Assembly (NCBI RefSeq): GCF_000023985.1
Contig: NC_013156.1
Coordinates: 918,363-982,362 of the forward strand
Direction of reading: 5' to 3'
DNA from: Methanocaldococcus fervens AG86
Lineage (GTDB): Archaea; AGJL01; Methanococci; Methanococcales; Methanocaldococcaceae
Length of the DNA stretch: 64,000 nt
Shown here: one piece after another, positions 1 to 64,000 of the stretch
How positions within the stretch are numbered: the first letter of the stretch is position 1
Layout of the letters: every line of letters begins with the position of its first letter
The notes under the pieces: generated by a model
Told to the model about the DNA's origin: nothing
Database searches by the model: none
The model's input: only the letters and a program-made list of their open reading frames with translations
Made by a program: the position numbers and the translations under genes

Positions 1-671
1 TAATATTATTAACTCATGTAGATGGGGAGTATGGAAACTTAAATGATGCAAAAAAAGTTGGTAAAATAGCCAAAGAAAGAGGAATCCCATTCTTGTTGAA
101 TTGTGCATATACAGTTGGAAGGATGCCAGTTGATGGAAAGGAAGTTAAAGCTGACTTTATAGTTGCGTCTGGACATAAGAGTATGGCGGCATCGGCTCCA
201 TGCGGTATCTTAGCTTTTAATGAAGAATTTGCAGATAAAATAACAAAAACCTCACAAAGATTCCCAGTTAAAGAGGTTGAGATGCTTGGATGCACAAGTA
301 GAGGGCTACCAATAGTTACCCTAATGGCGAGCTTTCCTCATGTTGTTGAGAGGGTTAAAAGATGGGATGAAGAACTCAAAAAAACAAGGTATGTTGTTGA
401 TGAGCTTGAAAAGATTGGTTTTAAACAATTAGGGATTAAGCCAAAAGAGCATGATTTAATTAAATTTGAAACACCAGTATTGGATGAGATTGCTAAGAAA
501 GATAAGAGGAAGGGCTTTTTCTTCTACGATGAGTTGAAGAAGAGAGGTATTGGAGGAATTAGGGCAGGAGTTACTAAGGAGATCAAGATGAGCGTCTATG
601 GCTTGGAATGGGAGCAGGTTGAATATGTTGTTGATGCAATAAAGGAGATTGTTGAGAAATATGGAGAATAA
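1..671 (+). CDS. pscS: O-phospho-L-seryl-tRNA:Cys-tRNA synthase (SepCysS), 3' part
   Basis: PLP enzyme that converts O-phosphoseryl-tRNA(Cys) to Cys-tRNA(Cys) in methanogens lacking ordinary CysRS. The reading frame is open from position 3 to the stop at 669-671, so the start lies outside the window and about 220 C-terminal residues are visible. The probable PLP lysine sits in the SGHKSMAAS motif, followed by an aminotransferase class V small-domain tail. The match to archaeal SepCysS (MJ1678 in M. jannaschii, from memory) is clear. The next gene is on the opposite strand, and the two ends converge across 14 bp. Confidence 0.9.
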   Translation, partial: ILLTHVDGEYGNLNDAKKVGKIAKERGIPFLLNCAYTVGRMPVDGKEVKADFIVASGHKSMAASAPCGILAFNEEFADKITKTSQRFPVKEVEMLGCTSRGLPIVTLMASFPHVVERVKRWDEELKKTRYVVDELEKIGFKQLGIKPKEHDLIKFETPVLDEIAKKDKRKGFFFYDELKKRGIGGIRAGVTKEIKMSVYGLEWEQVEYVVDAIKEIVEKYGE

Positions 672-685
672 TAAAAAATAAATTT

Positions 686-1828
686 TTATATCTTAAACTC
701 TCCTCTCTCTATTTTCTTCTTTAACTCTTTAGCCAATTTTAAAGCTCTCTTTCTATCTGACTGCCTACATGTTATTGGAATGCCACATATAGAGCCAAGC
801 TTTGTTTTAAACACTCCATAGGGGCAAATATTGCAGACACCGCAACCAAAACAATCCTCAGTTATTTTTATTTTTCCATTCTCTCTTTTTATGGAAAAAG
901 TTGGGCAGTATTTTTCAGCTAAGCACTCTTTACAGTTTTTACACCTATCTAAATTAATTCTTGGTCTTAAATCAACATCTTCCCAGACCTCTGCATAATT
1001 TCCAACGTCTATAATTTCTCTACCAAATATATTAACCAAAGGCAGGGCTATATCTTTATCAAGCTTTTTTAATGCTTCTTTATGCTCATCAACTTTAATT
1101 GGAACTGCCACTGTATTGTAAATCTCTATTCCATTTGACGTTATAAATCCTCCCAAGTAATAAGCATCCATATCCTTCATATCCGCAGAAATCATTAAAT
1201 TTGGCTTCTCTATTGATGACCTTGTTCCAAAACCTAATATAATAGATTCAGCTCCATTTAATAGAGCTTTTTTTCCAATAACATATTTTTCATCTTTAAT
1301 AACCATATTTTCTAATGGGTTAAACATCCCACAGCCAGAGAATGATGCTTCTCCTTTCTTTAAAGGTAATCTATGAAATATGGTTTTAACCTCTCTATTG
1401 GATAAATTTGTTATTGCAGAGTAGTTTTTAAATGCCATTCTTGTTCCAATCATCTTAGCTGTTGGCAAATCATTTATAGTTATTTCATTTTTGTAAATTT
1501 TCCCTTCACTTACTGCTTTTGCCTCTATAACTTTCCCTTTAACTAAATCTTTAAATAAAAATCCTACTTCTCCATAAAATATTGCATCTACTTTGCCTAA
1601 AAATTCATTTGGGCAGATTCCAACAACTCCCTTAACATCATTTAAATAAATCTCCTCCGCCCTCTTAAAGATATCATTAAAAGGTATGTGAAAGATTCCA
1701 GCAGTTCCAGACATTATTCCGCAAGTTGCTGAGGTAACTATATCAACCTCATCTATTTTATCCTCTTCATTGTTCCTAATGTATTTTTTTAATTCGTCTA
1801 TTGTTATTACCTTTAATTCCTTTTCCAC
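686..1828 (-). CDS. Methanogenesis marker 16 metalloprotein (DUF39 family with ferredoxin domain)
   Basis: 380 residues. The first ~285 residues are of the DUF39 type, the family that includes the archaeal homocysteine-synthesis (aspartate-semialdehyde sulfurtransferase) proteins. The last ~95 carry cysteines in a two-[4Fe-4S] ferredoxin arrangement (CKNCKEC, then CFGCGVCNICPYG). That combination fits the methanogenesis marker 16 group. The start is GTG at 1828, preceded by GGTGG. Being next to SepCysS suggests a role in sulfur or cysteine/homocysteine metabolism; this is inference, and the exact reaction is not shown by sequence. Confidence 0.75.
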   Translation of the reverse strand: MEKELKVITIDELKKYIRNNEEDKIDEVDIVTSATCGIMSGTAGIFHIPFNDIFKRAEEIYLNDVKGVVGICPNEFLGKVDAIFYGEVGFLFKDLVKGKVIEAKAVSEGKIYKNEITINDLPTAKMIGTRMAFKNYSAITNLSNREVKTIFHRLPLKKGEASFSGCGMFNPLENMVIKDEKYVIGKKALLNGAESIILGFGTRSSIEKPNLMISADMKDMDAYYLGGFITSNGIEIYNTVAVPIKVDEHKEALKKLDKDIALPLVNIFGREIIDVGNYAEVWEDVDLRPRINLDRCKNCKECLAEKYCPTFSIKRENGKIKITEDCFGCGVCNICPYGVFKTKLGSICGIPITCRQSDRKRALKLAKELKKKIERGEFKI

Positions 1829-1840
1829 AATGCCACCTTT

Positions 1841-2695
1841 TTATCTCCTAACTCTTTTACACATCTCTAACAGCCTTTCTATCCTCTCTTCAGTTGGAGG
1901 GTGTGTTGAAAACAACTTCATAATAAAATCTCCTTTAAATGGATTTACTATAAACATGTGTGCTGTTGCAGGATTTCCTTTTTCTAATGGATACATCTCA
2001 ACTCCCTTCTCCAACTTAGCCAATGCATTAGCCAACCACAATGGGTGGGTTAGCTTAGCCCCTTCTTCATCAGCATAAAACTCTCTCTGCCTTGAAATTG
2101 CAAATTGTATTAACGTAGCGGCAATTGGGGCCAATATCAGCAACAAAATTGTTCCAATCAACTCCAAAGGATTGCTATCCTCATCTCTTGCAACAAAGAA
2201 AATTCCTCCCCAATACAGCATCCATTCGGCAATATATATTATAGCTCCAGCCAATGTTGCCACTATGGTGCTTATTAAAATATCCCTATGCTTTATATGT
2301 GCTATTTCATGCCCAATAACCCCTTCTAACTCTTCTGGAGATAACAGCTTTAATATTCCCTCAGTTACAGCTACAACAGCGTTTTTAGGATTTCTTCCGG
2401 TAGCAAAGGCATTTGGTGTCATTGTAGGAACTATAGCCACTTTTGGTTTTGGCAATCCTGCTTTTCTTGCAACTCTCTCAACAATTTGATGGAGCCATGG
2501 CATTTCATGCTCATCTAAAATTCTTGCGTTGTAACTCATCAAAACAAATTTATCACTAAAGTAATAGGCTATGATATTTGGAATTAAAGCTAATATTATA
2601 GCCATCAATGGATGAATATGCAGTAAAATACATATTACATAAATCAGCCCTACCAAAAGTGCCATTAGTATATAAGTTTTTATTTGGTTCATCAT
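1841..2695 (-). CDS. htpX: Protease HtpX homolog (membrane M48 zinc metalloprotease)
   Basis: Membrane-embedded zinc endopeptidase for quality control of membrane proteins. Two hydrophobic segments lie at the N-terminus, then the zinc motif [11 protein letters not shown] (HExxH), two more membrane segments near residues 145-190, and the downstream glutamate zinc ligand in the FYADEEGA motif. Length (~284) is usual for the family. ATG at 2695 is preferred over ATG at 2701 because GAGGGA lies at better spacing; either is possible. It sits 12 bp behind the marker-16 gene on the same strand and may be co-transcribed with it. Confidence 0.92.
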
Positions 2696-2780
2696 GACCA
2701 TTCCCTCTTTAATTATATCTCATAATCAAAATAAATGTAAATATAGGAAGTTTAAATAAATTATGCTCCTATAAATCCAT

Positions 2781-3392
2781 TTATTTTTCCCATTTTTTTA
2801 TCAATCTTTTTAATTCTTCTCTAAATTGCTTATCTTCAAATATCTTTTTTAGTATCCTCTCCCTATCTTTTTGATTCGGAACTGTTTCTTTCAAAAACTC
2901 CCTCATACATGCCATAATATCAATATCACTTGATTTCAAATAGTTTTCAACAAAAATTCTTATATGCTTAGCCATTAAAGGACTTTTTCCTTTTGTATAT
3001 ATACTAAATATTACCTCATCAACTTCTGTATATGCAGGAATTATAAAATTAACTCCCTCCACCTTTGTTGAAGAATTCACAAATTTATTCAACTCTTTAG
3101 CTAATTTGACTATCCTTTTATTAACCTCATCATTTATGGCTGTTATTATAAAATCATAATTTTCTATTATATTTTTTAACTCTTCATCACTCAGCTTATT
3201 TACATCAATTTCAATTAGATTTAAGTTTTTATTGCTCTCTTTTAATTTCTTTATTTCTTCGTCAAACTCTTTAGAATAGATATCAACAGCCCCCCCACTC
3301 TTCAATATTTTTTTAGCCCTCCTTTTTCCTACATTTCCACAACCAAATATAGCTATTTTTTTCCCTTCAAAAGATAATAAAACTGGAAGCAA
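2781..3392 (-). CDS. Precorrin-2 dehydrogenase / siroheme synthase N-terminal type protein
   Basis: 203 residues with an NAD-binding Rossmann motif at the start (FGCGNVGKRRA) and the overall form of the CysG N-terminal (Met8p/SirC) family. These enzymes oxidise precorrin-2 to sirohydrochlorin on the route to siroheme or F430/cobamides. The start is TTG at 3392, with GGAGGGAT upstream and no better ATG. There is no fused methyltransferase domain, as is normal for archaeal versions. In many methanogens the gene is next to hemA; here hemA is absent from the neighbourhood. Confidence 0.85.
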   Translation of the reverse strand: MLPVLLSFEGKKIAIFGCGNVGKRRAKKILKSGGAVDIYSKEFDEEIKKLKESNKNLNLIEIDVNKLSDEELKNIIENYDFIITAINDEVNKRIVKLAKELNKFVNSSTKVEGVNFIIPAYTEVDEVIFSIYTKGKSPLMAKHIRIFVENYLKSSDIDIMACMREFLKETVPNQKDRERILKKIFEDKQFREELKRLIKKWEK

Positions 3393-3443
3393 ACTAATCC
3401 CTCCTATTAAAAACTTAGTTAAAGAAAATAAAAATCTATTTTC

Positions 3444-3767
3444 TTAGTATTTTCTTAGATAGATATAAACATTATATTCCTTCCCATTTTCCCCTACAGC
3501 GATAGTTTTTTCTCTAATGTAATAAACATCTAAATCCTCATACTCATCAAATACTTCCAACTCTTTATCTGTAATCCCCAATAATATAATGCCGTCAATA
3601 TAACTCCCTTCTTTTTTCTTAGCTCCATAGTAGCCAATAGTTTTATCAAAAAACTTTTCGTAATTATAAACCCTTCCTTTAATCATATTTGGAATTCTAT
3701 TTATTAACTCCAACAACCTCTCTTTTTTCATCAACTCTCCGTAGGCAAATACATTATATTTCTTCAT
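3444..3767 (-). CDS. Gamma-glutamylcyclotransferase-fold (GGCT/AIG2-like) protein
   Basis: About 107 residues. The N-terminal VFAYGELMKKERL corresponds to the YGSLM substrate-loop motif of GGCT-like proteins, and the DEYEDLD region carries acidic residues where the catalytic glutamate is expected. The substrate is unknown. Start ATG at 3767 is chosen because GGAGGGAT lies 9-10 nt upstream; the longer frame to 3806 would run deeper into tgtA. The chosen start still overlaps the tgtA stop by 14 bp, suggesting translational coupling in one operon. Confidence 0.75.
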   Translation of the reverse strand: MKKYNVFAYGELMKKERLLELINRIPNMIKGRVYNYEKFFDKTIGYYGAKKKEGSYIDGIILLGITDKELEVFDEYEDLDVYYIREKTIAVGENGKEYNVYIYLRKY

Positions 3768-5730
3768 ATTTTTTAATCCCTCCTCTAACCTTAACAGCCA
3801 AACCATAATTAAATTCTCTCAACTCAATACCATTTAAAATTGTTGTCCCATAAGCTAAAAGCTCATCATCCTCATTAACGACTAAAACCTCTTCATAAGG
3901 TCTTAACTCCCCATCACAATCAACAACAAATTTAGCAAAAACATTTCTTCCCTCTCTCGCAAATGCTTCAGCTTCTTTATTAACAACAACCCTATATTTT
4001 GGGAAAGGAATCTTTTCCCACAATAACTTAGCTCCTTTTTCAGAAGGTATTAACATGTTATCGTTACTTCTAACTGAAAACAAAATATTTCCATTTTCAT
4101 CTAAAACTTGCCTTAATCTACCTGTAGTTTTACTTCTAACAACCTTTATCTTATCCATTAGCTCATCATCTATTATATCAAAGCCATATTGGTACTGCAA
4201 CATCTTTCTAATCCTTAAAGCATCAGCATCAATTTTTTTATTTGCAGAGAAGTAATTTATGTAGTAATTGTATGTCATTATATCCAATATGTTATCTTCT
4301 CCAATTTTTTTCTTTAACCAATTAACAAATTCATCGATAAACTCGTTGTTCATCTCTTTTTCATGGTCAAAGAGTTCTGGAACTTCATGCTGAGATAACG
4401 GGTAGACAGTGTCTATATAGTATGGGATAAATCCAAAAACAGGGTCTTTAATTAAAATATCAACGTCTGTTTCTACCACATTTAAATTCTCATGATATGG
4501 TTTTTCTATAGAGCTTGAGACAGTTGTAATATAAACCTTTTCATATTTTATTCTCTTTAATCTCTTCTTATGCCTCAAAACCTCTGGTCTAAACATTGAT
4601 TCAACTCCACTATAAAAGAAGGCAGATTTTTTTGTTACAGGGTCGAATTTTTCGATATAATCCATATATTTCCTTAAAACTCTGTAACCCTCTAAAAGCT
4701 TAGGATGGCATCTACACCTCTCCTCAACCAACTCCCATAAACTTCCATCTCTTATTGCCTGCTTTATCCTATTTATCTCTTCAAAAGTTACATATAAATT
4801 GTGTTCTGCCAATAACCTTTCTCTATCTTTTTTATTTAAACTTGCCAATTCTTTTGGAGTGTATTCTGAACAAACAGGGCATGAACATGGAAATGCCTTT
4901 AAATCTTTGAGCTCATCTAAATGCAAAGTTCCTCTTTCAGTTAAATACCTATCATCTTTAGCATACAATGCATAAGCCGCAGAGTCAAATAAATCACAGC
5001 CTAAAGCAACAGCTAAGGCAAATAGCATTGGATGACCACAGCCAAATAAATGCACAGGCTTGTTTGTTGGTAGATACATCTTTGAGTTTATTATAATCTC
5101 AGCAACATCCTTGTATCTATATTGCTCCATCAATGGAACAACCGCCCCAATTGGATAGATATCAAAGCCCAACTTAGCCATCTCTTTAGCAGACTTCTGC
5201 CTCAAATCCAAATAAGTTGATCCCTGAATAGTTCCATTTAACAATAATTTAAATCCTCTCTCCTTTTTTAATTCTATTGATGCCTTAGCCCTCCTTAAAG
5301 TTTCTTCCAAATCTTTCTCAGCCTTCTCTCTATCAACATCTGGTGGTGTTGGGATATCTAAGATGGTTCCAACGTCAACCCCAATTCTTTCCTGAAATTC
5401 TATAATTTCTAATGGCTTAACGTCAATATCTCCATAAACTCCCAACTGAAAAGAACCGCTATCTGTGACGATTACCTTATCAAATCCAATTAATTTGTGG
5501 ATTCCCTTTTCTTCAGCAATTTCCCTCAAATGCTTTGTTTTGTAGGTTATGTAGGAGTTTGTAATAATAACATCAGCCAACTTATTTATTAAATCCATTG
5601 AAACAATTTGCTTTTTTTGATTTGGATGTATAACAGGCATTATTGTTGGTGTTTCAATTTTCTTTCCGTTTATATTTAAAATTCCTATCCTTCCCATGGC
5701 ATCTCTATGCTTTATCTCAAAGGTCATCAT
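3754..5730 (-). CDS. tgtA: tRNA-guanine(15) transglycosylase (archaeosine synthesis)
   Basis: Inserts preQ0 at G15 of archaeal tRNA, the first tRNA-level step of archaeosine formation. At 658 residues it has the full archaeal architecture: a TGT barrel with the DSGSFQ catalytic aspartate motif, a zinc site including CSCPVC, C-terminal domains with an acidic middle, and a PUA RNA-binding domain at the end. GGGAGGATAAAC precedes two adjacent ATGs (5730 and 5727); either could start. The homolog in M. jannaschii is MJ0436 (from memory), which keeps company with Trm14 as here. Confidence 0.95.
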   Translation of the reverse strand: MMTFEIKHRDAMGRIGILNINGKKIETPTIMPVIHPNQKKQIVSMDLINKLADVIITNSYITYKTKHLREIAEEKGIHKLIGFDKVIVTDSGSFQLGVYGDIDVKPLEIIEFQERIGVDVGTILDIPTPPDVDREKAEKDLEETLRRAKASIELKKERGFKLLLNGTIQGSTYLDLRQKSAKEMAKLGFDIYPIGAVVPLMEQYRYKDVAEIIINSKMYLPTNKPVHLFGCGHPMLFALAVALGCDLFDSAAYALYAKDDRYLTERGTLHLDELKDLKAFPCSCPVCSEYTPKELASLNKKDRERLLAEHNLYVTFEEINRIKQAIRDGSLWELVEERCRCHPKLLEGYRVLRKYMDYIEKFDPVTKKSAFFYSGVESMFRPEVLRHKKRLKRIKYEKVYITTVSSSIEKPYHENLNVVETDVDILIKDPVFGFIPYYIDTVYPLSQHEVPELFDHEKEMNNEFIDEFVNWLKKKIGEDNILDIMTYNYYINYFSANKKIDADALRIRKMLQYQYGFDIIDDELMDKIKVVRSKTTGRLRQVLDENGNILFSVRSNDNMLIPSEKGAKLLWEKIPFPKYRVVVNKEAEAFAREGRNVFAKFVVDCDGELRPYEEVLVVNEDDELLAYGTTILNGIELREFNYGLAVKVRGGIKKYEEI

Positions 5731-5821
5731 GTTTATCCTCCCAATGAATGTTTTAATTTTTATTAAAATTAAAAACTAAAAAAGCTTTAAAATCTAATAT
5801 TATAGCTAAAGTCAAAATTTA

Positions 5822-6061
5822 TTATTCATCCATTCTTTGTGTTCTTCTGACTGTGAAGGCAAATAAAGCTGGCAAAATAGCTCCTCCCAATATTGCCTCT
5901 GTTAAAGCTACATCTGGAGCTAATAACGCATAGTATAGATAAGCTATGCACAAACCTGAAAAGCCAGATAATATAACACACTTAATTAAATCTTTTTGTA
6001 ATAGGGCTGCTAAACTTGATAACAGTGTCATTATTATAACTATGTAGTGTATAACCTCCAT
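5822..6061 (-). CDS. Small membrane protein, MbhD/MrpB-like (DUF4040 type)
   Basis: 79 residues from ATG 6061 (AGGTGAGTATA upstream; the GTG at 6070 is inside that ribosome site). It has two to three membrane segments and a central motif APDVALTEAILGGAI, characteristic of the small subunit domain shared by Mrp antiporters and membrane-bound hydrogenases (MbhD, EhbD). It stands alone, away from any hydrogenase operon in this window, so its complex is not shown. Low charge and a short soluble tail fit an integral membrane subunit. Confidence 0.65.
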   Translation of the reverse strand: MEVIHYIVIIMTLLSSLAALLQKDLIKCVILSGFSGLCIAYLYYALLAPDVALTEAILGGAILPALFAFTVRRTQRMDE

Positions 6062-6134
6062 TATACTCACCTTAAAACATTCATTATAAAATAGATTATT
6101 ACAAGCAAATATAAAAAACTATGTAAGGGATAGT

Positions 6135-7280
6135 ATGGACTATTATGTTACTTTATCTCCGGGACTTGAAAACATATCAAAAAATGAGATTGAATTTTTT
6201 GGAGGAAAAATTAAAGAAATTAGAGAAAATAAGGGAAGGATATTTTTTAGTGGGGATTTAGAGCTAATTCCTAAGATTAACTATCTATCGAGGACTATAG
6301 AGCGAATGAATATTTTATTACATAAAGAGGAGATTCCAAATATATCATTAGAGGATATTTACGAGAGAGTTTATAGTATTGACTGGACAGAGTGGATAAA
6401 TGAAAATCAATCATTTGCCATTAGACCGTTAAGGGCTGGAGAGCATAACTTTACATCAATAGACATTGGGAGGGTTGCTGGGGAGGCGGTAATAAAGTCG
6501 TATCAAAAAGACAAAAATGTTAGGCTTAAAGTTAATTTAGATGAGCCTGATGTAATTGTTAGAGTTGAGGTTATATTTGACGAATTAATTGTTGGAATAG
6601 ATACAACTGGAGATGTTGCTTTAGATAAAAGAGGATATAGAGTTTTTAACCACCCAGCCCATATAAATGCCACTATCGCATCCTCTTTAATTTATTTAAG
6701 CGATTGGAAGGATGATGAGCTCTTTTTAGACCCCATGTGTGGAAGTGGGACTATTCCAATAGAAGGAGCTTTAATTAAGAGAAATGTTCCACCAGGAAAG
6801 TTTAGAGAGAAGAAGTGTGGTTTTAAATTTGTTGATATTTTTGGTTATGAGCTCTTAAATAAAATAAAAGAAGATATTGTTGAAAATAAAAATAAATACA
6901 ACATAATTGGATTGGATAGAAATCAAAAATATTTGGATGGAGCTGAAGAGAATGCCAAAAATGCTGAGGTTTTAGACACAATAAAATTTATTCATGGAGA
7001 TGCTACAAAATTGCATGAGGTATTTGATAGCGTTGATGTTATTGTGGTAAATCCCCCTTATGGCATAAGGATGGGGAGCAAAAGGGCTGTAAAAAAACTA
7101 TATAATGAATTCTTATCTTCAGCAAAAAAGATTATGCACGGCTCTTCTCGTCTAATAGCCATAACTGCTGAAGATAAAATGTTTAAAGAGGCTATAATAA
7201 AAAATAATCTTGAAATTAAAGATGAATTTAACGTTATGTTTGGGGGTTTAATGACAAAAGTGTTTTATCTAACCTTATGA
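6135..7280 (+). CDS. trm14: tRNA (guanine(6)-N2)-methyltransferase Trm14
   Basis: 381 residues: an N-terminal ferredoxin-like/THUMP RNA-binding region (about residues 1-155) and a C-terminal Rossmann methyltransferase. SAM motif I is DPMCGSGTIP near residue 198 and the catalytic NPPYG near residue 300. The architecture and resemblance to MJ0438 point to m2G6 formation in tRNA. ATG at 6135 is preceded by AAGGGATAGT. It diverges from the MbhD-like gene across a short AT-rich gap that must hold both promoters. Confidence 0.9.
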   Translation: MDYYVTLSPGLENISKNEIEFFGGKIKEIRENKGRIFFSGDLELIPKINYLSRTIERMNILLHKEEIPNISLEDIYERVYSIDWTEWINENQSFAIRPLRAGEHNFTSIDIGRVAGEAVIKSYQKDKNVRLKVNLDEPDVIVRVEVIFDELIVGIDTTGDVALDKRGYRVFNHPAHINATIASSLIYLSDWKDDELFLDPMCGSGTIPIEGALIKRNVPPGKFREKKCGFKFVDIFGYELLNKIKEDIVENKNKYNIIGLDRNQKYLDGAEENAKNAEVLDTIKFIHGDATKLHEVFDSVDVIVVNPPYGIRMGSKRAVKKLYNEFLSSAKKIMHGSSRLIAITAEDKMFKEAIIKNNLEIKDEFNVMFGGLMTKVFYLTL

Positions 7281-7350
7281 CCATAGGGCTCCGCCCTATT
7301 GGTATACCCGGGATACATTAAGGAGGGGCTAAAGCCCCTCATAATGTCTC
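7281..7350. repeat. GC-rich double hairpin after trm14
   Basis: Two stem-loops follow the trm14 stop in otherwise AT-rich DNA. The first, 7283-7299, pairs ATAGGGC with GCCCTAT around a TCC loop. The second, 7315-7347, pairs ACATTA with TAATGT and GAGGGGCT with AGCCCCTC. A relative of the first motif recurs at 11477-11504. They could be a terminator, a structured RNA or a dispersed repeat. Their GC content is notable because structured RNAs in hyperthermophiles are GC-rich. Confidence 0.6.
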
Positions 7351-7408
7351 TCTTGTAGTTAAAAACTTTTAAAGTTCAATAACATATTTTATAAAAATAT
7401 TGAGGGAA

Positions 7409-8215
7409 ATGATGATTGAAGAAATAAAAACTTTTATCTACAAATATTATATTGAACCAGCTGAAAAAGGAACTGGATATAATTTAATTCAGGAAATAAC
7501 CTATGGAATTATATTGGCCTTAGCTTTATATTTATTTTATAAGGCTTTAAGAAAGCTAAACATAAATATTGATGAAAAGTTTGCGATTCCAGGTATTGTT
7601 TTTACGGTTTTAATTGCTTTAATGAGGGCTTTGGTTGATTGTGGCCATATAGAAAGAAGTTTTTTAACAATAACTCCAGGAATTGTATTTTTAGTTGGTG
7701 GATTTTTTATAATAACTATTTTAATTACTGGAATAATTTTTAAAAAGGATTATTATAAAGTATCTGCAGTTATTGGACTGACTCCACTGCTTTATTTTTT
7801 ATACATATTTTTAAAGCACTTAGTTTATTTAGAAGCGGCCATATACGTTGGTATTTTAGTTGGGATATTTTATTGTTTAGCTAAATTTTTAGATAAAAAA
7901 TTAAAATTAAATATTCTACAGTCAAAGATTGATAGTTATGTTTTAATTGGGCAATTAATAGATGCCTCTGCAACAACTGTTGGAATAGGCATCTACAGCT
8001 ACTGGGAGCAACATCCAATCCCAAGATTTTTAATGGAGACTTTTGGAGTTTATTCATTCATACCTTTTAAGCTCTTAGTGGTTTTATTAGTTCTCTATAT
8101 TTTAAATAGGGAGATTGAAGATGAAAATATAAAAAATATTATAAAGCTCTGCATAATGGCTCTTGGATTAGCTCCAGGACTTAGGAATTTATTCAGGACG
8201 ATAATGGGTGTTTAA
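7409..8215 (+). CDS. DUF63 family membrane protein
   Basis: About 268 residues with seven or eight predicted membrane segments and an N-terminal signature ([17 protein letters not shown]) typical of the euryarchaeal DUF63 family; no function is known to me. ATG at 7409 or 7412 fits the GAGGG just upstream; a TTG at 7400 is less likely. The gene's last ~26 bp (8191-8216) are repeated imperfectly at 8397-8422, after a hairpin element. Confidence 0.75.
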
Positions 8216-8462
8216 ATATGACTATTTAATTTTATTTAATTAATTTTGGTGAAGCTTTTTCTAAAAGGTCAGCAGAGATATTCCTTTGATACTAAATAAT
8301 GGCAATTGCTAAAGTAGTTAAATAAATTTGTAAATTTACACCTCCGAGCGTAGCGAGGAGGTGTTAGGTTTTGATGAGCCTTTTAATAAAAGGTTCATTT
8401 AGAACAATAATGGAGGTTTAAAATTAAGGTTATTCGATTCTAATCATTAATTGGGTGTTTAA
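8216..8462. repeat. Intergenic repeat cluster with hairpins and a duplicated gene end
   Basis: No gene is seen in this 247-bp gap. It holds a degenerate hairpin at 8251-8270 (GAAGCTTTT, loop, AAAAGGTC); a CCTCC/GGAGG inverted motif at 8341-8361 enclosing GAGCGTAGCGA; and a good hairpin at 8374-8398 (ATGAGCCTTTT, loop AAT, AAAAGGTTCAT). Starting at 8397, a 26-bp stretch matches the end of the upstream DUF63 gene at 21 of 26 positions. The 8374 hairpin belongs to the same family as those at 23702 and 33315. Confidence 0.7.
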
Positions 8463-9248
8463 ATGGAATTTATCTTATTTCTCCCTTTACTTATAATTGT
8501 TGGATTTGTTATTGGAATATTAGGAAGTTTATTAGGCGTTGGAGGGGGTTTTTTAGTAGCTCCAATTTTAACGTTTATTTTTGATTATTTTGGAATTCCT
8601 AACGGTGTGAAATTTGCAGTTGGCACCTCTTTATTGGTTGTGTTTATAAATTCAATAATATCTATTTTTAGACATGCAAAAATCAAAAACATAGATTGGA
8701 AGGCATCAATAATAATTGGGATTATTAGCTTAATATTTTCCTATATCAGCGGATTTTTGGTAGTGAATTTTATTGACTCAGATGTTTTAAAAAAGATATT
8801 TGGAACATTTTTAATATTAAACGCAATTTATTTGGGAAAATCTCATCATATAGATGAAATTCATGAAACAGAAGATAACTTACCTAAATTTATTATTTGT
8901 GGGGTTATCACAGGATTTTTATCTGGATTGTTTGGTATTGGAGGAGGAATAGTTGTTATTCCAATATTAACATTGTTTAAATATCCTGTTAAAAGAATTA
9001 TTGCAATCTCAATTGGTGTTGTTCCCTTAACGTCAATTGGCGGACTTATATCATATTTAACAGCTAATACTGAGGGTTATATTTACAATATAGGTTATGT
9101 CTCAATCCCAATAGCTTTAATTATATCAATTCCTATAATTTACTCTTCAAAAATTGGGGTAATGTTAAATCAAAAAATTTCTCCAAAGTATATAAGGATA
9201 ATGCTAAGTGCCATATTGGGAGTTATAGGATTGTTTATGCTCCTCTAA
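8463..9248 (+). CDS. TSUP/TauE-SafE family membrane transporter
   Basis: 261 residues with about eight membrane segments and the internal duplication typical of the family: the glycine-rich loop GSLLGVGGGFLVAPIL recurs as GLFGIGGGIVVIPIL. The family exports or imports sulfite, sulfonates or other small anions; the substrate here is not evident. ATG at 8463 follows GGGTGTTTAA. The 3' end overlaps the converging hypB gene by 14 bp. I recall the M. jannaschii counterpart as MJ0441, in the same order. Confidence 0.85.
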   Translation: MEFILFLPLLIIVGFVIGILGSLLGVGGGFLVAPILTFIFDYFGIPNGVKFAVGTSLLVVFINSIISIFRHAKIKNIDWKASIIIGIISLIFSYISGFLVVNFIDSDVLKKIFGTFLILNAIYLGKSHHIDEIHETEDNLPKFIICGVITGFLSGLFGIGGGIVVIPILTLFKYPVKRIIAISIGVVPLTSIGGLISYLTANTEGYIYNIGYVSIPIALIISIPIIYSSKIGVMLNQKISPKYIRIMLSAILGVIGLFMLL

Positions 9249-9906
9249 CTTCTTTAATGCTCTTTTCAATAAACTCTAAAACTTTATCAAATCCTTCCAT
9301 TGTCTTTAAGCTTAATAGAATGACTTCTGCGTTTGGATTTATTTTTTTAGCATCGTTCTCCATCTTTTTAACATCAGCTCCAACAGCCTCTGCCAAATCA
9401 ACCTTATTTATTATTATTAAATCCGCTGTTTTCATAATTCCAGGATGTTTTTCTATTGTATCGTCACCTTCAGTCGTTGATACTACAACAATCCTTTTAT
9501 GAGTTCCTAAATCAAAATCTGCAGGGCAGATTAAATTTCCAACATTTTCTACAAACAATAAGTCAATTTCATCTAAGTTTAAATCTTCTAAGGCATGCTC
9601 TACTAAATGAGCGTCTAAATGGCACTCCTTACCTGTGTTTAATGGAACTACCTTAGCCCCATGCTTCTCCATTCTTTCAGCATCAAATTTGGCTATAACA
9701 TCCCCAGCAATACAGCCAATTTTATACTTATCTTTCAAATTATCAATTAACTTTTCAATTAATAACGTTTTACCGCTACCAATAGCCCCCATAAAATCAA
9801 ATGCAACAACGTTGTGTTTATTTAATAATTTTCTATTCTTATCAGCCAATCTTTTATTAGCCTTCAATATATCTTTTGCAATATCTAAAACTCCTACAAT
9901 ATGCAT
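9235..9906 (-). CDS. hypB: Hydrogenase nickel incorporation GTPase HypB
   Basis: 223-residue SIMIBI-class GTPase that helps insert nickel into [NiFe] hydrogenases. Walker A is GAIGSGKT near residue 43, the metal-site region is GKECHLDAHLV, and the G4-type motif is NKVD. The His-rich N-terminal nickel store of some bacterial HypBs is missing, as is usual in methanogens. GGTGATAAT precedes the ATG at 9906. It lies 12 bp after the KH-protein gene on the same strand and may be the last gene of that operon. Confidence 0.93.
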   Translation of the reverse strand: MHIVGVLDIAKDILKANKRLADKNRKLLNKHNVVAFDFMGAIGSGKTLLIEKLIDNLKDKYKIGCIAGDVIAKFDAERMEKHGAKVVPLNTGKECHLDAHLVEHALEDLNLDEIDLLFVENVGNLICPADFDLGTHKRIVVVSTTEGDDTIEKHPGIMKTADLIIINKVDLAEAVGADVKKMENDAKKINPNAEVILLSLKTMEGFDKVLEFIEKSIKEVRGA

Positions 9907-9918
9907 ATTATCACCAAC

Positions 9919-10569
9919 TTATTCCTCCTCATTATTTTCCAATTCCTCATAATTTGGATTCATCTTCTCATATAATTCATCAACATCACTTTTCTTTTTC
10001 CAAAGTTCAAATCTTGACCTTTTAATCTTCTGCCTCTCCCTCTCTAAAAACTTAAATGTTCTTGCATGCGAAGCTCCTCTTAAAAGCATTTCAACAGCTT
10101 CTTTAGCTACTTGAACTGGTTCATGTTCTCCAACTATTGCAACAGTATTTCCATAAACAGACACATTCGCTCCTGTCAATTCCTCTATGTATCTCCTTGA
10201 CTTTCCTTCCTTACCAATTACTCTTCCTTTTAACCTCTTTACAGCATTTTCTGAGTTTGCATAATCCTCAATATCTATAACTTCCAAAACATATTCATCA
10301 CTAACCAATCTTAAAGCTATTTCTGGGTTAAATCCTCTTCCAATAGCCCTAACTATATCCTTTGCCTTCCAAACAGCTAATGGGTCTTTTTGTTTTTCAG
10401 TTCCGTAAATAGTTACAGTTCCATCTTCATCAATTTCCAACTTAACGCCTAATTCTTTTTCAATAGCTTTTTTGACACTTCCTTTTTTTCCTATTAAAAC
10501 ACCAACTCTCTCCCTTGGAATTTTTAAAATCTCTATACTTTTATCTTGTCCAACATTTCCAAAAACCAT
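9919..10569 (-). CDS. KH-domain RNA-binding protein (Dim2/Pno1-like)
   Basis: About 216 residues with two KH modules: the first near residues 10-80 (VGVLIGKKGSVKKAIE) and the second near 100-170 (GRVIGKEGKSRRYIEELTGA). This is the layout of archaeal Dim2/Pno1, which acts at the 3' end of 16S rRNA during 30S maturation. ATG at 10569 follows GGTGGTAATT. Its neighbours are Rio1 and aIF1A, a conserved archaeal grouping that supports a role in small-subunit biogenesis. Confidence 0.87.
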   Translation of the reverse strand: MVFGNVGQDKSIEILKIPRERVGVLIGKKGSVKKAIEKELGVKLEIDEDGTVTIYGTEKQKDPLAVWKAKDIVRAIGRGFNPEIALRLVSDEYVLEVIDIEDYANSENAVKRLKGRVIGKEGKSRRYIEELTGANVSVYGNTVAIVGEHEPVQVAKEAVEMLLRGASHARTFKFLERERQKIKRSRFELWKKKSDVDELYEKMNPNYEELENNEEE

Positions 10570-10597
10570 AATTACCACCGTAAAAAGAAAAAATAAA

Positions 10598-11452
10598 TTA
10601 TAGTTGCTTAATCATTGCCTCATCAATCGGATTTATATCCTTTCCAGTTATATATCTATATAAATCTTTGTAATTGCAATTAATTCTCTTCCTTCTAAAG
10701 AAATTCGCTATATTTATACAATCTCTAATCAATAATGGCTGAGCTAATGGATGCTGAGTTACAACACTTTGGGAAAAATCTATAAACACAGGCTCATCAT
10801 CCTTAACCAATATATTGTATTCGCTCAAATCTCCATGAACTAACTCCCCCTCTTCATAAAGCTTTTTCATACTCTCTTTTATAATTTTAAAACATCTCTC
10901 CCAATCTAAATCCTGCACATCTTTAAGTTTTGGAGCTGGAATTCCCCTATATCCAACAAAATCCATAACTAAAACATTCTCCCTCCTTAATCTTGCCTTT
11001 GGTGCGTTTATAATTTCAGAAGCTCTTTTAAGGTTTCTGAATTCTTTTTCTACCCATGCGTGGATAATCTGCCTCCTACTACTCTTTCTTAAATGAAATC
11101 TCGGGTCTCCTTGGATGTATTTGCTCATCGTCTTAAAATCACATGTAGCTACTCTATAAACTTTAACTGCTCTGTAAAACTTTCCTTTCCTTGCTTTAAA
11201 GACCACCGCCTCCTTCCCAGAGCTAACAACTCCTATATATTCTGTCAAATGTTTTCCAGCCAATAAACTAAATAAAGTCATTAAGGTTCTTTTATCAAAA
11301 ACTTCGTTAGCTGTTTTTAAATCTTCTAAAAATTTTCTCTCTTTCTCTAAAATTTCTTTTTGATATTCTCTATCCAATTGAAATTCTTCCTTCTCAGATA
11401 ATAATTTATTTAATTCGTAAAGCTCATCTTCAATGTTTTTAGCTATAGACAT
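10598..11452 (-). CDS. rio1: RIO1-type serine/threonine protein kinase
   Basis: 284 residues with the atypical-kinase hallmarks: the nucleotide lysine region (FYRAVKVYRV), the catalytic loop HGDLSEYNIL and the metal-binding FIDFSQSV. RIO1 acts in late 40S/30S subunit maturation. An N-terminal helical stretch of about 45 residues precedes the kinase. The best start is ATG 11452, but the GGTG just before it lies abnormally close, in a stretch resembling the window's hairpin repeat (11455-11475). I read it as the M. jannaschii MJ0444 homolog. Confidence 0.92.
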   Translation of the reverse strand: MSIAKNIEDELYELNKLLSEKEEFQLDREYQKEILEKERKFLEDLKTANEVFDKRTLMTLFSLLAGKHLTEYIGVVSSGKEAVVFKARKGKFYRAVKVYRVATCDFKTMSKYIQGDPRFHLRKSSRRQIIHAWVEKEFRNLKRASEIINAPKARLRRENVLVMDFVGYRGIPAPKLKDVQDLDWERCFKIIKESMKKLYEEGELVHGDLSEYNILVKDDEPVFIDFSQSVVTQHPLAQPLLIRDCINIANFFRRKRINCNYKDLYRYITGKDINPIDEAMIKQL

Positions 11453-11476
11453 CACCTTTTTCTAAAAGTTTACATT

Positions 11477-11504
11477 CCATAGATCTCCGCCCTATTAATA
11501 TACC
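11477..11504. repeat. Second copy of the CCATAG..TCCGCCCTATT repeat
   Basis: This stretch between rio1 and aIF1A matches 7281-7308 at nearly all positions: CCATAG, a variable trinucleotide, TCCGCCCTATT, two variable bases, then TATACC. The hairpin stem seen in the first copy is broken here by the ATC substitution, so this copy looks decayed. It is flanked by TTTTTCTAAAAGTTT, resembling the loop and right arm of the gene-tail hairpins. Confidence 0.6.
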
Positions 11505-11519
11505 AAATTTTATTTTAGT

Positions 11520-11828
11520 TTATAATAACTCATCCAGATAACCCTTTCTCTTAAGCCATTCTACCTGTGTTTTTGTATATCTCCATATGATATCACATTT
11601 TTGATCTCCTTGAACTTCCCATGGTTTTACTATAACTATGTCTCCTTCTCTAACCCAAATTCTATTCTTTAATCTACCAGGGATTCTTCCCAATCTTGTT
11701 TTTCCATCTAAACATCTAACTCTAACCCTACTTGCCCCTAACATTTGTTCTATAATCCCTAAAATCTCGTTCTCTTCTTTTTTCGGAAGTCTTACTCTAA
11801 TTTGCTGTTCTTGTTGCTGTTCAGCCAT
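11520..11828 (-). CDS. Translation initiation factor aIF1A
   Basis: 102-residue OB-fold S1-like factor that binds the ribosomal A site during initiation. The central block ([31 protein letters not shown]) is the eIF1A signature; it is followed by the [13 protein letters not shown] strand pair and a short C-terminal helix. Full length. ATG at 11828 with GGTGATAGC upstream. It heads a reverse-strand group with Rio1 and the KH protein, separated from rio1 by a repeat-bearing gap of about 65 bp. Confidence 0.95.
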
Positions 11829-12004
11829 GCTATCACCTTTTTTAATTAAATTTTATTTTTGTGTTTTTCATAGTTATAAAATCTTGGATTTGGTGTTTTG
11901 ATAAACATTAGTTTCTAACGCTTATTTGTACTATTTTATATACTCCACAGTATATATATCTGTTGTATGATTTTTATGCATTATTTGGCCAAAGGTGGAT
12001 AAAG

Positions 12005-13081
12005 ATGATAAGTAGAGAAGAAGCAATTAACTTCCTCAATTCAACATCTTCTAAAGAGATATTAGATAAGTTAGCTCAAATTAACAATACATTTAAGAGG
12101 GAATACATAACCTACTCAAAAAACGTCTTTATTCCATTATCAAAGTGGTGTAGAAATAGATGCGGATATTGCATTTTTAGAGAAGATAAGCCAATTTTAA
12201 TGAAACCAAATGACGTTAAAGAAATTTTATTAAAAGGGGATAAGTTAGGTTGTAGAGAGGCTTTATTTACATTCGGAGAGAATGTAGATGAAAATAAAGA
12301 GATTAAAGAGCAGTTAAAATCTATGGGTTATGAAAGCATTTTAGAATATCTCTACGATTTAGAGGAGTGGACATTAAATAACACTTCCTTATTGCCCCAT
12401 ACTAACTGTGGAATATTAAGCTATGATGAGTTAAAGATGCTTAGAGAGGTTAATGCATCCATGGGTTTGATGTTAGAAAACGCCTCTGAAAGGTTAATGG
12501 ATACAATAGCCCATAAACACAGCCCTGGAAAACATCCAAAGTTAAGGATAGAGATGATTGAAAATGCTGGAAAGTTGAAGATACCATTCACAACAGGTTT
12601 GTTGATTGGAATTGGCGAAACAAATGAAGAGATTGTCGATTCTTTATTCAAAATAAAGGAGATTCACGAAAAGTACGGGCATATACAGGAGGTTATAATT
12701 CAAAACTTTAGGGCTAAGAAAGGAATTCCAATGGAAAAATATAAGGAGCCATCGCCAATAAAGATGTTAAAAGTTATTATTTTAGCAAAGCTAATTTTGA
12801 GCGATATTTCAATCCAAATTCCTCCAAATTTAAATAGGGAAACTGGACAGTTGTTTTTATTAGCTGGAGTTGATGATTGGGGAGGAGTTTCTCCATTAAC
12901 AAAAGATTATGTAAATCCAGAGGCAGAGTGGCCAGAAGTTAAAGAGTTAAGAGAATGGACTGAAGAGTTGGGGTTGAAATTAAAGATGAGATTACCCGTC
13001 TACGATAAATACATAAGTAGAGAGTGGCTGAGTGAGAAAGTTTACAGCAAAATTGTTGAGATAGGATGGTTGAAAGAATAA
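12005..13081 (+). CDS. cofG: FO synthase subunit 1 (7,8-didemethyl-8-hydroxy-5-deazariboflavin synthase)
   Basis: Radical SAM enzyme of coenzyme F420 synthesis, acting with CofH to build the deazaflavin chromophore FO. About 358 residues. The CX3CX2C cluster site is CRNRCGYC near residue 50, and the C-terminal half matches CofG ([21 protein letters not shown]). ATG at 12005 fits GGTGGATAAAG; the longer frame from TTG 11963 has no ribosome site. A TATA-like ATATATAT at 11949-11957 suggests its own promoter. CofH is not in the window. Confidence 0.93.
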
Positions 13082-13230
13082 ACTTTGGGATATTTATATC
13101 TTATTAAATATTTTAATATCCCTTAACTCCATACCAATAAAAGTTTAACGAACATTAAAAGGTATTAGAAAAATTATTTGGGAAATAATAATTATTATAT
13201 GCTATTTACTATTTTAATTCAAATAGAAAA

Positions 13231-13295
13231 TTTTATATAATACAAAACATAATGTTAATATTACTACTTATTATAATACTAAAAAAGGTGAGAGT
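13231..13295 (+). promoter_or_regulatory. hmd promoter and ribosome site
   Basis: A strong archaeal-type TATA element (TTTTATATAA, 13231-13240) lies about 55 bp ahead of the hmd ATG, preceded by an A-rich BRE-like tract. AAGGTGA at 13285-13291 is a near-perfect Shine-Dalgarno sequence five bases before the start codon. The ~210-bp upstream gap holds nothing else I recognise. Such a promoter fits the high, nickel-sensitive expression known for hmd in related methanogens; no regulator site is evident. Confidence 0.6.
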
Positions 13296-14327
13296 ATGAA
13301 AGTAGCAATATTAGGTGCAGGATGTTACAGAACCCACGCAGCTGCAGGTATAACCAATTTCATGAGAGCTTCACAAGTTGCTAAAGAAGTAGGAAAACCA
13401 GAAATCGCTTTAACACACTCAACAATTACAATGGGAGCTGAGCTTTTACACTTAGTTCCTGATGTTAAAGAGGTTATTGTTTCAGATCCATGCTTTGCTG
13501 AAGAGCCAGGGTTAGTTATTATCGATGAATTTGATCCAAAAGAAGTTATGGAAGCTCACTTAAACGGAAACCCTGAAAGCATAATGCCAAAAATCAGAGA
13601 AGTTGTTAAGGCAAAGGCAAAAGAGTTGCCAAAACCACCAAAAGCATGTATACACTTTGTCCACCCAGAAGACGTTGGTTTAAAAGTAACAGCAGATGAT
13701 AGAGAAGCGGTAGCAGATGCAGACATAGTTTTAACATGGTTACCAAAAGGAAATAAACAGCCAGACATTATTAAGAAGTTTGCAGACGCAATCCCAGAAG
13801 GAGCTATCGTAACTCACGCATGTACAATTCCAACAACAAAATTCGCAAAAATCTTTAAGGATTTAGGAAGAGACGACTTAAACATTACATCATATCACCC
13901 AGGATGTGTTCCAGAAATGAAAGGACAAGTTTACATTGCTGAAGGATACGCAAGTGAAGAGGCAGTTAACAAATTATACGAAATCGGTAAGATCGCAAGA
14001 GGAAACGCATACAGAATGCCAGCTAACTTAATCGGTCCAGTCTGTGACATGTGTTCAGCAGTTACAGCAACAGTCTATGCTGCTTTATTAGCTTACAGAG
14101 ATGCAGTTACAAAAATCTTAGGAGCTCCAGCTGACTTCGCTCAAATGATGGCAGATGAAGCATTAACACAGCTCCACAACTTAATGAAAGAGAAAGGAAT
14201 CGCTAACATGGAAGAAGCTTTAGATCCAGGAGCATTGTTAGGAACTGCAGACAGTATGTGCTTTGGTCCATTAGCAGATGTCTTACCAACAGCTTTAAAA
14301 GTCTTAGAAAAACACAAAAAACAATAA
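13296..14327 (+). CDS. hmd: H2-forming methylenetetrahydromethanopterin dehydrogenase ([Fe]-hydrogenase)
   Basis: Cytosolic enzyme that reduces methenyl-H4MPT+ to methylene-H4MPT directly with H2, using the iron-guanylylpyridinol cofactor. 343 residues, full length. The iron ligand is Cys176 in VTHACTIPT, the catalytic His14 lies in CYRTHAAAG, and the N-terminal Rossmann fold starts AILGAGCYR. Codon use is cleaner and more GC-rich in third positions (many ATC, AAC) than in its neighbours, as in highly expressed genes. It is followed by three cofactor-synthesis genes on the same strand. Confidence 0.98.
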   Translation: MKVAILGAGCYRTHAAAGITNFMRASQVAKEVGKPEIALTHSTITMGAELLHLVPDVKEVIVSDPCFAEEPGLVIIDEFDPKEVMEAHLNGNPESIMPKIREVVKAKAKELPKPPKACIHFVHPEDVGLKVTADDREAVADADIVLTWLPKGNKQPDIIKKFADAIPEGAIVTHACTIPTTKFAKIFKDLGRDDLNITSYHPGCVPEMKGQVYIAEGYASEEAVNKLYEIGKIARGNAYRMPANLIGPVCDMCSAVTATVYAALLAYRDAVTKILGAPADFAQMMADEALTQLHNLMKEKGIANMEEALDPGALLGTADSMCFGPLADVLPTALKVLEKHKKQ

Positions 14328-14419
14328 ATAACTTTTAAATCTTTTTTTTATTTTTTATAATTGAATTTATAGAAAACTTCATCTTTTTTAAGTTTATCAT
14401 CGTATAATTTGGTGATGCA

Positions 14420-15484
14420 ATGGTATTTAAAAAGATAGAGGAGAATTTTAAAGAATTAAAAGATGGAAACAAAGAATTTATAAAAAATGGGCTTATAGAT
14501 AAAGATGAGACGTTAAAATTATTTAAAATAGACAAATGGAAAGATTATCTGCAATTATTTAGATTAGCTTCAGAAGTTAGGGACTTTTTTAAGAAAGAGA
14601 TTGAAATAACTTCAACCATACACATAACAAATATCTGTAAGGTTCATCCAAAGTGTCTATATTGCGGTTTTGCAGCTGGAACATCAAAAGAAGGCTATTA
14701 TAAGCCATTTAGATTAACAGATGAGGAAATAAAAAAATCGGCAATAGCCATTGAAGAGAGTGGTATAAGAAGAGTTAGTTGCTCTTCTGCACATGGTTAT
14801 GGAGGTAAAGAGGTAATTAGAGCTTTAAAAATAGTTAAAGAGAATACAAACTTAGAGGTTTTAGTTAATGCTGGGGCTGATTTAACTGAAGAAGCTGTAA
14901 AAGAATTAAAAAAATATGAAATTGATACAATCTGCTGTAATTTGGAAACAATAAATGAAGAACTTTTTAAAAAGGTTAAACCAGGAGAAGAGTTAGAAGA
15001 TAGGATAAGAGTTTGTAAATTGGTCAATAAATATGGCATTGAGCTCTCATCTGGTTTGTTAATTGGTATTGGAGAGAGTTATGAAGACAGAGTGGAGCAT
15101 TTATTTTATTTAAAAAATGAGTTGGAGGTTGGAGAGATACCAATAATGGGATTCAATCCATACAAAGGAACGCCTATGGAAAATCATCCAAAGTGCTCTG
15201 CTTTAGAGCAGGCTAAGACAATAGCCATAACAAGGCTGCTGTTTCCAAATATTAGGATCACATCCCCAACACCAACAATTGGAGCTGAATTGGTTCAATT
15301 TGCCTTATTTGCTGGAGCAAGCAATATAGCCACCGTTATCCCTAAAAATCATCCAATAAACATTAAAGGAGTAGGTAGTCCAAAAACTGGTAATTTAGAG
15401 GAAGTTGTTAAGATGATTATGGATTTGGGATTAAAACCAAAATTGGATTGGGAGAAGTTTGAAAATTATTTAAAAACTTACTAA
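14420..15484 (+). CDS. hcgA: HcgA/HmdB radical SAM protein for the [Fe]-hydrogenase cofactor
   Basis: 354 residues, related to biotin synthase and HydE. Its cluster-binding motif is CKVHPKCLYC, i.e. CX5CX2C rather than the usual CX3CX2C; this spacing is a known peculiarity of HcgA. It is thought to act early in formation of the guanylylpyridinol ligand. The C-terminal half keeps radical SAM barrel elements such as [16 protein letters not shown] 14420 follows GGTGATGCA. It lies 92 bp downstream of hmd, within its operon or close to it. Confidence 0.94.
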   Translation: MVFKKIEENFKELKDGNKEFIKNGLIDKDETLKLFKIDKWKDYLQLFRLASEVRDFFKKEIEITSTIHITNICKVHPKCLYCGFAAGTSKEGYYKPFRLTDEEIKKSAIAIEESGIRRVSCSSAHGYGGKEVIRALKIVKENTNLEVLVNAGADLTEEAVKELKKYEIDTICCNLETINEELFKKVKPGEELEDRIRVCKLVNKYGIELSSGLLIGIGESYEDRVEHLFYLKNELEVGEIPIMGFNPYKGTPMENHPKCSALEQAKTIAITRLLFPNIRITSPTPTIGAELVQFALFAGASNIATVIPKNHPINIKGVGSPKTGNLEEVVKMIMDLGLKPKLDWEKFENYLKTY

Positions 15485-15502
15485 AATTTTTACTGGGAAA
15501 TT

Positions 15503-16042
15503 ATGAAGATTGGAATAACCAAAATGTATGAAGAGATTGCAGATTTAATTGGATTGGAAGATTATGAGGTAGTTAACCCCTATAATGAAAAAGTTGATTG
15601 TGATTTTTTAATCATATCCAAGGGATATCAGGGGAGAGTTAAAAAATTAAATCCAGAAGTGGAGATTTTTGAAGTAAAATCAGCTACTTTTAAAGACTTA
15701 ATCGAGAGTCTTAAAGAGCTAAAAAAATTGGGCATTGGAAATGAAGAAAAAATAAATCAATCAATAAGTTTATTAAAAAATAAAGAAAAGGTGATAAAAA
15801 ATTTGGCTAAAGGTTTAAATGTAAAGGTTAATCCAAGAACAGAGTTTGTTAGAAAGGTTGTTGAAGATTTGCGTTTAAAAATCTCGAATGATGGCATTTT
15901 AATAATCCCAGACTATTTTCCAAATATAGAAGATTTAAAAAACGCTATAGTACTAAAGACTCACAACTATGATTTGAAATTAGTTGAAAGGATTGAAGAT
16001 AGATACTTACAGATTATCCAATCGATTAGGAAAATTAAATAA
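15503..16042 (+). CDS. hcgB: HcgB, pyridinol guanylyltransferase of the FeGP cofactor pathway
   Basis: 179 residues, matching the DUF3236/HcgB family. HcgB joins GMP from GTP to the pyridinol precursor of the [Fe]-hydrogenase cofactor. Visible features are the short N-terminal strand MKIGITKMYEEIADLIGLED, a conserved KSATFKDLIESL segment and the NPRTEFVRKVVEDLR region near the nucleotide site. It starts 18 bp after hcgA with GGGAAATT upstream and ends 16 bp before the next gene, so the cluster is one transcription unit. Confidence 0.88.
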   Translation: MKIGITKMYEEIADLIGLEDYEVVNPYNEKVDCDFLIISKGYQGRVKKLNPEVEIFEVKSATFKDLIESLKELKKLGIGNEEKINQSISLLKNKEKVIKNLAKGLNVKVNPRTEFVRKVVEDLRLKISNDGILIIPDYFPNIEDLKNAIVLKTHNYDLKLVERIEDRYLQIIQSIRKIK

Positions 16043-16058
16043 AAGTTTTGGTGAAATT

Positions 16059-17576
16059 ATGAGAGATCTAATAAAAGAGGCAGTAAATAACTTAGATGCG
16101 GCGTTAGAATTAAGAAAAATTGTATTAAAAAAAATAAATGAGAAGAAACTAAAGGAAAGTGATATAGTTGAGGTTGTTGATGCGGTTGATGACCTATCCT
16201 TAGAAGAAATACAAAAATTAGGAAGTAATTTAAGAAAATTTCCAATGGGTTGTGATTTAATTGAAATTGGTGTAGGACCGTGTTCATCATCATTAACATT
16301 AACCCAATTTATTGAAAATTGTATATTGACCGATTATATGGGATTTCCAATCCATATCTGCAGTTATGCGGTAGCAGATATTGCTGAAAAAGAAGGATTA
16401 AATCCCATAGATGTTTTAAAAATGGTTTTAGAAAATGTTGATGTTCCAATAGATATAGACCACTTTGGAAAATATGGCCCAATGAGGTTTCCAAAGGAAA
16501 TAACCCATTGCTATGGAGATTGTTATTTTAAAGGCCCTCCGTTTAAAGGATGTCCAAGAGATAGAATTCATAAAAGATTAATAGAGAAGGAGAAAGAACA
16601 TGCCAATGAGTTTGAAGATTGGGTTAGATTGGCTTCAACAGTGTGTATAAATGTTGTTGAAGAGCAGGGTGGAGAGGAGCATGCAGCTCCATTGGATGAG
16701 ATGGAGGTAGTTGCAGAGGCAGCTAAAAAATATGGTAAAGGTTTAGAAGGAATTTTCCACATTGGAGACGGACATGATGATTTAATAACTGGGATTAAGG
16801 CATGCATTGACTTAGATGTTGATGTGTTTGTTGTTGAAGGAGCACCATTTAACAGAGCTAAAGATAGATTAAAAGTATTCGCTAAAGCTGTGGCTGTTTC
16901 AAGGATATTGGTTAAAGGAGGGGTTGTGGCAACAAATGGAGCTTATGAGGATGAGTGTAGAATTGGTTTAAGAAGTGGATTAAATACAATATTGACTGGA
17001 TTTCCATTAAATCATCATGGATACATGTGTGGTTATAGCCCGGGAACAGCAAAAAGGGGGAATTTTGGGTTGAGAAGAGTTATGAGGATAATTAGGGAAG
17101 AAATAAAAGCAGGAAATGTTAATGCAAGTTTCATAGATAAAGATGTGGTTAAGGCAATCGCCTTAGGAAACAGGTTTTTAAACGGGAACATCTATCCTTA
17201 CAGCATTGGAGGATTTTATTTAGGAGATGCACACTGGGCGTGTATAAAGGAAAGCAACCTATGCAAAAAATTAAATGTAAATAAAACAATTGATGACATA
17301 TCTGCTGAAAAAGTTGGATTGATTGGGGGGAGGTATATAAGTTGGGCAATTGCTGAAAAGGCAGAGGAAGCTTATATTTCAGATATAGACAGCTGGGTTG
17401 AGAGGGCAACAATTAAGATTTTAAACGATAATGGCATTAACGCCTATCCATGCAATGGAGATGATAAAAAAGCTGTAGAAAACTCAGAGAAAGCATATAT
17501 AACAACATTTATTCCAAACATTGCTTTAAAAATATTAGATAGGATTAGAGATAAAAAAGTTGAGCTTTTAATTTAA
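16059..17576 (+). CDS. hcgG: HcgG/HmdC, [Fe]-hydrogenase cofactor biosynthesis protein
   Basis: About 505 residues from ATG 16059 (TTGGTGAAATT upstream; a longer frame would overlap hcgB). Cysteine-rich central stretches (CYGDCYFKGPPFKGCP, MCGYSPGTAKRGNFGLRR) and overall length fit the HmdC/HcgG family that co-occurs with Hmd. The C-terminal third has a nucleotide-binding look (VGLIGGRYISWAIAEKAEEAYISD), recalling the fibrillarin-like or SAM-type fold reported for HcgG. It is thought to take part in late cofactor assembly. Hmd, HcgA, HcgB and HcgG are here; HcgC-F are not in the window. Confidence 0.85.
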   Translation: MRDLIKEAVNNLDAALELRKIVLKKINEKKLKESDIVEVVDAVDDLSLEEIQKLGSNLRKFPMGCDLIEIGVGPCSSSLTLTQFIENCILTDYMGFPIHICSYAVADIAEKEGLNPIDVLKMVLENVDVPIDIDHFGKYGPMRFPKEITHCYGDCYFKGPPFKGCPRDRIHKRLIEKEKEHANEFEDWVRLASTVCINVVEEQGGEEHAAPLDEMEVVAEAAKKYGKGLEGIFHIGDGHDDLITGIKACIDLDVDVFVVEGAPFNRAKDRLKVFAKAVAVSRILVKGGVVATNGAYEDECRIGLRSGLNTILTGFPLNHHGYMCGYSPGTAKRGNFGLRRVMRIIREEIKAGNVNASFIDKDVVKAIALGNRFLNGNIYPYSIGGFYLGDAHWACIKESNLCKKLNVNKTIDDISAEKVGLIGGRYISWAIAEKAEEAYISDIDSWVERATIKILNDNGINAYPCNGDDKKAVENSEKAYITTFIPNIALKILDRIRDKKVELLI

Positions 17577-17602
17577 AATTTTATTTCTAGATATTGAAGT
17601 TA

Positions 17603-17866
17603 ATGGATATTGATGAATTTCTTAATTACCTATTTAATGCCACAAAGGAAAATTTTAAGAAAACAGACACTTTGAAATTAGGATTAAACTTAGAGAAGAT
17701 AATATACCAAATGAAGAAGAGCTATTTAAAATTTTAACTAAAAATAAACCAGTTGAGATATTAAAGCAGAAGAATGATAAACTTTAAGGTATATTACGAG
17801 TTTAATGAAAAATATGATGTTGTTGTATAGTTATGAGCATAAAGTCAATTGAACCATTGCAAATAA
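17603..17866 (+). pseudogene. Decayed small gene (unknown, possibly toxin-like)
   Basis: An ATG at 17603 opens a 44-codon frame that stops at 17735-17737. A neighbouring frame continues coherently from about 17667 (RIKLREDNIPNEEELFKILT) to a stop near 17787, and a third reads KVYYEFNEKYDVVV before another stop. Together they look like one protein of about 90 residues broken by at least two frameshifts. I do not recognise it with certainty; its size and position before a DUF2283 remnant resemble a DUF4258-type partner, which is only a suggestion. Confidence 0.5.
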
Positions 17867-17911
17867 ATTTAACTTACAATATTTCCACAAGACAGAAAAG
17901 GAGGAAAAATA

Positions 17912-18149
17912 ATAAGAGAGTTAAAATAGATTACAATTATGAAAATGATAACTTGTTAGTTTATAAAGAAAGGTCAAATCTAAAAAACTTTGGATTTAGA
18001 TGATATTTTTATTTGATTTTGATGAAAATGGGGATGTTATTGGGATTGAAATCCTTTATTTATTGAGAAAGAAAAAAATTATTAAAGAATCAGTTATTAA
18101 GAGACTAAATACTGTTGGATTAAAAGAGGGAGAAGTTACCATAGGATAA
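17912..18149 (+). pseudogene. DUF2283-like pseudogene
   Basis: The segment reads KIDYNYENDNLLVYKE in one frame, then after a stop and frame change DFDENGDVIGIEILYLLR in another. Both are hallmarks of DUF2283 proteins (a start like YDxExDxLYV and a centre like DFDxxGxxVGIEIL). At least one frameshift and an in-frame TGA near 18001 break it. A further ~25 codons continue to TAA at 18147. With the preceding fragment it makes up the otherwise gene-free gap between hcgG and the OLD nuclease gene. Confidence 0.65.
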
Positions 18150-18265
18150 ATACCTCTATTTTTATAAAACTTCAAAACTTTAATTTGATAAACAATAAAT
18201 GTTTTTATACAACAATTTTGAGAAATTAATTTTATATTAGATACAAATTAACGTGGGGGAGGGGA

Positions 18266-20194
18266 ATGATTAAGAAATTAATGGTTGAAAATTTTAGGAG
18301 CTTAAAAAATGTAGAAATAAGTTTTGAAGATGACATTACTGTTTTAGTTGGGGAAAATGACAGCGGAAAGACATCAATAGTTGACGCATTAAAAATAATG
18401 TTCGATAATAAGACAGTTGAAGAAGATGATTTTTATTATGGGACTAATAAAATACGCATCGTTGTAGAAACTGATGATAAAACCTTTATTAAAGAATTTG
18501 AAAAGAATGATGGAGATATCACATTAAGAACTAGTATTTTATTTAGTAAATCTAAATTAGAGAGAATATGTAATTATTTAAATTCAGATAAATTCAATTC
18601 ATTAGCTGATAATGATAAGAAAAGCACATTAACAGAAATTGCAAATAAACTTGGAGTTAAATTTAAGTCGAATATTAAAGCAAATACATTAAAAGATAGA
18701 GTTTTGGGAAGGTTAGATATATTTTTGAGAATAGAGGAAATTTGTAATTATTTAGAATCTGATTGTTTTAATTCATTATCTAATGAAAAAAAGGAGGATA
18801 TATTAAAAGAATACGCAGAAAAACTTGGGATTAAACTTGAAGGAGATATTGAGGTTAATAAATTAAAGGATAAGGTTCTGGAAGAATTAAGGAAATTTGT
18901 ATATAATGATGGTAGAATTATTGTTGAGGGAAATATTCCAAAATATCATGTTTATTTTTTAGATGGGAAACATTTTGAGGATATTTCAAAGTTTATAAAG
19001 GAAATGTTCTTTAAAGAAAAAATTGAAAATATCTGGAAAGAAAAAATTTCAGAAGAAAAAACTATTGAAGAATTTATACTGGAAAAATTAAAGGAATATT
19101 CGGAAAATATTGAGAGAGAACTTAAAGAAGGTGATGTGGTTAATAAATTAAAGAAATATTTACCAAAACTTGAAGATATAAAAATCGAACCAATTTTTAC
19201 ATCAGACAAAATAAACGCAGATATTAAACCAAAACTTTTAGAAAATTGTGGAGAAATCCCTATTCATAAAAAAGGTGATGGAACAAAAAGAAGAATTACA
19301 ATGGCATTACTTGAATGCAAAAAATCTAAACAAGAAGAGCAACCAACATTGTATGTATTTGACGAGCCAGATACGCACTTACATGTAAGAGCTCAAAGAG
19401 ACTTGCTTAGAGTGATTGAGGATTTCTATAAAAGTGGAAATCAAGTAATTATTACAACACATTCACCATTTATAATGAATTCAGTAGAAGCGAGAAAAAT
19501 AAGGTTACTATCCTTAAAAAATGGTGAAACAAAAATTAAAAAGATTTCGCATGATAAAGTAGTTGAAAAAATTCTAAAGGATTTAGGTATCGAAAACATA
19601 TATTTGTTCTTTGCAAGGAAAATTTTAATTGTTGAAGGAGAAACTGAAGAAGTTTTTATTCCAAAAATATATGAAAAATTCCATGGAACTGCATTAAGAA
19701 GTGATTTAATTAAATTAATCAATAGAAAAAGTGTAGATAACATTCCAAAATTTGCAGAAGTTTTGCATGAATTTATAAAACCAGAGGATATTATTATCTT
19801 AGTTGATAATGATATTGACGAAAATGCAGAAGAGATTATTAATAAATTAAATATTCCAAAAGAAAACATATTTAAAATTGGGTATAAAGAATTTGAAGAT
19901 GCTTTTGAACCAGAAGTTATTTATGAATCATGGAAACAATATGTTATCAAAAAGAAAGGTGAAAAATTAAATAAAGAGTGGCTTACTACGAAATGGACAA
20001 TTGAAAATATATCTAAAATACGAGAAGAATGCATTAAAAATTCTATGAAATTTAGTAAAAAACTTAAAAGTTTAAATGCTGAAAGTGGAGCAAAAATGAC
20101 AAAACCAAAACTTGCTGAAGCATTAGCAGAATATTGTGAATGGGAACATTTACCTAAAGAACTACAAAATTTATTAGAAAGATTGAGAGAGTGA
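18266..20194 (+). CDS. OLD-family ATP-dependent endonuclease (AAA ATPase + TOPRIM)
   Basis: 642 residues. Walker A is GENDSGKTS near residue 30, an ABC-type signature lies near residue 340 (KKGDGTKRR), Walker B is YVFDEPDTHLH near 363, and the switch histidine is in IITTHSPF. TOPRIM follows: ILIVEGETEE near 452 and ILVDNDID near 511. The family makes phage-defence and DNA-cleaving nucleases (P2 OLD, GajA). Residues ~99-211 contain two tandem copies of a ~57-residue unit, an unusual insertion before the ABC-type signature. GGGGGAGGGG precedes the ATG. It is preceded by pseudogenes and its lysine/AT-rich codon use suggests acquired DNA. It overlaps no UvrD-type partner, so it is not a Gabija pair. 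Confidence 0.88.
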   Translation: MIKKLMVENFRSLKNVEISFEDDITVLVGENDSGKTSIVDALKIMFDNKTVEEDDFYYGTNKIRIVVETDDKTFIKEFEKNDGDITLRTSILFSKSKLERICNYLNSDKFNSLADNDKKSTLTEIANKLGVKFKSNIKANTLKDRVLGRLDIFLRIEEICNYLESDCFNSLSNEKKEDILKEYAEKLGIKLEGDIEVNKLKDKVLEELRKFVYNDGRIIVEGNIPKYHVYFLDGKHFEDISKFIKEMFFKEKIENIWKEKISEEKTIEEFILEKLKEYSENIERELKEGDVVNKLKKYLPKLEDIKIEPIFTSDKINADIKPKLLENCGEIPIHKKGDGTKRRITMALLECKKSKQEEQPTLYVFDEPDTHLHVRAQRDLLRVIEDFYKSGNQVIITTHSPFIMNSVEARKIRLLSLKNGETKIKKISHDKVVEKILKDLGIENIYLFFARKILIVEGETEEVFIPKIYEKFHGTALRSDLIKLINRKSVDNIPKFAEVLHEFIKPEDIIILVDNDIDENAEEIINKLNIPKENIFKIGYKEFEDAFEPEVIYESWKQYVIKKKGEKLNKEWLTTKWTIENISKIREECIKNSMKFSKKLKSLNAESGAKMTKPKLAEALAEYCEWEHLPKELQNLLERLRE

Positions 20195-20198
20195 AATT

Positions 20199-20507
20199 AT
20201 GGATGAGATAGATGAAATAATATGTAAAGCAATAAAAGAGATGAGAAGACTAAAAATTAACTATAAAGGAGAGGATTGGAGGATTATAGAACCACACTGC
20301 TTTGGTTGTGATAGAAAGGGGAATAAAAAGCTAAGGGCATATCAAGTAAGTGGATACAGTGAAAGTGGAAATTCTGAAGGATGGAAATTATTTAATGTTG
20401 ATGAAATTAGGAAAATAGAACCTCTTAATGAGCGTTTTAATGAACCAAGACCAAAATATAATCCTTATGGAGATAAACATATACCTAATGTGATTTGTAA
20501 AATTTAA
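20199..20507 (+). CDS. Small stand-alone WYL-like protein linked to the OLD nuclease
   Basis: 102 residues, starting 4 bp after the nuclease stop with GTGAAATT as ribosome site, so the two are surely co-transcribed. The core reads INYKGEDWRIIEPHCFGCD, then LRAYQVSGYSESG, WKLFNVDEIRKIEPL, and a tail NEPRPKYNPYGDKHIPNVIC. This is the strand pattern of WYL ligand-binding domains (YKG..R..EP...L.AYQ...GWKLF...I). There is no DNA-binding domain. Similar ~100-residue proteins occur in bacteria and archaea; I do not know their function. It could sense a nucleotide or nucleic-acid signal for the nuclease. Confidence 0.6.
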   Translation: MDEIDEIICKAIKEMRRLKINYKGEDWRIIEPHCFGCDRKGNKKLRAYQVSGYSESGNSEGWKLFNVDEIRKIEPLNERFNEPRPKYNPYGDKHIPNVICKI

Positions 20508-20516
20508 GTGATTTTT

Positions 20517-21209
20517 ATGAATTGGAGAGGACATACAATTTTAGGAATTATCTTTGGATTGCCTTTTATTTCTTCACCAGAGCAGATATTTTTAGCTTTA
20601 GCTGGAGCCCTATATCCAGATTTAGACCATGACGTTAAAGAGGATATTGTTAAAAGAGGGCTTTTAGTATCTGGAGGAATTGTTTTTATAAATATTTTAC
20701 TTTATTTTTTTGAAAAAGATATATTTAACATTGATTTGTTCATTTTGGGAGTTTCAGTTCTTCTAATATATTTAATCCCATATTTTTCAGAGCATAGGGG
20801 ATTAACCCATACATTATGGTCGTTGTTGTTTGTATCCTTCATTTTAGGATACTTAGCCTATAAACTCTCAGCCATATCTGCAGTTTTTGCTGGATTAATA
20901 TCCCTACTAATGGTCACAAATGAAATTTTGCTTGGAAGGGTCATGATTTTTGCAATCTTTGCCTGGGCTATTTTAGATATTTTAAAATTAAATCCAGGGA
21001 TTGATGGGAGTTTCCACTACATACTGCCAGTTGCTACCGGATATTTATCTCATTTAGTTGGGGATACAACAACACCAGCTGGAGTTAGAGTTTTTCATCC
21101 AATCTCAAATTACAAGCTAAGAAAAAAAGAAGGGTATATTTTAGTGGCAGTTTGGATATTTATGGTAGTTTACGTTTGGAAAGATATTATATTAAATTTC
21201 ATAGGATAA
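20517..21209 (+). CDS. DUF457 (YdjM-like) membrane-bound metal-dependent hydrolase
   Basis: About 230 residues with several membrane segments and conserved histidine/aspartate motifs of the family: [10 protein letters not shown] at the start, [21 protein letters not shown] and [13 protein letters not shown] near the end. The enzymatic activity of this family is not firmly known. ATG 20517 is preferred to the GTG at 20508, which lies in the ribosome site. The 3' end overlaps the converging argH by 18 bp. Confidence 0.82.
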
Positions 21210-22646
21210 AAGTTCCTCTTTAATTTTGTTTATTTTTTGCATTTTTTCATTAACCTCTTTCTCATATTTTTCCAATCTTTCTCTAAAAGCCTTTATCCTC
21301 CTTTCAACTTCTTCTGGAGCCGGCCCCCCTATAACATTTCTCATTTTAACATTCTCATAAGGATCTAATGCCTTTCTTATTTTTTCTTCATCAACTTTTA
21401 GGTTGTATTTCTCTAAAACATCATAAATAACTTCAATCATATCTTTCTTTTCCTCTATACTCCTCCTAACGACCTCTCCAACAAAGCCGTGTGCTGTTCT
21501 AAATGGAATTCCTGTTTCCCTAACCAAAGTATCTGCCAACTCTGTTGCAGTTGAATAATTTGCGTTAGCTAATTCTTTCATCCTCTCTTTATTCACTTTT
21601 ATTGTTTTTAGCATTCCATGAATCATTTTTATTGTATCTATTGTTGTATAAATGCTATCCCATAAATGTGGGCTTATCTCCTGCAAATCTCTATTATATG
21701 TGTTCGGAAGGGCTTTTAAAATAGTTAAGGCAGTAACTAAATTGCCATTTAATTTAGATAATTTAGCTCTCGCTATCTCCGCCACATCAGGATTTTTCTT
21801 TTGAGGCATTATTGAAGATGTTGAACAAAATTCGTTTGCTATTTCAATAGTTCCAAACTCGTAAGTTGAGAACAAAACCAATTCTTCACAAATTTTTGAT
21901 AAATTTGTTCCTAATATTGATAAATCTGCCATTGTTTCTAATATAAAGTCTCTCGCTGAAACTCCATCCATTGAGTTCTCAATTAAAGCATCAAATCCCA
22001 ACAATTCTTTAGTTCTCTCCCTATTTATCTTAAATCCTGTAGTTGCCAATGCACCACAACCCAATGGGGAAATATTTATCCTCTTATAGGCATCCAACAA
22101 CCTTAAAATATCCCTCTCAATTGCTGAAACATAACTTAATAGGTGATGAGCAAAGGTTACTGGCTGAGCGTGTTGTAAATGAGTGTATCCAACAGTTAAT
22201 GTCTCCTTATGCTCTTCAGCTAATTTTAAAATGTCTTTTAACATCTCAATCAATGATTTAGCTATTATTAAAACCTTTTCTCTTAAAGCTATTCTTAAAT
22301 CTGTTGCTACTTCATCATTCCTACTCCTTCCAGTGTGCATTCTTCCAGCTACATCCTCACCAAGCTTTTTAATTAATTCACTTTCAATAACCATGTGTAT
22401 GTCATCTAAAGAAGGGTCTAAATTTAGATTTTCCATTCCTTTTTTATAAATCTCTTTCAAACCTTCAATAATCTTTTTTGCGTCTTCTTTCTTTATTATT
22501 TTCTGCTCATAAAGCATTATTACATGGGCAATATCGCATAAAATATCAGCTTCAAAAATCTCTTTGTCAAAATCTAAGCTCGTTGTATATCTTGCCACAT
22601 CTTCTTTTATTGAACTTCCTAATCTTCCTCTTCTTAAAATGTTCAT
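21192..22646 (-). CDS. argH: Argininosuccinate lyase
   Basis: Splits argininosuccinate into arginine and fumarate, the last step of arginine synthesis. 484 residues, full length. The superfamily signature [11 protein letters not shown] (flexible catalytic-serine loop), the HMVIESEL region and [16 protein letters not shown] are intact. GGTGAAAAC precedes the ATG at 22646. It is monocistronic on the reverse strand between two forward-strand groups; I recall it as MJ0791. Confidence 0.96.
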
Positions 22647-22789
22647 GTTTTCACCAAAAACATCTTTTGAAATGATAATTATTATTCGATAATTTGATAT
22701 TTAATTATAAAGATTATATAGTTTGAGTTTGTATGTTTCAACTAAAATGTGTATAAACCATTTAAATACACTTTACTTTAGGTGTAAAC

Positions 22790-23674
22790 ATGGAAAATTT
22801 TGAATATGAACTAAATATGGCTATAAACCATATATTAGAAACAAATTATCCAAGAAAGGCGTTTTGGCATTTTGATGATTTAATTGATGATTTAAAGAGT
22901 GGAATCAAAGCTGGAGATGACGCAGTTGTTATAAAAGATATGGTTATTAATATGGAGGGGCCGTATCCTCTAAAATTAGGGGCTAAGACAGCTTTAATTC
23001 ACACTACATGTGATGTTGTTGCAATGGGAGCTAAACCAAAATTTGCATTGAATGTAATTCAGGCAAAGAATGAAGATGAGATAAAATTGGCTGTTGATGG
23101 TTTAAGGAGGCAGAGTATTGGTTTAGGCATTCCAATAATTGGGGGGAATACACAGACAGTTGAAGAGCTAAAATCATGTATTTCAGTAGCTGTTTTTGGG
23201 GAGTTGATTGATGAAAATTTAATAATAAGGGATGGAGGAGCTAAAGAGGGGGATTTATTAATTATGCTCGGAGATCCAGTAGAGGGGGATATTGGAGAGA
23301 GGGTTTATAAGGCAAAGAAAAAATTTGACACATACTTAGAGATTTTAGAAAATGGAATAAAAGTAAATGCATGTAAAGATGCATCAAGAGGAGGATGGTT
23401 GGGAAATCTATTGGAGATGTTGATTAAAGCAAAAAAAGGAGCTGAAATAAAATCCCTCCCACATCCAAGGGCTACAAGATATTTAGGAACTTACATAATT
23501 GCTTTGCCAGAAGAGGAGTACGATAAGGTATTGGATATAGCATTAAAGAATAAATGTCCTTTAGTATTGTTTGGTAGAATATTGGAAAAACCAAAGCTGA
23601 TTGTAGGCACAAAGGAATATATATCTGAAAATAAAATGTTAGAATTAATAAAGAAATTTCCATATAAATATTAA
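22790..23674 (+). CDS. AIR synthase-related (PurM/SelD-like) ATP-binding protein, possibly marker protein 2
   Basis: 294 residues with the PurM-like N-terminal fold: a glycine/aspartate ATP site (IKAGDDAVVI), CDVVAMGAKPKFAL and the GIPIIGGNTQTVE segment, then KDASRGGWLGNLLEM in the C-terminal domain. It is too short and lacks the active-site Cys/Sec motif for SelD. Lying just ahead of markers 15 and 17, it may be methanogenesis marker 2, but that family is usually a little longer. AGGTGTAAAC precedes the ATG. Its 3' end (23656-23675) is repeated after the hairpin at 23702. Confidence 0.7.
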   Translation: MENFEYELNMAINHILETNYPRKAFWHFDDLIDDLKSGIKAGDDAVVIKDMVINMEGPYPLKLGAKTALIHTTCDVVAMGAKPKFALNVIQAKNEDEIKLAVDGLRRQSIGLGIPIIGGNTQTVEELKSCISVAVFGELIDENLIIRDGGAKEGDLLIMLGDPVEGDIGERVYKAKKKFDTYLEILENGIKVNACKDASRGGWLGNLLEMLIKAKKGAEIKSLPHPRATRYLGTYIIALPEEEYDKVLDIALKNKCPLVLFGRILEKPKLIVGTKEYISENKMLELIKKFPYKY

Positions 23675-23675
23675 A

Positions 23676-23744
23676 GCTAAATTAAATAAAACTATATTTT
23701 GATGAAACTTTTCTTAAAAGTTTCATTTCTATATAAATATTAAA
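23676..23744. repeat. Hairpin element plus duplicated end of the upstream gene
   Basis: A perfect 11-bp stem (ATGAAACTTTT, loop CTT, AAAAGTTTCAT) occupies 23702-23726. From 23725 the sequence ATTTCTATATAAATATTAAA repeats 23656-23675, the last codons and stop of the AIRS-like gene, at 19 of 20 positions. The inserted part is thus about 49 bp (23676-23724). The second copy encodes nothing and runs into the ribosome site of the marker-15 gene. Related elements are at 8374 and 33315. Confidence 0.75.
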
Positions 23745-23758
23745 TTTGGGTGAAGTTA

Positions 23759-24997
23759 ATGGTAAAGATTGCCTTATTAACATGTGGAGCAGAGTGGAGT
23801 GGAGTCTATCACGAAATTGAAAAAGCAGCTCAAAAGGTTGGTGGAGAACTGGTTTTTCCTGAAGTTGATTTATCATATATTGATGAGGTTGAAGATAGAT
23901 TAGGATTTAAAGTTGGCTCAGCCAATTTAAAGTTAATGTTTGCAAGGGCAATGTCGATTATTGAAGGAAATACCGATGCTGAGGCTGTATTTATAGCCAC
24001 ATGTTTCAGATGTGCCGAAGGAGCTTTAGTTAGGAATGAAGTTAGGAAGCTCATACAACAGAACACAAATCTACCGGTTGTTATGTATTCATTTACAGAG
24101 AGAACAAAAGCCTCTGAGTTATTAACAAGAATGGAGGCATTAACTACAATCGTTGAAAGAAAATCTTTATTGGCAAGAAAGAAACAGGAAGGAATAAGTT
24201 TAGGTATTGACAGTGGTTCAACAACGACAAAAGCTGTTGTTATGATAGATGACGAAGTTGCTGGAACAGGATGGATTTACACAAAGGATGTTATTGAATC
24301 TGCTAAAGAAGCTGTTGATAATGCATTAAAGGAGGCTGGCATATCATTAGACCAAGTTGAAACAATAGGAACTACAGGATATGGGAGATATACGGTTGGA
24401 GAATACTTCAAAGCTGATTTAATACAGGAGGAGTTGACAGTCAACTCAAAAGGAGCTGCTTATTTAGCAGATAAACAAGAGGGAGAGGCAACAGTTATTG
24501 ATATTGGAGGGATGGACAACAAAGCTATCTCCCTATATGATGCGATTCCAGATGGATTTACAATGGGAGGAATCTGTGCTGGGGCAAGTGGTAGGTTCTT
24601 TGAAATTACTGCAAGAAGATTGGGAGTTTCCTTACAAGAGCTCGGAGAATTGGCAGCTAAAGGAGATTGGAGAAAAATAAATATGAACAGCTACTGTATT
24701 GTCTTTGGTATTCAGGATTTGGTTACTGCATTGGCTGAAGGGGCTAAGGCAGAGGATGTGGCCGCAGCAGCAGCTCACTCAGTTGCTGAGCAAGTGTTTG
24801 AGCAGCAATTGCAGGAGGTTGATGTTAGAGACCCAGTTATATTGGTTGGGGGAAGTAGTTTGTTGAAGGGTCTAGTTGTAGCTATGGAAGAAGTTTTAGG
24901 AAGGAAAATTATTGTTCCAAGATACTCACAATTAATTGGAGCTGTTGGAGCCGCTTTACTATCTTCAGGATTTAGATACAAGAAGATAAAGGCATAA
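23759..24997 (+). CDS. Methanogenesis marker protein 15 (ASKHA ATPase, BcrAD/BadFG type)
   Basis: 412 residues. An N-terminal ~140-residue domain ([20 protein letters not shown]) precedes an ASKHA ATPase: phosphate-1 loop [13 protein letters not shown] near residue 146, [11 protein letters not shown], and cluster-cysteine regions CAGASGRFF and NSYCIVFG. In methanogens this protein belongs to the complex that ATP-dependently activates methyl-coenzyme M reductase. ATG 23759 follows GGGTGAAGTTA; the GTG at 23750 lies inside that site. Followed 27 bp later by marker 17. Confidence 0.9.
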
Positions 24998-25024
24998 TTT
25001 TTTAATTTTTTGGTGAGGGGGAGT

Positions 25025-25591
25025 ATGGCTGAGATAATTGTTCATTGTGAAGATAAAGCTGGAAAAGAAATTTATACAAAAGTTATACAAACTGCATTGG
25101 AAGATTTGTTGTTAGGGAAGTCAATAATTAGAGTTGAATTCATTGCTAAAGAAAAGGAACCATATTTTATATTGGGAGTTTTACCAAAACCTACAAGAAA
25201 GATAATTAAGCTTAGAGATTTCGCTGAGATTGTTGAGCAGAAGAAAGAAGGGGATAAAATAATATATAAGTTAAAGATTACTGACGAGACCTATGTTCCA
25301 TACCTATTGAAAAAAATACATGTTATAGACCAACCATCAAGGTTTGAAATTATCACAGATTCAGATATTGACTTAGATATGGACATCTACGATACAAGCA
25401 AGGATTTTATAGAGAAAGTAATGGATTTTATGAATAGAGTGTTTCCAGAAGGTATGAGAATTAGAAATAATTATATAGATAAGGCGATAGTTTCAATAGC
25501 CTCAGAAAGACCTATAAAGCCAGAAGAAAATGAAGAGGCTTTAAAATTAAAGGAAAAGTTGGAGACTATGAACACTGCTGGTTATTATTAA
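25025..25591 (+). CDS. Methanogenesis marker protein 17
   Basis: About 188 residues, soluble, no cysteine motif apart from HCEDK at the start. The pattern IIVHCEDKAGKEIYTKVIQ and the ending AIVSIASERPIKPEE fit the marker-17 family, part of the MCR activation complex with markers 3, 7 and 15. ATG 25025 follows GAGGGGGAGT; a TTG at 25010 is inside the ribosome site. Pairing with marker 15 supports the call. Confidence 0.85.
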   Translation: MAEIIVHCEDKAGKEIYTKVIQTALEDLLLGKSIIRVEFIAKEKEPYFILGVLPKPTRKIIKLRDFAEIVEQKKEGDKIIYKLKITDETYVPYLLKKIHVIDQPSRFEIITDSDIDLDMDIYDTSKDFIEKVMDFMNRVFPEGMRIRNNYIDKAIVSIASERPIKPEENEEALKLKEKLETMNTAGYY

Positions 25592-25613
25592 ATAAAATTA
25601 TCTTGAGGAGACC

Positions 25614-26474
25614 ATGATAATTTTAAGAAATGAGATTTGCGATAAATTGGAAGGTATTGTTAAGAATTTAAAGTTTGTAAGGCATTGTATTGGTTGTGAG
25701 GGGATAAACTTAGATATAGAAAACCCTCATCACCATCCATCAATAGAATTGACACAAAAATGTAATTTAAACTGCATTTATTGCTATTCAAGATTAAAAA
25801 ATGTAAAAAGAGGTATTTATGGAAATTTGGATGAGGCAGAGGCTGTTACCATATCCCAATATGGGGAGCCATTATTAGATTTGGAAGGGGTTAAAAAAGC
25901 AATAGAATTTTGTAAGGATTTAGGGTCGAGAGTTGATTTGCAAACAAATGGAGTTTTTCTAAATGAAGAGATGATAAAAGAATTTAAAGATTTAGGTTTG
26001 GATTTGATAATGATTAGTTTAAGCTCATTTAGCAGAGAAAAATATAAAATATTAACTGGAAAGGATTATTTTGAGAGAGTTTTAAATAACATAAAAATTG
26101 CCTCAAAGTATTTACATACCATCGTTAGAGCAATCTATATTCCTAGATTTAACGACAATGAGCTCTTAAATTTAGCTAAAGAACTTAATGGTTATGCTGA
26201 CGAAATTATGGTTCATCAACTTATCTCCTATAAAGAAAATCAAGACCTCTTAAAAAATGTCGGCATAGGTTTAAGCAATTTAGGAAAAATTAGAGATTTG
26301 CTTTTAATAGTTGATGAGTTGCAAAAAAACGCTCCCAAAATTAATGTTACAATTAAAGGATGCCTATTAGTGCAATTAAAAGAAATGGATGGATTTGTCT
26401 TAAATAATATAACTTACGATGTTTTTTCTGAAGTTCCAGATATTAAGAGGGAGTATAAACCAATACCATGGTGA
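25614..26474 (+). CDS. Radical SAM protein of unknown substrate
   Basis: 286 residues. The cluster motif CNLNCIYC (CX3CX2C) is near residue 55, after an N-terminal CIGCEG and a His-rich HHHP. TISQYGEPLLDLEGVKKAIEFC and DLQTNGVFL are SPASM/MoaA-like barrel strands. ATG 25614 follows GAGGAGACC. It lies in the same operon as markers 15 and 17, 22 bp behind, so a role in methanogenesis-enzyme maturation or post-translational modification is possible but not shown. Confidence 0.75.
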   Translation: MIILRNEICDKLEGIVKNLKFVRHCIGCEGINLDIENPHHHPSIELTQKCNLNCIYCYSRLKNVKRGIYGNLDEAEAVTISQYGEPLLDLEGVKKAIEFCKDLGSRVDLQTNGVFLNEEMIKEFKDLGLDLIMISLSSFSREKYKILTGKDYFERVLNNIKIASKYLHTIVRAIYIPRFNDNELLNLAKELNGYADEIMVHQLISYKENQDLLKNVGIGLSNLGKIRDLLLIVDELQKNAPKINVTIKGCLLVQLKEMDGFVLNNITYDVFSEVPDIKREYKPIPW

Positions 26475-26478
26475 TTTC

Positions 26479-27081
26479 ATGGATTTTGAAGTTTATAATT
26501 CTGAATACATGTCGATAATCTTTGTTAAAGACAAATTAAATTATACTGGGAAAGAGATAGAGCCATTATGGGCATTTAAAACATTTGATGTCCAAAAAGA
26601 TAGTATAGTTGTTTTTAGAGGAAAAATGGAAGTTTCTCAGGAAGAGATGAAAGATTTAAAAGATATTAAGAGAGAAAAAGATATAGAAACTCCAATAAAA
26701 TCGGAAGATGCAATAAATTTTATTGTGGAACATTTTGATTCAATTGATTTAAAAACAATATATTTAAGGCAGAGATTATTGGTTTTTATAGCAAAAGAGG
26801 TTATTGAAAGCTATAATATAAAGTTAAGAAGGGAAGGGGATGATTTATACTTTGAAGATAAAAAGTTGTCTGTCTGCATAGCATGTAAAGGAACTGTTTC
26901 AGCAAAGATACATTTGGGGATAAATGTCAAATCAAAAGGTGCTGAGCACGTTAAAATCGTTGGATTGGAAGATTTAGGGATAAAGGATATAGATGAAGTT
27001 ATGAAAAGCATAGCAATCAAATATGCTGAGGAGATAGATAAGATTGAAAGAGATTTGAGAAAAACCTTGCCATTAAAATAA
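26479..27081 (+). CDS. DUF366 family protein
   Basis: About 200 residues, matching the archaeal/deep-branching bacterial DUF366 family, of unknown function. The pattern includes LWAFKTFDVQKDSIVVFRG and a conserved FEDKKLSVCIACKGTVSAKIHLGINV with two cysteines. ATG 26479 follows GGTGATTTC and is 4 bp after the radical SAM stop, so the two are translationally linked. It might serve the same pathway as the radical SAM protein; this is inference from position. Confidence 0.7.
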   Translation: MDFEVYNSEYMSIIFVKDKLNYTGKEIEPLWAFKTFDVQKDSIVVFRGKMEVSQEEMKDLKDIKREKDIETPIKSEDAINFIVEHFDSIDLKTIYLRQRLLVFIAKEVIESYNIKLRREGDDLYFEDKKLSVCIACKGTVSAKIHLGINVKSKGAEHVKIVGLEDLGIKDIDEVMKSIAIKYAEEIDKIERDLRKTLPLK

Positions 27082-27090
27082 GGTGTTCAA

Positions 27091-28089
27091 ATGATAGAGA
27101 TAGCATACAAATTTGTTTTAAATTTTTGGAGTTTTTTAAATAAAATGGCAGTTTATATAATAATTGGGCTTTTAATAGCTGGAATTCTTAAGTATTTTTT
27201 ACCAGACGATTTCATTAGGAAACATCTCGGAAATCCCAACTCAACGTCAGTCATAAAAAGTGTTTTGTTTGGCATTCCTCTTCCAATATGTTCTTGTTCA
27301 GTAATTCCAATAGGTGTTTCTTTAAAAAAGAGCGGAGCTAGCTCTGCATCCGTCTTATCTTTTTTAATAGCCACTCCTGTAACCGGAATAGATTCAATAC
27401 TTGTAACTTATGGAGTATTTGGAGGAATTTTCACAGCCTTTAGAGTTATATCATCTGTTTTTATATCCCTATTTGCTGGAATTTTGGGAAATGCTCTTAT
27501 TAAAGAAAATGTAGATGTAAAAGAAAAAAGAAGGGTTAGGAAAAGGGCAAAAAAGAAAGATATAAAAACTGCCATTAAAGAAATTCTTAGTTATTCGTTT
27601 AACGAGCTTCTCTCACCATTAGCAAAGCCTTTATTGTATGGAATTATTCTTGGGGCCATAATTTCCCTAATTCCTATAGATATCTCAGCCTATATAGATA
27701 ATTTGTTTCTACAGTATATTTTAGTTTTATTAGTCTCAGTTCCAATTTACGTTTGTTCAATCTCCTCAATCCCTATAGCTTTATCCCTTCTGTCAATTGG
27801 ATTTTCCCCTGGCTCAGCATTGATATTCCTAACTGCTGGACCTGCAACAAATATTGTAACAATAACAACAATCTATAAAATATTTGGAAAAAGGGCGTTG
27901 GCAATTTATTTATCCAGCATAATACTTGGTAGCTTTTTATTTGCATTCTTATTTGATTATTTTGTAGGAGAGATTGGTGTTAAAACAACTATTGAAGCGG
28001 CTCATCATCTACATATAAGTGAGATATTTGCAGTTATCCTCCTGATATTGATAATATACCATATAATTATACAATATAACATAAAATAA
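27091..28089 (+). CDS. Predicted permease (DUF318/PF03773 type)
   Basis: 332 residues with about eight membrane segments and the family's two hallmark motifs: PLPICSCSVIPIGVSLKKSG in the first half and a weaker echo VPIYVCSISSIPIALSL in the second, plus TAGPATNIVTI. A basic cytoplasmic loop (KRRVRKRAKKKD) lies between. Members are linked to efflux of arsenite, copper or zinc; the substrate here is unknown. ATG 27091 follows AAGGTGTTCAA. It converges tail-to-tail on the activator gene with 2 bp between. Confidence 0.82.
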   Translation: MIEIAYKFVLNFWSFLNKMAVYIIIGLLIAGILKYFLPDDFIRKHLGNPNSTSVIKSVLFGIPLPICSCSVIPIGVSLKKSGASSASVLSFLIATPVTGIDSILVTYGVFGGIFTAFRVISSVFISLFAGILGNALIKENVDVKEKRRVRKRAKKKDIKTAIKEILSYSFNELLSPLAKPLLYGIILGAIISLIPIDISAYIDNLFLQYILVLLVSVPIYVCSISSIPIALSLLSIGFSPGSALIFLTAGPATNIVTITTIYKIFGKRALAIYLSSIILGSFLFAFLFDYFVGEIGVKTTIEAAHHLHISEIFAVILLILIIYHIIIQYNIK

Positions 28090-28091
28090 CT

Positions 28092-28823
28092 TTATAGTTG
28101 TATAGCTCCAACACAGCAGACAATTTGTGGTTCTTCTGGAATTAAAAGTTTTTTATTTAATTTTTTCTCAAACATCTCTGTCAATACCTTATTTTTAGCA
28201 ACTCCACCACTGAACACTATATTTTGTATTTTAAGCTTATTCACCATCGGAATAATTCTATTTATTGTACTCTCATAAACTCCCATTAAAATCTCTTCCT
28301 TTGGAATTTTTTTAGATAGTAAGCTTATTATCTCGCTTTCAGCAAAAACAGCACACATTGACGATATTTTAGCAACACTATCCGATTTATATTTATTTAT
28401 ATCATTTTTATCAATTTTTAAAATATCTAAAGCCTTTTCCAAAAATTTTCCAGTTCCAGCGGCACATTTATCTGATAAGATAAAATCTAAAACTTTTCCT
28501 TCATTGTTAATTTTTAAAACTTTTGTATCCTGTCCCCCAATATCTACAACGCCATCCACATCATTAAAGAAATACCTTGCCCCTTTTCCTAAGGCTATAA
28601 CTTCTGGAACTACTTTATCTGCAAAGCTAACCTTATGCCTACCATATCCAGTTGCTACAATCTTATCTATCGGATATCTTTCCTCAACTTCTTTAACCAT
28701 TTTTAACAAAATATCTTCGTCAATAACAACCCCAATATCCTCTATTTTATACCAAACTATTTTGTCTTTTTCCATTAAAACCATTTTAGTTGTTGTAGAA
28801 CCAACATCTATTCCCAAAATCAT
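28092..28823 (-). CDS. 2-hydroxyacyl-CoA dehydratase activator-like ATPase
   Basis: 243-residue ASKHA ATPase of the HgdC/DCCP-reductase type. It hydrolyses ATP to drive low-potential electron transfer to a double-cubane or HgdBC-like partner. The phosphate motif is GIDVGSTTTKMVL, the second VVDIGGQDTKVL; the subunit-bridging [4Fe-4S] cysteines are in DKCAAGTGKF and SSMCAVFAESE. It lies 64 bp after its likely partner on the same strand, which supports a two-component system. I recall the M. jannaschii homolog as MJ0004. Confidence 0.9.
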   Translation of the reverse strand: MILGIDVGSTTTKMVLMEKDKIVWYKIEDIGVVIDEDILLKMVKEVEERYPIDKIVATGYGRHKVSFADKVVPEVIALGKGARYFFNDVDGVVDIGGQDTKVLKINNEGKVLDFILSDKCAAGTGKFLEKALDILKIDKNDINKYKSDSVAKISSMCAVFAESEIISLLSKKIPKEEILMGVYESTINRIIPMVNKLKIQNIVFSGGVAKNKVLTEMFEKKLNKKLLIPEEPQIVCCVGAIQL

Positions 28824-28887
28824 GGTATCATCTTCTTTAAATTTTATAAAAATTTAGATAATAAAAAAAGAATTTTTAGTATATAAA

Positions 28888-30009
28888 TTAAATCATCTCA
28901 ATAAATGCTTCCAATCTTGTTTTTAACTGCTCCTTATCACTTTCAGAATAATCAGTTTCAATCCTTATAACTGGAATTCCTTCTTCTTTTAACACTTCCT
29001 CTACTTTAGCCCCTTCAATGTTGAATGTATGGCAGTATTGTAATGTGTAGTAAACTACTCCATCAACATCCAACTCTTTAGCCAATCTCTTTATATTTTC
29101 TATCCTATCATCATTTTTAAACCTACAGGCACATGGGATTTTGAAGTATCTTTTTGCTATATCCTCTATACTATAACCTTCAACGAAGTTTTCAAAGTAC
29201 CTTGTTCCTGTACAGCTCTCTTCTCCAACAACTACCCCTCTAACTTCTTCAATAAGTTCAACGATTTTGTTGTTTCCAGCAACCATTGGACAGCCAGTTA
29301 TTAAAATTCTCTTTCCTTCGTAACCCTCTCCTTTCTTAACTCTCTCTTCCAACTCTTTAACTAATTCTTCCAAAATTTTTATTGTATCATCAATCTCCAA
29401 TAAGTATGTGAACTGGAATATCTTTAAAACATCCAATCCTTTAATTGGAACTGGTTTATTCTTTCTTAACTCATAAAGCTTATAAAACAACTCTCTAAGT
29501 TTATTTACTTTATCTACAGCCTCTTTTAATTTCTCTTCAGTTATCTTATTTCCAGTTTCTTTTTCAACTAATTCTTTTAATTTTTCTACTTCTTTAATCC
29601 AGATTTTTAAAGAATCCTCATCCTTCATGTGAGGGAGGTGCATTATATGCATTGGAACCATTCTTTCCATTAATTCAAACATTTTCTTCTTTCCTTCACA
29701 AGTGGTTTCTCCAATAACAATATCTGATGCCTCAAAGTAAGGGCATGTTTTTGCCTTCTTAAATCCATAGGATGATTTTATTAAAGGGCAGAGGTTTCTT
29801 GGCAAATCTTCCTCTGCTACTGGGATTGTGTCATTTTTACCTCCACAAAGACCAACAGGAGTTGCATTTGCAGCTAAAATTAACTCTATTGGAACATAGG
29901 CACAGAAAAGCCCAAATACCTTCCTACCTTCCTCTTTTAGTTTTTGGAGCTGTTCTTTTCTATTAGCAAATTTTTGCATTAACTTCTCTATTGCCTTCAA
30001 TTCCACCAT
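28888..30009 (-). CDS. HgdB/double-cubane cluster-type protein
   Basis: About 373 residues of the 2-hydroxyglutaryl-CoA dehydratase D-component family. Many conserved cysteines are visible: [45 protein letters not shown] and TLQYCH. These fit a protein carrying double-cubane or paired [4Fe-4S] clusters. No separate HgdA-type subunit is nearby, so it resembles DCCP rather than a true dehydratase. The start is set at ATG 30009, with GGTGAT directly upstream; an ATG at 30030 would lie inside an operator-like sequence. I recall the homolog as MJ0007, where fdhA/fdhB genes lie between it and the activator. Confidence 0.85.
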
Positions 30010-30018
30010 ATCACCAAA

Positions 30019-30034
30019 CTTAATAGCCATTAGG
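30019..30034. promoter_or_regulatory. Operator-like half-conserved palindrome (copy 1)
   Basis: CTTAATAGCCATTAGG matches the perfect palindrome at 30145-30160 at 12 of 16 positions and shares TAATAG-NN-ATTAGG with it. It lies just upstream of the chosen start of the HgdB-like gene (reverse strand). One copy on each side of a divergent promoter region suggests one regulator controlling both genes. Confidence 0.5.
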
Positions 30035-30144
30035 TTATTAGATTTTTTAATATATTTTTGATATTTAGTTATTTTTGAAAAATTTCTAAGAGAGGAAATA
30101 TAACATCTTAATGTTAAAAACTTTACTTTAAATTTTTATAATAA

Positions 30145-30160
30145 CCTAATAGTTATTAGG
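30145..30160. promoter_or_regulatory. Operator-like palindrome (copy 2)
   Basis: CCTAATAGTTATTAGG is a perfect inverted repeat (CCTAATA, two bases, TATTAGG). It lies about 110 bp before the FdhA-like gene and within the 250-bp divergent region with the HgdB-like gene; a related copy lies at 30019. A TATA-like TTTTTATAATAA directly precedes it at 30132-30143, so a bound protein would overlap the promoter. Confidence 0.55.
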
Positions 30161-30172
30161 AAAATTAATAAC

Positions 30173-30250
30173 ATGAGTGAGTTTGATACCTTACTCAGAA
30201 ATATTATGAAAGATAAATTAAAACCACTACTTTGGAAAAATTATTTTTAA
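30173..30250 (+). CDS. Possible 25-codon leader ORF
   Basis: ATG 30173 to TAA 30250 encodes [18 protein letters not shown] and a short tail ending WKNYF. It is upstream of, and ends a few bases before, the FdhA-like gene. There is no strong ribosome site (GGAAAATTAATAAC is upstream). It may be a leader peptide, a gene remnant or chance. Confidence 0.25.
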
Positions 30251-30258
30251 GAGAAAAT

Positions 30259-31389
30259 ATGGGTGGTATTTTGAAAGTTGTACATACAATATGCCCAGGT
30301 TGTAGTGTGGGTTGCGAGATCAGCTTAATTGTTAAAGATGGTAAAGTTTTCGATGGAAATTCAATAAACGACGAAAACTGCTTGCAATGGAAAGGCTATT
30401 ACAAAATAATAGATCATGAAAAAAGATTGAAAAAGCCATTAATTAAAAAGAATGGCGAGTTTGTTGAAGCTACATGGAATGAGGCATTAAACCTAATCGC
30501 AGAAAAATTAAAAAATTACAACCCTGAAGATATAGTTTTCATAGCTTCTGGAAAATGTACAAATGAAGACAACTATGTATTAAAAAAATTGGCAGAGAGT
30601 TTAAAAGCTAAAATTGGGCATTGCATCTGTAACTCTCCAAAAGTTGATTATTCCAAAATTTCAACAACTATTGACGATATTGAAAATGCAAAAAACATTA
30701 TAATTATTGGTGATGTTTTCTCTGAACATGCATTAATTGGAAAAAAAGTTGTTAAAGCTAAAGAAAAAGGAGCTAAGGTAACAATTTTAAACACTGTGGA
30801 AAAAGATATCTTAAAATTAAACGGTGATGAGTTTATAAAGGTTGATGATTATTCAAAAATTGATTTAAAATATGTTGATGAAGAAACAATAATTATAATC
30901 AACGCTCCAGTAGGTAATATTGATGAAATTATTGAAAATGCAAAAGCAGTTAATGCCAAAGTTTTACCAGTTGCAAAACACTGTAATACTGTTGGAGCAA
31001 CGTTAATTGGAATTCCAGCTTTAAATAAGGATGAATACCTCGAGTTATTAAAAAATTCAAAGTTCTTATATATAATGGGAGAAAATCCTGCTTTAATTGA
31101 TGGCAATATATTAAAAAATGTTGAATTTTTAGTTGTTCAGGATATCTTTTTAACTGAAACTGCGAAATTGGCGGATGTTGTTCTTCCAGCGGCATGTTGG
31201 GCAGAAAAGGAAGGGACGTTTACAAACACTGAAAGGAGGGTTCAAAAAATAAACAAAGCTGTAGACCCTCCAGGAGAAGCTTTACCAGATTGGATAATAA
31301 TTAAAAAGCTATCTGAAAAACTTGGAATTGATTTAGGATTTAAGTCGTTAGAAGATATCCAAAAAGAAGTTATTAAGATGACGACATGA
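30259..31389 (+). CDS. Short FdhA/NuoG-like molybdopterin-type oxidoreductase
   Basis: About 376 residues, against roughly 680 for formate dehydrogenase alpha. Residues 12-41 hold the [4Fe-4S] site (CPGCSVGC and C41). HCICNSPKV near residue 121 aligns with the FdhA active site, with Cys (124) where selenocysteine often stands. The end ([45 protein letters not shown]) is very FdhA/NuoG-like. The C-terminal pterin-binding domain and much of the centre are missing. The start is ATG 30259, or TTG 30271 with GGTGG at better spacing. Divergent from the HgdB-like gene. It could be a cofactor-less electron-transfer subunit or a decayed dehydrogenase. Confidence 0.7.
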
Positions 31390-31516
31390 TATATTTAAAT
31401 ATTCGTAATTATGTTTTTATTTTTTTCTATTTTGTAAACAAAAAATTTAATTAAGTTAGCTTCAAATAGCACATGTTTAAAGAATTATTTTAGCTAATAC
31501 CAATGTAGGGGATATT

Positions 31517-32497
31517 ATGGGAGTGCAATTTGGAGATTACATACCAAAAAAGATTATTTCTTTTGAAGATTTAAAAGGAAAAAAAGTTGCTATTGATGGA
31601 ATGAATGCTTTATATCAATTTTTAACATCCATAAGGTTAAAGGATGGTTCTCCACTAAGAAATAGGAAGGGAGAAATAACCTCCGCATACAACGGAGTTT
31701 TTTATAAAACGATTCATTTGTTAGAGAATGACATAACACCAATATGGGTTTTTGACGGTGAGCCACCAAAGTTGAAGGAAAAAACAAGAAAATTTAGGAA
31801 AGAAATGAAAGAAAAGGCAGAACTTAAAATGAAAGAAGCTATTGAAAAAGAAGATTTTGAAGAAGCTGCCAAATATGCAAAGAGAGTTAGCTACTTAACT
31901 CCAAAAATCGTCGAAAATTGTAAATATCTATTAAGTTTGATGGGAATTCCTTACGTTGAAGCGCCTTCAGAAGGAGAGGCACAGGCAAGCTATATGGCAA
32001 AGAAAGGGGATGTTTGGGCTGTTGTAAGTCAAGATTACGATGCTTTGTTGTATGGAGCTCCAAGGGTCGTTAGAAATTTAACAACAACAAAAGAAATGCC
32101 AGAACTCATTGAACTTAATGAGGTTTTAGAAGATTTAAGGATTTCATTAGATGACTTAATTGACATAGCTATATTTATAGGAACTGACTATAATCCAGGA
32201 GGAGTTAAAGGTATTGGGTTTAAGAGGGCTTATGAACTCGTTAGAAGTGGAGTAGCTAAGGAAGTTTTGAAAAAGGAAGTTGAAAATTATGAAGAAATAA
32301 GGAGAATATTTAAAGAGCCAAAAGTTACTGACAACTACTCACTAAGCTTAAAACTTCCAAATAAAGAGGGAATCATTAAATTCTTAGTTGATGAAAATGA
32401 TTTTAACTATGAAAGGGTTAAAAAACATGTAGATAGGCTATATAGCTTAATTGAAAATAAAACAAAACAAAAAACCTTAGATGCATGGTTTAAATAA
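31517..32497 (+). CDS. fen: Flap endonuclease 1
   Basis: 326-residue structure-specific nuclease for Okazaki-fragment and repair flaps. The N-terminus MGVQFGDYIPKKI and AIDGMNALYQFL form the N-domain; EAPSEGEAQASYMA and SQDYDALLYG supply acidic metal ligands, and GTDYNPGGVKGIGFKRA is the helix-hairpin-helix region. A PCNA-interacting peptide (KTLDAWFK) ends the protein. GGGGATATT precedes the ATG. Full length for an archaeal Fen1 (MJ1444 in M. jannaschii, from memory). Confidence 0.97.
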   Translation: MGVQFGDYIPKKIISFEDLKGKKVAIDGMNALYQFLTSIRLKDGSPLRNRKGEITSAYNGVFYKTIHLLENDITPIWVFDGEPPKLKEKTRKFRKEMKEKAELKMKEAIEKEDFEEAAKYAKRVSYLTPKIVENCKYLLSLMGIPYVEAPSEGEAQASYMAKKGDVWAVVSQDYDALLYGAPRVVRNLTTTKEMPELIELNEVLEDLRISLDDLIDIAIFIGTDYNPGGVKGIGFKRAYELVRSGVAKEVLKKEVENYEEIRRIFKEPKVTDNYSLSLKLPNKEGIIKFLVDENDFNYERVKKHVDRLYSLIENKTKQKTLDAWFK

Positions 32498-32521
32498 TTA
32501 TCCTATTATTTGGTGATATTG

Positions 32522-33295
32522 ATGGAAAAACCAATTATTTGTAAAATAAAAAAAGTAATAGAAGAAAGTCCAACGGTAAAAACATTTGTAGTAGACAAAG
32601 ATTTTGATTTTAAGCCTGGACAGTTTGCAATGCTTTGGATTCCGGGGGTTGATGAAAAGCCGTTTGGTTTCTCCTCAAAAAATAGTTTCAGTGTTGCAAG
32701 AGTTGGTGAATTTACAAAGAAAATGCATGAATTAAAAGAAGGAGATATAATTGGAGTTAGGGGGCCGTATGGAACCTATTTTGAACCATTAGGAGATAAA
32801 ATCTTAGCTGTTGCTGGAGGTATTGGAGCTGCACCAATTGTTACAGCTGTTGAAGAATTTTCAAAACAGGGGATTGAGATAACAACCATATTAGGAGCAA
32901 GAACTAAAGAGGAGTTGTTATTTTTAGATAGATTTGAAAAAGCTGGTAGATTAGAGATTTGCACAGATGATGGGAGTTGTGGGTTTAAAGGATTTACAAC
33001 TGAAAAGATGAAAGAAGTTTTAAAAGAGGAGAAGTTTGATTTAATTATAACATGTGGACCAGAGGTAATGATGAAAAAGGTTGTAGATATAGCCAAAGAA
33101 TACAATATTCCAGTCCAAATTTCAATGGAGAGGTATATGAAGTGTGGTATAGGGATTTGCGGGCAGTGTTGTGTAGATGATGAAGGGCTCTGCGTTTGTA
33201 AAGATGGCCCTGTTTTTTGGGGAGATAAATTAAAGTTTATTAAAGAATTTGGTAAGTATAAGAGAGACGCAAGTGGGAGACGCGTATTTTTTTAA
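32522..33295 (+). CDS. pyrK: Dihydroorotate dehydrogenase electron transfer subunit PyrK
   Basis: About 257 residues: an FAD-binding ferredoxin-reductase domain, an NAD-binding segment (AVAGGIGAAPIVTAV) and a C-terminal [2Fe-2S] site with CGIGICGQCCVDDEGLCVC. It passes electrons from dihydroorotate dehydrogenase PyrD to NAD. ATG 32522 follows TTGGTGATATTG, 25 bp after fen. PyrD is not in the window. The last ~14 residues (KYKRDASGRRVFF) are echoed after the downstream hairpin as KYKRDVSEKKVYY in another frame. Confidence 0.92.
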   Translation: MEKPIICKIKKVIEESPTVKTFVVDKDFDFKPGQFAMLWIPGVDEKPFGFSSKNSFSVARVGEFTKKMHELKEGDIIGVRGPYGTYFEPLGDKILAVAGGIGAAPIVTAVEEFSKQGIEITTILGARTKEELLFLDRFEKAGRLEICTDDGSCGFKGFTTEKMKEVLKEEKFDLIITCGPEVMMKKVVDIAKEYNIPVQISMERYMKCGIGICGQCCVDDEGLCVCKDGPVFWGDKLKFIKEFGKYKRDASGRRVFF

Positions 33296-33385
33296 TGAAC
33301 TAATTTATATTGATGAAACTTTTTCTAAAAGTTTCTTTGACAAATATAAAAGGGATGTGAGTGAAAAAAAGGTTTATTATAAGTT
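33296..33385. repeat. Hairpin element plus duplicated pyrK tail
   Basis: A 9-bp stem (GAAACTTTT, loop TCT, AAAAGTTTC) occupies 33315-33335. Directly after it, 33336-33385 can be read as DKYKRDVSEKKVYYKF, a diverged copy of the end of PyrK encoded at 33252-33292. The copy is not in the PyrK frame and has no start of its own. The arrangement (gene end, short spacer, hairpin, second gene end) is the same as at 8216-8422 and 23676-23744. Confidence 0.7.
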
Positions 33386-33408
33386 TATAAAAAAGATAAG
33401 GGATTGTT

Positions 33409-34551
33409 ATGATAAAATTTGGAGAAGCAGTTTTAGGAAATGATGAGGCTAAAGCAATAGTCAATGTTGCATTGGGTAAAGGAAAAGAGATAGATGAGGT
33501 TTTTACAAATGCCTTAACAAGAGGTAGTTGCATATTTGCCAATTTAAGGCCAAACTTAATCGTTAAGCCCTTGACTTTAGTGGTTCCAAGGCATAATATT
33601 GAAAGCAGTATACAAGATGAGCTGTTTCATGGTGTTGTTCAATATGCTGTAGCTAAAGCAGTTGCTGATTTGGATTTAGATGAAGATTTAAAGGTTGTTG
33701 TTAGCGTTAATGTTCCAGAACTTCCACTAACAAATTTAACTAAAAGGAAGCTTTTCCAATACTTCTACGCTTCAGCAAGATTGGCCATAAATAGAGCTTT
33801 AAATGAATATCCTTCAAAAGAAAAGGTTAAGAAAGAAAAATATAGAGCTTTGCATCCATTAGTTGGTTTTAGAGATGTTAGATTGGAATATCCTCCATAT
33901 TTACAAATTGCATTAGATGTTCCAACAATGGAAAACTTAGAGTTTTTATTACAAACAATCCCAAAGAGTGACCACATTATCTTAGAGGCGGGAACTCCAT
34001 TAATTAAAAAATTTGGTTTGGAAGTCGTTGAAGTGATGAGAGAATATTTCGACGGCTTTATTGTTGCTGATTTAAAAACATTAGACACTGGAAGGGTTGA
34101 GGTTAGATTGGCGTTTGAAGCTACTGCAAACGCTGTGGCAATAAGCGGTGTAGCTCCAAAATCAACAATAATTAAAGCTATACACGAATGCCAGAAGTGT
34201 GGCTTAATTAGCTATTTGGATATGATGAACGTTCCTAATCCTCAAGAGTTGTATGATTCCTTAAAATTAAAGCCAGATGTTGTTATCTTACACAGAGGAA
34301 TTGATGAGGAAACCTTTGGAGTTAAAAAGGAGTGGAAGTTTAAAGGAGACTGCATGTTGGCAATTGCTGGAGGAGTTGGAGTGGAGAACGTTGAAGAGCT
34401 TTTAAAAGAATGTCAAATATTAATTGTTGGAAGAGCAATTACAAAATCAAGAGATCCTGGAAGAGTTATAAGAATGTTTATAAATAAAATGGGATACGAT
34501 ATAGATACATATAGGCTTTACTTTGATGAGGATGAAGATATTGACATTTAA
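33409..34551 (+). CDS. fae-hps: Bifunctional Fae-like / 3-hexulose-6-phosphate synthase
   Basis: 380 residues. About 160 N-terminal residues are Fae-like (formaldehyde-activating enzyme, condensing formaldehyde with tetrahydromethanopterin). The rest is an HPS orotidine-decarboxylase-type barrel (LQIALDVPTMENLEFL, FIVADLKTLDTGRVE, GGVGVENVEELL), which releases formaldehyde from hexulose-6-phosphate; in methanogens it runs toward ribulose-5-phosphate supply. The catalytic His of bacterial Fae (in EVAHIDL) has no obvious equivalent in LGNDEAKAIVNVALG. AAGGGATTGTT precedes ATG 33409. Homolog MJ1447 (from memory). Confidence 0.93.
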   Translation: MIKFGEAVLGNDEAKAIVNVALGKGKEIDEVFTNALTRGSCIFANLRPNLIVKPLTLVVPRHNIESSIQDELFHGVVQYAVAKAVADLDLDEDLKVVVSVNVPELPLTNLTKRKLFQYFYASARLAINRALNEYPSKEKVKKEKYRALHPLVGFRDVRLEYPPYLQIALDVPTMENLEFLLQTIPKSDHIILEAGTPLIKKFGLEVVEVMREYFDGFIVADLKTLDTGRVEVRLAFEATANAVAISGVAPKSTIIKAIHECQKCGLISYLDMMNVPNPQELYDSLKLKPDVVILHRGIDEETFGVKKEWKFKGDCMLAIAGGVGVENVEELLKECQILIVGRAITKSRDPGRVIRMFINKMGYDIDTYRLYFDEDEDIDI

Positions 34552-34570
34552 AATTTAATTTGGGATAATT

Positions 34571-35686
34571 ATGTATGATTTTGCTATTATAGGTTCTGGA
34601 GTTGCAGGAGCTACAATAGCTAAAGAATTAGGTGAAAAGCATAGAGTTATAGTTATAGAAAAAGGAAAACATCCTACTTACGCTTCAGAAGGAAAAAATG
34701 TTGAGGTAAATTATGCCTATGGATTGGGAGGAAGTGCAGTTTATTCGTTAGGAAACGCCATAAAAACAGCTATTAAAGGTTACAAAATTGAGAAAGACAT
34801 TTATAAAGAAATTTGGGAGGAATTAAAAATTAAAGCTCCTGATGATGATTTTCTAAACGATATTGACAAAAAATTCATTGAATTGGGATTTGAAAAGATG
34901 GAGAAGTTTATTGACTTTAATAAATGCAACAAATGTGGAGAATGTGCAAAAAAGTTGTGTAAAGCGAAATGGACACCTTTAAATTATTTAAAACAGTTTA
35001 AAGGGGATGTAATTACTGAATTTGATATAAAAACTATAGAATGTAATGGTTATTATGAAATCTTAGATAAAAACGGTAGAAAAGTTAAAGCTAAAAACCT
35101 TATAATCTCTGCTGGAGGCATTAATTCTCCAAGAATCCTGAAAAAATTAATTGATGATGAAAATATTGGAAAAAATCTCTTTGTAGATACCTTTGCGACA
35201 GTTGGAGGAATTCTAAAAGACAGCTATTTAAATAAAGATATTTCTATGCTTGTTTATAAAAAATACAAAAATTTCATATTATCTACTCATTACTCAAAAC
35301 TTCTATTTGATGAAATAAAAAAGGATTATAAAGATGTAGAAGAAAAAGATATCGTGGGGATTATGATAAAGATCAAAGATGAAAACAGCGGGGAGGTTTT
35401 AGATAATGATGTTAAGAAGGAGATAACTAAAGAAGATTTTAAAACTATTGTAAGGGGAGTAAGCAAGGCAACAAAATATTTATACAAGTTGGGTGTTGAT
35501 GATATATACACAACTATGCCAAGAGGTTCACATCCAGGAGGTAGTTTAAGCTTAGTTGTCGATGAATTTGAAGTGAAGGAAGGGCTTTATGTTTGTGATT
35601 CCTCAATATTCAAAGAAGCTTTAGGAGTTCCACCAATTGTTTCCATTATAGCCCTATCTAAAAAACTTGTAAGGGATGTTTTATAA
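34571..35686 (+). CDS. FAD-dependent GMC-family oxidoreductase with Fe-S cysteines
   Basis: 371 residues. The N-terminal dinucleotide fold is IIGSGVAGATIAKEL, with AYGLGGSAVYS. A cysteine motif CNKCGECAKKLCKAKW near residue 120 would bind an Fe-S cluster, and the C-terminus MPRGSHPGGSLSL / LYVCDSSIFKEALGVPPIVSI is the GMC substrate domain. The substrate is unknown. It starts 20 bp after fae-hps with GGGATAATT, so it may share that operon. The embedded cluster points to electron exchange with ferredoxin-type partners rather than oxygen. Confidence 0.8.
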   Translation: MYDFAIIGSGVAGATIAKELGEKHRVIVIEKGKHPTYASEGKNVEVNYAYGLGGSAVYSLGNAIKTAIKGYKIEKDIYKEIWEELKIKAPDDDFLNDIDKKFIELGFEKMEKFIDFNKCNKCGECAKKLCKAKWTPLNYLKQFKGDVITEFDIKTIECNGYYEILDKNGRKVKAKNLIISAGGINSPRILKKLIDDENIGKNLFVDTFATVGGILKDSYLNKDISMLVYKKYKNFILSTHYSKLLFDEIKKDYKDVEEKDIVGIMIKIKDENSGEVLDNDVKKEITKEDFKTIVRGVSKATKYLYKLGVDDIYTTMPRGSHPGGSLSLVVDEFEVKEGLYVCDSSIFKEALGVPPIVSIIALSKKLVRDVL

Positions 35687-35757
35687 ATGAGTTCTAACAA
35701 ATCTATTTTGATTATATTTTGTATACTTATTCTATTATACTTATAGGTGGGGATATC

Positions 35758-37212
35758 ATGGGAATTTTTGATGCTATAGCAGGGATATTCAGAAAAAAGC
35801 CAAAAATTGCATATGCAAAATCACAAAGCGTTGATTTGATTGAATTAAAGAGAAACCCATATTACATAGTGGCATCAGTTGAGTTGGGGAATACAACCAC
35901 AAAATCTATTATAACAGCCACAAATATGGATACTGGAAGAACATATATTGTCAGTAAGTACGTAAGGATGACAAGGGATGTTAGAAAGCCAAAGAAAGGG
36001 GAAGAGGTTTTTGGAGAGACTTTATGGGGAGTTAAATTAACAAGGGAAGCTGTTGCTGATATGGTTAAAGAAGTTTTATTAGAAAGTTTAAAAAAAGCTG
36101 GTTTAACAGTTAATGATTTACACTTTGTCGTTAGAAGTACTGGAGTTACTGCAGGTTTTGCATCTCCAGAAGAAGTTGGAGAAATGATTATTGCATTAGC
36201 TCAAGGATGTATGAAAGCAGGGGTTCCTCCAGGAAAGATGACTCCAGCAATGACTAAGGATCAAGTACCAAAACCATTTGACCAATACTCCTTTTTAGAC
36301 AAAATTATCTTTGATGGGGCAGTTACGGGAGTTTTGCCTCCAACCGGTAAGGAGGTTGTAGCCAACGAGATGGAGGGTGAGCTCGTAACAGCAGGAATAA
36401 AAGTTGGGAGTAAATGGACTAATGTTGATTTCAGAAATCCATGTATGAGTATCGACTTTGGAACTACATTAGCTGGTAGAATAACCAACGATACATTACC
36501 TTATGCAAAAGTTATTGGTAACCTATGCGGTTTAGCTGGGGCTATAGCGGATGCAATTGCAAGAGGTTCTGGAAAGATAGATGAAAAAACAGGGGCAGCT
36601 TTAGATTTAGCCAATGTTAAAGGAAAGCCAAATGAAGAGTTAGCAAGGGAATATGCTGAGGAGATTCACAAATATATAATAATAAAAGAAGTTCCAAGGG
36701 ATGTAGATAGATTTGGGACTGTTCCAGTAGATCCAAAATCAGCCGAAAAGGCAGGAACTACACTAATTGGATGTGATGTTGGTAAAAATGGTAGTGATTT
36801 AATAAAATTGGAAGAGTTAGGAAGGGAATTAGTTGAAAAAAGTAACATCCCAACGTTGATGTGTTGTTTAGACTATGTTATGAGTGAAGTCGTTAGAAGA
36901 TTGGTAGAGTTGGCTTACAACAAAGGATTAATTAATGAAAAATCAGCTATTGGAATTACTGGAAGGGCTGGAATTACTGGAAAGAAACCAGAATTAATTA
37001 TAGAAAAGCTCAAAACCTTAGAAATTTGGGATAAGGTTGAGGAGAACGTTGTGTTTGTTGAAGATGGACTGGCTTTAGGAGCTTCAGTTATGGCGAGATG
37101 TATGAACTGTTTAGGAACTCCAAAAGAGCCAATTGGCGGAGTTAGGGGAGGAGGATGTATATTAGGTTTAAGAAGAAAGTGGCAAAAAGAAAGAGGAATG
37201 ATAAGAGATTAA
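35758..37212 (+). CDS. Methanogenesis marker protein 14
   Basis: About 484 residues from ATG 35758 (GGTGGGGATATC upstream). The family is restricted to methanogens. The ASKHA-type phosphate motif ASVELGNTTTKSI, MSIDFGTTLAGRI, and a C-terminal cysteine-rich piece CMNCLGTPKEPIGGVRGGGC fit marker 14. Its role is unknown, though as an ATPase relative with cysteines it could act in cofactor reactivation. I recall it as MJ1451. Confidence 0.85.
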   Translation: MGIFDAIAGIFRKKPKIAYAKSQSVDLIELKRNPYYIVASVELGNTTTKSIITATNMDTGRTYIVSKYVRMTRDVRKPKKGEEVFGETLWGVKLTREAVADMVKEVLLESLKKAGLTVNDLHFVVRSTGVTAGFASPEEVGEMIIALAQGCMKAGVPPGKMTPAMTKDQVPKPFDQYSFLDKIIFDGAVTGVLPPTGKEVVANEMEGELVTAGIKVGSKWTNVDFRNPCMSIDFGTTLAGRITNDTLPYAKVIGNLCGLAGAIADAIARGSGKIDEKTGAALDLANVKGKPNEELAREYAEEIHKYIIIKEVPRDVDRFGTVPVDPKSAEKAGTTLIGCDVGKNGSDLIKLEELGRELVEKSNIPTLMCCLDYVMSEVVRRLVELAYNKGLINEKSAIGITGRAGITGKKPELIIEKLKTLEIWDKVEENVVFVEDGLALGASVMARCMNCLGTPKEPIGGVRGGGCILGLRRKWQKERGMIRD

Positions 37213-37435
37213 TAAAATTAAATTCCGTAAATCCCCTCCCCCATTTTTTAAACATCATTAAGAACAAAAAACTAGAATGGATATCTTAATACCCCCACAA
37301 GATAATATATTACCCAACCCGTATATATATTTTTTTATTTTTAAAAAAGTATGAAAAATTAACAAATATACATTACGCAATTCTCAATGTTGTAATTTAC
37401 CAACATAAATATAAATGTACAAATAAAGGGAGAGA

Positions 37436-38236
37436 ATGAAGTTAAAGTTGAAAGTTCCACAATGGCACTATTCTTTATTGACAGACTATGAAAGATTAGC
37501 AATCTTCAAAAATGCAATAGAAAGTGTTGTAGATAAAGATGATATTGTATTTGATTTGGGAACTGGCAGTGGGATTTTAGCAATGATTGCTGCAAGAAAA
37601 GCTAAAAAGGTTTATGCTATTGAATTAGATCCATTTACTTACGATTATGCAAAGGAAAATGTAAAAATCAACGGATTTGATAATATTGAAGTTATTGAAG
37701 GAGATGCATCAGAATACAACTTTAAAGAGAAAGCTGATGTTGTTATAGCTGAGCTTTTAGACACTGCCTTAATCACTGAGCCACAAGTTAAGGTTATAAA
37801 CTCAATAATAAAAAGAGGTTTTTTGAAAGAAAACGCCAGAATAATCCCAGCTAAGACCATATCTACAATACAACTCGTAGAGGCGAGAATGAACCACATC
37901 TATTACGATGAAGACGTTAAATCAGAGGAAGTTTCTGAAGAAGTTATTTATGAGGAAGTTGACTTTTATAAAATAAACCCTATTGAAGTTAGCTATAAAA
38001 TAGAGCTAAATGTTGAAAAGAGCTGTAAAAACTTAGGGATAAAATTAAGGACTTATACAATTTTAGATGATGAACATGTAGCTGGACAAACGCCTATGTT
38101 AAATCCTCCATTGGTAATTCCATTAAATAAAAATGCAGATAAGGGAAAAGTTAAGATAAACCTATCTTATAAAAGAGGAGGAGATTTAGAGAGTATAAAA
38201 GTAAAAATATGGTGGGAGAACGATAGTAAATATTAA
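37436..38236 (+). CDS. SAM-dependent methyltransferase (PRMT/PrmA-like fold)
   Basis: 266 residues. SAM motif I is FDLGTGSGILAMIAARKAKKV, with the acidic loop YAIELDPF, and ADVVIAELLDTAL resembles the double-Glu loop region of protein arginine methyltransferases. A C-terminal beta-rich half (about residues 150-266) could bind substrate. The target is unknown. GGGAGAG precedes the ATG at 37436. The 223-bp gap before it holds only AT-rich, promoter-like sequence. Confidence 0.8.
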   Translation: MKLKLKVPQWHYSLLTDYERLAIFKNAIESVVDKDDIVFDLGTGSGILAMIAARKAKKVYAIELDPFTYDYAKENVKINGFDNIEVIEGDASEYNFKEKADVVIAELLDTALITEPQVKVINSIIKRGFLKENARIIPAKTISTIQLVEARMNHIYYDEDVKSEEVSEEVIYEEVDFYKINPIEVSYKIELNVEKSCKNLGIKLRTYTILDDEHVAGQTPMLNPPLVIPLNKNADKGKVKINLSYKRGGDLESIKVKIWWENDSKY

Positions 38237-38417
38237 GAAACTAATGTATTTAATGGATACAATTAAAATAAAAAGAAATAATCCAAGAAAATCGTCGGAA
38301 AGTATAAATATTTAATTCCTTCTGGAAAAAGAATATTCAACATACTTAAAAGAACTGAGGAAGGAAGGGTATAATTAAATATCTTTCGTATTTATTATTA
38401 ATACTTTAAATTTTGCT

Positions 38418-39310
38418 TTATAGAATAATATCAAATTTTTGTGTGATATATACTAAATAACCACTTGATCTATAACTTAACTGCCAGAATTTTCCATTAT
38501 ATTTTTGTAAGATCTCATCAAAATCTAAATCAAATACACTGAACTCTGGCATTAAATCAAGTGTTTGTAACTCAATTGTAGATGTTTTTGTGTAGTATGA
38601 ATATAGTAGTATAAATAATACCTTTTGTTTCTCATTTAATTTGATTTTTGGCTTTCTTGCATTGAAAAAATGAATATTATATCCTCTTTTTCAGATAATT
38701 CTCCAAGTATTCTAATAAACTGCATATCTTGATTAACATCCTCTCTATGTTTCTGTCTAAGAAAGTCAGATAACTCATCAAATGCAACTATAATACCCCT
38801 ATCAGGAAATTTTTCTTTTACAGGTCTAATTATATTGTCGATTATGTATTGCTTGTGGTCTAAAATACTATTAAATTCTTCTTCCGTTTTTGGGACATTA
38901 ATTTTTATTCCATAACTTTTCTCAAGGTGCGTTTGCATTATACGATAGAATATAAGTCCAAATGGTTGTCTAATTGGATTTAACTCATATACGACAATAA
39001 TGAAATCCTTTTCTAAGTTTTCTTTTAAGTATTTTTTAAGATCTTCATCTCTTATATAATCAATTAAAGATTTATCTCTCGCTATATTTACAATAAAACC
39101 TAAGAAATGTGACTTTCCAGTTCCATAATCACCAATTATAAAGATTGAACGATGTTGAATATCATTTAGGTTCTGAACTATAAGCTCAATATCTTTCTTC
39201 ATTTTGTCTGAAACTACAAAAGTAGAAACTAGATCTTTTGGATCGTCTTTCACTACTTGTATAACTGGACGAATTTCTTGAAAATTAAAAAGTTCATTTA
39301 CCTTAACCAT
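38418..39310 (-). pseudogene. Truncated BREX-like ATPase (PglY/BrxC or DUF6079 type)
   Basis: An intact 224-codon N-terminal part runs from 39310 to a stop at 38636: VNELFNFQEIRPVIQVV, Walker A GDYGTGKSHFLGF, Walker B IIVAFDELSDFL. Full-length relatives exceed 1000 residues. Immediately downstream another frame reads KIKLNEKQKVLFILLYSYYT and continues to TAA at 38418-38420, probably a distant part of the same gene joined by a deletion. The call as a BREX-type ATPase rests on the N-terminal pattern and on the BrxF-like partner; no PglZ or PglX is present. The 181 bp between the methyltransferase and this remnant hold only a short unassigned fragment (KKIVGKYKYLIPSGKRIF). Confidence 0.55.
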
Positions 39311-39841
39311 CGACCATCATCTCCTTTAATTCTACATATACAATTTCTGAGATATCTATGTCACTTCTATAATCCTCATCCCCAGGATTTCCAAATGTTG
39401 CAGTTTGTCTAAGTTTATTTAATTTTAATGGGACAAATAAAACTATTGGATGGATTCTTGAATGGTATTTAAATGTTCTTATTGGTTCTAATCCACCAAA
39501 ATCTTTTGAAAACAATAATCCAACATTATCAAATATTATTGGTCCGGAAATACTACAATTTTTTGATATAATGTCGTAAATTATATCGTTAAGTTTTAAT
39601 CCAATGTCTACTGGACATATATCATCTTCAAGCACTTCTACAACAATTTGAGAAATGTCATAATATTTTCCACCATTTTTGGTTATCCAATCTATTATTT
39701 CTTTCTTTAATTTTTTAAATTTAGGGTTAATATCGAGATTCTCAGGTTCTGAAATTAAGAGTATCTGATAATATTCTTAGAAACCACATTAAGAAGTTTT
39801 TCTAAATACTCACCATCTAAATATTTGTATGTGTTGTTCAT
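39303..39841 (-). pseudogene. Frameshifted BrxF-like gene
   Basis: ATG 39841 opens MNNTYKYLDGEYLEKLLNVV and stops after about 26 codons near 39762. One frame over, the protein continues unbroken (EYYQILLISEPENLDINPKF ... IIFDNVGLLFSKDFGGLEPI ... LFVPLKLNKL) to the stop at 39303. One indel therefore breaks a ~175-residue protein. The LDN-like block and the phrase around VPLKLNKLRQTATFG resemble BrxF of type 3 BREX, but a clear P-loop is not visible. It overlaps the next ATPase gene by 8 bp, as in an operon. Confidence 0.5.
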
Positions 39842-39983
39842 AAGATTTACCCCCACATTAGTGATTTGAAATATAGTATTTTTATAATACAAATAAGAAG
39901 AATATATAAATTTTACTTTAGTATTTAGTATTATATACTTAAATAGTTTTAAGCAGTATTATCAAACTCAATTGGGAATAACT

Positions 39984-40562
39984 ATGATAAATGAGGTTGT
40001 TGTAGCAACGAGAAAAGATAATAGGGATAATAAAGCTCCAATTGGTGTTTATCTTAAAGATAAAAAAGTTATTATGCATCTTTTTTCTGGTTCTCATACT
40101 TATGAAAATCTTTTAACTGAAGATTACTTCTCAGTTAATGTAGTTCCACCAATTGAGATAGCAAAGGCTGTTTTGTATGACGATGATAACTATCTCTACT
40201 ATAAAAACATCCCATATCTAAAAAGCTCATATTATGTGATATTCTACAAAGTTGTTAAAAGAAAATTTGTAAATAGGGACGATAAATTTGGAAAACATGA
40301 ATTGATGATTTTAGAGGGAGAGGAGATAAATAGAATATATTTAAACAACATCCCAGAGCCATACAATAGGGCAGATGGATTGTTGGTTGAGATGGCAGTT
40401 ATTTATTCAAGGTTATCAAATAAAAATTTAAAAATCGATGAAAAAACAAGAAAAGAAATGGAAAACGATATGAAAAAATACTTTTCAATAGTAAAAAAAG
40501 TTGGTGATAGAGAGCGTAAGCATTTAGCTGAAATCATGCTTAAAAATTTGAATTTATTTTAA
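39984..40562 (+). CDS. DUF447 family protein (flavin-reductase-like split barrel)
   Basis: 192 residues. It matches the archaeal DUF447 family with a split-barrel FMN-binding look: [33 protein letters not shown], and a helical C-terminal domain. Activity is unknown. ATG 39984 is preceded by GGGAATAACT; the TTG at 39972 is in the ribosome site. The 3' end overlaps the converging aroD by 9 bp. I recall the same neighbour pair in M. jannaschii. Confidence 0.75.
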
Positions 40563-41216
40563 GTTCATTAATTTCCAAATCTCTTTTAAAGTCTCAATAT
40601 CAACCTGCCCAGGAGCGGAGCTTTTTCCTTTGTAAGAGGCAAAGGTTAATATTGAACCAAAATAAACTCCCAATATCCTCGTTAATTTTCCATTTTCCCC
40701 CATTCCTATACCAATAATCTTTCCAGAATATTTATTTATCACTTCTAAAATATTTAAAACATCTTCTTTATTATTTGCCATCGTTGCAAATTTTGCTATA
40801 TCTCCAATGCTAAGGGCTTTTTTTACTATATCATCCAATACTTCTTTTGAAGGAGTTTTTTCAAAGTCATGATATGAGATTATAATCTTTGTTTTTGAGC
40901 CAATCTCATCCCTAAATTTCACAATTTCTCTATTTTTCTCTTCCCTTAACTCAATATCAACAAATTTTGCATTACATTCAATTGCCTTTTTTATTAGATT
41001 TAATCTCTCCTCATCACTTCCTCTCCAATAACCCCCCTCCCACTCTGGTCTAACTGTTATAATTGAAGGATACTTAGCAAACTCCGCTATATCCTCTTCA
41101 CTCACCTCTTTAAGCATATCTACTCTAAATTCAACGATATCTGCTATTTCTAAATATTTTTTAGCAGTTTTTATTGCCTCTTCCACATTATCTTCAACTA
41201 CTGGCAAACATATCAT
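40554..41216 (-). CDS. aroD: 3-dehydroquinate dehydratase, type I
   Basis: 220-residue Schiff-base enzyme of the shikimate pathway. The catalytic His is in [12 protein letters not shown] and the Schiff-base Lys in [10 protein letters not shown]; the end ([13 protein letters not shown] and [11 protein letters not shown]) is complete. AGGGAAT precedes the ATG at 41216. Homolog MJ1454 (from memory). Confidence 0.95.
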
Positions 41217-41276
41217 ATTCCCTACCTTTCTTTCTTTTACTTTATTATAATCAATAATTATTAAGCTTTTAATAAA

Positions 41277-41837
41277 TTATGGAATTGCAATACACCTAAT
41301 AGGTGAAGCATCGATATCAAATATCTTTAATGGCAATCCTAAAAAATAAAACCTCTTCCCAATCAAATTTTTTAAATTTTCATTTAGATTTTCAATAATT
41401 AAGATATTTTTTGATAAAAGTTTTTTATGCTCTTCAAATCCTCCAATTGTGCATGCATCAACACCTAAACATTTTATATTGCTCTCAACTATCTCATCCA
41501 AAAATTGTATCTTTGGAATTTTTTCAAAGTATTCTTCTTTACCCCAATATTTGGAAAATCCAGTATAAATTAACAAAATATCACATTCAGGAATTTTATT
41601 AATCTCAAAATCATTTAAATCTATACAATAACTATTTCCTTTAATTATTAAATCTTTAAAAGGAATATTATTTTCCAAATTTACATGTCTTGGATAATCA
41701 ACATGCGTGCATATATGAGAACCCATACTTATTTCTGATATTATAAACCCACCTGCCTCTTTTTCAGAGATTTTCAACCCCGGATCTCCAGGATATGGAA
41801 AGTTTATTAATGGTTGAGTTAAATCCAAAATCTCCAT
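41277..41837 (-). CDS. Cyclase family protein (kynurenine formamidase-like metal hydrolase)
   Basis: 186 residues with the family's metal motif, here GSHICTHVDYPRH (HxGTHxDxPxH type), and the C-terminal acidic/histidine site CLGVDACTIGGFEEHKKL. The family hydrolyses N-formylkynurenine or other amides and lactones; the substrate here is unknown. AAGTGAGATT precedes the ATG at 41837. Same strand as aroD, 60 bp upstream of it. Confidence 0.82.
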   Translation of the reverse strand: MEILDLTQPLINFPYPGDPGLKISEKEAGGFIISEISMGSHICTHVDYPRHVNLENNIPFKDLIIKGNSYCIDLNDFEINKIPECDILLIYTGFSKYWGKEEYFEKIPKIQFLDEIVESNIKCLGVDACTIGGFEEHKKLLSKNILIIENLNENLKNLIGKRFYFLGLPLKIFDIDASPIRCIAIP

Positions 41838-41987
41838 AATCTCACTTTTTATACATTTAATTTTATATATTTAAATATATTTTCATTAAGTATATATACC
41901 TCTTCAAAAAATTTATATATAAAGTTTTCGAAAATTATATATACTACTTCCTATCAAAAATAAATTAGCATATATAGAGGGAGCAAT

Positions 41988-42233
41988 TTGAAGATAAAAA
42001 TACTCCACAAAACGCCAAAAGGATTTTTAATTGGTAGAGGAAAAAGAGAAATAAAGATTGGCTCAGTCGTTATTTTTGAAAATAAAAAAATTGGTAAGGT
42101 AGTTGATATTTTTGGGCCTGTAGCTAAGCCATATGTAAAAATACTCCCTATCAACAAAGATATAGAAGTTACTGGAACTGCATTCATTAAAAACGGTAAA
42201 TCTAAATATAAAAATTCTAAGAAGAAAAATTAG
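41988..42233 (+). CDS. gar1: H/ACA ribonucleoprotein component Gar1
   Basis: 81 residues forming a small beta barrel (KGFLIGRGKREIKIGSVVIF, GKVVDIFGPVAKPYVKI) and a basic tail. Gar1 helps box H/ACA RNPs place pseudouridines in RNA. The start is TTG at 41988, with GGGAGCAA five bases upstream and no in-frame ATG. It is 18 bp ahead of tfb, a pairing common in archaea. The lysine-rich end (KYKNSKKKN) fits RNA binding. Confidence 0.85.
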   Translation: MKIKILHKTPKGFLIGRGKREIKIGSVVIFENKKIGKVVDIFGPVAKPYVKILPINKDIEVTGTAFIKNGKSKYKNSKKKN

Positions 42234-42251
42234 ATTCTAATGGTGTAGCCT

Positions 42252-43247
42252 ATGGAAGCTCTCAAAACTAAAGAAGAAAAAACTTTAAAAGAAAAAAAGG
42301 TTATAACAAAATCTGAAAAAAAAGAAAGTAGTATTGGGGAAGAAGAAATTGTTTGTCCAATTTGTGGTAGTAAAGAGGTTGTTAAAGACTATGAAAGGGC
42401 TGAAATTGTTTGTGCTAAATGTGGATGTGTCATTAAAGAGAATCTATTTGACATTGGTCCAGAATGGAGAGCATTTGACCACGAACAAAAGATTAAGAGA
42501 TGTAGAGTCGGGGCCCCTATGACCTACACTATTCACGACAAAGGATTATCAACAGTAATCGATTGGAGAAATAAAGATAGTTATGGAAAAGATTTATCTG
42601 CAAATAAAAGAGCACAACTTTATAGGTTAAGAAAGTGGCAGAGAAGAATTAGAGTTAGTGATGCTGCAGAGAGGAACTTAGCTTTTGCTTTATCAGAGTT
42701 GGATAGAATTACATCAAAATTAGGATTACCAAGGCACGTTAGGGAAAACGCTGCTATAATTTACAGAGGAGCTGTTGAAAAAGGACTAATAAGAGGAAGA
42801 AGTATTGAAGGTGTTGTTGCTGCTGCTATTTACGCTGCTTGTAGAAGATGTAGGGTGCCAAGAACATTGGATGAGATTGCTGAAGCATCAAGAGTAGATA
42901 GAAAGGAAATTGGAAGAACATACAGATTCTTAGCAAGAGAGTTAGGAATAAAATTAACTCCAACGAATCCTATCGATTACGTGCCAAGATTTGCTTCTGA
43001 ACTTGGATTGCCTGGAGAAGTTGAATCTAAAGCTATACAGATATTACAGCAAGCTGCTGAAAAAGGATTAACGAGCGGTAGAGGCCCTACTGGAGTAGCT
43101 GCTGCAGCGATATACATAGCGAGTGTTCTCCTTGGATGTAGAAGAACTCAGAGAGAAGTTGCTGAAGTTGCAGGAGTAACAGAGGTTACAATAAGGAATA
43201 GATATAAAGAGCTAACAGAACACTTAGATATAGATGTGACCTTGTAG
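42252..43247 (+). CDS. tfb: Transcription initiation factor B (TFB), without intein
   Basis: 331 residues. The N-terminal zinc ribbon is CPICGS...CAKCGC, the B-reader/linker follows ([11 protein letters not shown]), and two cyclin repeats occupy about residues 125-331 with [20 protein letters not shown] and [20 protein letters not shown]. It recruits RNA polymerase to TBP-TATA complexes. In M. jannaschii the ortholog MJ0782 is interrupted by an intein (from memory); here the frame is continuous. ATG 42252 lies just after gar1. Confidence 0.95.
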
Positions 43248-43322
43248 ATTTAAAAATAAATTAAAAAATTAAAATTTAAATTAACTTTATTTTGAAATTG
43301 CATATCATTTGCAAGGTGGTAC

Positions 43323-45380
43323 ATGTTGGGATTATTTGATAAAATTCAGAAAAAATCAGAAAAAAGTATTGCAAAAGAACAAAAATCAATTAAAAAAGAG
43401 TCAAGATTATCAAAACACGAAGATAAAAATATATTAGACACCTACGAAGTTACTGTTGATGAAATTACTGCAGAAGTTGTAATAAAAAAAGAAGGGGGTT
43501 ATGTTTATTATTTAATTCCCGAAATCGAGAAGATAAACTCTGCTCTATCAAAACTTTCAAAAGACAACATAAATTTAATAAAAATGCAAATTGGAGAGCT
43601 TGGATTGATTGAATATAAACAAATGAAAGAATATATTCAAGATTTTTGCTTAAAATATAATCTAAATGTCCCATACATTGATTCTTTAGCTAAATATTTT
43701 TATCTAATATCAGGCAGGTTAGGATTGTTAGAAATTCCAATAAATGATGATAGATTAGAAGAAGTAATGGTTAACGGTTACAATATCCCTGTTTTTGTAT
43801 TTCACAGAAAACATCAGATGTGTGAAACAAATATAATATTAGATAGAAATGAGGTAGACAGAATTATAGAAAGTATTGCAAATTTAGTTAATAGACCAAT
43901 TGACTCAAGAGTTCCTATGCTTGATGCATTCTTGCCAGATGGTAGTAGGGTAAATGCTACAACGGCAGATATAACAATGAATGGAGCTACTTTAACAATT
44001 AGAAAGTTCTCAAAAAATCCATTAACTGTCATAGATTTAATAAACTTTGGAACTTTAGATTTAGATACCGCAGCTTTTTTATGGCAGACAGTTGAAGGCT
44101 ATTTTGGAGCAAAACCAGCAAACACGTTAATAGCCGGTGGAACTGGTTCAGGAAAAACCACTTTACTAAATGTCTTATCCTTATTTTCAATGTACAATGA
44201 AAGAATTATCACCATAGAAGATACTCCAGAGTTGCAGATTCCACACAAACACGTTATAAAAATGGTTACAAGGCCTGCTAGACCAGGAATGCCTGAATAC
44301 GAAGTTACAATGAATGATTTAATTAAAAATGCTCTAAGAATGAGACCAGATAGAATATTTGTCGGAGAGGTCAGAGGGGAGGAAGCATATTCCTTGCTCG
44401 TTGCTATGAATACTGGGCACGATGGGGCTTTAACATATAATGAGCCAATATATTTATCAGATGGAGATGTTGTTAAAATTGGGGATTTCGTTGATGACTT
44501 TTTTAAATATGATAAAGGAGAAAAAGAAAGTAATGGGTTTGAATTTATAAATATTGAAGATGAAAACATCTTTATTAAAAGTTTTAATAAATCAACTTTA
44601 AAAATTGAAGATAAAAAAATAACAAGGGTTTGGAGAAAAAAATATAACGGAAAATTACTAAAAATAAAAACTGAAAATAATAGGGAGATAACGTTAACTC
44701 ATGATCACCCAATATACAAAAAAGATGAAGGCATAATATTTGAAATTAATGCAGAAATGGCTAAAATTGGGGATTACATTGCAATTCCTTCTTTAAATTC
44801 AAAGATAATCTGGGATAAAATAAATGATATTCATGAAATCTATTATGATGGGTACATTTATGATTTAACAGTTAAAGATAACCATACCTATATTGCTGGA
44901 AAAGGAGGGATTGCAGTTTCTAACTGCTCAGGAACTTTACATGCAAATAGTGCTGATGAAGCAATTCTAAGATTAACAAGCCCCCCAATGAACGTTCCAA
45001 AAATTATGTTAACAGCTTTAGACTTTATTATAAACCAGCAAAGGATTAGGAGGGGTGGAAAAACTATAAGGAGAATTTTAGGGATTGTGGAAATTGTAAA
45101 AGGTGGAAGTGGTGAAGGGGGAGAAATAGCTAAAACCACACTTTATGAGTACAATGGTTTAAAGGACAGTTTGGAAAGAAAAGGAATATGTATGTGGGAA
45201 GAAGAAGTTTGTGAAATTGCTGGGATTTCTAGAGAGGAGTTGTTAAGAGATAGGGAGATGAGAAAAAAGGTTTTAAATTATTTATACAAAAATAATATTA
45301 AGGATCTCAAAGAAGTTTCTAAATATATAATGGCCTACCAAGTGGATCCTGAGAAGCTTTTAAAATCACTATCCATTTAA
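43323..45380 (+). CDS. klbA: KlbA/TadA-type secretion ATPase with embedded intein
   Basis: 685 codons; removing the 166-residue intein (44427-44924) leaves a 519-residue ATPase. It powers type IV pilus/Tad-like assembly or secretion at the membrane. Walker A is AGGTGSGKTTLLN near residue 276, the Asp box IEDTPELQIPH follows, and RPDRIFVGEVRG is Walker B. The intein interrupts the invariant NTGHDG-CSGTLHANS histidine box, an active-site position typical of inteins. AAGGTGGTAC precedes the ATG. It is followed by two TadC-like genes. Confidence 0.93.
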   Translation: MLGLFDKIQKKSEKSIAKEQKSIKKESRLSKHEDKNILDTYEVTVDEITAEVVIKKEGGYVYYLIPEIEKINSALSKLSKDNINLIKMQIGELGLIEYKQMKEYIQDFCLKYNLNVPYIDSLAKYFYLISGRLGLLEIPINDDRLEEVMVNGYNIPVFVFHRKHQMCETNIILDRNEVDRIIESIANLVNRPIDSRVPMLDAFLPDGSRVNATTADITMNGATLTIRKFSKNPLTVIDLINFGTLDLDTAAFLWQTVEGYFGAKPANTLIAGGTGSGKTTLLNVLSLFSMYNERIITIEDTPELQIPHKHVIKMVTRPARPGMPEYEVTMNDLIKNALRMRPDRIFVGEVRGEEAYSLLVAMNTGHDGALTYNEPIYLSDGDVVKIGDFVDDFFKYDKGEKESNGFEFINIEDENIFIKSFNKSTLKIEDKKITRVWRKKYNGKLLKIKTENNREITLTHDHPIYKKDEGIIFEINAEMAKIGDYIAIPSLNSKIIWDKINDIHEIYYDGYIYDLTVKDNHTYIAGKGGIAVSNCSGTLHANSADEAILRLTSPPMNVPKIMLTALDFIINQQRIRRGGKTIRRILGIVEIVKGGSGEGGEIAKTTLYEYNGLKDSLERKGICMWEEEVCEIAGISREELLRDREMRKKVLNYLYKNNIKDLKEVSKYIMAYQVDPEKLLKSLSI
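44427..44924 (+). other. KlbA mini-intein (class 2 type)
   Basis: 166 residues between Gly368 and Cys535. It starts with Ala (ALTYNEPIYLSDGD) rather than Cys/Ser/Thr, has block B TLTHDHPIY with its T-x-x-H, block F IYDLTVKDNHTYIAGKGG and ends VSN with Ser, not His, as penultimate residue. This is the class 2 arrangement described for KlbA inteins, in which Cys+1 attacks the upstream peptide bond directly. There is no homing-endonuclease domain. It is close to, but clearly diverged from, the M. jannaschii KlbA intein as I remember it. Confidence 0.93.
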
Positions 45381-45399
45381 ATTTAATTTGGGGATTAAA

Positions 45400-46434
45400 A
45401 TGGACAAAAATTTTATGGAAAAAATTAAAAGAATTAAAATGAAGCTTAATATTTTTTTATATAAGTTGGGAATTAAATCCCTAGATGCTGAGACAATATT
45501 AGAAATTAAAAAAATAGGGGAGGAATCAGAGATTGATATCTCTGAATTTTATGATGTATATATAGAGCCAGATATAGATACACTTGCTGAAAAATACAAA
45601 GATTATGAGTTCTTATTTTATGAGGAAGAGTTTATTAAAAAACCTGCTGAGTCATTATCCAATTTGTTAAAAAATACGAAAATATTTTCAAGGAACCTTC
45701 TTAGATCCATAGGCTATGAAAATGAGATAGAATATTTTAAAAGAGTTATTTTATACATGATCATTGTGTTTATTGTTTTGTTAATACTTGGAATTTTAGA
45801 TGGCAACATACTCGGAGGATTATTTAAGGGAATATTTGGAGCAATTTCAGTTTTAGTGTTATCCATATTTTACCCAAAAATTAGATTAATTATGTTCAAA
45901 GAAGAAGTAAAGCTTCAAGTTTTATTCACTTTATTATATATGGTGTCCATACTCAGAGCCGGAGCATCTCTCCCTGAAATTCTTGAGACCATTTCAAAAA
46001 GTAACGAGTATGGATTTATATCATTCGAGGCAAGGAGTATAATTAGGGATGTTAATGTTTCTGGTTATACTTTAGTTGAAGCTCTTGAAAGAGCTAAATT
46101 AAGAACTGAAATACCTCTACTAAAAAAGTTATACGATCAGATGATTATAGGATATAATAAAGGTAACTTATCAATGCTCTTAGAAAAATTGTATGAAGAT
46201 ATCGTTAGAGACTCTTTATCAAAGTTAGACTCCTCAAAATTCATGATACAAAATTTAGGAAACTTAACCTTTGGTGTGGGACTGATCCTTCCATTCGCTG
46301 GGATGATCTTATCAACCATGATAAGCAATCAAGGATTTCCAGGGATATTAAATACATTAGATCTCTTATTAACAAAAATTGGACCATTATTAACATTAAT
46401 CTTTGGGATATTCGTTAAATTAAAAATAGATTAA
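45400..46434 (+). CDS. TadC/GspF-like membrane platform protein 1
   Basis: About 344 residues from ATG 45400 (TTGGGGATTAAA upstream). The N-terminal ~115 residues are soluble and charged; membrane segments near residues 120-165 and 290-340 flank a T2SSF domain (LLYMVSILRAGASLPEILETI). It is the inner-membrane platform for the KlbA ATPase. Two such genes in a row fit archaeal Tad-like systems with TadB/TadC-type partners. The start codon is 20 bp after klbA. Confidence 0.83.
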   Translation: MDKNFMEKIKRIKMKLNIFLYKLGIKSLDAETILEIKKIGEESEIDISEFYDVYIEPDIDTLAEKYKDYEFLFYEEEFIKKPAESLSNLLKNTKIFSRNLLRSIGYENEIEYFKRVILYMIIVFIVLLILGILDGNILGGLFKGIFGAISVLVLSIFYPKIRLIMFKEEVKLQVLFTLLYMVSILRAGASLPEILETISKSNEYGFISFEARSIIRDVNVSGYTLVEALERAKLRTEIPLLKKLYDQMIIGYNKGNLSMLLEKLYEDIVRDSLSKLDSSKFMIQNLGNLTFGVGLILPFAGMILSTMISNQGFPGILNTLDLLLTKIGPLLTLIFGIFVKLKID

Positions 46435-46444
46435 TGTGATAAAT

Positions 46445-47344
46445 ATGAATAAATATATAAATTTTTTCTATTATCAATTTATTAAAAAAAATGTTCTAAT
46501 GCTTAAAAAATTGGGTAAAAATGTTGATGATAGGAAGTTTATATTCTTTATATTGGTTGTTACAGTATTATCAATCATCGTAAGCCTATATTTAAACATG
46601 ACACTAAAAAGTACAGTGATTCTTGTTGCATTGTACGTTGGAGCTGCATTGTCATTACCATCAATGATGTATGAACAGAAAATTGAAACTCTTGAGAATA
46701 ATATCCCTCAGGCACTTTATATCATGATATTATCCCTTGAATCTGGGAGGTCTTTAAATGAAGCTTTAGAAGAAGTTGTTAAAAGTAATATAAAAGAAGT
46801 TAGTGATATTTTTAGAAAAGTTATTTATTTAATTGAACATCAGAAGATAAGCTTTGAAGAAGCCATAACAGTTGTGTCCACTTTATATGGGTCTAGAGTA
46901 TTAATGATGTTAGCGAGAATTATGATCGAAAATAGAAAGTATGGTGGAGATTTATCAGATTCCTTAAGAATTTTAGCTAAAACTCTTGAAGATTTCAAAT
47001 CATATAAAAGGCAGTTATTGAGCGTTACAGCCAGTGGTTTAGCTGTAGGCTTTATCATATTATGTGGAGTGATTCCAGCAGTTGCTGGATTGCTGGGGGC
47101 TTATCTATTAACAATATCAAACATGTTGGATGGAATAACTCCAATACCTCCTGTCAAACCGGAGGATATATTACAGGGATTAGAAACTGTACAAATGGGA
47201 ACAGCAATTATAGGGGCATTATTCTCAATTCCAATATTTGGACTAAAAGTCAAAAGAATGTTCTTAACTTCAGCTATAACTATGACCATTGGTATTTTGG
47301 CATATTACACAATCCTAAAGATTGCTCCTGGATTCTTCACCTAA
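46445..47344 (+). CDS. TadC/GspF-like membrane platform protein 2
   Basis: About 299 residues from ATG 46445 (GTGATAA upstream). Membrane helices lie at residues ~28-70 and ~185-295, with a T2SSF domain between (ALYIMILSLESGRSLNEALEEVV). It pairs with the preceding gene to form the two-subunit platform. No prepilin or prepilin peptidase gene is seen downstream, so the substrate pilins must be elsewhere. The operon ends here, converging on the HD-protein gene with 8 bp between. Confidence 0.82.
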   Translation: MNKYINFFYYQFIKKNVLMLKKLGKNVDDRKFIFFILVVTVLSIIVSLYLNMTLKSTVILVALYVGAALSLPSMMYEQKIETLENNIPQALYIMILSLESGRSLNEALEEVVKSNIKEVSDIFRKVIYLIEHQKISFEEAITVVSTLYGSRVLMMLARIMIENRKYGGDLSDSLRILAKTLEDFKSYKRQLLSVTASGLAVGFIILCGVIPAVAGLLGAYLLTISNMLDGITPIPPVKPEDILQGLETVQMGTAIIGALFSIPIFGLKVKRMFLTSAITMTIGILAYYTILKIAPGFFT

Positions 47345-47352
47345 TAACAAAG

Positions 47353-47862
47353 TTATTTTAAAAGATCGTTTATTTCTTCATTTAGTAAAATAATCCTCTT
47401 AATTGAAGGATGGTTTTTACCTAACCTTTTCTCAAATTTTTTTATAACGTCGTCTACCTCCACCCTCTTACTTCCAAATATTAAGTTATCTGCATGAGCA
47501 ACAATTTTCTCCTCCAAAGTTGTTGGAACATAATCCTTTGGAGGCAGCCCAAGCTCTATAGCTTCTTCCTTTGTTATCCCAGCCCCAATATGCCTCTCAG
47601 CTATTAATGCAAGTTTTTCATCGAAACCCAACTTCCTTAAAATTTCAGCCCCTACAACCCCATGCTCTATGCCATGAGTTTTACTCCTCCCAATATCGTG
47701 CAATAAACCTCCCAATTTAACAAGCTCGACGTCAACGTCATAGCCGTTATTTTTTATGGCTAAAGCTAATTCGTAAGCATATTCTGAAACTGCCAGGCAA
47801 TGCTCAACTACATTCTCAGGGCATAAACTTTTTAAAATAGATAGGGCTTTTTCAAATTCCAT
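47353..47862 (-). CDS. HD-domain phosphohydrolase (HDIG type)
   Basis: 169 residues. The metal motif is H-HD: EHCLAVSEYA, GGLLHDIGRSKTHGIEHG, AERHIGAGI and AHADNLIFG. This is a single-domain HDIG protein of the archaeal TIGR00295-type group, probably a phosphodiesterase or nucleotidase; the substrate is unknown. AAAGTGAGAAC precedes the ATG at 47862. Confidence 0.82.
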   Translation of the reverse strand: MEFEKALSILKSLCPENVVEHCLAVSEYAYELALAIKNNGYDVDVELVKLGGLLHDIGRSKTHGIEHGVVGAEILRKLGFDEKLALIAERHIGAGITKEEAIELGLPPKDYVPTTLEEKIVAHADNLIFGSKRVEVDDVIKKFEKRLGKNHPSIKRIILLNEEINDLLK

Positions 47863-47900
47863 GTTCTCACTTTAACTTTAAATTTAAAATTAAATTTAAA

Positions 47901-48458
47901 TTATTTTAAAAAAGGGTTGTTTTTTAATTCTTCTCTTAAAAATTTTATTTGCTCTTCCAAATCTTTAATTAATTCACTGTTATCAAATTCTTGTAGCATG
48001 TTTCCACAACCTGGACATGAAAATCCATAATCCATTGCCTCTTCAAACGTAAACCTTACATTACAATTTGGACAGAAGAAAAACATATTGTTTTTTTCAA
48101 ACTCCAACTTTTCTTCAAGGTCTTTAATTAACTCATTTATCTTTTTCTTTACAACATACGGTAGTTTTTCAAGTGTTGGTAGCCAAGTATACGAATACCA
48201 ATTGGTTTCTTCATCCTTCCATCTTTTATAATCAACCAATCTTGCATCATACAACTTGTAAAGCAATTTTCTAACTACATTGAGCTTTACATTGAGCTCT
48301 TTAGCAATTTCTTCCTCTGTTGTCTCACCCTTCTCTAAAAGAACATCAATAACTTCAAACCCTTTCTCATCCCCTTCAAATATATTGAATAGGACTTCTT
48401 GAACTAAGGGATCGTTCAGCATTTCATACACCATCTCTATTTTCTTTTCTTTTTCCAT
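47901..48458 (-). CDS. tfe: Transcription initiation factor E alpha subunit (TFE)
   Basis: About 185 residues: an N-terminal winged helix (VIDVLLEKGETTEEEIAKEL), a coiled linker and a zinc ribbon (CPNCNVRF...CPGCGNML), then an acidic coiled tail. TFE stabilises the open complex of archaeal RNA polymerase. The start is set at ATG 48458 with GGGAGTG upstream; the frame is open to 48482 but those residues are not TFE-like. It overlaps the end of the ATP-grasp gene by 35 bp, suggesting coupling. Confidence 0.92.
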   Translation of the reverse strand: MEKEKKIEMVYEMLNDPLVQEVLFNIFEGDEKGFEVIDVLLEKGETTEEEIAKELNVKLNVVRKLLYKLYDARLVDYKRWKDEETNWYSYTWLPTLEKLPYVVKKKINELIKDLEEKLEFEKNNMFFFCPNCNVRFTFEEAMDYGFSCPGCGNMLQEFDNSELIKDLEEQIKFLREELKNNPFLK

Positions 48459-49518
48459 ACTCTGCACACTCCCTATAAACACTGTTTATTATTGATCTAA
48501 TGTTTTCTTTTGCAATTACTGTAGCTATTGGTTCTCCCTTCTCTATAACTGCGTTTTTCTTTGGGATATCATATATAAAATCTCTTTTTGAAATATTTGC
48601 AATAATCTTTTCCTTAGCAAACAATATTCTTTTTATATAAAGTTCTTTTGGCTTAATTTCTTTAGCATAATTGTTATTTAATAATGCCTTCACTAAATTT
48701 TGAGATGCACTCATCTCTATAGTTTCAAACGTCCCTAAAATACGAGGATTTATATCAACAATATGTGGCGCATTATTTTTAATTAAAAAATCAATACCAT
48801 TCATCCCTTTTAATTCAAAAGCTTCTATAATCTCCTTAAATATTTCAACAAATTTATTTGGTAAATTAACATATGGTGTTAAATTCCCAGCATACATTCC
48901 CCTAATAATAATTTGTTTGTTAAAGGTTATAAATGTATTGCCTATAAAGTTGGCACTAAAACTCTTCCCCTCAATAAACTCTTGAGCAATAATTGGGAAC
49001 TTAATTTCATAAATTATCTCATCATTATTAACTTTTAAAATTCCTCCTCCGCTTCCATAAATAGGCTTTAAAACACAGGATTTAAATTCTTCCAAAAATT
49101 TATACAATTGAATTTTATTGTTAATTTTCTTTGTTTCTGGAACATTAAAACCAAGATTTTTTAATTTCTTGTATGTTTTATATTTGTTACTAATTTCATT
49201 TATCTTCTTTGGATCGTTGCCTACAACATTGTCCCATTTTGGGATTTTTGAATTTTTGAATTCAAAAACTCCTGAAGTTATAAATATATAATCAACTTCA
49301 TCAGCCAATCTATCGGCTATTTCAATTAACTTATCTTCATTATAATTTTCTCTCAACCTCCCATGATTTAAAGGATCTATCAAATAATATTTTTCATCAG
49401 CATTTAAATCTTCTGGAGCGTAATAAGAGACTGAATATACATAAAACCCCAATTTTTTTAGAGAATTAACTACTGGTCTTGTATTAACCCCTAAAACCAA
49501 AGCTTTCAAATTCTCCAC
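48424..49518 (-). CDS. ATP-grasp ligase family protein (COG2232 type)
   Basis: 364 residues. The ATP-grasp core includes SCVLKPIYGSGGGILKV (P-loop-like glycine-rich loop), IAQEFIEGKSFSANF and the metal-binding GMNGIDFLIKNNAPHIVDINPR. Such enzymes join a carboxylate to an amine or thiol using ATP. The substrate is unknown; relatives accompany C1-transfer (tetrahydromethanopterin) genes in methylotrophs, and here mptA lies just upstream on the same strand, which fits a role in pterin or C1-cofactor metabolism but does not prove it. Confidence 0.75.
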   Translation of the reverse strand: MENLKALVLGVNTRPVVNSLKKLGFYVYSVSYYAPEDLNADEKYYLIDPLNHGRLRENYNEDKLIEIADRLADEVDYIFITSGVFEFKNSKIPKWDNVVGNDPKKINEISNKYKTYKKLKNLGFNVPETKKINNKIQLYKFLEEFKSCVLKPIYGSGGGILKVNNDEIIYEIKFPIIAQEFIEGKSFSANFIGNTFITFNKQIIIRGMYAGNLTPYVNLPNKFVEIFKEIIEAFELKGMNGIDFLIKNNAPHIVDINPRILGTFETIEMSASQNLVKALLNNNYAKEIKPKELYIKRILFAKEKIIANISKRDFIYDIPKKNAVIEKGEPIATVIAKENIRSIINSVYRECAEYGKRKENRDGV

Positions 49519-49548
49519 CTAATAAATCTTTAATAAAAAAAGAATAAA

Positions 49549-50493
49549 TTAAATTTCAATGTATTCAAGCTCTTTTCTCAATTCCCCAAGTGTTGCCACT
49601 TTTTCTGCAAATGCATCATGCCTATGAATGCTCTCCATATTTATCTGTCTAATTGAAACCTTTGTTTCATCTGGTAAGTGTTTAAATTTATCTACAACCC
49701 TCTTAGCCATCTCCCTAACACAATCCTCTACAAATTTAGGATTTTTATGACTTTGTTCAACAACATAAGCCTCATCAGCCCTCTTCAATATTCCATAAAT
49801 TTCAGCGCTCATTGATTTTTTAATTATCTCTATAATGTCCATAATCTCAATATCATATCCTGTAGGAACTTCCAATATAATTCTACCAATTCCCCTTTGA
49901 TTATGGGTGGCGAAAATAACTAAATCCAATATTTTCTCAATATCTTCATCAGAAAATCCTTTTTCTTTTAAATTTTTAATAGATATTTCTTTTATCAAAT
50001 TTTGAGCACATGGACATGCGGTAATGCCAACAACTTCAGCTCCAACAATTTTTGTTATCTCAAGTTTGTCATCTTTTTTTATCCCCTTAGCTCCGCCCAT
50101 GATCTTATGGATTTCCTGAGAGTATTTTCCAGATACTGGACTTTTCTCCTTAGTCATGAAATCACTAACCATAAAAACCTCTGCCTCTGTAGCATATTCA
50201 TGCTTTTCAAACAATCTTTTAACAATTTCCTCACAAATTGTTTCTATCTCATAACTTTCCATCTCTAAGGCTTCATCTATAATCTCCTCTATAACTTCCG
50301 GGTTTCTTGACATGTGAATACCTTTCTGAGAACTTGGAAGATTGACGAAAACTTCAAAAGTTGATAATAAAATTATAGGCCTTTTATTTTCTCTTTTTAA
50401 CCTAACGAGTTTTTTTAAATTTGTAACACCTACTCTTGTCAATGATAATTTAACGTCAGGCTCGAAATTTTGAATATCACATTTCCAATTCAT
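49549..50493 (-). CDS. mptA: GTP cyclohydrolase MptA (archaeal type IV)
   Basis: About 314 residues. Fe(II)-dependent enzyme that turns GTP into 7,8-dihydroneopterin 2',3'-cyclic phosphate, first step of methanopterin synthesis. Characteristic motifs: SSQKGIHMSRNPE, ITACPCAQN, ATHNQRGIGRIILEV and HRHDAFAEK near the end. ATG 50493 (or 50496) after AGGTGAAG; the frame extends to a GTG at 50502 that is less likely. It overlaps the end of the Orc-like gene by about 17 bp. Confidence 0.95.
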   Translation of the reverse strand: MNWKCDIQNFEPDVKLSLTRVGVTNLKKLVRLKRENKRPIILLSTFEVFVNLPSSQKGIHMSRNPEVIEEIIDEALEMESYEIETICEEIVKRLFEKHEYATEAEVFMVSDFMTKEKSPVSGKYSQEIHKIMGGAKGIKKDDKLEITKIVGAEVVGITACPCAQNLIKEISIKNLKEKGFSDEDIEKILDLVIFATHNQRGIGRIILEVPTGYDIEIMDIIEIIKKSMSAEIYGILKRADEAYVVEQSHKNPKFVEDCVREMAKRVVDKFKHLPDETKVSIRQINMESIHRHDAFAEKVATLGELRKELEYIEI

Positions 50494-51706
50494 CATCTTC
50501 ACCTATTAAAACATCCCTAAGTTCTTTAGACAGTCTATAATAAACATTGTTTCCATCCCTTTCCTTATAAATATATCCCATCTCATAGATGTCCGATAAG
50601 TGTGTTCCGATAGTGCTTGGTGATTTTTTTAAATACTCTGCAAGTTGTGTTACCGTCGCTGAGCCACCAAGCTCAGCCATCGCCCTAACAATATCTGATT
50701 GAGCTGGCGTTAGATGATTCAAAATTTGATGTCCTACACTAATCCCAAGGGAATGCATCGCCTCTTTAACAACGTTTTCATCTATCTTGGTCAAACCCTT
50801 TCTTATAGCTATTGATATCGATTCTGAACATGTCATTATTATCTTTCTTGGAATTCCATCACACTCCTCAACGATCTTATGTATGGCATTTTCAGTAAAT
50901 GGCTCATACTCATCAGCACCATCTATATGTGCATCCTCTAATCTCCTCCTAATTAAATCGTAGGATTCATCCTTAGATAGAGGGGGCATGTTTATTATCT
51001 TTGGAATTCTATCTTTTATTGGTGGAGATATTTTTGTTAAATCATCCATCAACGTTGGAGAACCAGCCATAAAAGTTAATATTCCCTCCTCGTATAAAAA
51101 TGAATGGAAAAATTGAAGTAGAGAAAGACAGCTCTTTTTTGCAAATTGGTCAGCCTCATCAATTAAAATTATACACAACTTCTCAGGACTTTTAACTTCA
51201 TTTATTAAATATTCCAAATCCCGTTCAATTCTTTCCCTTGGATAGTGGATAGGAACTTTATCCCCATAGTTGTTTAACTTCCTATACATATCTAAGATTC
51301 TACTTGAATGCTCCATATAATCGGATTTTATAGTTCCACTCATAGTTAGGATGTTCTCAGTTAATATATTGTATAAAAGCTGAATTAAAAACTGTCTTGG
51401 TGTTACTTGAGATGCCGTCATCTCAACAACCCAATGCCCCTGCTTTTTTGTAGCGTAGTAGATGATGTTAAGCATTGAACTCTTCCCAATTCCCTTAGTC
51501 CCAACTATTGCAGCATTGGCTACACTACCATGTAAGGCAGAACCCAAAATTTCCCCAATTTCCCTTAGTTCACTAACCCTCCCAACAAAAAACTTTGTAT
51601 TTCCCCTTATTGGCTTTTCAGAAAATGGATTGTATTTTAATTTTAACTTGTGCATTGTGCTTGCTATAGAGCTTGCAGATTTTTGTATAAACTCTATCGG
51701 ATCCAT
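50477..51706 (-). CDS. Orc1/Cdc6-like AAA+ ATPase with winged helix (putative initiator)
   Basis: About 409 residues. Walker A GTKGIGKSSMLN near residue 80; Walker B CIILIDEADQF near 180; a lid region CDGIPRKIIMTCSESISIA; and a C-terminal winged helix (ATVTQLAEYLKKSPSTIGTHLSDIYEMGY). It is divergent from standard archaeal Cdc6; M. jannaschii has no typical Cdc6, and its homolog MJ0774 has been suggested as initiator (from memory). GGTGGAAAC precedes ATG 51706. The flanking upstream DNA has repeat-rich, origin-like features. It could alternatively be a transcription-linked ATPase. Confidence 0.75.
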   Translation of the reverse strand: MDPIEFIQKSASSIASTMHKLKLKYNPFSEKPIRGNTKFFVGRVSELREIGEILGSALHGSVANAAIVGTKGIGKSSMLNIIYYATKKQGHWVVEMTASQVTPRQFLIQLLYNILTENILTMSGTIKSDYMEHSSRILDMYRKLNNYGDKVPIHYPRERIERDLEYLINEVKSPEKLCIILIDEADQFAKKSCLSLLQFFHSFLYEEGILTFMAGSPTLMDDLTKISPPIKDRIPKIINMPPLSKDESYDLIRRRLEDAHIDGADEYEPFTENAIHKIVEECDGIPRKIIMTCSESISIAIRKGLTKIDENVVKEAMHSLGISVGHQILNHLTPAQSDIVRAMAELGGSATVTQLAEYLKKSPSTIGTHLSDIYEMGYIYKERDGNNVYYRLSKELRDVLIGEDDELEM

Positions 51707-52359
51707 GTTTCCACCGATAATAATCATGAATAGGTAGTTTCGAATTTTTGTTTTAACTGTATTATATACATTTCGAAAAATCGAACAATAGATTCAATTA
51801 ATTATTTATTAACTTAAATATTTGACCATATATTTTACAATCGAATTTTAAAAAATATTGTGAATAAAACAATAAAATTAAAAAATAACATGAATCAAAT
51901 AATATTTTGTATATCATAGAGAATCACAATTCCTAGAAGAAAACTTGAATAAAAATAAAAATAATATATAAATTATTCTAATAAAATAAAGTTAATTTTA
52001 ATTCTTCTCATGAGAATTGCTGAAATATATGAAAAATAAAATAACGTGAATCAAAAATTATATTACATAAAAAACTATGAATCAAAAATTATTAGTAAAT
52101 TAACAATATATCAAAACTATTTAAGATCAACAATTAAAAACAAAAAAGAAATATAAAACAGAAATAAATAAATACATGCCATGCAAAAACATATACAAAG
52201 AGATAAATCTTCAAAATGTCAGCAATATTGCAATGAAACATTGGTGGTTAAATCCACCTCATGAATCAAAAGTTTTATAAACAATTTTAACGAATATAAT
52301 TGAACATTGATAAAATAATAAAATAAAAACAACCCATATAAAAAAATAAGGTGTCATTT
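51707..52359. other. Gene-free AT-rich region with repeats (origin-like)
   Basis: No gene is seen. TGAATCAAA occurs four times in one orientation: 51891, 52047, 52078 and 52262, the middle two extended as TGAATCAAAAATTA. TCGAA motifs lie at 51740, 51773, 51781 and 51841. There are palindromes TTCTCATGAGAA (52005-52016) and GCAATATTGC (52222-52231), and a GGTGG/CCACC hairpin at 52243-52258. The position beside an Orc-like gene and the AT content support a replication-origin role. Promoters for the Orc-like and winged-helix genes must also be here. Confidence 0.6.
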
Positions 52360-52890
52360 ATGGACAGATTGCCATACGAAATAGTATCCACCATATTCAG
52401 AAAGGCTATTTTGCATTATGTGTTAATACGTGGCACGACCTATCCACAATCATTATCAGAAAATTTAAATATATCAAAAGGTCTTTCCAGCTCTTTTTTA
52501 AGATTGTGCTCAGCACTAAACATAATGAAAAGAGAAAGGGTAGGTCATAAAGTTTTGTATTCATTCACTTCAAAAGGATTGGCGATATTAAAAAGATTAG
52601 CTCCAGAAATATTTGATTTGAGTTTTTCGAATGTTTTCGAACGATTACCTAAAAAGAAAATTGCAACCAAGTATTATCCAATAGATAAGATTGGATTTGA
52701 AATCAAATGGAAGGAGGATAAACTCGGAGGAATGACATTTTCATTCTTCGATTCTAATGGGGAGCATTTAGGAGACGTTTTTAGAAGTAACAAAGGATAT
52801 TGGTGGTGTGTCATCTGCCAGAGTGATTCCTGTAAACATGTCGATTATCTGAAGAAGTTCTACAATACATTGAAAAATAAGAATCAATGA
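52360..52890 (+). CDS. Winged-helix protein with C-terminal zinc-site motif
   Basis: About 176 residues. The first ~90 form a winged-helix DNA-binding domain (TYPQSLSENLNISKGLSSSF, RERVGHKVLYSFTSKGLAIL). The end has a CVICQSDSCKHVDYLKKFY zinc-type motif resembling a SWIM domain (CxxC...CxH). It is flanked on both sides by repeat-rich DNA and faces away from the Orc-like gene, so it may regulate or bind the origin; this is inference. AAGGTGTCATTT precedes ATG 52360. The homolog in M. jannaschii is MJ0773 (from memory). Confidence 0.75.
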   Translation: MDRLPYEIVSTIFRKAILHYVLIRGTTYPQSLSENLNISKGLSSSFLRLCSALNIMKRERVGHKVLYSFTSKGLAILKRLAPEIFDLSFSNVFERLPKKKIATKYYPIDKIGFEIKWKEDKLGGMTFSFFDSNGEHLGDVFRSNKGYWWCVICQSDSCKHVDYLKKFYNTLKNKNQ

Positions 52891-52891
52891 C

Positions 52892-52923
52892 TTTCGAGTT
52901 TTCGAGTTGCATGTATGTATATG
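52892..52923 (+). repeat. 32-bp inverted repeat, left arm
   Basis: The 32 bases beginning TTTCGAGTTTTCGAG and ending TGTATGTATATG are the exact reverse complement of 53238-53269. The arm starts two bases after the stop of the winged-helix gene. It contains a tandem TCGAGTTT-like pair and an internal TGCATG-type stretch. Its partner lies 314 bp away. Confidence 0.95.
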
Positions 52924-53237
52924 GCATTGGAATGGGTAAGATTTTTTCGATGGCTAAATTATCACAAAAATAAGATAGCGGATAGTATGACCTATTTTGT
53001 ATATTGAACAATTAATGTTTAATCTTTTCGTTGTTATTTATCATTTTTTATTTTTTATTTTTAATGTAACAATTTTTTAACATTATTTTTTGCAAATGTA
53101 TAATAAAATAACAAATTATAAACTTAAAAAATAAAAATTTACATGTTTTTACATATATAGGGAAAAAAAGTATAATAATACAACGATTGTGTTTGTGATA
53201 TTCACAACAACAGTTTATCGTTGACCCAGGAATTTTG
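52924..53237. other. Very AT-rich segment framed by the 32-bp inverted repeat
   Basis: About 314 bp with no convincing gene; short frames on the reverse strand are cysteine-rich and lack a ribosome site. Base composition is extremely A+T-rich, with runs such as TTTTTTATTTTTTATTTTT near 53045-53063, as expected of a DNA-unwinding element. TTTTCGATGG at 52943 and TTTTCG at 53027 are related to the TCGAA motifs seen on both sides. A replication origin or a mobile/invertible segment are the main possibilities. Confidence 0.55.
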
Positions 53238-53269
53238 CATATACATACATGCAACTCGAAAACTCGAAA
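53238..53269 (-). repeat. 32-bp inverted repeat, right arm
   Basis: Begins CATATACATACATGCAACT and ends CTCGAAA; perfect match in reverse to 52892-52923. The next bases differ on both sides, so the identity is exactly 32 bp. A related but imperfect TCGAAAATTCGAAAA occurs at 53419-53433, inside the end of the downstream reverse-strand gene. Confidence 0.95.
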
Positions 53270-53408
53270 ACCCTATATGAAATTGATGTTTATGTTTATT
53301 CCTTAAAATGTTGATTTCTTGTCAAAAAAGAAAAAATGGTTTTGTCATAACTTTACACAACCAATAATTATTAACACTACACCGAGGGTTAGTGTGATTA
53401 ATCTATTA
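53270..53408. other. Gap between inverted repeat and winged-helix gene end
   Basis: 139 bp of AT-rich sequence without a gene. A small hairpin (ACACTA 53374-53379 with TAGTGT 53390-53395, loop containing CCGAGGG) lies just beyond the 3' end of the reverse-strand gene at 53409 and could be its terminator. Confidence 0.35.
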
Positions 53409-54470
53409 TTATATATTCTTCGAAAATTCGAAAATCTGTATATTCCATGGCACATTATCTAATAGAAAAATGGAAAACCAACTAAGGTAATTATTTTTAG
53501 ATTTTTTAATAAGTTCTAAAAGTATTTTCCTGTTTAACTTTATTTTGAATCTAATTTTATTTTTATATCTGATTTTTGTTAGTATTCCTAATTCAACCAA
53601 CTCATCTAAATACCTGTATAGAGTTGATAATTTGTAATCAACCCTGTAGCAAATATCCTCAACTTTGAACTTTCTTAGCTTTACTATAGCTTTAACCAAT
53701 TTTCGATATTTCGAATCTATTATATATGGTAGAATCTTAAGCCATGGGATCTTTAACTGCCTAAGATTTTTTATCTCTCTTTTTGAATGCCTTAAAATTA
53801 AATATATTACATCTAAATTTCCATTTGTTATGCTTAGAAGATACTCTGCAACTTTATTGCTTATGTAATAGCCATGAGCCTTTGCAAAGTATTTTATTGA
53901 TGCTTTTACGTTTAAAATTCCATCTGAGAAAATTTTTGCAATTTCTCTATGACAATCAATTGGATATCTTATTACAACACTTAAATTGCTTTTTCTTAAC
54001 TCTTTAACAAACTTTATAAAACTTTTTTTATAATGCCATTTTCTTATGTCGTGGATGTCAAATACAATTATTGGATTTAAAACTTTTAATAGGGAAATTG
54101 ATTTTCCAATAACTTTTCCAAACTCCCATTTTCTTATATTTTTAAATAAATCCCCTATTCCTCTATACCATGCCTTTTTAGCTTTATAGTATTTATCAAA
54201 TTCAATTTTATCATTAATGTATTCCAAAAGATTCTTTAACCAATTGGCTTTTTCATGATTTTTAAATAGATAATATTTGTCTTTAATTTGGTAGACAATC
54301 TTTGATATAGTCTTTTTTAAATTTGGTGTTACTAGAACTCTTATTATTGGTATATTATTGATTATTTCAAAACTTCCATTTTCATCTAACTTTAACAAAT
54401 TCCCTCTATCCGTTGGAATTAAATACAATCCATTTAAAAATTCTTCTGGAACAGCTTTTATTATTTTCAT
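53409..54470 (-). CDS. Winged-helix protein with degenerate ATPase-like core (unrecognised)
   Basis: 353 residues, lysine-rich. Residues ~150-165 (NPIIVFDIHDIRKW) look like a Walker B strand, and KVIGKS near residue 118 is a shortened P-loop-like piece. VAEYLLSITNGNLDVIYLILR resembles the lid of Orc/STAND ATPases, and the C-terminus (KFKVEDICYRVDYKLSTLYR ... LVELGILTKIRY) is a winged helix. I therefore suspect a decayed AAA+ relative of the Orc-like protein, lacking a working ATP site. It shares ATGA with the cbiL stop, so it is translationally coupled to cbiL. Function unknown. Confidence 0.6.
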   Translation of the reverse strand: MKIIKAVPEEFLNGLYLIPTDRGNLLKLDENGSFEIINNIPIIRVLVTPNLKKTISKIVYQIKDKYYLFKNHEKANWLKNLLEYINDKIEFDKYYKAKKAWYRGIGDLFKNIRKWEFGKVIGKSISLLKVLNPIIVFDIHDIRKWHYKKSFIKFVKELRKSNLSVVIRYPIDCHREIAKIFSDGILNVKASIKYFAKAHGYYISNKVAEYLLSITNGNLDVIYLILRHSKREIKNLRQLKIPWLKILPYIIDSKYRKLVKAIVKLRKFKVEDICYRVDYKLSTLYRYLDELVELGILTKIRYKNKIRFKIKLNRKILLELIKKSKNNYLSWFSIFLLDNVPWNIQIFEFSKNI

Positions 54471-55150
54471 TCCTTAACCCTCTTTATTATAGCTAAAGAA
54501 AGATAATCGTTGAATTCATCAAAATCTAACTCATCCAATCTACCAATAGCCACTTTTTCATCTTCAAATGTTGCCCTTCTTACCAATCCAACTATGTAGT
54601 TATCTTTGTCCTTTATTTTATCTAACTTCTCCTTTAAATTTTTTGTTTTCATTACAATTATTGTATCAAATTCGTCAACGTACTTTTCTAAATCTTTTCC
54701 TTGTGGAAGAATGCAGAGCTTTTCATCACCTTCAACCAATGGAATGTTTAAAGCAGCGGCAGAGGCAAATATTGATGAGATTCCATTAACTACCTCAACT
54801 TTAATTCCTTTTTCATTCAAAAGTTTCCAAAGATAGGAGAATGTGCTGTATAATGTAGGGTCTCCAATGGTTATCAATGCAACTTCTCCATCTTCCTTCA
54901 AAACTTTTTCTAAGGCATTTTCCCAATATTTTTTTAATTCTTCTTTATCTTTAATCATTGGAAATAAAAGCTCTTCTATATCTTTTCCATCAACGTAATC
55001 TTTTATTATCTCGTAGGCAATTGATTTTTTTCCTTCTTTTGATATTGGGATGAATATTTTATCCACTTTTTTTAAAATTTCCAAAGCTTTTAATGTTAAT
55101 AGTTTTTTATCTCCAACACCCACTCCAACACCATAAACCTTTTTTACCAT
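54467..55150 (-). CDS. cbiL: Cobalt-factor II / precorrin-2 C20-methyltransferase
   Basis: 227-residue SAM-dependent tetrapyrrole methylase of cobamide synthesis. N-terminal GVGVGVGDKKLLTLKALEIL, the central ALITIGDPTLYSTFSYLW and the VVNGISSIFASAAALNIPLVEGDE block are diagnostic. Full length. GGTGGATTAA precedes the ATG at 55150. It overlaps the winged-helix gene by 4 bp and follows cofE by 16 bp, giving a cofactor-gene run on this strand. Confidence 0.93.
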   Translation of the reverse strand: MVKKVYGVGVGVGDKKLLTLKALEILKKVDKIFIPISKEGKKSIAYEIIKDYVDGKDIEELLFPMIKDKEELKKYWENALEKVLKEDGEVALITIGDPTLYSTFSYLWKLLNEKGIKVEVVNGISSIFASAAALNIPLVEGDEKLCILPQGKDLEKYVDEFDTIIVMKTKNLKEKLDKIKDKDNYIVGLVRRATFEDEKVAIGRLDELDFDEFNDYLSLAIIKRVKE

Positions 55151-55166
55151 TTAATCCACCATTAAT

Positions 55167-55916
55167 TTAGTTTCTAAACACATCTTCTTCTTTTGGTCTA
55201 ATTAGATCTTTTCCTTTCCCATCACCAAATGGAACTTTAGCCCCTCTAATTATTACAACAGGGATTCCTTCATTAGCTTCCCCCATAACCACATTTGCCA
55301 TGCTCGCCAACTCATCGGCAATAGCTACTTCAGTAGTTTTTAATTCCCTCCCAAACAAATCTTTTTCTCCTTTTCTATCCCACAATGCTAATATTCCACT
55401 AACTCCAATCGCGATCCCAACTGCTCCTTTTCTAAAAGGCCTTCCAACACTATCTGATATAATAACTCCAACTTTTTTCCCAGTTAATCTTTCAATCTCC
55501 TTTCTAATCTTCTCAGCACTTTCGTCGGGATTTTTTGGCAGGGTTTTTATTCCTTTAAATACATTACTTTCATCAACACCGCTGTTAGCACAGACAAATC
55601 CATGTTTTGTTTCTGTTATTATGAAATTTTTTCCAACTTTAACCACTTCTTTAGCCTCATCCAATATAACTTGAACTATTCTTGGATCTTTTCCAGTTTT
55701 TTCAGCTAATTCAATGGCCTCTTTTGAAGGGGTTATTTTATCTCTATATATTACATTTCCCTCCAACTTTGAGATTAATGTTTCTGCAATTACAATGATA
55801 TCTCCATCTTCAATTGGATATTTGGCAATTAATTCAGACAAATTTACGTTTTCATTTCCTTTAAAAATTGGTAGTTCTAATCCAATAACCTCTACTTTTC
55901 TTTTTTCTTTTATCAT
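55167..55916 (-). CDS. cofE: Coenzyme F420-0:L-glutamate ligase
   Basis: About 249 residues. It adds gamma-linked glutamates to F420-0 with GTP. Motifs: VEVIGLELPIF at the start, EDGDIIVIAETLISKLEGN, GKNFIITETKHGFVCANSGVDESN and ISDSVGRPFRKGAVGIAIG. ATG 55916, after GAGATGATTTGC, gives the usual family length; the frame open to 56000 would add 28 unrelated residues. Homolog MJ0768 (from memory). Confidence 0.94.
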   Translation of the reverse strand: MIKEKRKVEVIGLELPIFKGNENVNLSELIAKYPIEDGDIIVIAETLISKLEGNVIYRDKITPSKEAIELAEKTGKDPRIVQVILDEAKEVVKVGKNFIITETKHGFVCANSGVDESNVFKGIKTLPKNPDESAEKIRKEIERLTGKKVGVIISDSVGRPFRKGAVGIAIGVSGILALWDRKGEKDLFGRELKTTEVAIADELASMANVVMGEANEGIPVVIIRGAKVPFGDGKGKDLIRPKEEDVFRN

Positions 55917-56122
55917 GCAAATCATCTCTTTATATTGTCTGTAGTTGATAAATTTATAATTAAGGGGTGTTTGAATTAAAATACCTTTATATTCATTCAT
56001 TATTTTAAAAGTTTAATAATCGAAAAGTTTATATATTAGTTGCGTCATACGTTTGTTCATAGATGAAACACAATCGTGAATAATATACTATGGTTGTGCA
56101 TGATTAAGACATAGGTGATAAA

Positions 56123-56941
56123 ATGATAAGAAAATTTAAGGTTAAAGGATTGAGAAGTCCTTCATTGTTGTTGGATATGATTTTAAGCGATACAACAGAA
56201 GGAATCTTAGTTGTTGAAACTGATGGGGAAGAGCAGATAAAAGATATTGAAAATTTATTGAAAAAATACAACTTAAAGTATGAGGTTGATGGAAATACGG
56301 TTAAAATCTACGTTGGTGAAATACAAGCAGACAAAACCATAAACGTTGTGGGGGCTACATGTCCAGGACCTATAATGATGGTTTCAGACATTTTATCAAA
56401 GATGAAAATTGGAGAAGTGTTAGAAATAACCTGCGGAAAGAACGCTCTAACCGATTTAACTGAAGGATTAAAAGGAATGGGTCATGAAATAATAAAAGTT
56501 GAAGATAAGGGAGATGGAACTTATAGGATATTAGTTAAAAAAGGAGAAAAGAAGGAAGAAAAAGCAGCAGTGACAAAGATTGATGAAATCTTCATTATTA
56601 ACACAACAGGTACTGGAAATGCTGAGAAGGCTTATGCAACATTCATGATGGCAGATGTTGCTTTAAAAATGAACTTAAAGCCGACGATATTCTTAATGAT
56701 GGATGGGGCAAGTTTGGGATTGAAAGGGGAGTGTGATAAAGTTAAGCACCCAGCATTTCCAAAATTAGGTGATATGGTTAGAGAAATTCAAAAGAAAGGG
56801 GTAAAAATATATGTCTGTGAAGTTAGTGCAAAGTTCAGAGGAATTGATGAAAATAACTTAGAGGAAGGGTTTGAAATTGCAGGAGCCCCAACATTCTTGA
56901 ATTACTTATCAAAGCCAAATGTTAGACCAGTTTGGTTATAA
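56123..56941 (+). CDS. TusA-TusA-DsrE fusion, sulfur-relay protein
   Basis: 272 residues in three parts. A TusA-like domain at ~1-68 has GLRSPSLLL, where the usual CPxP cysteine is Ser. A second TusA domain at ~73-142 keeps VVGATCPGPIMMVSDIL with its catalytic cysteine. A DsrE/DsrF-like domain follows (FIINTTGTGNAEKAYATFMM, YVCEVSAKFRGI). Such proteins pass persulfide sulfur in tRNA thiolation or sulfur metabolism. AGGTGATAAA precedes the ATG, and TTTATATATT at 56030-56039 is a likely TATA box. Confidence 0.8.
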   Translation: MIRKFKVKGLRSPSLLLDMILSDTTEGILVVETDGEEQIKDIENLLKKYNLKYEVDGNTVKIYVGEIQADKTINVVGATCPGPIMMVSDILSKMKIGEVLEITCGKNALTDLTEGLKGMGHEIIKVEDKGDGTYRILVKKGEKKEEKAAVTKIDEIFIINTTGTGNAEKAYATFMMADVALKMNLKPTIFLMMDGASLGLKGECDKVKHPAFPKLGDMVREIQKKGVKIYVCEVSAKFRGIDENNLEEGFEIAGAPTFLNYLSKPNVRPVWL

Positions 56942-57050
56942 ATTTATATATTGAAAATGAGAAATAATATAATTATACATTATTTGAAGTGGGGGAGGGC
57001 TTAGTAACCCTTTTCTTTTTTAATGAAAATAAAATATAAGGTGGTTTAAA

Positions 57051-57383
57051 ATGAATGGTGTAATAACATTGGTTTCATTGTCTGTGATATTTGGAGCAAT
57101 GCTCTCTGGATTTGCTACATTTAGGTTAACAGGAATGAGGTTGATGCCACATTTTGCATCTTTGATAATCGCATTTATATTAACTTTGGCTTCCTTGTTT
57201 GTAAATAATGATTTAGTTGGATATTTGGCAATAGCATTCCAAATAATAACTCCTCTAACCATCTGCCCAACAATATGTAATATATTAAAAACTCAATTCC
57301 AAAATACTGGGATTTATTCAGCCCATTTGGCGTTAATGGGAATGTTGGTTGTATTGGCTTTAGGGAATTTAGTGGTCTTTTAA
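57051..57383 (+). CDS. Small four-helix membrane protein, unrecognised
   Basis: 110 residues with four hydrophobic segments (about 5-25, 32-50, 58-76, 90-108), a single CPTIC motif near residue 73 and few charges. I do not recognise it with confidence; similar short membrane proteins occur across Methanococcales. AAGGTGGTTTAAA is a strong ribosome site at ATG 57051. It converges with the NapH-like gene, overlapping by 15 bp. The CPTIC pair might bind metal or a cluster next to that ferredoxin-type protein, but nothing shows this. Confidence 0.6.
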   Translation: MNGVITLVSLSVIFGAMLSGFATFRLTGMRLMPHFASLIIAFILTLASLFVNNDLVGYLAIAFQIITPLTICPTICNILKTQFQNTGIYSAHLALMGMLVVLALGNLVVF

Positions 57384-58115
57384 ATCTAATTTATTTTTGA
57401 AGGATTTAATATCAAATACTGTTGAAAAAGATAAAGCCTTCTTTCTACATGCACTTTTGCATTCAAAGCACCTTATACATTCTTTTTGGTCAATTTTTTC
57501 TGCTATTTTTATCTGCATTGGACATTTGAAACTACACAATCTACATTTATTACATTTTTCAGTAGTCTTTAGTTGAAATAATGGTTTTATAGAAAATATT
57601 GATAAAAATGCTCCTAATGGGCAGAAATACCTACAAAATGCCATTGGAATGAAGAAAGAAGCAATTATGAAGGTAATAAATATTATAAATGAGAGAACCG
57701 TTCCATGAAGATTTGTTAGAAATCCAATTGGGCATACTTGACAATACACATATGTTGAAAAATGATACGTTAAAATCAAAGAGACAATAAATATTATATA
57801 TTTCAAATATTTTAATTTATTGTGAATTTTTTCATCCACTGTTGAAAGCTTTTTTATTTTGAACAGCTTTGCTCTTAACTTATAAGATAGTTCAAACAAA
57901 AAGCCTAAGGGGCATATCCATCCACAAAAAACCCTTCCAAATATCAATGTTAAAAAAACAATGCCAACTAATTTAAAAATAATCTGCCCAATTGTTCCTT
58001 TTAGAATAATCTTTTCGAGTATCCCAAAGAAACATAAACAAAAATTAACTAAGAAAACAAAATAAATAAAAAAGAAAGTTTGTGAAATCTTCCTCAATAT
58101 CTGAATTTTATCCAT
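57369..58115 (-). CDS. NapH-like membrane 4Fe-4S ferredoxin protein
   Basis: About 248 residues: five membrane helices, with paired cysteine motifs on loops (GRVFCGWICPLGFLFEL, YCQVCPIGFL, CRYFCPLGAFL), then two C-terminal [4Fe-4S] sites (CNKCRLCSFKCP and CIRCFECKSACRK). This is the NapH/CcoG-type polytopic electron carrier, likely linking quinone-free membrane redox to ferredoxin. ATG 58115 overlaps the stop of the upstream gene as TAATG, so they are coupled. The partner oxidoreductase is not evident. Confidence 0.8.
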   Translation of the reverse strand: MDKIQILRKISQTFFFIYFVFLVNFCLCFFGILEKIILKGTIGQIIFKLVGIVFLTLIFGRVFCGWICPLGFLFELSYKLRAKLFKIKKLSTVDEKIHNKLKYLKYIIFIVSLILTYHFSTYVYCQVCPIGFLTNLHGTVLSFIIFITFIIASFFIPMAFCRYFCPLGAFLSIFSIKPLFQLKTTEKCNKCRLCSFKCPMQIKIAEKIDQKECIRCFECKSACRKKALSFSTVFDIKSFKNKLDLKDH

Positions 58116-58680
58116 TATAACCACCCAAATAACAAATCTCTTAGATTTATTGGTGAAAATAAAATTGATATTATTTTATTTACGGCAGAATTTTCATCCT
58201 CATTATTTTGGTTTGAGGTATTTTGGCTTACATTTAATTTAATTTTTCCTTCTTCAACCATACATTTAACTATTGCCTCTTTTACCATGCTTGTAGAAAT
58301 GCCATAAGTCTTTTTTATCTCATCAAATGTTGTGTCATCTGAAACATCAACGTTCAACTTTTCCTTTAAACATTTTGGATTTATATCATATTTTTCACAA
58401 ATTTCTTTTATAGTGTATAACTTTAGTTCCTTACTAGAGATATTCACATACTTATCAATCAATTCTTCAGTTAATACTATATTTTCATCACTCGAATTTT
58501 CTAAATTTGTTGGTGCTGGCTCACTATGGTCGCATATTCCATTGTTGTTTGTATCGACATATCTCCACATTCACCCGGATAATGGCATGAAGAATTCGTT
58601 TTTCCGAAAGGGCAGTCGTCCCATGCAAAAGATGTACTTAAAAAAGAAAAAATTAAAAGAATTATAAACCCTCTTTTCAT
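58115..58680 (-). pseudogene. Frameshifted exported cysteine-rich protein
   Basis: Two frames on the reverse strand make one protein. From ATG 58680 (GGTGAAGAC upstream) comes a signal peptide [19 protein letters not shown] and then [19 protein letters not shown]. One base out of phase, near 58560, begins [18 protein letters not shown], the sequence that normally follows, and this continues to 58115 with two repeat-like helical blocks ([22 protein letters not shown]). It is a DxNxNGxCD-type protein that probably works with the coupled NapH-like protein. Either the gene is broken, or the base call or a programmed shift explains it. Confidence 0.75.
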
Positions 58681-58739
58681 GTCTTCACCATTCACTCCAT
58701 TGAGTTTTCTGATTTATTTGATATTTGGTTAACTAAGAC

Positions 58740-59477
58740 TTATGGAAATCTTATGGCTTTTTCAACGCTTTCAATTGCAATATAACCAGCTTTATGCAAT
58801 ATGGTATCTTTTAACTCTTTATCCATTTCCATACTTCCTAAACATGGATAGTTGTGGTGAGCGTTTGCTATCTCTTCTTTTAAATTATCTAAACTCTTTC
58901 CTTTCAACCTCTTTGCTATGTAGTAGGTTTCCCCACACGGAGAAGAAATTTTAACTTTAACATCCTTAATAATATTATTTTCAACTTCTACTTCCAATTC
59001 TGGCTTTCCTATCTTGAAGTAGTCAATAAATTTGTTTATAAATTCATTACCTTCTTTTTTCTCCAATGAACAGAATGGTTTCGGGTTTTCGAATTCAATA
59101 TTATATCTTTCGCAGACCTTCTTTAAATCTCTCCTCAACGCTGGAGACAAATCATGAGGAGTTTCAGAAGGAACAATTAAAGCTTTATAATTTTTTTCTT
59201 TTAGCAATAAAGGTAGTTCATACAATAAATCTTCATGCAGTTGGGCAATGCAAACATCTCCTTCTGGAAGCTCTGGGAGATAATCGTAAGGATTATCTAT
59301 AAATTCTTCATAAACCTCGTTAATGACAATATTCTTTACATTATCTTTGAAGCTCCAATTTCCTCTGCAATTGTAGCAATCTTCACAAATTCTGCAAAAA
59401 TCTGGCTCGTTCAAAAGATGTTTATAGAATTTCTCCATTCTTTCATTTCCTCTGTGATATATGAATATGGCTTTCAT
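58740..59477 (-). CDS. DUF166 family protein (thymidylate-synthase related, annotated only by similarity)
   Basis: 245 residues. An N-terminal CRICEDCYNCRGNW cysteine cluster, then ALIVPSETPHDLSPALRRDL and, near the C-terminus, SPCGETYYIAKRLKG and NAHHNYPCLGSMEMD. The pattern fits the archaeal DUF166 (COG1810) family; no firm function is known to me. GGTGATTCT precedes ATG 59477. It is a stand-alone gene between the frameshifted exported protein and a small unknown gene. Confidence 0.72.
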   Translation of the reverse strand: MKAIFIYHRGNERMEKFYKHLLNEPDFCRICEDCYNCRGNWSFKDNVKNIVINEVYEEFIDNPYDYLPELPEGDVCIAQLHEDLLYELPLLLKEKNYKALIVPSETPHDLSPALRRDLKKVCERYNIEFENPKPFCSLEKKEGNEFINKFIDYFKIGKPELEVEVENNIIKDVKVKISSPCGETYYIAKRLKGKSLDNLKEEIANAHHNYPCLGSMEMDKELKDTILHKAGYIAIESVEKAIRFP

Positions 59478-59545
59478 AGAATCACCGATAATTAAAGCTT
59501 TTAAATTAAAGAATTTATAAATTTTAATATAAAATAGAAAAAATG

Positions 59546-59902
59546 TTATTTTTTGTTTTCATTGTTTAGGTAAAAATAAAATCTTTCATCATTTGTGAGG
59601 CAGTGTATCGTTGTTTGCCTTATTCCGAAAGTCATTCCACATTCTTTTATAAGCTTTTTCTCTAATTCAATAGTCTCTTTCAATATTTCTTTTATATCTC
59701 CACTTAATTCAACGCTTATATTTAGGTTCTCACCAACATACATTATGTATTTTTCATATAATGCCTCCACATCCTTCATTTGACTAACTGCGATATCTTC
59801 ATACAATTCATTCTTATATTGCTCTATTGATTTAAATTTGCACAATAGGGAGAGTTTTATTTTATTTGATATTATTTTTTCCATCAACTCATTTATACTC
59901 AT
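59546..59902 (-). CDS. Hypothetical 118-residue protein
   Basis: Starts at ATG 59902 with TTGGTGAATAAC upstream (the TTG at 59914 lies in this site). All-alpha look: helices SINELMEKIISNKIKLSLL and IKEILKETIELEKKLIKECG around a beta-like middle; cysteines at about 21, 87 and 100. No family recognised. It follows the cupin gene by 21 bp and may belong to the operon with the hybrid-cluster protein. Confidence 0.6.
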   Translation of the reverse strand: MSINELMEKIISNKIKLSLLCKFKSIEQYKNELYEDIAVSQMKDVEALYEKYIMYVGENLNISVELSGDIKEILKETIELEKKLIKECGMTFGIRQTTIHCLTNDERFYFYLNNENKK

Positions 59903-59923
59903 GTTATTCACCAAAATAAATAA

Positions 59924-60274
59924 TTATTCACATTTAATGGCCTCTTCTGGAGCATTTAATTTCTTTGGATGTGGGGCTTTTATTACAAAGAACTCTAATA
60001 AATCAGAATTCAAATTCTGAATGAGCATCTTTACGTTATATGGTACATACACTATAGTACCTTCTTTGTAGTTGTGCGGTTCTTGATCTTCCAATGTTAA
60101 GGTCATCTCTCCTTTAATAATTATCAAATGCACATATGAGTTTGAATAGTGCTTAGGCATCTGTTCTCCTTTTGGCAATACAATATGGTTGATTTGAACA
60201 TGTTCAGTATTGACTATTTTTTCAACAACCTTTGTTGTAGCATCTTTTTTAAATTCATAAACCTTTTCTATCAT
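59924..60274 (-). CDS. Cupin-fold protein
   Basis: About 116 residues from ATG 60274 (GGGTGTATATT upstream). A single cupin barrel: INHIVLPKGEQMPKHYSNSY supplies the first histidine motif and GTIVYVPYNVKMLI the second, with few metal ligands left (one His in KHYSNS and one in YVHLI). Function unknown. It is next to the hybrid-cluster protein gene in M. jannaschii too (MJ0764/MJ0765, from memory), which suggests a functional link to nitrosative or oxidative stress defence. Confidence 0.75.
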   Translation of the reverse strand: MIEKVYEFKKDATTKVVEKIVNTEHVQINHIVLPKGEQMPKHYSNSYVHLIIIKGEMTLTLEDQEPHNYKEGTIVYVPYNVKMLIQNLNSDLLEFFVIKAPHPKKLNAPEEAIKCE

Positions 60275-60307
60275 AATATACACCCAAAAAATTTAATAAG
60301 AGTTGGA

Positions 60308-61954
60308 TTATCCAATTAATCTTTTAATATCTTCTTCAACTGTTGATATTGTTGAAATTCCAAACTTTTCAACCAATACTTTTGCGACATTTGGTGATAA
60401 GAAGGCAGGTAATGTAGGGCCTAATACAATATCTTTAATTCCTAAGTAGAGTAATGCCAATAAGACAGCAACTGCTTTTTGCTCATACCATGCAATGTTG
60501 TAAGCGATTGGAAGCTCATTCACATCTTTTAAACCAAACGCATCTTTTAACGCCAATGCAATTTTAACTAATGAATAGCTGTCATTACACTGTCCAGCAT
60601 CTAATACCCTTGGAATTCCATCTATATCTCCCAAATTTAATTTAATAAATCTATATTTTGCACATCCACATGTTAAGATAACGGTATCTTTAGGAAGTTT
60701 CTTAGCAAATTCAGTATAATACTCTCTTGTTTTATGCCTACCGTCACATCCAGCCATTACAACGAATTTTCTTATCTTTCCACTTTTAACCGCTTCGATT
60801 ATCTTATCTACCAATGCTAAAACCTGATTGTGACCAAATCCTCCAACAATTTTTCCATTTTCAAGTGGTGTTGGTGGCTTACATTTTTTAGCATGCTCTA
60901 TAACTTCTGAGAAATCTTTTGTACCATCTTCTCTTACAGGGATTCTTTTTAACCCTGGATATCCTACTTCATTTGTTACATAAACCCTATCTTTGTATGA
61001 ATCCTTCGGAGGAACCAAACAGTTTGTTGTCATCACTATTGGACCGTTAAATTTCTCAAACTCTTCTTTTTGGAATGGCCATGAACCCCCGTAGTTTCCA
61101 ACAAAGTGTTCGTATTTTTTAAAGAATGGGTAGTAGTGAGCTGGTAACATCTCTCCATGAGTGTAAACATCGACTCCAGTTCCCTTAGTTTGCTCTAACA
61201 ACTGTTCTAAATCTTTTAAATCATGCCCGCTAATTAATATTCCTGGCCTGTCCCTAACTCCTAAGCTAACTTCGGTTATTTCAGGATGGCCGTAGGTTTC
61301 AGTGTGGGCTTTGTCTAATAATGCCATCGTCTCTACTGCATATTTTCCTGTCTCCATTGCTAAGTTAAATAATTCGTCAACATCTTTGCTATCAACAATT
61401 TTGGTAAATGCTTCAACTACGAATTTGTGAATTTCCTCATTATTGTATCCGAGATGCATTGCATGGCTTAAGTAAGCGCCGATTCCTTTAATTCCATAGA
61501 TTATAAGTTCTTTTAATGACCTTACATCTTCATTATCTTCTGCTAAAACACTAACTTCTTTAGCTTTTGATAGTTCTATTATGTCATTTTCATCTTTGTA
61601 AGTCCATGTAGCACAGTGGGGTAGTTCTTCTCTGTTTAACTTAGCTTTTTCAATAACTTTTTCCCTTATGACAACTCCTCTCTTTATCCAATCAATTATA
61701 TCTTTATCATCAAAATTGACATTTGTTATTGTTACAAATAAAGCTCTTGGAATGTATTCCATAATTCCATTATCTAAGTAATTGCCCTTATTACAAACAT
61801 AGCATAAACCTTTTATAGTATAAATTAATACATCTTGAAGGTTTGCCACCAAATCATTTTTTCCACAAACTCCCATTACAGTACATCCTTCATTTCTTGC
61901 AGTTTCCTGACACTGGAAGCAAAACATTTTAGTTGGTCTTGGCTCGAGACTCAT
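60308..61954 (-). CDS. hcp: Hybrid-cluster protein / hydroxylamine reductase
   Basis: About 548 residues. The N-terminal cluster motif [19 protein letters not shown] (CX2CX8CX5C) is near residue 11; the hybrid-cluster ligands lie in later blocks ([16 protein letters not shown]-like region, [28 protein letters not shown]). It reduces hydroxylamine or NO-derived species and protects against nitrosative stress. GGGGGTAAAT precedes ATG 61954; four more codons upstream are read-through of the same frame but lack a better site. TTATATAATGAG upstream on this strand is a likely TATA box. Confidence 0.94.
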
Positions 61955-62112
61955 ATTTACCCCCATTTTTTTGGTTTAGATATATTTAGAAGTTTCTATT
62001 GATTATTGTTCATCTCATTATATAAATACATTTTTGACCTCTCAGTTATAAAAATAGGGATATGTTGTATCCCAAAATTGTAGATTTACGATGTAATTGG
62101 TATGAAAATAAT

Positions 62113-62520
62113 TTAAAAGATAATAATATTGTCATAAATTTTTCCATTAATTTTTTCAATATTTTCATAAAACTTTGAAATAGTTTTAGAGTTCCCTTCA
62201 ACAACAAAAATTTCTACTTTAGCATGTTTTCCACAAGATGTTGTTAAATATGACTGATTTATAGATTTTATAACTTCATTATATTCAAAATACAGTTTGC
62301 TCATCTTTTCCATAGCTTCTTTTGTTGGATTATAGACAATAATTACAATCCCACCAATATTTCCCTCTTTATCCAAAGAATTACTTTCCAAAATATGTTT
62401 TCTTACAGCATCCCTAATTAATTCACTCCTACTTGAATAACCTTTCTTTTTAACAATCTTATCAATCTCTTTTAAAAGAAATTTTGGGAAAGAAATGCTT
62501 ATTCTCTCAGTATTAACCAT
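62113..62520 (-). CDS. NikR/CopG-like regulator lacking usual nickel ligands
   Basis: About 135 residues: an N-terminal ribbon-helix-helix (RISISFPKFLLKEIDKIVKKKG, SSRSELIRDAVRKHI) and a C-terminal ACT-like domain with IVIIVYNPTKEAMEKM and VEIFVVEGNS. The domain order is that of NikR. However, the residues expected to hold nickel (three His and a Cys in the HVHxDHDxC stretch) are replaced (YLTTSCGKHAK). It may bind another metal or none. ATG 62520 follows GTGATAATT; the frame before it overlaps ogg. Confidence 0.75.
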   Translation of the reverse strand: MVNTERISISFPKFLLKEIDKIVKKKGYSSRSELIRDAVRKHILESNSLDKEGNIGGIVIIVYNPTKEAMEKMSKLYFEYNEVIKSINQSYLTTSCGKHAKVEIFVVEGNSKTISKFYENIEKINGKIYDNIIIF

Positions 62521-62525
62521 AATTA

Positions 62526-63146
62526 TCACTTTAAAATCTTTCCAGTTCTTAAATACCAAATATATAAATCTAACTTAGAGAGCTTTAAATCTACTTCTTC
62601 TCCAATATCTCTTAATATATTTTCAATTTTTATGTATTTTTTCCTATTCAATGTTTTTGGAATCTCATCAATATAATTATTTTCATAAAGTTCCCTTAAA
62701 ATATGCCTGTCAATGATAGCAACATCGTCGTAACCAACATTCCTTAAAAAATGGCTTGCCTCTTTGTATCCAATTCCTTTTATATTTTTCACCAAAAACT
62801 CCCTTGCTATCTTTTCATTTTCAAAACTTTCAACAATATCTTTGATATTTTTAAATTTTCTTGCTAAAACAATATATTCAGCCCTTTTTCTATAAAATCT
62901 ATGCCCTAAATTTTTTAATCTCTCTTCCAATTCATCTCTTGGTAGAGTTAAGAATCCATTTCCAATTTCTTTTTGTATTCTTATCCCACCTTCAGCAGTA
63001 AAATTGGCAGTTAAAATGCAAAAGCAGAGTTCTTTAAACCACTCCTCATTAGGTTTATTTTTGAATGATTTAAATTCTTGAATTCTTTTATCAACAATAT
63101 CTTTAATTTCTGATTTTTTTAACTCTTCAATTTTTTTAATTAGCAT
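62526..63146 (-). CDS. ogg: 8-oxoguanine DNA glycosylase/AP lyase (Ogg2 type)
   Basis: 206 residues of the helix-hairpin-helix GPD superfamily. The hairpin reads NIKGIGYKEASHFLRNVG with the catalytic Lys in GYK, and the catalytic Asp lies in VAIIDRHILREL. It excises 8-oxoguanine and cleaves the abasic strand. Homolog of the structurally studied MjaOgg (MJ0724, from memory). GGTGAAATA precedes ATG 63146. Ends 6 bp before the NikR-like start, so they are transcribed together. Confidence 0.95.
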   Translation of the reverse strand: MLIKKIEELKKSEIKDIVDKRIQEFKSFKNKPNEEWFKELCFCILTANFTAEGGIRIQKEIGNGFLTLPRDELEERLKNLGHRFYRKRAEYIVLARKFKNIKDIVESFENEKIAREFLVKNIKGIGYKEASHFLRNVGYDDVAIIDRHILRELYENNYIDEIPKTLNRKKYIKIENILRDIGEEVDLKLSKLDLYIWYLRTGKILK

Positions 63147-63170
63147 TATTTCACCAAAAATTAAAAAAGT

Positions 63171-63734
63171 TTAAGGTTTTTGCTTTTTCATCTCTATATG
63201 TTTTAAAATAATCCTTTCAATATCCTCTGGTTTGTCTAAAACTTCAATTCCCTCCATCTTTCTAATCCTTTCGACATTCTCAACATCGACATCTCTAATA
63301 TACAATGTTAGTTTTTTGTTTCCTGGTAGAAGAGTTTCTATTTTTCCTTTTTTGTTATCTGGTGGGAAAATATAGACGGGAACTCTCGCTTTCATTGCTT
63401 GGGCAACTGAGTTAGTTATTAAAGTGTCTGCGATTCCATAGGCAATTTTTGCCGTTGTATTCGCAGTTGCTGGAGCCACTAAAAATAAATCATACTTTCC
63501 TGTCTGCAACTTCCCAACTAAAAATGGAGCATTTGCATTAACTTCAACCCTCAAATCATAAAATTCATCTTCCAAAACCTGCCAGAGTTTATACCACTTT
63601 ACAACAATCTTTGCATTTTTTGAGAGATAAATATCTACATCCAAATTGTATTTGTTTTTTAGCTTCTTCATTATTTCAACAACTTCTGGCAGTTTATCCC
63701 CACATCCAGTTATCCCCCATGCGATTCTTAACAT
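63171..63734 (-). CDS. Archaeoflavoprotein (AfpA/MJ0208-type)
   Basis: About 187 residues. MLRIAWGITGCGDKLPEVVEI is the start of a flavodoxin-like, UbiX/Dfp-type FMN-binding fold, with VGKLQTGKYDLFLVAPATANTTAKIA as the phosphate/flavin loop. Members are archaeal flavoproteins that accept electrons from ferredoxin; dihydromethanopterin reductase-like relatives exist. GGGGATAATT precedes ATG 63734. Shares the reverse-strand run with ogg. Confidence 0.8.
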   Translation of the reverse strand: MLRIAWGITGCGDKLPEVVEIMKKLKNKYNLDVDIYLSKNAKIVVKWYKLWQVLEDEFYDLRVEVNANAPFLVGKLQTGKYDLFLVAPATANTTAKIAYGIADTLITNSVAQAMKARVPVYIFPPDNKKGKIETLLPGNKKLTLYIRDVDVENVERIRKMEGIEVLDKPEDIERIILKHIEMKKQKP

Positions 63735-63770
63735 AATTATCCCCAATGATATTTAGTTGTTTTAGTAATT

Positions 63771-64000
63771 TTATAAATCGCTTAATTTATTTTTACCAGT
63801 CCAATCTCCTTCCCTTAAATATAGATATGTCCATTTCTCATTTGTTGCTTTACTTATTGCTTCACACCATTTTTTAGCAGATATATTTTTATCTGGGACT
63901 TGGATTTCCTCCCTACCTTTGGTTTCTATTAGATAATATCCATCTTCTGCTTTAACTATGAAATCAGGATAAAACTTTCTCCATTTTCTTTCTCTTGAAT
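63771..64000 (-). CDS. C-terminal end of a DEAD/DEAH helicase-nuclease (type III restriction Res-like)
   Basis: The reverse frame is open from the window edge to TAA at 63771-63773, giving 76 residues. They include RKFYPDFIVKAEDGYYLIETKGREE, a PD-(D/E)xK nuclease core (PD...ExK), then KNISAKKWCEAISKATNEKW and a basic end. This is the C-terminal endonuclease domain of type III restriction Res subunits and similar SNF2/DEAD proteins. The start and helicase part are outside the window. It suggests a defence locus continuing beyond 64 kb. Confidence 0.7.
   Translation of the reverse strand, partial: SRERKWRKFYPDFIVKAEDGYYLIETKGREEIQVPDKNISAKKWCEAISKATNEKWTYLYLREGDWTGKNKLSDL

Follow-up and report, generated by a model that had tools for sequence, protein, structure and literature searches.

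How chromosome replication begins in Methanococcales was called "an intriguing unknown" in a 2014 review, which described no recognisable Orc1/Cdc6 in the order (PMC3984812). An origin was predicted for M. jannaschii in 2004 (Zhang & Zhang, Extremophiles 8:253, as cited in PMC5333045 and PMC4164010) and has only been predicted (PMC5333045), and Ori-Finder 2 lists an ORB motif for Methanococcaceae (PMC4164010). The locus described here bears on this question: in the window (the whole 64,000-nucleotide stretch of Methanocaldococcus fervens AG86 DNA that was analysed), repeated boxes, a gene for a putative DNA-binding protein and an AT-rich block framed by an inverted repeat lie upstream of an AAA+ ATPase gene (Table 1), and a first-pass annotation had called this region a probable replication origin. 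We asked whether the chromosome starts to replicate here, and which elements of the locus would take part.

Strand skew was measured at fourfold degenerate sites only, with the coding-strand effect removed, in a 47% sample of the host genome (a chromosome of 1,485,061 bp which, with one more contig, makes 1,507,251 bp in total). Corrected in this way, keto skew had its minimum at 970,982 (about 52.6 kb in the window), on a gene, and G–C skew at 972,301 when open reading frames of at least 120 aa were used; the maxima lay 0.47–0.48 of the circle from the minima, and no permutation in 2000 or 5000 gave as extreme a G–C or keto range (keto, 0/5000). The bootstrap 95% interval of the keto minimum ran from −32 to +66 kb around the locus, and the G–C minimum moved 53 kb, to 1,024 kb, with a cut-off of at least 100 aa. 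Because of this shift, the resolution of the skew is tens of kilobases, and it cannot tell whether the array, the inverted repeat or both form the start site.

The first-pass annotation had proposed cumulative GC skew as a check. Raw GC skew (p = 0.51) and raw purine skew did not turn significantly in the host genome, probably because coding-strand bias dominates; raw keto/amino skew did so (p = 0.0005, minimum at 940 kb), and it is in its coding-corrected, fourfold-site form that the proposed turn appears at the locus. The G–C minimum of a genome taken to be that of M. jannaschii (25% sampled) fell 4 kb from the corresponding locus, with a range test that was not significant (p = 0.18), and that of a Methanococcus-type genome (21% sampled) fell 20 kb from it (range p = 0.033), where G–C skew pointed to the locus and T–A and keto skew did not. 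From the skew, the synteny and the published prediction, we consider it very likely that the chromosomal replication origin is located here; the call of a probable origin has gained support from the corrected skew turn and from order-wide conservation of the repeats.

Table 1 Features of the candidate origin locus, with positions given in the window
Feature	Position	Strand	Basis
MJ0774-type AAA+/ArsR-type winged-helix ATPase, candidate initiator, 409 aa	50477–51706	−	Domain profiles, orthology
TTTCG box P, directly 5′ of ATPase TATA box (51760–51768)	51771–51785	−	Sequence, comparison across order
ORB box 1, degenerate, TGAATAAAA	51861–51869	+	Sequence, alignment
ORB box 2, TGAATCAAA	51891–51899	+	Sequence, alignment
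ORB box 3, TGAATCAAA	52047–52055	+	Sequence, alignment
ORB box 4, TGAATCAAA	52078–52086	+	Sequence, alignment
ORB box 5, TGAATCAAA, just 5′ of the TATA-like TTTATAA of the MJ0773-type gene	52262–52270	+	Sequence, alignment
MJ0773-type protein, ArsR-like winged helix and zinc-type motif, 176 aa	52360–52890 (ATG 52360)	+	Profile, model
Inverted-repeat arm L, TTTCGAGTTTTCGAG + GCATGTATGTATA	52892–52923	+	Sequence, comparison
AT-rich block, candidate unwinding element, 22% G+C, core 15%	52924–53237		Composition
Inner inverted motif, left copy, TTATCACAA	52959–52967	+	Sequence, comparison
Inner inverted motif, right copy, TTGTGATATTCACAA	53193–53207	−	Sequence, comparison
Inverted-repeat arm R1, exact reverse complement of L	53238–53269	−	Sequence, comparison
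MJ0772-type protein, C-terminal winged helix, 353 aa	53409–54470	−	Profile
Third TTTCG box R2, overlapping the 3′ end of the MJ0772-type gene	53419–53433	−	Sequence, comparison

The ATPase is 98% identical to the product of a gene at 695,227–696,453 of a 1,664,970-bp chromosome, which we take to be that of M. jannaschii; this gene is presumably MJ0774, and the conserved neighbours agree with the orthology proposed earlier. The order mptA–MJ0774–MJ0773–MJ0772 is common to the genus, with the exception of M. infernus. Walker A (GTKGIGKS) and Walker B (LIDEAD) motifs, together with matches over the cut-off to the AAA, ATPase_2 and AAA_16 profiles, identify an AAA+ protein, and the C-terminal domain matches HTH_5 (ArsR; 4e-12), so the gene was rightly described as AAA+/winged-helix. 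At 69–98% identity, with a mean column identity of 83%, its conservation across Methanococcales is exceptionally high. The label 'Orc1/Cdc6-like' stands for the AAA+ domain with its Walker motifs but not for the family: the ATPase scored 40.9 bits against the Orc1/Cdc6 profile TIGR02928 (cut-off, 181.3), and the Cdc6_C winged helix (PF09079) was not among its domain matches. Judged on these profiles, it fails as a member of Orc1/Cdc6. It weakly matches the Orc/Cdc6 chains 7jgr and 2v1u, and its AlphaFold model, built from four sequences, was poor (pLDDT 44). None of the 36 Methanococcales genomes compared had an Orc1/Cdc6 protein over the TIGR02928 cut-off, and three control genomes passed, in keeping with the earlier remark that a standard Cdc6 is missing. 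One draft genome (G034) has an in-frame stop (TAA) within the ATPase gene, either a draft error or a real lesion.

The intergenic region between the ATPase and MJ0773-type genes holds the first DNA element. Four same-direction repeats within 380 bp had been reported here: these are four of the 34 exact copies of TGAATCAAA in the 1.5-Mb genome, a cluster with a chance of about 2e-6 of arising anywhere in it, and a fifth, degenerate box (TGAATAAAA), missed in the first reading, completes the array. The TCGAA sites also noted are indeed clustered, with 16 on either strand in 51707–53408 against 0.71 expected (more than twentyfold), a count reached by only 0.12% of windows. All five boxes point the same way, share the consensus TGAA(T/C)(C/A)(A/T)AA and form, with their flank, the reverse complement of the Ori-Finder 2 Methanococcaceae motif TT[TA][GT]ATTCA[TC][GA]AT.., giving the locus the conserved recognition-box array of an archaeal origin.

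Comparing the repeats between species had been suggested as a further check, and the boxes proved to be conserved across genus and order. They align throughout the genus, and, among the 25 genomes in which the array and inverted repeat were examined, 20 kept four to five boxes (three in G022) in register at offsets of 0, 30.5, 186.5, 217 and 400 bp (about 0/30/186/217/400; tolerance ±3 bp), with a mean of at most about 2 for random placement. Few boxes were in register in G013, G034, G035, G019 and G020. Methanococcus-type genomes keep the register with the box altered to TGAATATAA, and box pairs are nearly confined to the locus genome-wide. We read the offsets as approximate multiples of 31 bp (0, 1, 6, 7 and 13), that is, of three helical turns.

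The second element lies on the other side of the MJ0773-type gene. Arms L and R1 are complementary at 32 of 32 positions with 314 bp between them, just as the perfect 32-bp inverted repeat had first been described. The intervening block has 22.0% G+C against a genome mean of 32.2%, placing it at the 1.4th percentile of 314-bp windows, and its inner 200 bp have 15%; 'extremely AT-rich' therefore suits the core but does not set the block apart, as the G+C content of the first intergenic region (19% over 653 bp) is equally low. Inverted arms around such a block make it a candidate unwinding element, and arms were present between MJ0773 and MJ0772 in 25 of 25 genomes, following a pattern of a TTTCG[AG]-type double box and then a ATGTATGTATA-like stretch. 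They usually stand 335–357 bp apart (328–330 bp in three Methanococcus-type genomes) and are degenerate in some genomes (G030 and G019, for example, in their left arm). Of 30 positions, arms mismatched at 3.8 within a genome and at 6.2 between genomes (0/5000 permutations); by this comparison, the two arms co-evolve, changing in concert. In 13 genomes the double box TTTCGANNTTTCGA hardly occurs outside the locus, and the reversed control gave few matches. The inner TTATCACAA/TTGTGATAA pair is present in Methanocaldococcus and Methanotorris-like genomes, and R2 usually lies 152–175 bp past R1 in most species outside Methanococcus.

Two observations stand apart from this pattern. G017 has its arms at a distance of 609 bp, which would fit an insertion of some 270 bp. 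A lone TTTCGAGTTTTCGA occurs roughly 28–42 kb from the origin in the host (999,781), G001 (1,160,103), G003 (656,069) and G006 (1,419,680); the distal copy 28 kb away was considered as part of the origin and set aside, being inside an aminotransferase coding sequence and taken as incidental.

The gene between the two elements had been listed as a second DNA-binding gene, and its product does have a predicted ArsR-like winged helix along with an invariant Cys/His zinc-type motif, WC..CQ....C.H (W-C-x2-C-x4-C-x-H). Its AlphaFold model was of moderate confidence (pLDDT 60), and a fold search recognised only an ArsR-like winged helix. The MJ0772-type protein has no Walker A motif, and 4 of the 13 members compared weakly match the lid domain of Hda; it is possibly a degenerate AAA+ protein. 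A paralogous relation to the ATPase was rejected, as profile comparison found the winged helix only. The draft genome G008 has an in-frame stop (TAG) within its MJ0772 gene, again a draft error or a real lesion.

MJ0774, MJ0773 and MJ0772 are all absent from eight genomes of one genus-level group (G021, G024–G028, G031 and G032), of which four are at least 96% complete. One of them, G028, consists of one contig (1,504,113 bp) with a completeness rating of 99%, which makes a gap an unlikely reason for the absence. TTTCG double-box clusters and box pairs were absent from all five genomes of this branch that were tested, and none of its genomes had an Orc1/Cdc6 protein over the cut-off. Both DNA elements and the three genes are thus lost together in one branch.

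In a genome that we take to be M. infernus, the array, MJ0773, the inverted repeat and MJ0772 lie together at 105 kb (99–112 kb) and the ATPase gene lies at 297 kb (294–303 kb), about 190 kb from the origin elements, at a site that has neither boxes nor the inverted repeat. As this gene lies away from the origin elements, the ATPase gene does not mark the origin; as the array stays by MJ0773 without it, the array is not simply the control region of the ATPase gene. The G–C minimum lay at a distance of 21 kb from the inverted repeat, as against 213 kb for the ATPase gene, a position that is a hint only: the skew range was not significant (p about 0.8), too weak for this genome to serve as a decisive natural experiment, and we dropped it as such.

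We hypothesize, with a probability of roughly 0.6, that the origin is bipartite, with a phased initiator array and an inverted-repeat-flanked unwinding block on either side of MJ0773. In its first part (51.77–52.27 kb), the spacing of the five same-direction boxes at near-multiples of 31 bp would place bound proteins on one face of the helix. The second part (52.89–53.27 kb) would act as a two-fold symmetric unit, its arms each made of a TTTCG double box and GCATGTATGTATA, with the inner TTATCACAA/TTGTGATAA motifs and the AT-rich core inside them. The MJ0774-type ATPase, possibly with MJ0773 and MJ0772, would assemble on these sites, the assembled complex would melt the AT-rich core that the arms enclose, and MCM would be loaded in both directions. 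A TTTCG box lies in the ATPase promoter and box 5 in that of the MJ0773 gene; from this we speculate that the system is autoregulated, in that the ATPase may bind the TTTCG boxes and MJ0773 the array boxes.

It seems rather unlikely that the origin lies here but is limited to the ATPase gene and the box array, as in the prediction published for M. jannaschii, the inverted repeat being regulatory or transcriptional. Paired TTTCG boxes near TATA-like sequences could, in one form of this explanation, drive short inward transcripts or control the neighbouring genes. That would suit the TTTCG box found directly 5′ of the ATPase TATA box in nearly all genomes of the order that have the gene at the locus, the TATATAA-like sequences that follow the box in R2 and in the Methanococcus arms, and the identity of the published ORB motif with the array box. 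However, the Methanocaldococcus arms are without a good BRE/TATA, Rfam showed no known RNA family in the region, and the near-constant arm spacing, the concerted arms and the nested inner pair are more readily explained by a symmetric nucleoprotein complex than by a pair of promoters.

Less probable still is a partition (centromere-like) function for the inverted repeat, beside the origin and bound by MJ0773. Partition sites are commonly near origins, and the MJ0773 model and profile match ArsR-like folds that include the pNOB8 centromere-binding protein AspA; yet AspA is one of many such matches, confidence in the model is moderate, we noted no ParA-type gene immediately alongside in the window and, to our knowledge, known partition sites do not resemble an AT-rich core set between inverted arms. 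We give very little credence to the suggestion that there is no origin here at all, and that the locus is a conserved regulatory region of an unusual ATPase and two winged-helix proteins, where the skew turns by coincidence and for another cause. The non-significant M. infernus range test would accommodate this, as would the conflicting or inconclusive data noted for the order in reviews (PMC4588119, PMC3984812), but the host skew turns here and makes the opposite turn half-way round the chromosome, and the M. infernus array keeps its place by MJ0773 without the ATPase gene.

Building on the bipartite origin, we tentatively propose, as a possibility short of even odds, that a lineage-specific three-protein system (MJ0774, MJ0773 and MJ0772) acting on a rigid bipartite origin serves as an alternative to Orc1/Cdc6–ORB, and that one branch has dispensed with this system entirely and begins replication in another way. 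Defined sites and three conserved candidate proteins make the long-unclear initiation of Methanococcales testable at the bench, and the branch without the module, a knock-out provided by nature, would tell whether these archaea can replicate in the absence of any known initiator.

The location of the M. jannaschii origin and the ORB box were already published and are not new here. The oriC predicted in 2004 reportedly spans 694,540–695,226, an intergenic stretch beside the same ATPase gene, and is said to cover the first intergenic region only. Our boxes agree with the published (DoriC) motif, in reverse complement, and the fixed spacing, the inverted repeat, the link to MJ0773 and MJ0772 and the shared loss are additional. 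A search of the open literature turned up nothing on how the array is spaced, on an inverted repeat conserved throughout the order, on the linkage of the three genes or on the loss that genes and elements share.

With Orc1/Cdc6 origins of other archaea, the locus shares an AT-rich region, repeated boxes, inverted boxes around an AT-rich core and an adjacent AAA+/winged-helix gene. It differs in its candidate initiator, which scores far below the family cut-off and carries a winged helix of the ArsR type, and in having two box families, with the five array boxes all in one direction. Bipartite origins are known in bacteria (Helicobacter pylori and Bacillus subtilis), in which two box clusters flank a gene and one contains the unwinding element. 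The arrangement proposed here is similar in placing two clusters on either side of a gene, with the candidate unwinding element in one of them, but the initiator branch and the box sequences are different, and the gene between the clusters is MJ0773 rather than that of the initiator.
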